IMG/VR virus record: IMGVR_UViG_3300033149_001502
Location: 1-24,065 of that record
Origin: a virus
Strand: one strand, 5' to 3'
Length of the DNA: 24,065 bases
The notes below the pieces were generated by a model. It ran no database searches. It saw only the letters and a program-made list of their open reading frames with translations, and was not told the origin of the DNA. Below, piece after piece: positions 1 through 24,065 of this stretch. The position numbers and the translations under genes were made by a program. Numbering within the stretch: the first letter of the stretch is position 1; each line of letters opens with the position of its first letter.

Positions 1-1123
1 GCTTGTACTCAATCGGAACCTCTATCACATCCTCCTCGTCAATAGCTTCCTCCTTCGACGAAATTATCCTTGACTGCTTATACTCATTTCCAACCTCTAC
101 AAGAAACTTCTCCCCACTAAACCTATCATCCGGCAGGGCCTCCCACTGTGATAGCTTCATGACGAAGATGGTCTTGTCTGTCTTGGCCTCCTCTATCTTT
201 CTATCAGTAAAATCTCCCTCGTAATTCGTCGATGAAACCAGAAGCAGCTTCCCGGGAACCTTCCCCTTCTGCATGAACCTGGACTTCATCCTACGTATCA
301 ACGTCGAGTACAGTTTTTCCGCTTGGTCATATTCCTCTTCCCCGGTATACATCGTGTAGGCACTATCCCTCACCCTAGCCATAAAATTCATCTCGTCTAT
401 TATTCCACCAAACACGTTCATGCCCAGGGCACCAGTATCACTCCCACCAATAGGTATAATATAAATGTTTTTTGGAAATCGCAGCTCCGACTTTATCTGT
501 GGGTCGAACGGGAAGTGCTTCTGGAAATATGGACTTTGCTTCAGCCTCTCTGAAAACTGCTCAAATACAACCTTCTTGGCTAGAGTCTTGGTAATCGACT
601 GCTGAATAAAAAAGATAGAAGACCCAGGAGCTAGGTCATATTCCAGCTGAGGATTGTGATAACAACTCAGTCTGTACAGCATGTAAGCAAGGGCCATATC
701 TGCCATGTAGTTCTTGCCCACCCCAATAGCTCCCGCGAGCACAGCCTCTACATACTGTTCCTTACTAAACAACTCCCACAATGCGTCCCGAATCCTTGGC
801 CTCAGATACCCCCTCTGTCCCATAAACTCTGTGCTCTCAACAAACTCTATAACATCAACTATTCTGTCTACACACAGCCCCCGTTGTTGAGTCAGAAAAC
901 TTACATCCTTGGTCTCCACCGCTCTTTGAAAATTAGTCAAGAACCCCTTGAGATCCACAAGCCTGAAGACGCTCTCTCCTTCGACCTCAAGCCTGGGACA
1001 CGACTTCAGTAGAAGTTCAAAAAGAGTGGACTCCTTCGATGTAAAGCCGGTGCGTTTTGCCACTTCCCACACCAGCTCTATTGCATCAGCTTCCCTTATC
1101 ACCCTATCAGGAGTATCCATCAT
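1..1123 (-). CDS. terL: Terminase large subunit (partial, runs off left edge)
   Basis: This is the ATP-driven DNA packaging motor, which cuts and pumps phage DNA into the prohead. I translated 374 residues with no stop before base 1, so the C-terminal end, with most or all of the nuclease domain, is outside the window. A Walker A-like loop GAIGVGKN lies at about residues 131-138. A Walker B-like FGGIIDE lies at about 238-244, and a coupling-type motif LLLVSSTN at about 293-300. The P-loop ends in Asn where Ser or Thr is usual. The first ~120 residues are a helical extension before the ATPase core. The start is one of two adjacent ATGs (1121-1123 or 1118-1120), directly after the TGA of the upstream gene, and the ribosome site is weak, so translation is probably coupled. 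The family call is confident; the exact start is not. Confidence 0.8.
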   Translation of the reverse strand, partial: MMDTPDRVIREADAIELVWEVAKRTGFTSKESTLFELLLKSCPRLEVEGESVFRLVDLKGFLTNFQRAVETKDVSFLTQQRGLCVDRIVDVIEFVESTEFMGQRGYLRPRIRDALWELFSKEQYVEAVLAGAIGVGKNYMADMALAYMLYRLSCYHNPQLEYDLAPGSSIFFIQQSITKTLAKKVVFEQFSERLKQSPYFQKHFPFDPQIKSELRFPKNIYIIPIGGSDTGALGMNVFGGIIDEMNFMARVRDSAYTMYTGEEEYDQAEKLYSTLIRRMKSRFMQKGKVPGKLLLVSSTNYEGDFTDRKIEEAKTDKTIFVMKLSQWEALPDDRFSGEKFLVEVGNEYKQSRIISSKEEAIDEEDVIEVPIEYK

Positions 1124-1903
1124 TCATCGCTCTTCTTTTTTTGCAACTTCATTCTTGGGCCTATACGTCCCTTCTGAATCAGGCACCAGCGTCAGTGCCT
1201 TGCTCTCTGCAAGCTCCAAGAACTTGTGCATGCCATCTATGAACCGGTGAGGGCTATTCTCTAGTGCATTCTGCACAATCCCCTCAAACTTGTGCTTGAT
1301 ATTCAGGTTAAACTCACTGGGCTTTGCATCCAACACCCCCAGCTCTATCTGGTACTTCAAATACGTGTCTAGCAGCTCCCCTAATGTCTTCACTGTCTTA
1401 TCTGTGAACTTGAATGGAATGGCCTTCTTCTCCCGCTCAACCAACGTTTCAAGCCTTTCTGCCTGTACCTGGATAGCCCACGCTAGCTTCTCCAGGCCAT
1501 CAACCTTCTTTTTCAGCTTCTCAGTACGCTTAGTTATCGACTCTGCCTCTTCTCTGTCCCGCTTTCCCCTAGCAGCTATCTTTGTCAGTTCAATATCACC
1601 AAGAGCCTCCCTTCTAAACTTCAGCATGGCCTTGTTCAGCACTTTCAGACTGCTGCCCCTCTTTAACCCCCAATCTTCCTGGCATATCCTACACACATAG
1701 TTAGCAGACTGCCCCCTCTTCAATCGGTAGTAAACCTCAAGCAACTGCTGGTCATCCAACAGCATCATCCAAGACCCTCTCTTCCCGGGAGGCCTGACTA
1801 TCTCTCTAAGCCTCCTTACCAGGCTCTTCGGAGCAAGCTGCATCTCCTCTTCGAGAGGAACCTCTCCTCGTTTCCCTCTATTATCAGGCTTATTCTGCAT
1901 CAT
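1124..1903 (-). CDS. Probable terminase small subunit-like protein
   Basis: A 259-residue charged protein directly upstream of the large terminase, ending where that gene begins. The N-terminal third (about residues 45-100) has a helix-turn-helix-like pattern with CRIC and the stretch LLEVYYRLKRG, as in DNA-recognising small terminase subunits. Residues about 105-165 are Lys/Glu-rich and heptad-like, consistent with a coiled coil for oligomerisation. The C-terminal part is helical with no motif I recognise. It overlaps the ParB-like gene by 14 nt. Two adjacent ATGs are possible: the second (1898-1900) sits about 6 nt after a GAGG ribosome site and may be the true start. The role is inferred from position and HTH/coiled-coil architecture, not from a diagnostic motif. 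Confidence 0.5.
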   Translation of the reverse strand: MMQNKPDNRGKRGEVPLEEEMQLAPKSLVRRLREIVRPPGKRGSWMMLLDDQQLLEVYYRLKRGQSANYVCRICQEDWGLKRGSSLKVLNKAMLKFRREALGDIELTKIAARGKRDREEAESITKRTEKLKKKVDGLEKLAWAIQVQAERLETLVEREKKAIPFKFTDKTVKTLGELLDTYLKYQIELGVLDAKPSEFNLNIKHKFEGIVQNALENSPHRFIDGMHKFLELAESKALTLVPDSEGTYRPKNEVAKKEER

Positions 1904-2639
1904 TCACCTCTACCACATCAGTCATCGTCCCCTGAGAGACGTCTACTTCCTCAAGAAGATCACTATACTTTTCTATAAACTTACCAACCGGCAAGATCGT
2001 CAGCATGTGAGACAGTACAGAGTCAAACTTGTACCCGTAAGCCATGCACTCTCTCACCTTATCCTTAATCTTCTTGTACTCCCTTGGAGGCATCCTTACC
2101 CAAATATGCTCCTTGCCGCCAAAATCTAGGATCATGAAGTTGGCAGGAAGTGTGTCGCCATACTTTGTGAACAACCTGTTCAGTACTAGACTCAGATCAT
2201 CAACCGTCTTTATCTCCTCCCGCGCCTTGTCAAACTCCTCTTTCATCTCCTCGCTTGGAAGAGACTCTCTGGCAGAGTCAAGCATCGCCTCGAACTCGTC
2301 CTCATCAGCAAAACCAAGCTCGTGGGCCAGCTCGTCATACGTGTACTCTCCAGACTGCATCAAGTCTTCTACTAACTCATTAAACTTCTTGTAGTTGAGT
2401 TTGCCCCTTATTTTGTTGAACCTCACAGTCTGGAACTTCTGCTTAGTCTCGTCCAGTATCTCTGGATCTGCAACTACACATTTAACAAGTGCAGCATCTG
2501 ACAAACGCTGCTGCTCGAACCTATGCTCTCCGTCAATAATTCTGAACTTTCCGTTGGGTAATGGAACAACAAGAATTGGGTCCAGGAACCCAACATCATC
2601 TATATTCTCCGCCAAAAGATCAAACTCCTCTGGGCTCAT
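1890..2639 (-). CDS. ParB/Srx-fold protein, N-terminally interrupted
   Basis: A ParB-like N-terminal domain protein. ParB-fold proteins bind DNA or nucleotides, and phage copies often sit next to terminase genes. The frame from the ATG at 2637-2639 holds the conserved core: SPEEFDLLAENI, then GFLDPILVVPLP, then IIDGEHR at about residues 36-42. The GEHR box is the nucleotide-binding signature. The rest is helical and acidic. The ATG has no good ribosome site and lies inside the domain. The first ParB strand (VELPIELIEPNPWNP) is encoded just upstream in the same frame, separated by a TAG at 2649-2651, and that upstream part has its own strong ribosome site. So this entry is the downstream part of a split gene, and its expression is uncertain. 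Confidence 0.7.
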   Translation of the reverse strand: MSPEEFDLLAENIDDVGFLDPILVVPLPNGKFRIIDGEHRFEQQRLSDAALVKCVVADPEILDETKQKFQTVRFNKIRGKLNYKKFNELVEDLMQSGEYTYDELAHELGFADEDEFEAMLDSARESLPSEEMKEEFDKAREEIKTVDDLSLVLNRLFTKYGDTLPANFMILDFGGKEHIWVRMPPREYKKIKDKVRECMAYGYKFDSVLSHMLTILPVGKFIEKYSDLLEEVDVSQGTMTDVVEVNDAE

Positions 2640-2819
2640 CTCATTCAGCTACGGGTTCCAGGGATTAGGCTCAATCAGCTCTATGGGCAACTCTACTACT
2701 GAGCCATGCTCAACCTGGAACGCGCTGCTATCACCTCCCCTCATGTCAACTTTTTCCTCCTGAAGGCCGCTGCTACCGCCTCCGGAGCCACTCCGAACCG
2801 TCTTCCTATCTCTGTCCAT
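2640..2819 (-). pseudogene. 5' part of the ParB-like gene, ended by in-frame TAG
   Basis: Reading from the ATG at 2817-2819 gives a 56-residue peptide. It begins MDRDRKTVRSGSGGGSSG and ends VELPIELIEPNPWNP before a TAG at 2649-2651. The ribosome site GGAGG is 6 nt before this ATG, which overlaps the end of the upstream epimerase gene by 14 nt, as is typical in this window. The frame continues after the TAG (LNEMSPEEFD...) straight into the ParB core with no shift. The Ser/Gly-rich leader followed by the ELIEPNPWNP strand is the normal start of a phage ParB-domain protein. The fragment is either the product of a nonsense mutation (CAG to TAG is one base), a readthrough site, or a sequence error. 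TAG ends other genes here, so general recoding is not supported. Confidence 0.7.
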
Positions 2820-3882
2820 GTGCTACCTCCAATCTCTTCTCAACATTGCATCTTTCCTCATACCATCCCCCAGACCAGAACCCGTGGGTTAACAATGCTA
2901 TCTTCTTTCCCACATCCTTTCCATACGGATGCTTCCACACTCTTCTATGCTTTGCCTTCAGCATCTCCTCAAAAACACCTTTCTCTCCCACAGGCCTTAT
3001 TAACACATTAGCCCCAAGCTTTAACGTCTCTGGCCTTTCAGTGTTATCTCTAATAGTAAAACAAGGAACTCCAAGGATACACGCTTCCTCCTGCAGACCC
3101 CCACTATCAGTAACTACAAAAGGAGCATGGCTTATCATATCCCACATCCTTATTGGAGAGACTGGGTCCACTATCTCCACTACATCCAACACCCACTTGT
3201 CCAGGCCCTTTGCCGCATCCCTCACTCCAGGGTGCATAGGGTATACTGCCCTAACCCCCCTATGTCTCAAGAAAGATGCGATGCCTCTCACTACAGAACA
3301 GAACCTGTCAACATCGTCCACCAGCTCTCTCCTGTGAAGCGTTATAACCACCCCATCATCATCTATACCATTGAGCCTTGTCGGAGGCCTCACCACATCC
3401 ACAATCGTATTCCCAACTGCATGCTTTAGTCCCATACAATGCTCTCTATTGCAATTATCCACATGATACACCAACGGGCAGAAAAGTATATCTGCTGCCT
3501 GATCCACCATCTTTCTGTTTCTTTCTTCTCTCATAAAAAAATCAAATGATCTCAGACCCGCTTCCACATGAGCCAATGGCTTCTTGTTATGGATTGCTGC
3601 TACAGCTCCAAGGACCGTCGAGGTCGTGTCCCCGTGGACCATAATAAGATCGGCAGTTTGGATGGCCGGAAACATCCCTGACAGGACATCAAAACCACTC
3701 ATCACCACAAGGTCACTCTCACAGTAGCCAAGGAAATCAAACATCATCCTTCCCAACTCATCGCTGAAGTGCTGCCCCGTGAACAGTACAACAACTTCCA
3801 CACCAACTCTCTTGAGACCATCTACTACCGAATACATCTTTATGATTTCAGGCCTTGTTCCAAGAACTACTGCGACCTTCAC
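2806..3882 (-). CDS. wecB: UDP-N-acetylglucosamine 2-epimerase (non-hydrolysing)
   Basis: Interconverts UDP-GlcNAc and UDP-ManNAc, a step in making surface polysaccharides. At 358 residues it is close to the usual ~370. Family motifs are in order: GTRPEIIK (about 8-15), TGQH (35-38), HGDT (83-86), HVEAGLRS (105-112), EERNR (119-123), LHRRE in the middle, and VTDSGGLQEEA plus TERPE near the C-terminus. These cover the UDP-binding and catalytic positions, so the enzyme looks intact. The start is GTG (3880-3882), with AGGAGG about 9 nt upstream, and it follows the TAG of the NAD-dependent epimerase by 1 nt. It is the last sugar gene before the ParB-like gene. The gene symbol is by family similarity. 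Confidence 0.92.
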   Translation of the reverse strand: MKVAVVLGTRPEIIKMYSVVDGLKRVGVEVVVLFTGQHFSDELGRMMFDFLGYCESDLVVMSGFDVLSGMFPAIQTADLIMVHGDTTSTVLGAVAAIHNKKPLAHVEAGLRSFDFFMREERNRKMVDQAADILFCPLVYHVDNCNREHCMGLKHAVGNTIVDVVRPPTRLNGIDDDGVVITLHRRELVDDVDRFCSVVRGIASFLRHRGVRAVYPMHPGVRDAAKGLDKWVLDVVEIVDPVSPIRMWDMISHAPFVVTDSGGLQEEACILGVPCFTIRDNTERPETLKLGANVLIRPVGEKGVFEEMLKAKHRRVWKHPYGKDVGKKIALLTHGFWSGGWYEERCNVEKRLEVAHGQR

Positions 3883-3883
3883 A

Positions 3884-4906
3884 CTAATTCTCCTCCTTTA
3901 TTCGCTTATCAAAACCATCCTTAACCAGGTGCATTCTCTCTCTGTAATACTCCACAGTCCTCTTGATTCCGTCATCCAGTGACACAACTGGCTCCCACCC
4001 CAGTCTCTTCAGATCCTCTGAGACCCGTATCCGATGAACCTTTACATCTATACTCCTTCGATCCACATGAACAATACCAGTACCAGGAACTGCTCTTGCA
4101 ACCGCATCTGCTATATCATTGACCGATACCATGTAGGGTGGGACGATACTCACCGTCTTTTCATTGAAGACATCATAACGATCTACTATCAAAGCAACCG
4201 CTCGGGCCAGATCATCGCAGTAGAAGTGCTGCCTTACCTGTCTCCCGTCTCCATGAACCTCTAGCGGGATTCTTAGTAAGGCATTACGGATAAAATACCA
4301 CGTTACTACGTTCCTCTTCATCCTTGGCCCATACTGAGTCCCAAACCTAAATACAGTAAACCCAACGCCGAACTGGTAGAAGTTATCATGGCAAATCATC
4401 TCCATGGCCAGCTTGTTGTCTACATACTGGTGATAGCAGTCTGCCAAGTCTATCCCTGTAGACCCATTACCAACCATTCCATCACTGCCCACCTTCAGCA
4501 TTCCTGATACCAAACTTGATGAAGCAATGGAGATTCTCCTTACATCAGACCGTGCTCCTAGATCATGAACTACATCGTACAATGTAGCCAAGCCCACGGC
4601 TCCTGGCATCCACGCACTAACCTGGCCAAGGGCAGAAGAGACCGTGTGGCTGACTCCGGCTAGGTGGACAATCTCCTGAATCTTGAAGTACTCCACTACG
4701 TGCCTAACCATATCAAAGTCTGTCACATCTCCTTTGATAACCTCCAACTTCGTCCCACTACCAACTGATGCAACATCCTTCCTGATCTCTCCCTCATTAC
4801 TAGTATCAACATCATACAGCACCACAACATCAAAGAGTCTTCTGGCCATCTCTCTCGCAATGTGGCCCCCCAAGAAGCCTGCTCCGCCTGTAATCAAAAC
4901 TCTCAT
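3884..4906 (-). CDS. NAD-dependent sugar epimerase/dehydratase (extended SDR)
   Basis: A nucleotide-sugar-modifying enzyme of the extended short-chain dehydrogenase family, similar to UDP-glucose 4-epimerases. The NAD(P)-binding GGAGFLGG loop is at residues 7-14, the Ser-containing SIASSS strand at about 126-131, and the catalytic pair YVDNK (Tyr161, Lys165) in the expected place. A substrate-side FRFGTQYGPR segment follows at about 185-195. At 340 residues the length is normal. Ribosome site AGGAGG lies about 9 nt before the ATG. It sits between the SGNH hydrolase and the UDP-GlcNAc 2-epimerase, so a UDP-sugar is the likely substrate. The reaction (epimerase, dehydratase or reductase) cannot be fixed from sequence alone. 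Confidence 0.88.
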   Translation of the reverse strand: MRVLITGGAGFLGGHIAREMARRLFDVVVLYDVDTSNEGEIRKDVASVGSGTKLEVIKGDVTDFDMVRHVVEYFKIQEIVHLAGVSHTVSSALGQVSAWMPGAVGLATLYDVVHDLGARSDVRRISIASSSLVSGMLKVGSDGMVGNGSTGIDLADCYHQYVDNKLAMEMICHDNFYQFGVGFTVFRFGTQYGPRMKRNVVTWYFIRNALLRIPLEVHGDGRQVRQHFYCDDLARAVALIVDRYDVFNEKTVSIVPPYMVSVNDIADAVARAVPGTGIVHVDRRSIDVKVHRIRVSEDLKRLGWEPVVSLDDGIKRTVEYYRERMHLVKDGFDKRIKEEN

Positions 4907-4927
4907 ACCACCACACCTCCTGTTGCT

Positions 4928-5524
4928 TCACCTGTTCTTGTTTTTTCCGACTGGGTACAGCCTTCTTGCCTCTATTGCTCTTAGAACTCTATCGGCTATC
5001 ATCTTATATCCGGAGTTGTTAAGATGAACTCCATCAGCATAAGCACTGTCCGGAAAACCGCTCAGATCCACCAGCTCGATCTCCCACTCCTTAGCTATCC
5101 TTACCAACTCCTTATTATATACCTCTATCATCTTCCCATCGCAGAAATCAGGGGCTCCAAAACCTCTCAGATCTGGAATTGTGCAAAGATAGGGCACCTT
5201 GTCAAAACGGGAGGCTATCCTCAAAATGGCCTCCACATGCTCTGCATAGATGGAAGGATCTGTTGATATTTGTACTTTGGCGTCATTAGTCCCCACGAGC
5301 AGCACCAACTCTGCTGCCTCTGGATACGACCTAATAACTGAATAGGCTCTCTTGTACACGTCAATACTGGTTTCCCCGGGAACACCTGCATTGATCACAT
5401 TCCAGTTCTGTCTATACTTCTTCCACAGCAGCAGCTCTAGCTCTATTGGCCATCCTCTCCACAACTCATCTCTCGAACCTGCTGTGAGACTATCTCCCAA
5501 CGCTATAATCGACCCATAGATCAT
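4928..5524 (-). CDS. SGNH/GDSL-family hydrolase (esterase)
   Basis: A small serine hydrolase of the kind that removes acyl groups from carbohydrates or lipids. The four SGNH blocks are present: GDSLTAG with the nucleophile Ser12, GVPGETS with the oxyanion Gly at about 47, VGTND with Asn80, and DGVHLN with Asp164 and His167. The 198-residue length is typical of a single-domain TesA/acetylxylan-esterase-like fold. There is no signal peptide, so it should act in the cytoplasm. Ribosome site AGGAGG precedes the ATG, and the gene lies 13 nt after the glycosyltransferase. Given its neighbours, a role in trimming or transferring acetyl groups on a sugar is reasonable but inferred. Confidence 0.88.
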   Translation of the reverse strand: MIYGSIIALGDSLTAGSRDELWRGWPIELELLLWKKYRQNWNVINAGVPGETSIDVYKRAYSVIRSYPEAAELVLLVGTNDAKVQISTDPSIYAEHVEAILRIASRFDKVPYLCTIPDLRGFGAPDFCDGKMIEVYNKELVRIAKEWEIELVDLSGFPDSAYADGVHLNNSGYKMIADRVLRAIEARRLYPVGKNKNR

Positions 5525-5537
5525 CTCCTACACCTCC

Positions 5538-6971
5538 TTACTTCAATCTATGAAATTCAACCTCTTTCTTACCTGTATCTTCTACCATATCACTAAATGA
5601 CAAATAGGAATACAGATCCCAAGCTGTCATCTTTCCACGAATTGGGTTGGAAAAATCAGAGGGACGATACGTGTTATCCTTCCCGGCCACTATGGCTCTA
5701 ATCAAATCATCTATAGTAAAAAACTCATCCATCTTCTTCACATAGTCGTCCACTAGCTCCGTGTTCCGATTAGGAGAGTTCTTTTTACCAAGTGTTGGAG
5801 GGGGCCAGTGGTTCTCATACACGTATGAAAACACCATGTCATGCATTTTTAACTTACAGGCCTCTTCTGAGTATGTATCGCGCAGCCAGTCGGGAACCCA
5901 CGTAACCTTGTTAACTGCTTCGTCATAATGCTCGTAGATCCACTTTAACCACCCATACGCCTCATGAAACGTCTTGTACTTGAATGGATAAGAATCCCAC
6001 TTGTCCTTCATAAGCACCTTGGCCCACTCTAAATCTGGCAGGATCGTTACAATTCCAGTAGCCATCTGCTCTAGCAGCCCTACAGTAAAACCTTCGATCC
6101 TTGAGGATGCAAGAAGAACGTGGGCCTTGAAACACTCTTCTAAAAATTCTTCCGTTTTCATATCAGGTAGAATTTCCAGCTCCGGAGGAAAGGCCTGTCC
6201 TATATTCCACCCAACTATTGGACTCGTCAACACTATCCTAACCTGCCTTCCGGCGGAGAAAAACTTATCGTACGTCCAAACCAACTGCTGGGCTCTCTTC
6301 ATTCTATTTAAGCGCCCGCCAAAAAAGAGAGTAAAGGTGGCATTCTTCCCCCTGACCTTCTTTCTAACTCTATCTATGACTGCGAAGTCTATACCTCGTG
6401 GCAGAATCCAGCTCCTCTTTTCTATCTTCCTACACAACGACATCGTTAAAAACCTTCGACATGCCCGAATCGCTACTTTCCTCTCCAGCTCAGTTGAGAA
6501 GAAGGTCCGGCACATCGCATACCCATAAGACCTTGACAACAAGTCTATATCATCTATCCCAACCACCATCGGAGTGCTGTAGTCAGCTGCCATCTCCTCC
6601 CCTATGATCACCGGCATAAAGAAGTCTTTTCTCTTCCATAGCATCCTCTGCAGTGCTCCTGCAATACTTGTCCTAGCAGTAATCACAACATCCGCATACA
6701 ACTCCGGCCATCTGGGAGCAAACATCCTGTAGAAACCCTCTGGAATGACTGCCATAGCATCATGAAACTTTAGCCATTTGCCGATTTTAATATAATACAA
6801 GCCCGGCTCGTCCTCCAGCTTATCAAGATCATTCATGTCATCAGGAATGACTAAATACGTAACGGCCTTCCTTTGCTTCCATGCAGTACGGGCCAGCTTC
6901 ACAAACTGTACTATCTCTGATTCTGTTAAGGAATGCCTATGAGTCACACACGGAAGAGCTGCTATCCTCAT
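5538..6971 (-). CDS. Glycosyltransferase, GT-B fold (GT4-like)
   Basis: A 477-residue enzyme expected to move a sugar from a nucleotide-sugar donor to an acceptor. The C-terminal donor-binding half is clear: a FGGRLNRMKR strand-loop at about 217-226, as in GT4 enzymes, and the E-x7-E motif SRIEGFTVGLLEQMATG with Glu293 and Glu301. The N-terminal half is weaker, with an acceptor-domain-like PRGIDF segment at about 191-196. A C-terminal extension of about 110 residues after the Rossmann core is unassigned. Its start overlaps the flavin-reductase stop (TGATG), indicating translational coupling. No membrane segment is seen. The acceptor (DNA base, virion protein or host glycan) is unknown. Confidence 0.82.
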   Translation of the reverse strand: MRIAALPCVTHRHSLTESEIVQFVKLARTAWKQRKAVTYLVIPDDMNDLDKLEDEPGLYYIKIGKWLKFHDAMAVIPEGFYRMFAPRWPELYADVVITARTSIAGALQRMLWKRKDFFMPVIIGEEMAADYSTPMVVGIDDIDLLSRSYGYAMCRTFFSTELERKVAIRACRRFLTMSLCRKIEKRSWILPRGIDFAVIDRVRKKVRGKNATFTLFFGGRLNRMKRAQQLVWTYDKFFSAGRQVRIVLTSPIVGWNIGQAFPPELEILPDMKTEEFLEECFKAHVLLASSRIEGFTVGLLEQMATGIVTILPDLEWAKVLMKDKWDSYPFKYKTFHEAYGWLKWIYEHYDEAVNKVTWVPDWLRDTYSEEACKLKMHDMVFSYVYENHWPPPTLGKKNSPNRNTELVDDYVKKMDEFFTIDDLIRAIVAGKDNTYRPSDFSNPIRGKMTAWDLYSYLSFSDMVEDTGKKEVEFHRLK

Positions 6972-7510
6972 CAGTACCCCTCCACCTCAAAAACTCTGGC
7001 ATACGCGAACTTTCTTCCAAAATAGAATAAAAGTGGACTCCCAAAACGTCCATTACCGGCAACTCCTGATACCCTGCTGACAATCATATCGTGTGTTCCA
7101 GGTAGAGAAAGAATTGAGTCACACACTGCACATAGGCTGGCAAGACTACCCTCTGGAACCATTAAAACCCCACACCCATCAGAGTAAGATACCACCAGCT
7201 TCATCTCGGACCCAGGCTCCCCGCTCCTGGTCTCAAGTATCTCCTGCGCCACATCCGGCGTAGGCTCCATCAAACTAACAGTAAACCTTGCGGATCCTAC
7301 TGAATCTATCAGTTTTCTGATGTTCGACAATGTTTTGGAAGACCGTCTGGCCAGAATGCCGAAAAGCTCTGGCTTTTTAGACAGGGGCACTACCCACGAA
7401 AAGGGGCTGCATCTATACTCCTCCTTATCAACGTCATACGTTGTGACCATTACCACAAGGTTCGGGGCCAGCCAATTCCACCAGTTCGGTCTATCTACTT
7501 GTACACTCAT
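6971..7510 (-). CDS. Flavin reductase-like, FMN-binding split-barrel protein
   Basis: A 179-residue protein resembling flavin reductase-like split-barrel domains, which bind FMN. The N-terminal segment ending ...LVVMVTTYD, followed by CSPFSWVVPLSKKPELFGI and SSKTLSNIR, matches the order of FMN-contact strands in this family. The tail RFGSPLLFYFGRKFA matches the usual P-L-hydrophobic-Y/F-x-GR ending. The gene overlaps the aminotransferase upstream by 4 nt (ATGA) and the glycosyltransferase downstream by 1 nt, so it belongs to the cassette. It may reduce flavin for a partner or carry out a redox step on a sugar; neither is shown. Function beyond FMN binding is inferred. Confidence 0.7.
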   Translation of the reverse strand: MSVQVDRPNWWNWLAPNLVVMVTTYDVDKEEYRCSPFSWVVPLSKKPELFGILARRSSKTLSNIRKLIDSVGSARFTVSLMEPTPDVAQEILETRSGEPGSEMKLVVSYSDGCGVLMVPEGSLASLCAVCDSILSLPGTHDMIVSRVSGVAGNGRFGSPLLFYFGRKFAYARVFEVEGY

Positions 7511-8742
7511 TCTGACACCACCTCCAAAAGACTTGCGGCAACCTTCTCTGCCTCATCTTCGCTCATGGTCGGATAAATAGGAAGGCATAGGTGGGAGATA
7601 CTGTAAGACTCTGCATCAGAGCCTAGAAGGCCTCCACTTGGTAAATACCCAAAGAAGTTAGGATGGTTCTCAAACACCCTGAATCTCCACAGCGGCTTCG
7701 AGTTGCACTTTGCCTGCAACAGAATGCCCCTTGCCTTGAGAGCGCCATATACCTTTTCGTTATCTGCATGGCTTCTCAGCCCCGGGACCATCACTATGTA
7801 CCTATACAGGTTGGGCTCCAACTTTCCACTCTTCACCAGGAGCCTATACACCAGCCTGTCAGTGTGACCTCCAGCAGACCTGAAAAAATGATCATACACA
7901 TCCGCTATCTTTTTTCGCTCCCTGTACACCTTATCATAGTTTTCCCACAAGATGCTTCCGATAGCTGCCTGGAACTCCGTCATCCTCCAGTTATAACCTA
8001 TTATGGCAGAATCTGCGAAGATCGGGTCTCCATTCGGATCCTTCCCGTAATTTCTATACGTCCTCAGAAACTCCGCCACGTCATCATCGTCCACCAGTAG
8101 CATTCCACCCTCTCCAGAGTGAATCATCTTCGTAGCATAAAAAGAAAATGTCGCTATATCTCCCTCAGACCCTGCCAGCCTTCCATCGCTGTACTTCGCC
8201 CCATGGGCATGGGCACAGTCCTCTACAGTCGGCACTCCCATATCCCGCAGAAGCCTGATCAGCTCAACTGAGTCTGCCCCGGTCGTTCCAGCAGTGTACA
8301 CCGCCATAAAGATGGTCTTCTTGCTCCCCAACCCAAACGACTTAAACGTATCCACCACCTGGTCAACCGTGCACATCACTCCATTAAGAACCTTTGAAGG
8401 AACAGTTATCACCTTCGCGCCAAGCCTCAGCGCAACGTTCACACACCCATAGAATGCAGTGTCCGGCATCAGCACTACTGTATCGCTCAGGTCATAGATC
8501 GCATGTTTATCACTAGGCATCCCGTCCAGCTTCCATGACAACGCTATCAGCGCGGCCTCCAGCGCAGAGGTATCACTGTTGACCGCTATCCCATGCTTCC
8601 TCTCATGAGAAGCAGAAAAAATCTCCTCAAATTTGCGGGTCTTCTCCCCAAGGATCAGCATTCCACTATCTATTACCTCCTCAAAAGCTTTCATCACCTC
8701 ATCCTTAAACATCTCCAAGGCTATCTTGTATGGAACTATCAT
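7507..8742 (-). CDS. DegT/DnrJ/EryC1/StrS-family PLP aminotransferase
   Basis: A pyridoxal-phosphate enzyme that typically adds an amino group to a keto-sugar nucleotide. From the chosen start (411 residues), the substrate/PLP loop GIAVNSDTSALEAAL is at about 51-65. VEDCAHAHGA, with the PLP-ring Asp175, follows. The Schiff-base lysine lies in FSFYATKMIHSGEGG (Lys205). All match active members of the family. An in-frame start 66 nt further upstream exists, but the ATG at 8740-8742 is preferred: it follows AAAGGAG by 6 nt and overlaps the upstream TGA as ATGA. It is the first sugar gene after the 9716 gene. Its keto-sugar substrate is not supplied by an obvious gene in the window, so it may use a host intermediate. 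Confidence 0.9.
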   Translation of the reverse strand: MIVPYKIALEMFKDEVMKAFEEVIDSGMLILGEKTRKFEEIFSASHERKHGIAVNSDTSALEAALIALSWKLDGMPSDKHAIYDLSDTVVLMPDTAFYGCVNVALRLGAKVITVPSKVLNGVMCTVDQVVDTFKSFGLGSKKTIFMAVYTAGTTGADSVELIRLLRDMGVPTVEDCAHAHGAKYSDGRLAGSEGDIATFSFYATKMIHSGEGGMLLVDDDDVAEFLRTYRNYGKDPNGDPIFADSAIIGYNWRMTEFQAAIGSILWENYDKVYRERKKIADVYDHFFRSAGGHTDRLVYRLLVKSGKLEPNLYRYIVMVPGLRSHADNEKVYGALKARGILLQAKCNSKPLWRFRVFENHPNFFGYLPSGGLLGSDAESYSISHLCLPIYPTMSEDEAEKVAASLLEVVSE

Positions 8743-9716
8743 CTGTCTCTCCTTTCTATGCACCACTCTACTATCTTCTTCATCTCTGCTCCCATCTTCT
8801 TTTTCCACAACCTTCTGGTCTCCATCGGCGACATCCCATTCTTCGACAGTCGCAGCCGTTCTTCAATCGGCCACCACACCTGCTCAAACGGTGATGCCAC
8901 CGTCGGATCTTCGACATCAGTTCTCATCCACGCCGGAACCCATGCCGACTCAGCATAAAACCACAAATCATCCAGATCTCTTTCTGTCACCCATCCAAAC
9001 CCCTTCTGCTCCCTATACTTCAGAAACACTCTCATCGCCATCTTACCTACCATCGTATGCATATCAAACACGTACCACGGCAGGTTAACTGTTTTCGGGG
9101 GCTTGGATCCGTGCTTCTGCTTCCACAGCCTCCAGTCCTCCTCTATCTTTCTTTTCACCTCCTCCTTCTTCAATCCTCTAGCTGCCACCAGAATCATCAC
9201 TCCCAAGCAGCCTACCCTGTCTCCCAACATCCCTCCGGCGAAAACCCTTTTTCTAATCGTCTCTAGAGCAGCAGACTCATAATCTGACATCTTTCTAAAA
9301 TCCATCAGATGTTCTGTCAACCAAAATGCTACCTTCATCGGATCTCCGTTCACAGCATCTAGCCTCTTCTTCAATTCTACAGCAATCCTTTCCTCTTCTA
9401 TCCCGACCTTCAATCTCCCAGCAAGAGGAACCAACGGCTCGGCATCCTTCTGTTTACTTACTACCGTTAGCAGATAAATGAACCTCCTCCAGTCCTTCTC
9501 CTGCTTATTTTCCATCTGCATCAACTCTGCCAACTCCCCTGCCATCCACCACACCTCCTCCATCACCAGAATCGGCGTCCTCCACTTCAACCAATTTCTA
9601 TGCTTCGACTCTGCCCACAACAGATCGAAACACGTCTTCGCAAGGTCCAGGTCTCCTCTCCGGATCGCCTTCTGAATTCCGCTTCTCGCTCCATACACTA
9701 GATCATCATCTTTCAT
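8739..9716 (-). CDS. Unknown helical protein, MgsA/clamp-loader C-domain-like N-terminus
   Basis: A 325-residue mostly helical, Trp-rich protein with no catalytic motif I recognise. The first ~50 residues (GIQKAIRRGDLDLAKTCFDLLW, then WRTPILVMEEVWWMAGE) resemble the helical C-terminal region of MgsA/RarA-type clamp-loader relatives (pattern QKAIRxxDxDxA ... RR/E). The resemblance is visual and weak. The frame opens further upstream, but the ATG at 9714-9716 is preferred: GGAGG lies 10 nt before it, and the earlier ATG (9768-9770) falls inside the promoter. It is the first gene after promoter 9749-9777 and precedes the sugar cassette, with ATGA overlap to the aminotransferase. It may serve replication rather than sugar chemistry. 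Confidence 0.6.
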   Translation of the reverse strand: MKDDDLVYGARSGIQKAIRRGDLDLAKTCFDLLWAESKHRNWLKWRTPILVMEEVWWMAGELAELMQMENKQEKDWRRFIYLLTVVSKQKDAEPLVPLAGRLKVGIEEERIAVELKKRLDAVNGDPMKVAFWLTEHLMDFRKMSDYESAALETIRKRVFAGGMLGDRVGCLGVMILVAARGLKKEEVKRKIEEDWRLWKQKHGSKPPKTVNLPWYVFDMHTMVGKMAMRVFLKYREQKGFGWVTERDLDDLWFYAESAWVPAWMRTDVEDPTVASPFEQVWWPIEERLRLSKNGMSPMETRRLWKKKMGAEMKKIVEWCIERRDR

Positions 9717-9748
9717 CCATTTATGCCCTCCTTTTAAGTTTTGGGGAT

Positions 9749-9777
9749 ATTTTATAACATATAAAATCATTTGTCAA
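9749..9777 (-). promoter_or_regulatory. Sigma70-type promoter P1
   Basis: On the minus strand a perfect TTGACA (9772-9777) is followed by a 17-nt spacer and TAAAAT (9749-9754). An overlapping TATAAA gives a 15-nt spacer. It occupies the only gap between the small gene at 9781 and the gene starting at 9716, leaving a leader of about 25 nt with a GGAGG site. It should drive the sugar cassette and possibly the terminase genes. The -35 box and adjacent spacer are identical to those of P2. Confidence 0.85.
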
Positions 9778-9780
9778 GGA

Positions 9781-9966
9781 TTATTCCTTCGCCTTAACAT
9801 CCGACTTCCGTGGCCGGAATGCATCAGTGTAGATACAATCCTCTGTGCCATCCTCGTACACTAGGTAGGCGGACCCGTATACAAAGCTGGGCGGCCCGAT
9901 CACCCTCACGTCTACCACCTTCTTGAACGGGCCGCCACGGTTAACAGGCTTGCACATTTTTCCCAC
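9781..9966 (-). CDS. Small hypothetical protein (61 aa)
   Basis: A small basic protein with an SH3-like or beta-barrel look: VVDVRVIGPPSFVYGSAYLVYEDGTEDCIYTDAFRP in the middle and a Lys-rich tail. No family is recognised. The open frame extends to a GTG at 10006-10008. The start at GTG 9964-9966 is preferred because AGGAGG lies 6 nt upstream; an ATG at 9955-9957 is also possible. It follows the acidic-tailed protein and ends 4 nt before the -35 box of P1, so it is the last gene of the P2 unit. The YLVYEDGTEDCIYTD stretch is typical of small phage beta proteins, but this does not assign a function. Confidence 0.6.
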   Translation of the reverse strand: MGKMCKPVNRGGPFKKVVDVRVIGPPSFVYGSAYLVYEDGTEDCIYTDAFRPRKSDVKAKE

Positions 9967-10013
9967 CCACCACCTCCTATAAACCTCTCTCTGATCCTCT
10001 CTCCTCACTGCTA

Positions 10014-10952
10014 CTACTCCTCAGTCAGACCAAGCAGCTCATCAAGATCAATCTCATCCTCATCAACATCATCAAGGGACTCTGCCAGCTCAAGCCCCTC
10101 TTCATTTTCATCTTCCTCTTCATTCTTCTCGTCCTCATCCTCGTCCTCATCCTCATCCACGTCCCCGGAGGCCAACTCCTCAATGTCGTCATCCACCGCA
10201 TCGAGGGCATCCTCAGCCTTCTCAACCTCCATACTTGTCTCCTTATCCGCAACTATCAGATTGACTCCATAGGCCTGCTCAATGAAGGCTATCATGTCTT
10301 TGAGTGGAGTTCTCTTAGGTGAAGCCCCCCTGTCAGCCATCCAATCCTGGCATATCATCTCAAGGGCTACCACCGTGTTGTCCGTGTTAAGGAGTTTCTT
10401 GGCCTCCTCTACAGCCTCAGTGATGACGTTAGCCTCGGCCTCGCTCATTTTTAGACGCCATGTGGTAATAGTAGGAACTTCTACCCCAGACAGGTCCTTG
10501 CGCTTGGTGACCTTCACTGCCTCGGTAAGCTCTCGACTTGACATCTTTTCAGCCTTCTCTATCCACTCCTGAGCATTCTCTTCATTAATCACCCGCACAA
10601 GGTCTTTCATCTTTGCCCACCCAAGCTTCTCAACAGTAGGCTTCGAGAGATTCAGGGCCTTGACCTTCTCCCAGATGTCCACGAAGTACATCGCCTTGCG
10701 ATACTGCATTCCAAGCTCAGTAGTGATGTACTCCTCAAAGTCCTTGAAGCCCCACTCTCGGTAAAACTCTTTGTGGTACGCCTCGTGGAGCAGCCGAGCC
10801 AGGTCAATGTACCCTCGCTCCACCTCCTGATACTTCTCCATGATCTCTTTTCGGACCAGTTCATGCCTCTTGGCTTTACTCTTAGCCTTCACTGCAGCAC
10901 CACTGGCCTTGCTGTTCGCCTTCTTACTCTGCTTTTGCTTTGCTTTTGCCAT
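10014..10952 (-). CDS. Phage protein with Lys-rich N-terminus and acidic C-terminal tail
   Basis: A 312-residue protein of unknown function with extreme charge segregation. Residues 1-30 are Lys/Ala/Ser-rich. The middle has a helical domain (FYREWGFKDFEEYITTELGM, then VEKLGWAKMKDLVRVI). Its order resembles the phage helix-rich proteins that precede DNA-binding HTH segments. Residues about 230-312 are almost all Asp/Glu, with a low-complexity run at about 10115-10165. Acidic tails of this type are used by phage DNA-binding proteins to modulate DNA contact or bind partners. Ribosome site AGGAGG lies 8 nt before the ATG. It sits between the AAA+ ATPase and a small protein, all under promoter P2. 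It could be a partner of the ATPase; this is inference. Confidence 0.65.
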   Translation of the reverse strand: MAKAKQKQSKKANSKASGAAVKAKSKAKRHELVRKEIMEKYQEVERGYIDLARLLHEAYHKEFYREWGFKDFEEYITTELGMQYRKAMYFVDIWEKVKALNLSKPTVEKLGWAKMKDLVRVINEENAQEWIEKAEKMSSRELTEAVKVTKRKDLSGVEVPTITTWRLKMSEAEANVITEAVEEAKKLLNTDNTVVALEMICQDWMADRGASPKRTPLKDMIAFIEQAYGVNLIVADKETSMEVEKAEDALDAVDDDIEELASGDVDEDEDEDEDEKNEEEDENEEGLELAESLDDVDEDEIDLDELLGLTEE

Positions 10953-10964
10953 CTTTCTATCCTC

Positions 10965-12494
10965 CTACTTTTTATGAAGTTTTCTAACCTTACCCCTACT
11001 ACTCTCAGTAGGGGAACCACCCACCAATCTTGCTCTTGTCTTCACCCACTCTCTGGTCGCTTTCACCTCCTCTGCACTACGCTGTGCCTGTGGCACCGTC
11101 TCTTTAACCGACCGCAAAATGTCCTTGGTCGTAAATTCCCTATCCTTGTCAAAGGCTGAGAACATTGCATCAACTATCACTCCTTCTATCTCAGCCCCCA
11201 CAAAATCCTCCGTCCTTGCCGCCAAAAGTGGTATATCAAAATTCTCCGGATCACGTCCTCTCTTCCTGAGATGGATCTCAAAAATCTCCTCTCTTTCCTC
11301 AACAGTAGGCAAGTCAGTCGCCCACACCTCGTCTAGCCTTCCCTTCCGGTAGACCATAGAAGGGAGGGTCGTGACATCATTGGCAGTGGCAACCAACATC
11401 ACCGGCTTCTTCGTCTCTTGTAGCCATGTCAGAATTGTGGAGACAACCCTAGCAGTCACTCCAGAGTCCAACTCACCTGAGCCCCTGGCCCCTGCCAACC
11501 CCTTCTCTATCTCGTCAATCCACAACACCACTGGAGAAACTGCCTCTGCAACCTGTAGTGCAGACCTGACAGTAGCCTCTGACTCACCAACCAGTGACCG
11601 GAACATCTTTCCCATGTCCAGTCTAAGGCACGGAAGTTGGAGATAGGACGCTGTGGCCTTTGCTACCAGACTCTTACCAGTTCCTGCAGGACCAACTATA
11701 AGAATCCCTTTCGGGTATGGCAGCCCATACTCCCTAGCCTTATCTGAAAACGCACGCTTTCTTCGCTGTAACCATTCCTTAAGAGCGGAGAAGCCTCCGA
11801 CATCATTTAACGTCTCCTCCACCCTAACGAAGTCTAATTCTGACTTTCGGACCTCATTCTCCTTCTGGAGCTGGATAACCCTCAAGTCAATCCCATTGCT
11901 TGTAGCCAGTGAGAGAGCTATCGCATTCTCAGCTCCCATCCTATCAAGCCCAACCGCCGCGTTAGCGGCTGCCCTGATCAGTTCTTCCTTGTCACCATTC
12001 AGCTTAATGTCAGCCTCGTAGGCTGTAATGATCTTTCTATACTCCTCTTCAATCTCCTCTCGGGAAGGAAGAGGAAGGTCTATAAATGTGACAAGATTTC
12101 GCAACTCAGGTGGGAGATCAAGATCAGGACCTAACAGGATTATATGAGACCCTACCAACCGTGCTGACATGATAGAGTCCGACATCTGTTGGATCACTGC
12201 ATAATTGCTGATGAACTGTCTCACGTTATGGAAGACAGCGACTATTGGCTCGTCCGACGTCTCTACAAAGGCCAAGGCGTCTATCAGATCCTGGGCCTTC
12301 TCAACCGACGACCCGTCGTGCTTCTCCACTACCAATCCGCTAGTCACCTTCCACACACCTAGCATTACATCTGGGAAATAACTCTCCACCGTACTCCTTA
12401 CCAAGGCCTCCGCTGCCTGCGTATTCTCAGAAGTCCTGAGAAAGAGGCACGGATAGCCTGCAGACATATAGTCCAGCAGTTCAGGTTCCTTCAT
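10965..12494 (-). CDS. AAA+ ATPase, Ycf46-like
   Basis: A 509-residue ATPase. The first ~220 residues match the Ycf46-type N-terminal domain, with SAGYPCLFLRT near the start. The AAA+ module follows: GGFSALKEWLQRR (about 233-245), Walker A GPAGTGKS (268-275), Walker B VLWIDE (323-328), a LVATAND sensor-1 strand (about 370) and a YRKGRLDEVW arginine-finger region. The layout fits Ycf46 proteins more closely than FtsH: there is no membrane segment and no zinc-protease motif, so this is not a protease. Ycf46-like proteins are AAA+ ATPases of poorly defined role. It is the first gene after promoter P2, with GGAGG and a short gap before the ATG. A role in remodelling proteins or nucleic acids in replication is inferred. 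Confidence 0.85.
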   Translation of the reverse strand: MKEPELLDYMSAGYPCLFLRTSENTQAAEALVRSTVESYFPDVMLGVWKVTSGLVVEKHDGSSVEKAQDLIDALAFVETSDEPIVAVFHNVRQFISNYAVIQQMSDSIMSARLVGSHIILLGPDLDLPPELRNLVTFIDLPLPSREEIEEEYRKIITAYEADIKLNGDKEELIRAAANAAVGLDRMGAENAIALSLATSNGIDLRVIQLQKENEVRKSELDFVRVEETLNDVGGFSALKEWLQRRKRAFSDKAREYGLPYPKGILIVGPAGTGKSLVAKATASYLQLPCLRLDMGKMFRSLVGESEATVRSALQVAEAVSPVVLWIDEIEKGLAGARGSGELDSGVTARVVSTILTWLQETKKPVMLVATANDVTTLPSMVYRKGRLDEVWATDLPTVEEREEIFEIHLRKRGRDPENFDIPLLAARTEDFVGAEIEGVIVDAMFSAFDKDREFTTKDILRSVKETVPQAQRSAEEVKATREWVKTRARLVGGSPTESSRGKVRKLHKK

Positions 12495-12514
12495 AATCGC
12501 CCTCCAATTTTTAG

Positions 12515-12524
12515 TTTTTTTTTT
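12515..12524 (-). repeat. Homopolymeric A10 tract in the P2 leader
   Basis: Ten consecutive T on the given strand, read as A10 on the coding strand. It begins just downstream of the -10 box of P2 and ends about 20 nt before the ATPase start codon. Transcription would begin at or just before this tract, so the mRNA may have a slippage-prone, A-rich 5' leader. Confidence 0.8.
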
Positions 12525-12553
12525 AGAGTATATGAGATAAAATCATTTGTCAA
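12525..12553 (-). promoter_or_regulatory. Sigma70-type promoter P2
   Basis: A perfect TTGACA on the minus strand (12548-12553) is followed by either TACTCT at 17-nt spacing (12525-12530) or the better TATACT at 15-nt spacing (12527-12532). It drives the Ycf46-like ATPase, which starts at 12494. The sequence CTTGACAAATGATTTTAT is identical to P1. It lies 33 nt downstream of the tRNA-like element. Confidence 0.82.
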
Positions 12554-12586
12554 GTATTTTTTGTAAAACTCTCGCACATTTAATGT

Positions 12587-12711
12587 GGCCGGGGCCAGGA
12601 CTCGAACCTGGACGCCGGTTGTTTTGAATCGCCTTAACACCGCCCAGGCCACCGGCAGCGATTGGATGATGCGGCATTCAGCTTGTGTCTACCAGTTCCA
12701 CCACCCCGGCC
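12587..12711 (-). tRNA. tRNA-Leu-like element with abnormal central region
   Basis: The ends and arms are tRNA-like on the minus strand. An acceptor GGCCGGGG/CCCCGGCC pairs fully (12704-12711 with 12587-12594). The D arm GTGGAACTGGTAGACAC (12685-12701) matches that of tRNA-Leu. The T arm is CCAGGTTCGAGTCCTGG (12595-12611), with a perfect 5-bp stem and the usual TTCGAnT loop. Between them lie 73 nt (12612-12684), about 35 more than in a Leu tRNA. I could not fold a 5-bp anticodon stem with a 7-nt loop in it. TTCAAAA, which would place a CAA anticodon, occurs but its flanks do not pair. The base after the acceptor is not followed by an encoded CCA. It may be an intron-bearing, degenerate or non-decoding tRNA-like RNA. 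Confidence 0.5.
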
Positions 12712-12714
12712 ATG

Positions 12715-12846
12715 CTACTCCTGAAGCCTTCCACACTTTGGACAATACCACCTATGAAAACCTTTCTCGTACTTGACGCGCGGTTCTCCTTTGTAACCGC
12801 AATAAGGACATTTGATCTTAAATTTTATCCTTCTTCCCACTGCCAT
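12715..12846 (-). CDS. 43-aa zinc-ribbon protein
   Basis: A small gene between the RuvC-like resolvase and the tRNA-like element. The ATG at 12844-12846 directly follows the resolvase TGA (12847-12849), which lies within the ribosome site AAGGAGGTGA. A GTG two codons later has better spacing and may be used instead. The protein begins MAVGRRIKFKIKCPYCGYKG and later has WYCPKCGRLQE before a TAG. Two CPxCG knuckles about 24 residues apart form a classic zinc ribbon. Basic residues at the N-terminus suggest nucleic-acid contact. It may be a small regulator or a partner of the recombination genes; there is no direct evidence for a function. It ends 3 nt before the tRNA-like sequence. Confidence 0.8.
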   Translation of the reverse strand: MAVGRRIKFKIKCPYCGYKGEPRVKYEKGFHRWYCPKCGRLQE

Positions 12847-13419
12847 TCACCTCCTTTTTGCAAGCGCTTGCAAATTTTTTATAAAAGGATTCCTCTTTAT
12901 CAGTGCTTTGATAGAGTCGGCCTCATACTTCAGAAGCTCCCCACGCAGAGGTGGGTTTCCGATAGCGTGCCACCCAAGATCAGCTATGGCCACAGCAGCA
13001 GCCTCATCGTTGGTCTTGCACTCTATCCCAAACTTCTGGAAGACCTTCAGCTTGAATTCGTCCTTCTTCAAGGCTCCATTATTCGATAGGAACTTCTTCC
13101 ATGTCCCAATCGGGACTTCTATCGGCGGATTACTGGTCTTCCTGAATACCGCCAGCTTTACTATCCCATTCAACTCTCCAAGCGAAGCCAGGCTCGATGT
13201 CTTTCCACCCACCCGGTAGGCATAGTCTTCTATGAAAACCACATCCTTCCTATCAACCATGTTCACAATCTTCCACATGATCTCTACTATCCGCATAATC
13301 CGGTGAACAGAATCAGACGGAGGGACACGTATCGCCATCACCTCAAACTGTCCGCTGCCATCAATCCTGGCAAATCCTGTACTAGACAAACTCAAATCCA
13401 GTCCTACTACACCTCTCAT
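12847..13419 (-). CDS. RuvC-like Holliday junction resolvase
   Basis: A 190-residue RNase H-fold nuclease that should cut four-way DNA junctions. The catalytic acids are in order: Asp8 in GLDLSLSSTG, Glu64 in VFIEDYAY, and Asp138 in TNDEAAAVAIADLG with a further Asp147. The GTWKKFLSNNGALKKDEFK segment sits where RuvC members place their DNA-contact helix. The active site looks complete. The protein is longer than bacterial RuvC by a basic C-terminal tail (NLQALAKRR) that carries one copy of the 18-bp palindrome. It follows the DUF1599-type protein with a 4-nt overlap. It belongs to the recombination operon with RecA and the nucleases, consistent with junction resolution before packaging. Confidence 0.85.
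   Translation of the reverse strand: MRGVVGLDLSLSSTGFARIDGSGQFEVMAIRVPPSDSVHRIMRIVEIMWKIVNMVDRKDVVFIEDYAYRVGGKTSSLASLGELNGIVKLAVFRKTSNPPIEVPIGTWKKFLSNNGALKKDEFKLKVFQKFGIECKTNDEAAAVAIADLGWHAIGNPPLRGELLKYEADSIKALIKRNPFIKNLQALAKRR
12857..12874. repeat. 18-bp perfect palindrome, copy 1
   Basis: TTTGCAAGCGCTTGCAAA lies in the last codons of the RuvC-like gene, where it reads L-Q-A-L-A-K. The 16-bp core TTGCAAGCGCTTGCAA also occurs at 17481-17496 and 22948-22965. Its central CG and dyad resemble LacI-family operators. Confidence 0.9.
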
Positions 13420-13721
13420 TCAGGCCTCTCCTCTTTCAATAAACACAACACTATCACTGCGTAATTCGCAAGATCAATCAGTGTGTCCTCCAATGTCTCA
13501 TCCTCAACAACTGCTACGCTGCTCCTGATCAGGTTGCACGCTCTTGCGTACTTGTCCTGAAGCCTGACGAAGGCCCCGACCCACGCTGGGATACCCAACT
13601 TCTCAGACTCACGGAAATTGCCTAGTGAGGAGTTATCACCACTATAATCAGCATCCTTCTTCTTGTGAATTGAGGTCATCCTATCAATAACTTCCATGAA
13701 CCTATCTTTCTTCTCTCCCAT
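13416..13721 (-). CDS. DUF1599 / nucleotide modification-associated domain 1-like protein
   Basis: A 101-residue protein resembling the nucleotide modification-associated domain 1 family (DUF1599). That family is common in phages and often near base-modification or nucleotide-metabolism genes. The signature is visible: KKKDADYSGDNSSLGNF near residues 20-38, then ...RLQDKYARA and DTLIDLANYAVI, an order also seen in MazG-like all-alpha pyrophosphatases. The frame extends to a TTG at 13736. The ATG at 13719-13721 is preferred, with GGAGGAG 4 nt upstream and overlap with the previous gene's stop. Its partner and substrate are unknown. A role in clearing or modifying nucleotides is consistent but not proven. 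Confidence 0.7.
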   Translation of the reverse strand: MGEKKDRFMEVIDRMTSIHKKKDADYSGDNSSLGNFRESEKLGIPAWVGAFVRLQDKYARACNLIRSSVAVVEDETLEDTLIDLANYAVIVLCLLKEERPE

Positions 13722-13722
13722 A

Positions 13723-13908
13723 TCACTCCTCCACAAAACACTCCAATCCTTTATTAACGATTAACCACCACGACATCTCAGCAGTGCCACCGGCCTCGTC
13801 AATCCAACTAATCTGGCTCTTTGGCAACCACACCTCTCTCTTATCAAATTTCATCAACACTGCCTTATCAGTCTCAACCACTACCTCATCAAAGACTATT
13901 ACCGCCAT
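13723..13908 (-). CDS. Small hypothetical protein (61 aa)
   Basis: A short protein, MAVIVFDEVVVETDKAV..., with the phrase FDKREVWLPKSQISWID and a C-terminal stretch MSWWLIVNKGLECFVEE. The pattern of a short beta-rich strand, a KREVWLPKSQI turn and an aromatic strand recurs in small phage proteins and suggests a compact beta fold. I do not recognise a family. It follows the RecB-like nuclease by 2 nt and overlaps the DUF1599-type gene's ribosome site. A weak AGGAAAGG site precedes the ATG. Its place in the recombination block does not by itself define a role. Confidence 0.55.
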   Translation of the reverse strand: MAVIVFDEVVVETDKAVLMKFDKREVWLPKSQISWIDEAGGTAEMSWWLIVNKGLECFVEE

Positions 13909-13910
13909 TA

Positions 13911-14840
13911 CTACACTACCCTTTCCTCATACGCCAAGCATTCCTGTCTACACGGACATGACTTAGCCCGATAGTTTCTAAATCCATGCGTCCTACACTC
14001 CGCGTGCGGATCAGGCAACCAGTCAGGAGCCCTCTCCAGTCCCTTGGCAAACTCTCCGAGCTTCCCCTCTATCCTCGCAGAAAGCGCATCAGTCAGCTCT
14101 ACAGCAAAAAGCTTCGCTGGAAACTGTCCAGACTTGAACCTCTTGGTTATGTACAGGATGGCCCCATACCTATCATCCACCTTAACAGGCATCCGTGAAT
14201 CCTCTTTCAAGAATCTCACATAGGTCCCAACCTGCCAAACATGCTCTACCAACGGGGCCTTCAGTCCCTCAAAGGCTCCGCCCTCCATAGTCTTAAACTC
14301 CATCACTCTTACCCTCTGTCCCTGAGTTTGAAAGAACATGTCAGGATGGCCAGTAACTTTGAAACGTCCGTTGATTCTCATGAAATGCTCTTTATACAAG
14401 ATTGCGTTTCTGCTTCCACCACAATAACTGCACCCACTCTTTGGAGGCTTGCCAAAATAGAGCACCTTTCCGCATGATGCACACCTCCACCACCCAATTC
14501 TGTTGTCCCCCAACATATCAGGAGAATTCTGCAGCCAGAAGTGGATAGCATTACCAAACCCGTACACTATCTTAGATGCCAAAAAAAGCTCAGACGTGAC
14601 CTCAGCAGCAGTCACGGTGCATAGTACATGCTGCCTCATACAAGCATTATACAAAGAGGATGCCCTCGGAAAAGATATTTTTCGTGTCTCCTTCTTGCCG
14701 TGTACCGACACCAGTTCTGATGCCTTAGCTTCCGGTGGGATGTTAGGGTCCAGCAAGAAGTCATCAGACAGCATAACAGTACTAGACTCACTGTCCCCTA
14801 CGCCACTACTATGCTTTCTCAGCTTCTTAACAAAATTCAT
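13911..14840 (-). CDS. PD-(D/E)XK nuclease, RecB/Cas4-like
   Basis: A 309-residue nuclease of the RecB/Cas4 superfamily. Catalytic motifs are in order: GFGNAIH with His100, GHPD with Asp167, the EFK box with Glu181 and Lys183, and motif QVGTYVRF at about 203-210. Inserted between His100 and the GHPD motif is a zinc ribbon with CASC (120-123) and CSYC (137-140). A C-terminal cysteine cluster (282, 295, 297, 301), together with Cys67 near the N-terminus, matches the iron-sulfur cluster arrangement of Cas4 and AddB. These residues all look intact. It overlaps the upstream TnsA-like gene by 14 nt. It probably processes DNA ends in recombination with the RecA protein. Confidence 0.82.
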   Translation of the reverse strand: MNFVKKLRKHSSGVGDSESSTVMLSDDFLLDPNIPPEAKASELVSVHGKKETRKISFPRASSLYNACMRQHVLCTVTAAEVTSELFLASKIVYGFGNAIHFWLQNSPDMLGDNRIGWWRCASCGKVLYFGKPPKSGCSYCGGSRNAILYKEHFMRINGRFKVTGHPDMFFQTQGQRVRVMEFKTMEGGAFEGLKAPLVEHVWQVGTYVRFLKEDSRMPVKVDDRYGAILYITKRFKSGQFPAKLFAVELTDALSARIEGKLGEFAKGLERAPDWLPDPHAECRTHGFRNYRAKSCPCRQECLAYEERVV

Positions 14841-15318
14841 CGGGATAGAATTCCTCTCTCAACGTCCAGGGAACGACTAGCAAAGGCAGGTCCGGAAACG
14901 CTCTTCGGAACCCTTGGGTCTTCTTCTTTGATCCAACTCCCCACTCACCCTTGACCTCAACAAAACAGCCGTAGTCTGGAAAAAAGAAGTCTGGAACGTA
15001 AATAGAAGTCTGGTCAATCCGGAAGGCATACTTCTCGTACTCGAATGATAGGCCATCATCAGCAACTGCCTCCGCAAAAAACATCTCGTAGAGGCTTCTG
15101 AACCACATTCCCAACTTTTCGGAAAATGCAGCGTCGGCCCTCTCGCCGTTCTCTATAATCATATAATCGTAGTCCTCATTCATCTCTCCATTCTGTGACA
15201 CTATCCACTTCATGACGCACTCTTTTGAGCACACTGGCTTCCGAGGATCTATGTAGTGCCACTCCTTGGAGGTGATGCTTATCAGCCCCTTACACACATT
15301 ACATACTATCTTTGCCAC
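14827..15318 (-). CDS. PD-(D/E)XK nuclease with N-terminal zinc finger (TnsA/VSR-like)
   Basis: A 163-residue protein with a zinc finger (Cys6, Cys9, Cys30, Cys34). It is followed by a restriction-endonuclease-like core: Glu78 in LYEMFF, YVPDFFFPDYGCFVEVKGE with Asp110, Glu121 and Lys123, and then GFRRAFPDLPLLVV. The PD...EVK set matches small single-domain nucleases such as TnsA and VSR-like enzymes and T7 endonuclease I relatives, so it likely nicks or cuts DNA. The start is a GTG at 15316-15318, overlapping the RecA gene stop by 20 nt, with GGAGAG upstream. It sits directly beside RecA and the RecB-like nuclease, supporting a role in strand cutting during repair or junction processing. The exact subfamily is uncertain. 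Confidence 0.72.
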   Translation of the reverse strand: MAKIVCNVCKGLISITSKEWHYIDPRKPVCSKECVMKWIVSQNGEMNEDYDYMIIENGERADAAFSEKLGMWFRSLYEMFFAEAVADDGLSFEYEKYAFRIDQTSIYVPDFFFPDYGCFVEVKGEWGVGSKKKTQGFRRAFPDLPLLVVPWTLREEFYPDEFC

Positions 15319-16468
15319 CTCTGACTCTCTCCTTAGCTCTAGCTATAATCTCCTGCTGAGTCCACAAGTACTCATCCCAATCGCTCATCCACAACTGCCT
15401 AATCTCATCCAGCCTCGATGCCTTGTACTTCCCTCTAAACGACCACTTGCCCTTGTCTTTAACTACAATACCAAAATCTCTTGCATATTTCATCACCGTT
15501 GCAAAATCATCTACCATCCCTGCCTTGAGACCAACATCAGGGAGATCCTCCAGGACCCTAACATACTCTCCAACACCACTCAGCGTCAATACCTTTTCCT
15601 TCTTGATAGAGAAGGAAAACCTCTGCCCAGTCTTCTTGCTTCTCGAAGCGTCCCAGAACTTTGCGTCGGCGCCCTCCTTCTTCAAGGCCTTCTGAACACA
15701 CCTCAAAAGCAAGGAAAACTCATGCCGCAATCCATGCCCTCCGGGCATAGTCTCTGGGTCACCGAACATCTGTCCAATCTTTATCCTCAACTGATTCGTA
15801 AATAGGACCGAGCATGGATGCCCTTTCTTTCTCTCTCTAATCAGTCGTTGCTTTAACTTTCTTACCATCCTCGTTATCAGTCTAGCCTGCTCAGCTATAA
15901 ACTTATCCTCAAGCGGGGCATCCATCTCAGTCGTCGGGATCAAAGCTGCTAACGAGTCAATAATCACCAGCCCACAATCCGTTGCCTTCAAAGCCTCATC
16001 AGCAATGTTCACGTGCTGCTCCCCATAATCCGCCAGCCCCACCACGTACTTTTCTGGGTCTGCTCCTATAGCAGATGCCCAATCCCTATCAAGCGTCCCC
16101 TCCACAGTCCCCTCCACATCAGCATAATACACAAACATCTCAAGCGGGCTGTCACACTCACAGAATTTGAAAGGTTTCATGCATCTCCAGCAGATCGACT
16201 GTGCTGCTTTAACTACATTCAGACACAGGTTGGATTTTCCTCCACCATCTCCTCCCCAAAAGCACGTAGTGCCCCACAGGGGAAGACCACCTGCAGTAGC
16301 AAAATCCACAGCAAAGACTCCGGTCGGAATTCTCATCGGATCCTTCTTCATTCCAGATCCACGGAACATTGTCCCCGGCCCACACACCTCATTCTGTGCA
16401 GCCATCACTTCTGCCAGTGTAAGCACCTTACCATTAGACGATTTCTTCTTCTTCTTCTTCGACATCAT
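15299..16468 (-). CDS. recA: RecA recombinase with internal zinc knuckle
   Basis: A RecA-type strand-exchange ATPase, 389 residues from the chosen start. Walker A is GGDGGGKS (72-79), variant from GPESSGKT. Walker B is GLVIIDSLAALIP with Asp171. The L2-region line NQLRIKIGQMFGDPETMPGGHGLRHEFS matches bacterial RecA closely, so it is RecA rather than a UvsX relative. Between the P-loop and the Walker B region is a C-x2-C-x6-C-x-C cluster (Cys93, 96, 103, 105), which ordinary RecA lacks. The N-terminal run of six Lys comes from a GAA repeat. The frame begins upstream at a TTG; ATGs at 16466-16468 and 16463-16465 are better. It overlaps the preceding gene by 35 nt. Confidence 0.88.
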   Translation of the reverse strand: MMSKKKKKKSSNGKVLTLAEVMAAQNEVCGPGTMFRGSGMKKDPMRIPTGVFAVDFATAGGLPLWGTTCFWGGDGGGKSNLCLNVVKAAQSICWRCMKPFKFCECDSPLEMFVYYADVEGTVEGTLDRDWASAIGADPEKYVVGLADYGEQHVNIADEALKATDCGLVIIDSLAALIPTTEMDAPLEDKFIAEQARLITRMVRKLKQRLIRERKKGHPCSVLFTNQLRIKIGQMFGDPETMPGGHGLRHEFSLLLRCVQKALKKEGADAKFWDASRSKKTGQRFSFSIKKEKVLTLSGVGEYVRVLEDLPDVGLKAGMVDDFATVMKYARDFGIVVKDKGKWSFRGKYKASRLDEIRQLWMSDWDEYLWTQQEIIARAKERVRGGKDSM

Positions 16469-16769
16469 TAAGCACCCTATCAACTTCTTTATCTACCAGC
16501 TTCTCACACAACGCCCTGACCCACTTGTACACGTCCAGCATTTCTTCCACATAACATGGAACTGATAACATCACGTCAACTCTCGCACTCGAATAATCCC
16601 CGGACGGAATAGTAGCTCCGTACTTGACCGACACAGTAGCTGGGTTTGTAACAAACGGTCTTATCTTAATTCTCTTAGCCTTTCGCTTCATCTGCCCGAG
16701 TACAGTAGAAGTCACTTCCACAACCGCCTCTTTCTCAGAAATGTCCTTTCTCTCCTTCTTCTTCGTCAT
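16434..16769 (-). CDS. Conserved phage protein of unknown function (111 aa)
   Basis: A small protein whose central line reads TIPSGDYSSARVDVMLSVPC, followed by VEEMLDVYKWVRALCEKLVDKEVD. This is a pattern I associate with a conserved phage family having a beta strand, Ser-Gly-Asp-Tyr/Asn turn, RVDV strand, cysteine and long C-terminal helix. No catalytic motif is seen. The C-terminus is EEEEEEIV, from a GAA repeat that encodes poly-Lys in the RecA gene. The longest frame starts at 16802, but the ATG at 16767-16769 is preferred because AAGGAG lies about 7 nt upstream and the previous gene's TGA is just before it. Its place between the MerR-like protein and RecA suggests a recombination or single-stranded DNA role, which is unproven. 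Confidence 0.68.
   Translation of the reverse strand: MTKKKERKDISEKEAVVEVTSTVLGQMKRKAKRIKIRPFVTNPATVSVKYGATIPSGDYSSARVDVMLSVPCYVEEMLDVYKWVRALCEKLVDKEVDRVLNDVEEEEEEIV
16443..16460 (-). repeat. (GAA)6 trinucleotide repeat read in two frames
   Basis: Six GAA units on the minus strand within the 35-nt overlap of two genes. In the upstream gene they encode Glu-Glu-Glu-Glu-Glu-Glu, and in the RecA gene, shifted by one frame, the same bases encode a Lys run near the N-terminus (MSKKKKKKSS). Unit gain or loss would lengthen or shorten both tracts without changing either frame. Confidence 0.9.
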
Positions 16770-16783
16770 CACACAGCTCCTTT

Positions 16784-17218
16784 TCATCCCACTCGGTCCC
16801 AATACTTGTGTACCACCCTCTTCACCTGTTCGAGGGAACCCAACTTCCCCTCATCAAAGGCCCGGAACACCTTCCTCAACAGCGCAGCCTGTCCAGGGGT
16901 GTACAGCCTCCAGCCTCTACCATCAGTGTGTCTTACATTGGGGATCACTCCCTGCCTGTGGTAGGCTCTGATAGTCTGGATACTTCTGTTTATCAACTTG
17001 GACAACTTCCCAATCGTCAAGTATCTGCTTCCATCGGGAGCCACTACCAACCTTCTATCCGCTGGAACCATCTTCTTTCTTTTCAGTTTGTAGTACCTCC
17101 GCGCTCTCTCAAGAGCCTTCCTCCTATACTCTGGGTCGTTACGGTACTTAGCCTTTCTCTTGACGGAGAGCCGCTCCCTATTATCCTCATACCACTCTTT
17201 GAAAGTAGCATAGGCCAT
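16784..17218 (-). CDS. MerR-like HTH protein with basic N-terminus
   Basis: A 144-residue DNA-binding protein. Residues ~1-50 are very basic (SVKRKAKYRNDPEYRRKALERARRYYK), like a nucleic-acid-binding or HNH-associated helix. Residues ~66-135 match a MerR-type HTH: RYLTIGKLSKLINRSIQTIRAYHRQGVIPN is helix-turn-helix followed by the wing, with the classic R-T-I-R-x-Y-x-x-x-G-x-I-P signature. GWRLYTPGQAALLRK and a final coiled helix follow. No effector domain remains, so it may act as a constitutive regulator or a DNA-binding scaffold. The operator near P3 is a possible target but this is speculation. The ATG is preceded by GGGGTGA. It follows the SF2 helicase by 6 nt. Confidence 0.72.
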   Translation of the reverse strand: MAYATFKEWYEDNRERLSVKRKAKYRNDPEYRRKALERARRYYKLKRKKMVPADRRLVVAPDGSRYLTIGKLSKLINRSIQTIRAYHRQGVIPNVRHTDGRGWRLYTPGQAALLRKVFRAFDEGKLGSLEQVKRVVHKYWDRVG

Positions 17219-17224
17219 CTTATA

Positions 17225-18604
17225 TCACCCCCATTTGCTCCTTTTTACCGGCAAACCCTCCATCATGTACCTGCGCCTTCTAGCATTAGCCCACCCTAGC
17301 GCATCACGGTAGTATGTATCAACAATATCTACCACTATCGGACTCTTCTTCCCCTCAGATATTCTCTCGATTCTGCCCTTCGTCTGCCTCACGTCGGACT
17401 GAGGTGTGGCATACACCAACCCGGCCAGATCGGGAATGTCGGTCCCCAGCCCAAACATTCCATAAGTAGCCAGAATCACTTTGCAAGCGCTTGCAACTCT
17501 CCTCCTCTCACTGTCTGATACTGAAACCTCTTTTCCTGAAACGGGAAGGGAACGAACATAGAACCCTATCTCCTTCCTCGGAATACCAAAACGCTTCACA
17601 AGGATAGTCTTCAGATCAACTAGCTGCTGCTTTCTATCAGATAGCACCAGCACTCTTCTTCCCGAATCGTACAACTTCTTTACATACCCACAAATGATCA
17701 AATTCCTCTTCGGGTTACTGGCAATTCTCGATAGCAGCATTCCTCTCCTATTCATCTTCCGGCTTCCCATGTGGACATAACCAGATGATTCGTGAAAAAA
17801 ATGCATCACTACCAACGGCTTCATCCTGTTCTTTCCACGACACCTGATACGCACCTGCTCTATATGCTTCTGTATGATCACGTGGAGTCCGTCCGGCCTC
17901 TCCACAGTAGCGGACGCCCCAATCCTGTACGCAGCAGGAAACATAGCTACAGCAGGTGCAAAAGTCTCCGGAGGGACCGAACGGTCAACCTCATCAAATA
18001 CCACGGTGCCAAAATAATCGCGGAAACCGCTACCATACCTATCCAAAACAACGGAATGCACAAGCCCAACAACCACACTTTTCCCCCTCCACACTCCACG
18101 ACCTTCCTCAACTATTCCTATATCCCGTCTGGAAAGGTTACTATGCTCAATAAGCCTATCTATCCACTGCTCCACCAGGTTGGACCTTGGGACAACTACT
18201 AGAGCCGTCTTTCCCAGCATCTCCATCATCTTTATCAACATAACGGTCTTGCCACTACCGGGAGGAGCCTCCAACACAAAACCTCTCCTACCGTTCCTAT
18301 AGCACTGATCAAACTTCTTGATGGGACCAATCTGGTCGTCCCACAGCTCAGAAGTAAGTCTCAGTACTATCTGTCTCCCGTAGGACATCTCATCAACGAC
18401 AGTCCTGGCTACACTTTCTACATTCCTAAAATAATATCTTGGCACTCCCAAATATCCTGGACGCCTACCACTCCAAAGAGGAATTGGGGGGCCTCCAAAC
18501 TTACTGGTAACTACTAGACTCCTTACCGCAGCCCGGAGGCCTGTTCTCAGCTCCTTCACCGGAATGTACAAGTAGTCAGAAAGTATGACTTTACTGTATG
18601 TCAT
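17225..18604 (-). CDS. SF2 helicase (DEAD-like, DEVD box)
   Basis: A 459-residue ATP-dependent helicase of superfamily 2. Motif I is EAPPGSGKT (112-120), motif Ia is VVPRSNLVEQW (137-147), motif II is VVFDEVD (201-207), motif III is SAT (231-233). Motif VI is near the C-terminus: TKGRIERISEGKK, with a second-domain line VLVLSDRKQQL. The full motif set supports an active enzyme. DEVD rather than DEAH is seen in several phage UvsW-like helicases, so a role in branch migration or recombination fits the operon. The ATG overlaps the SSB stop by 4 nt (ATGA), indicating coupling. The second copy of the palindrome lies in the C-terminal half at 17481-17496. Confidence 0.88.
   Translation of the reverse strand: MTYSKVILSDYLYIPVKELRTGLRAAVRSLVVTSKFGGPPIPLWSGRRPGYLGVPRYYFRNVESVARTVVDEMSYGRQIVLRLTSELWDDQIGPIKKFDQCYRNGRRGFVLEAPPGSGKTVMLIKMMEMLGKTALVVVPRSNLVEQWIDRLIEHSNLSRRDIGIVEEGRGVWRGKSVVVGLVHSVVLDRYGSGFRDYFGTVVFDEVDRSVPPETFAPAVAMFPAAYRIGASATVERPDGLHVIIQKHIEQVRIRCRGKNRMKPLVVMHFFHESSGYVHMGSRKMNRRGMLLSRIASNPKRNLIICGYVKKLYDSGRRVLVLSDRKQQLVDLKTILVKRFGIPRKEIGFYVRSLPVSGKEVSVSDSERRRVASACKVILATYGMFGLGTDIPDLAGLVYATPQSDVRQTKGRIERISEGKKSPIVVDIVDTYYRDALGWANARRRRYMMEGLPVKRSKWG
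17481..17496. repeat. 16-bp perfect palindrome, copy 2
   Basis: TTGCAAGCGCTTGCAA within the SF2 helicase gene, read there as V-A-S-A-C-K. This is a different reading frame from copies 1 and 3, so nucleotide sequence rather than protein seems to be kept. Confidence 0.9.
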
Positions 18605-19419
18605 AGCAGATCGTCTATCGAGAGATCATCTTCCAGATCATCATCCTCATCATCATCATCTTTCTTCTTGCCCTGTCTCTTTTTCTTACCCTTCTCCTCA
18701 TTATCATTATCATCATCCACATCAAAGGGAAAGTCATCATCATCATCTGCAAAAGGATCGTCCTCTATCTCCTCTCCGGATCCAACTGGATCCTCAAGAC
18801 CGACAAGCTTTCTAAGCTCAGCAGGGTCCTTCGGAGCCAGGACTTCCTCATAATCGAAGGGCCTCAGCCATTCCTTTGGATCCTCTCCCTCCGGCACGAG
18901 CTTTAGCAGGGTCTTTTGTGAAAGCTTCCTTATAAACTCAAAATCCTCTCCGACACTAGACTCATTCTTGCTTGAACCACGACTGATCTCATACAGGCAG
19001 AACTTCAAATCCTTTCGTCGCTCTATCTGCTTCTTCACCCGATCCCTTGCTTTTCCACGCGCTACGAACAGCATCTTTGTGTTCTTGTGAACGTTACCAT
19101 CCCTATCCTTCCAAGGCTTGTGACTTATCACGGTACCGACCACTGCAAAGGATGATCTGTCACCAGACTCGCACAGCGGACACGTATCAAAGTCCTTCAG
19201 ACAGGTAAAATAATTCCCCCACTTTCCATCAAGCTGCAGATTATGCTCATAGATGAAAAATGAAGGGGTGTCAAGGAATGTGACCTTCGCACTACTATCC
19301 GGCTCAAGCCAGAAACGCAGTGGACCACGAGCAGCCTGTCTTGCCTTGGCCTCCTCATCAACCTGTTGTGCCTTCTTCCACCCATTCTTTCCCTTTAGAT
19401 ACCATGATTTTTTTGCCAT
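18601..19419 (-). CDS. Single-stranded DNA-binding protein, gp32-like
   Basis: A 272-residue protein with the layout of T4 gp32: an OB-fold-like core, a zinc site and a long acidic tail. The zinc residues are His59, Cys73, Cys80 and Cys83 (H-x13-C-x6-C-x2-C), close in order to the H-x12-C-x9-C-x2-C set of gp32. The last ~60 residues are nearly all Asp/Glu, the usual partner-binding tail. It should coat single-stranded DNA for replication and recombination. The start ATG is 7 nt after AGGAGG, under promoter P3. The neighbouring primase, helicase and RecA are natural partners. The family call rests on architecture and the zinc set. Confidence 0.78.
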   Translation of the reverse strand: MAKKSWYLKGKNGWKKAQQVDEEAKARQAARGPLRFWLEPDSSAKVTFLDTPSFFIYEHNLQLDGKWGNYFTCLKDFDTCPLCESGDRSSFAVVGTVISHKPWKDRDGNVHKNTKMLFVARGKARDRVKKQIERRKDLKFCLYEISRGSSKNESSVGEDFEFIRKLSQKTLLKLVPEGEDPKEWLRPFDYEEVLAPKDPAELRKLVGLEDPVGSGEEIEDDPFADDDDDFPFDVDDDNDNEEKGKKKRQGKKKDDDDEDDDLEDDLSIDDLL

Positions 19420-19449
19420 TATGCACCTCCTACTCCTTCTATTTATTGA

Positions 19450-19478
19450 ATTATGGCATAATTAGATAGTTTTGTCAA
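19450..19478 (-). promoter_or_regulatory. Sigma70-type promoter P3 inside the primase 3' end
   Basis: TTGACA (19473-19478), a 17-nt spacer and CATAAT (19450-19455) on the minus strand, upstream of the SSB gene. The -35 box and most of the spacer lie within the last codons of the primase gene (stop at 19462-19464). It should drive the recombination operon from SSB to the tRNA-like element. Confidence 0.85.
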
Positions 19479-20502
19479 GTCGCTTGACAGAACTTAGCAC
19501 CAAATTCAGCGCCTCCCTATCCGGAAGATCTCCAGGATCCTTACAGGGACTACCATCCTTCTTCTTAGCGACACTCCAGTCCAGCTCATACAGGATGGTC
19601 TTGCCGCCAAGCATCTCCGAAATCCTCTTGTGTGCAAGCTTTCCCGCCTTGTCTGCATCATACCCCATCCATACTATCCTAGCAGTCAGAGCATTAATCT
19701 GTGCGGTAGACACTGAACTGGTAGCAGAGGCTATCACATTATCCAGTCCAAGGGACATCAAGCGCATACAGTCTATCTCTCCCTCAACGAGTATGACTCT
19801 TCTTCTCCAATCAACCAAGTGCATCCCAAACCACACTCCAACAGTCCCAGTCGTAGGAACCGAATCTTCTGATAATTTCATCTCCTCAGCAGTGACAGTC
19901 CTGAAGTACTTCTTCTTTCTGCTCCTTTTTCTCAAACAGAAGATTGCTCCATCCCTGTCAACAAGAGGAAACACTACCGCTGACTCATACTCAGAGTACC
20001 TAAGCCTGCAGGCTGCCTGTGTCCACCTGTCTATTCCACGTTCCTCTAAAAACTCTCTACACCTTCTGGCCTCAAAACCAGTAGCTCTCGCCAACAATGG
20101 AAATCTCTTCAAGGCCCTAGCTGGAAGCGGTCGTATCTCTTTCTCATCCCTTACACCTCCTTTCCATATATCCTTAATCTCAACCACACCACTTTCTCCA
20201 CCACTTTCATGACGCAGTAGTACCCTAGCTGCCTCAAATGGGTAAGACCCACTTACTACAAAAAGATTATGGAGTAGCCTTCCCAACTTGTGTGGGTCGG
20301 GAGAGCACCCAAAACAGCAATATACCGACTCCTTATCCTCGTCAGCATAAATTCCGAAACTCGGATGTGAGTCAACACCACCAGAGTGAGTATATGGAGC
20401 AAGAGGACACCTGCACTGAACCCATCCTCTCCTACTCACTTGGATGTCGCTCTCATCCACCCCCAGCGCCACCAAAAACTCTTTTACTGCTTCTTTCCTC
20501 AT
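19462..20502 (-). CDS. DNA primase, DnaG-like
   Basis: A 346-residue primase that makes RNA primers for lagging-strand synthesis. The N-terminus has a zinc-binding module with Cys30, Cys32, His39 and Cys62/63, Cys66. The catalytic toprim domain has EGEID (240-244) and YDADKAG (281-287) with the metal-binding acids. A linker and a ~60-residue C-terminal tail complete it. It is shorter than bacterial DnaG (~600), as expected for a phage primase that lacks a separate helicase-binding domain. A GGAG lies about 10 nt before the ATG, and it starts 1 nt after the helicase stop. Its final codons also hold promoter P3 and an inverted repeat. Confidence 0.88.
   Translation of the reverse strand: MRKEAVKEFLVALGVDESDIQVSRRGWVQCRCPLAPYTHSGGVDSHPSFGIYADEDKESVYCCFGCSPDPHKLGRLLHNLFVVSGSYPFEAARVLLRHESGGESGVVEIKDIWKGGVRDEKEIRPLPARALKRFPLLARATGFEARRCREFLEERGIDRWTQAACRLRYSEYESAVVFPLVDRDGAIFCLRKRSRKKKYFRTVTAEEMKLSEDSVPTTGTVGVWFGMHLVDWRRRVILVEGEIDCMRLMSLGLDNVIASATSSVSTAQINALTARIVWMGYDADKAGKLAHKRISEMLGGKTILYELDWSVAKKKDGSPCKDPGDLPDREALNLVLSSVKRLDKTI
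19473..19489. promoter_or_regulatory. Inverted repeat, candidate operator at P3
   Basis: TGTCAAGTCGCTTGACA is a 7-bp perfect inverted repeat around a 3-nt spacer. One arm is the -35 hexamer of P3, so a dimeric protein bound here would block RNA polymerase. No binder is identified. Confidence 0.55.
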
Positions 20503-20503
20503 C

Positions 20504-21745
20504 TCAATCCAACTCCGTAATAACAGAGTCCTGCTCCAGCTTCATCCTTTGCATATCAAAACATACTCTTATCTTTCCTCTCTCACCCTCTCTTCCCTTC
20601 AATAACTCAAAGATCTTATACTGCCTAGCGGGCCATGAGATCAGACCTGTATCAGTGCTCTCTCCTTCTGTCTCTATGGAAATCACTATACTCGCTAACT
20701 GGCTTATAACGTCCGCTCCACCGATATGAGCCAGAGACCCAGGACCCTTCCTATTGAACTGATATGTAGCAATAACAGGGATATTAAAATCAGAGGCTAT
20801 CATCTTCAAAGTCTCGGCTGCTTCAGCTATCCTCTCCCACCTTGCCTTACCGGCAGCAGACCTGACTCGCAACATATAGGCCCCATCAACGTATAAAACA
20901 TCAGGCTTTAACTCCTGTACTCTCAAGACCAGATCATCTACCGTGCTCTTTAATGACCCACGAAAGAAATAAAAGGAGTTGTCATACTTCCTATCCAACT
21001 CTGATATATCAGCAACTATCTTCTTTCTAGCAAACGCTCCAAGTCTGCCAAGTCTTATCATACTAGCTGGAACCCCAGTACGCATCGCAAGGACTCTTCT
21101 TGCACACTGAAGTACCGACATCTCCATCGTTACTACAAGCGGAACCTTTCCACTTCTATGTGCTTCAAGGGCCATCTTCAGCAGTACATAACTTTTTCCT
21201 TCAGAGGGTCTACCTACAACAGCTATAGTATCACCAGGCTGAGCACCATCGCTAAGCTCATCAAGATAAGGAAAACCAAAAGGAATCCCAAACATCCTCC
21301 CAGCCGACTGCCTGTCATCATGAAACTCAAGAACATCTTTGGCTGCATCCCCGAACTCGACCACAGACTCCTCTGGATTCCTACTATCAAAACTCAATAC
21401 TAAGTCCTGCAGAATAGTTCTTACCTCTCCAAGATCTCCCTCTTTCAGCCTATCCATCACTTCTTCTGTAGCACCAACCACCATCCTGGATAGTGCCCGT
21501 TCCCTCACACCATCTGCCCAAAAATCAATAGGCTCATCAGGAAAGTCAAGCTTAACTCCAGAGAGTCTTTCTACAGTTGCTAACTCGGGCATCTTTCCGT
21601 AACTGCGAAAAAGATCCGATACTACCTCAAGAACTGTTATCTCGTCCTTCTCAAAATCCTCTTTTCTTACTCCATAATCACTAAGCTTCGAGACAGGAAT
21701 CGCATCAATTATTAGTTTTCTCAGGAACCCAAGCCCTACACTCAT
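20504..21745 (-). CDS. Replicative DNA helicase, DnaB-like
   Basis: A 413-residue hexameric helicase for the phage fork. The C-terminal RecA-like domain has the FGFPYLDELSDGAQPGDTIAVVGRPSEGKS line: the linker, Walker A (GRPSEGKS, 178-185), motif TMEMS (206-210) and Walker B VLYVDG (283-288). The N-terminal region is a short helical domain. The length is typical of phage DnaB. It overlaps the upstream 75-aa gene by 1 nt and is followed by the primase. The active-site residues seen are intact. It should pair with the loader-like protein encoded upstream. Confidence 0.9.
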   Translation of the reverse strand: MSVGLGFLRKLIIDAIPVSKLSDYGVRKEDFEKDEITVLEVVSDLFRSYGKMPELATVERLSGVKLDFPDEPIDFWADGVRERALSRMVVGATEEVMDRLKEGDLGEVRTILQDLVLSFDSRNPEESVVEFGDAAKDVLEFHDDRQSAGRMFGIPFGFPYLDELSDGAQPGDTIAVVGRPSEGKSYVLLKMALEAHRSGKVPLVVTMEMSVLQCARRVLAMRTGVPASMIRLGRLGAFARKKIVADISELDRKYDNSFYFFRGSLKSTVDDLVLRVQELKPDVLYVDGAYMLRVRSAAGKARWERIAEAAETLKMIASDFNIPVIATYQFNRKGPGSLAHIGGADVISQLASIVISIETEGESTDTGLISWPARQYKIFELLKGREGERGKIRVCFDMQRMKLEQDSVITELD

Positions 21746-21972
21746 TACCTCATTTCCCTCCCACTATTTCGAATACCAAATCGTATACAACGAACAGTAT
21801 CTTGACTCTCTTGCTCGTGATCTTCTGCCTCTATGTTAAAATTTGAAGTTCTAACAACAACCACTTTCCTTACCAAATCCATAAGATCGCTCAGGGACAC
21901 TCCGCTAACCTCTGCCAACCTCCGCACCGCATCAGCGTAGCGCTTCAATACCTCATCTCTATTAAAGCGCAT
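21745..21972 (-). CDS. Small hypothetical protein (75 aa)
   Basis: A short protein, MRFNRDEVLKRYADAVRRLAEVSGVSLSDLMDLVRKVVVV, mostly helical with a polar tail ending NSGREMR. No family is recognised. It overlaps the helicase start by 1 nt and the stop of the upstream gene by 1 nt, so it belongs to the replication operon. A GGAGGG site lies upstream. The helical Leu pattern in the first 40 residues suggests a small helicase or loader adaptor, which is a guess. Confidence 0.55.
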   Translation of the reverse strand: MRFNRDEVLKRYADAVRRLAEVSGVSLSDLMDLVRKVVVVRTSNFNIEAEDHEQESQDTVRCIRFGIRNSGREMR

Positions 21973-22532
21973 TACTCATCCCTCCTACTACATAACCCAA
22001 TCCTAACAACCCTTATTGCATTGCCACACTCCTTTTTTCCCTCAGCTTTCTTTCTAGCCTCATCCCTATCACCTCCTCTACTGTTAGATTCAGATCTTTC
22101 ATCCCGCCACTCAACTGGTGGAACAGTCATTGTAGTTACGTCCCAAAACCCCCTCACTTCAACTGTCCTCTCCTCTTGTAGCAACAACTCCCTCCTTATC
22201 TGGTGTACAAATTGTATTATCATATCAGTAAAAAGCCCTTCTAAATAGCTCACGGGCATCTCTATAACCCTATCTTCCAGTACCTCAAACTGAACCATTA
22301 CAGGCCTTGACATTCTCACATCTCTCGTCATAAAGAATATCCGGTATACTTTACCACCAGGAGTGGGATTCTCTGATACCCTGACTTCCGACCTTCTAAA
22401 AATACTCAATGTGGGCTCATTAATAGTCCTCTCTACCCGATGTATAGCCTCATTCAAGACCACCAAAACAGGAGACTCGGCACCCTCGTGAGTCCTACCA
22501 TCCTCAGTGATAAATATAATCGGTCTATCCAT
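21972..22532 (-). CDS. Hypothetical replication-region protein (186 aa)
   Basis: A protein with a beta-rich first half (PIIFITEDGRTHEGAESPVLVV, then YRIFFMTRDVRMSRPVMVQFEVL) and a helical middle with IIQFVHQIRRELLLQEERTVEV. It ends in a charged, Arg/Glu/Ser-rich tail (~40 residues) that looks disordered. No family is recognised. It starts right after the TAG of the loader-like gene (TAGATG) with only a weak AAAGGTG site. The position between the loader and the DnaB helicase suggests a replication accessory role, but this cannot be read from the residues. Confidence 0.55.
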   Translation of the reverse strand: MDRPIIFITEDGRTHEGAESPVLVVLNEAIHRVERTINEPTLSIFRRSEVRVSENPTPGGKVYRIFFMTRDVRMSRPVMVQFEVLEDRVIEMPVSYLEGLFTDMIIQFVHQIRRELLLQEERTVEVRGFWDVTTMTVPPVEWRDERSESNSRGGDRDEARKKAEGKKECGNAIRVVRIGLCSRRDE

Positions 22533-23237
22533 CTAGATTGCCCACCTTTCTATTTTAACAGGCTTTCTCTTGTACGAAACTGATATAACCTTAAAGGACC
22601 CCAGATAGGAAGACACTGACCTTCCATGTAGACTCTCTATCTCAGACCAGAAAGCATCTATAAGTGCACTATCTTCTTCATGTACGTCTGACAGGGCCGT
22701 CACCAGTGTAACACCACCTTTCTCCCTTCTTGAAGCTAGTAACCTGGCTACCCTGCCCTCCACCTTCCTCACACCAGGGAGTGATGTGATATTCTCCCAT
22801 ACCAGAAGCTCTGAGCTGCCAACTAGCATCTGAAAAACCTCTACATCCTGGATACCACCTGATTGTAGCCTCCAGAACAGTAGGTCATCAGAAGTCACAT
22901 TCACTACCGATTTGCCAAAAGTAAGGGCCATGGTCAATGGGATCAGCTTTGCAAGCGCTTGCAAAAGCGATGAGTCTGGTGTTATCAGGACCACATCTTT
23001 CTTTTTTGCTAGAACTGATCCTACCCTTATAACTAGAGATCTAAGCGTCTCCTTTTTTATTCCTAGAATCTCCTCGTAGTCTCTTTTTGCTATGCTTTTG
23101 AAGGGATATAATGTTGTCAGCTTGTTCATTATCATCTGCAGACCCAGCTGAGAGTAGGGCATGTTTTCTTCTATCATTTCTCTGCTTTCCCACGGTAGAA
23201 GCCACACCACTCCTGATTCGTTTCCTAATCTTGTCAT
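22533..23237 (-). CDS. DnaC/IstB-like helicase loader, ATPase motifs degenerate
   Basis: A 234-residue protein whose C-terminal half follows the order of the DnaC/IstB loader fold: a DVVLITPDSSLLQALAKL strand-loop-helix (80-97) in the Walker A place, KSVVNVTSDDLLFWRL, SSELLVWENIT in the Walker B place (141-151), and LLASRREKGGVTLVTAL (166-182) as the sensor strand. Where the family has GxxGxGK[ST] and DD/DE, these are TPDSSLLQ and WEN, so ATP binding is probably lost. The family call is from pattern order only. The ATG at 23235-23237 follows a strong GGAGGAGG site and overlaps the upstream gene by 197 nt. It probably acts with the DnaB-like helicase. The third palindrome lies at the Walker A position. 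Confidence 0.6.
   Translation of the reverse strand: MTRLGNESGVVWLLPWESREMIEENMPYSQLGLQMIMNKLTTLYPFKSIAKRDYEEILGIKKETLRSLVIRVGSVLAKKKDVVLITPDSSLLQALAKLIPLTMALTFGKSVVNVTSDDLLFWRLQSGGIQDVEVFQMLVGSSELLVWENITSLPGVRKVEGRVARLLASRREKGGVTLVTALSDVHEEDSALIDAFWSEIESLHGRSVSSYLGSFKVISVSYKRKPVKIERWAI
22948..22965. repeat. 18-bp perfect palindrome, copy 3
   Basis: TTTGCAAGCGCTTGCAAA within the loader-like gene, read L-L-Q-A-L-A-K in the degenerate Walker A region. It shares the same 16-bp core as 12857-12874 and 17481-17496. Confidence 0.9.
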
Positions 23238-23850
23238 ATACCTCCTCCTTACTCAGACCATGTTTCTTTGCGTATTTGACTATCTTTATAGCCAGTTTAT
23301 CAGCCTTCTCGAAATCATACCCAAGATCATCAACTATCCTCTGGGACAGTACAATATCAACAGTCCCATCATCTGCGCTGTCATGTCCTCTCGACTTGCT
23401 CTCCTCCCTCTTTTTCCGCTCATCAAGAATATCAAAAATCATACTGTCTATCCATCGCCTGTACTTAAAGTACACGGAGAAGCTAACCTGCTTCGGAACT
23501 ACCAGCCTCGTCCCATCTTCCGTTCTAAGGTGTTGCCTAAACACCGGCCATAACTCACAAATAAGATACAGCCACCGTTTAGGGTCTTGACCCATCTGCT
23601 TCATGTATCCTATCCAATTCTTGGCACATCCAAAATCTTTGGCTGTCCAGTTATCAGCATACGGCAAATTCAACTGCTCACAGTTCATAGCCATAAGATA
23701 CTTGATGGAAATTGGTCTTAGCTCTCCATCTTTCTTCAGTATCTTCTCTCTCTGTCTCTGTCTTGCTAACTCGGACCTACGCTTGCCTCTCTCCACAGCC
23801 TCCTTCAAGGTAGCTGGAGGCCCTTCCTTATCTGTACCGTTTGTAGTCAT
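23041..23850 (-). CDS. Hypothetical replication-region protein (269 aa), may extend upstream
   Basis: A charged protein with no recognised family. Residues ~35-120 include SIKYLMAMNCEQLNLPYADNW and WIGYMKQMGQDPKRWLYLICELWPVF, a helical globular segment. The C-terminal half is basic and Asp/Lys-rich (KKREESKSRGHDS, then KRLRGDSRNKKGDA), so it probably contacts nucleic acid. The start at 23848-23850 is preferred because AGGAGG lies 9 nt upstream. However, the same frame stays open to the window's right edge (at least 71 more codons, protein-like), so the gene may begin outside. Its end overlaps the loader-like gene by 197 nt in another frame. It may be a replication initiator or loader partner. 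Confidence 0.55.
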   Translation of the reverse strand: MTTNGTDKEGPPATLKEAVERGKRRSELARQRQREKILKKDGELRPISIKYLMAMNCEQLNLPYADNWTAKDFGCAKNWIGYMKQMGQDPKRWLYLICELWPVFRQHLRTEDGTRLVVPKQVSFSVYFKYRRWIDSMIFDILDERKKREESKSRGHDSADDGTVDIVLSQRIVDDLGYDFEKADKLAIKIVKYAKKHGLSKEEVYDKIRKRIRSGVASTVGKQRNDRRKHALLSAGSADDNEQADNIISLQKHSKKRLRGDSRNKKGDA

Positions 23851-24065
23851 CAGGTAAAACCTCCTAAATCTATAAGCAGCACTGGTGTGAGCTTGCGCCA
23901 AGTCCAACAGGAAACAGAAATTAGGAGTAATCCAGTACCTCCCCTCCATATCAGGACTTTCAGCCGATACAAACTGTCTCTCAATCAATTCAGCCTTCCC
24001 CTGGAAGAAGCTTCTCCTGCACATATTCAGTGAGGAAAGCCCCTCTTTCTCGTACCCATACCATA
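23851..24065 (-). other. Right-edge stretch, frame open with no clear gene start
   Basis: Upstream of the preferred start at 23850 the same frame reads on as EGLSSLNMCRRSFFQG, then MEGRYWITPNFCFLLDLAQ, with no stop to the edge. A second frame starting at the edge (MVWVRERGAFLTEYVQ) stops at about 23995. So this is either the N-terminal part of the preceding entry or the end of another gene plus a leader. I see no good promoter here. Confidence 0.4.

Follow-up and report, generated by a model that had tools for sequence, protein, structure and literature searches.

In phage T4, an HNH endonuclease (mobA) has split gene 39, and gene 60 carries a 50-nt insert that starts with a stop codon, is bypassed by ribosomes and has been proposed to guard against cleavage (PMC5009743, PMC3014915). 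Gene 60 belongs to the very small number of cases in which a homing endonuclease goes along with an insert, within the targeted gene, that contains a stop codon. If an independent second pair existed at a different gene, inserts of this type would seem to arise repeatedly from endonuclease mobility, as a by-product or as a defence. In Aeromonas phage Aeh1, the HNH endonuclease mobE splits nrdA, the pieces of which stay functional (PMC2988022). In-frame stop codons are also a feature of phages with genetic code 15 (crAss-like, phAss-1), which read TAG as glutamine and have it in frame within conserved genes (PMC9523058, PMC10607447).

The window analysed here comprises 24,065 nucleotides and is a whole uncultivated IMG/VR contig (IMGVR_UViG_3300033149_001502). 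It is largely syntenic with several other IMG/VR contigs (G001, G003, G004, G005 and G006), to which it shows identities of 56-62% for ParB and 63-65% for TerL, the closest ParB being that of G004 (IMGVR_UViG_3300017613_001362). A first scan of IMG/VR with exact peptides gave no match, and no nucleotide match to the window was found among cultured phages. The ParB-like protein of the window belongs to phage family phrog_26387. In Delepquintavirus and its relatives, such genes lie immediately ahead of the terminase genes, first the one at the small-terminase position and then TerL. This order was found in Stenotrophomonas phages DLP_5 and Summit, in phages of Rhizobium and Rhodobacter, and among uncultivated relatives. 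The genes flanking parB in the window are:

2-1123, minus strand: terminase large subunit (TerL), cut by the contig end.
1124-1903, minus strand: gene between parB and terL in the small-terminase position, placed there by synteny only and without a family match.
2806-3882, minus strand: UDP-GlcNAc 2-epimerase, the final codons of which (about 2830-2806) overlap an HNH-element remnant.

The ParB-like gene itself is interrupted by an in-frame stop codon and consists of the following parts:

1890-2819, minus strand: ParB-like reading frame of 309 codons with one internal TAG, defined by translation and by homology to phrog_26387.
2826-2830, minus strand: GGAGG ribosome site of the ATG at 2819.
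2652-2819, minus strand: upstream ORF of 56 codons (MDRDRK...IEPNPWNP, then the stop), homologous to the tail of an HNH element in the related locus L057.
2646-2651, minus strand: six-base insertion TAG CTG between NPWNP and NEM, with the TAG at 2651-2649.
2637-2639, minus strand: ATG encoding the conserved Met of the NP-xx-M site, 9 nt after the TAG, a possible reinitiation start.
1890-2639, minus strand: downstream ORF of 249 amino acids, fully open, with the predicted ParB nucleotide-binding helix and loop, GEHR (GxxR) and the C-terminal part.

Translation of 2819-1890 yielded just one stop, at 2651-2649, as claimed in the initial annotation, together with all of the peptides quoted there (VELPIELIEPNPWNP, LNEMSPEEFD and GEHR). 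That the TAG breaks a single ParB N-terminal domain, also proposed there, agrees with the Pfam ParB_N match (PF02195; cut-off 26.3 bits), which spans the stop and scores 36.2 bits when read across it; the downstream ORF by itself narrowly misses the cut-off with 24.1 bits, and the sequence ahead of the TAG by itself has no Pfam match. A Foldseek search with a model of moderate quality (pLDDT 71, pTM 0.42) returned Noc (7nfu) with a probability of 1.00 and an E-value of 6e-8, and the fold comparison matched ParB, Noc and KorB. By ParB_N score and modelled fold, the window protein is a ParB-CTPase fold protein. It resembles phage proteins of this fold in its ParB_N domain, GxxR motif and predicted fold match to ParB, Noc and KorB, and differs from them in that its frame is interrupted before the nucleotide-binding helix and that its C-terminal part is specific to the terminase-linked family. 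The downstream body is predicted to retain the nucleotide-contacting helix, the loop and the GxxR motif described for the ParB-CTPase fold, so a truncated or two-piece ParB might work.

Comparison with related loci indicated that the stop codon lies within an insertion. All other ParB loci inspected (more than 50, some of them copies of one phage) encode NP, two residues and Met or an equivalent, and the order in the window is NP, TAG, Leu, two residues and Met. Two extra codons at the NP-xx-M site were present in the window and L057 only and absent from the more than 50 related loci, in which NPWNP|NEM is uninterrupted and which represent the empty sites for a conserved-site insertion. L057 reads AAT CCT T GAG CTT AAT GAA ATG at this site, which corresponds to a two-codon insertion and one additional T. 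As this T lies beside the insertion, the zero frame of L057 stops at a TGA right after NPWNP; the HNH ORF and TerL of L057 are also frame-shifted, and the extra T in ParB, and with it the TGA stop, may thus be an indel error. In an AU test of the window and L057 as sister lineages, p was 0.28. The initial annotation had considered a single base change from CAG to TAG, which is unsupported because the relatives have no codon at the TAG position: the TAG is the first codon of an insertion missing in more than 50 relatives and not a conserved residue. A glutamine origin was likewise rejected, as the only codon found there is the GAG of L057, which follows the frame-shifting T.

The insertion also bears on whether the TAG at 2651-2649 arose through faulty sequencing or assembly, or through a chimera. 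A single contig is known, and the example of L057 makes clear that frameshifts can occur in contigs from this group; the six-base insertion, however, is common to the window and L057, at the same place and in related sequence, and the conserved genes of the window are without any other lesion. We consider an error improbable on these grounds.

The source of the insertion is suggested by the organization of L057, in which the start of ParB is doubled. A short first copy ending in ...IEPNPWNF and a stop is followed by an HNH endonuclease ORF (4439-4696; Pfam HNH_3), a helix-turn-helix tail and a second ParB N-terminus, which runs into the insertion and then the ParB body. The element spans about 560 bp and is mostly ORF; a group I intron was searched for with Rfam covariance models, without a match in the window or L057. 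The upstream ORF of the window shares 53% amino acid identity with the second N-terminus of L057, i.e. the element tail, and does not resemble the native N-termini of ParB in other relatives. Since its first 56 codons are homologous to this tail, the N-terminus of the window ParB and the adjoining TAG CTG appear to be element-derived. A further trace of the element was found in another frame:

2741-2830, minus strand: helix-turn-helix C-terminal remnant of the HNH element (GGSTWTEIGRRFGVAPEAVAAAFRRKKLT and a stop), identified by comparison with L057.

The remnant corresponds to the C-terminal 29 codons of the helix-turn-helix and is 59% identical to GGMSWVELGKKYEVTPEAVAQAFKRRKLT of L057; an intact HNH domain is absent from the window, which holds this remnant only. 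In addition, the epimerase of the window extends about 16 codons beyond the end of its G001 homologue (2854) and into the remnant, an overlap consistent with deletion of the HNH part. We infer that an ancestor of the window carried the element and that the HNH part was later deleted, and the amber codon in ParB very probably sits in the scar of the HNH element.

The locus invites comparison with the endonuclease-split genes of T4 and Aeh1, and it resembles both T4 gene 60 and Aeh1 nrdA and fits the full definition of neither. As in T4 genes 39 and 60, an HNH element splits a conserved phage gene, and a short stop-bearing insert, unique among relatives, lies near the start of the downstream gene. 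In contrast to T4, the insert of the window is 6 nt long, in frame and without a hairpin, the endonuclease is deleted, the target is ParB-like and bypass is hypothetical. The insertion of an HNH endonuclease into a conserved gene is likewise shared with Aeh1 nrdA/mobE, whereas the element here brings along a copy of the target N-terminus, and what remains is no more than a stop and two codons.

Following the T4 precedent, ribosomes might leave at the Pro codon before the stop, skip the insert (6 nt in the window, 7 nt in L057) and resume at AAT, which would restore NPWNP-NEM exactly. In T4, an HNH endonuclease likewise lies beside a stop-bearing insert proposed to be protective against cleavage (PMC5009743, PMC3014915). 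In both phages, the triplet that precedes AAT is identical to the Pro codon at bases 1 and 3 (CCG/CTG and CCT/CTT), and in L057 the intein of TerL is followed by an 8-nt insert that also contains a stop and lies between two ATT triplets. The matched codons, stop and hairpin of gene 60-type bypass were nevertheless found only in part, as the landing codon is mismatched at the middle base and no RNA structure beyond that of shuffled sequences was detected around the stop (z -0.17). Furthermore, bypass is not needed for an insert that is a multiple of three as in the window, and the inserts of L057 may be sequencing errors. Bypass is accordingly the explanation to which we assign the least weight, as very unlikely. 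Two repeats were noted in this region, neither accompanied by folding above shuffles: an inverted repeat of 16 nt (81%; window 2647-2662 / 2714-2729), one arm of which covers the TAG, and a direct repeat of 25 nt within the upstream ORF (2714-2738 and 2759-2783). TAGCTG is not a recurrent motif in its own right, with 14 copies against 12.5 expected.

Alternatively, the gene could be expressed in pieces, with translation stopping at the TAG and reinitiating at the ATG 9 nt on, to give a 249-aa body and a 56-aa peptide that carries the first strand; the two would work together or the body would work alone, cf. Aeh1 NrdA. The distance from stop to ATG is short, the body keeps the predicted nucleotide-binding helix, loop and GxxR motif, and phage genes split by endonuclease insertion can remain functional (PMC2988022). 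L057 stops at the same point and has the same ATG, and a TAG within TerL of G004 (described below) is also followed by an ATG five codons later. However, the ribosome sites point elsewhere. The ATG at 2819 has a strong site (-10.6 kcal/mol), and an in-frame ATG at 2744, also upstream of the TAG, has a GGAGG site too (-10.3). As the initial annotation had stated, the ATG at 2639 is without such a site (+0.4 kcal/mol), and about 90% of background ATGs score better. The same annotation had named a stop at the same place in relatives, combined with a downstream start bearing a ribosome site, as evidence against its reading of one gene split by a TAG; the TGA stop and the ATG were indeed found in L057, but the site of that ATG is poor (-1.9). 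The Met is moreover conserved in intact relatives, so a start function is not needed to explain its presence, and the truncated ParB falls under the Pfam cut-off. Expression in pieces is therefore regarded as unlikely.

To place the ParB stop in context, we used 407 sense proteins as queries in a scan for internal stops that covered 105 loci (partly redundant) with about 706 kb of conserved coding sequence. Only sense queries with multiple support were kept, which removed the antisense artefacts that made up most stops in six-frame comparisons. Three multiply supported internal stops remained, and all three are TAG: the one in ParB, which is the only such stop in the conserved coding sequence of the window when compared with relatives, and two in G004. 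The first of these interrupts TerL (FMNQKG*VRPK, asterisk denoting the stop; L176 1909-1911) at a position where relatives mostly encode Tyr, and the second interrupts a helicase (LRVDD*RTVG; L175 5774-5776). No ATG, GTG or TTG occurs in the 36 codons after the helicase TAG, which disfavours reinitiation there, and the three TAGs share no common downstream context. By our own estimate, the chance that three of three stops would be TAG is about 0.04 if the nonsense types were equally likely, which makes the pattern suggestive only, as the statistics alone are weak. Since tailed phages cannot do without TerL, the TAG in the G004 gene, if real, must be tolerated. Together with the helicase TAG, this suggests that partial readthrough of TAG may occur where these phages grow, and the readthrough option raised in the initial annotation gains independent support from the closest relative. 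The TAG-only pattern across these coding sequences favours partial amber suppression over decay.

Decay would require only that one base change made the scar codon a stop, recently, with ParB lost or dispensable in the phage or in part of its population. It has the merit of invoking a single lesion, and, if the codon of L057 is the older one, just one change leads from GAG to TAG. ParB may be dispensable, and mobile elements are degrading here, with HNH lost in the window and frameshifted in L057. Set against this, the remaining frame and the ribosome site are intact, every other relative inspected has kept an intact ParB gene ahead of its terminase genes, and the TAGs inside TerL and the helicase of G004 are left unexplained. 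We regard decay as a minority explanation, still to be taken seriously.

Full recoding of TAG, which the initial annotation judged improbable, is difficult to reconcile with its use as the terminator of 7 of the 25 minus-strand genes in the window. The locus shares in-frame TAGs inside conserved genes with the code 15 phages (PMC9523058, PMC10607447). It differs from them in having one or two TAGs per contig (one in frame in the window, where code 15 is marked by many), in the common use of TAG as a stop and in that no suppressor tRNA was found. A tRNA with a CUA anticodon was detected neither in the window nor in any relative contig, these being mostly fragments, and a search for pyrrolysine synthetase gave only sub-threshold matches in two Desulfovibrio MAGs holding distant relatives. 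G001 encodes tRNA-Tyr (GTA; L172 9949-10035) and tRNA-Gly (CCC; L168 8193-8267), neither of which is a suppressor.

From these observations, we propose that an HNH homing-endonuclease element, as still present in L057, invaded the ParB-like gene at the NPWNP|NEM codons. A replacement for the ParB N-terminus would have come from the tail of the element, with two additional codons linking it to the body. In the lineage of the window, the endonuclease would then have been deleted, leaving the helix-turn-helix remnant, the replacement N-terminus and a two-codon scar, the first codon of which is now TAG. Full-length ParB (NPWNP-X-L-NEM) would most likely be made by partial amber suppression, in the host or by a phage tRNA encoded off the contig. 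As TAG ends 7 of 25 genes, suppression would lengthen normal proteins too, which is a point against this proposal. The combination of scar and amber suppression is our preferred explanation of the window ParB, and we hold it tentatively, at somewhat less than even confidence.

If true, the TAGs in TerL, the helicase and ParB of related phages that otherwise terminate genes with TAG would imply that phage genomes are shaped by partial suppression as well as by full recoding, and that genes with an in-frame TAG are wrongly split by gene callers. More speculatively, the HNH element could be a cassette that delivers a replacement N-terminus together with a stop-bearing insert blocking recutting, in hosts with standing amber suppression where TAG is still a terminator; this extension seems doubtful to us.

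Several further insertions were observed in this group. The 8-nt insertion in TerL of L057 (7980-8000) starts with TGA right after the intein (GCTATT TGACGATT GGTATTGG), is flanked by ATT on both sides and could be an error or a bypass-like insert. Contig G006 (L164, L165; IMGVR_UViG_3300005613_004609) carries four intein-like insertions, in TerL, an AAA+ ATPase, RecA and primase, in addition to an HNH element in ParB. Finally, L052 (4687-7650) has a 987-aa TerL ORF, in which an intein-like insertion occupies the region that also holds the insertion of L057 TerL.
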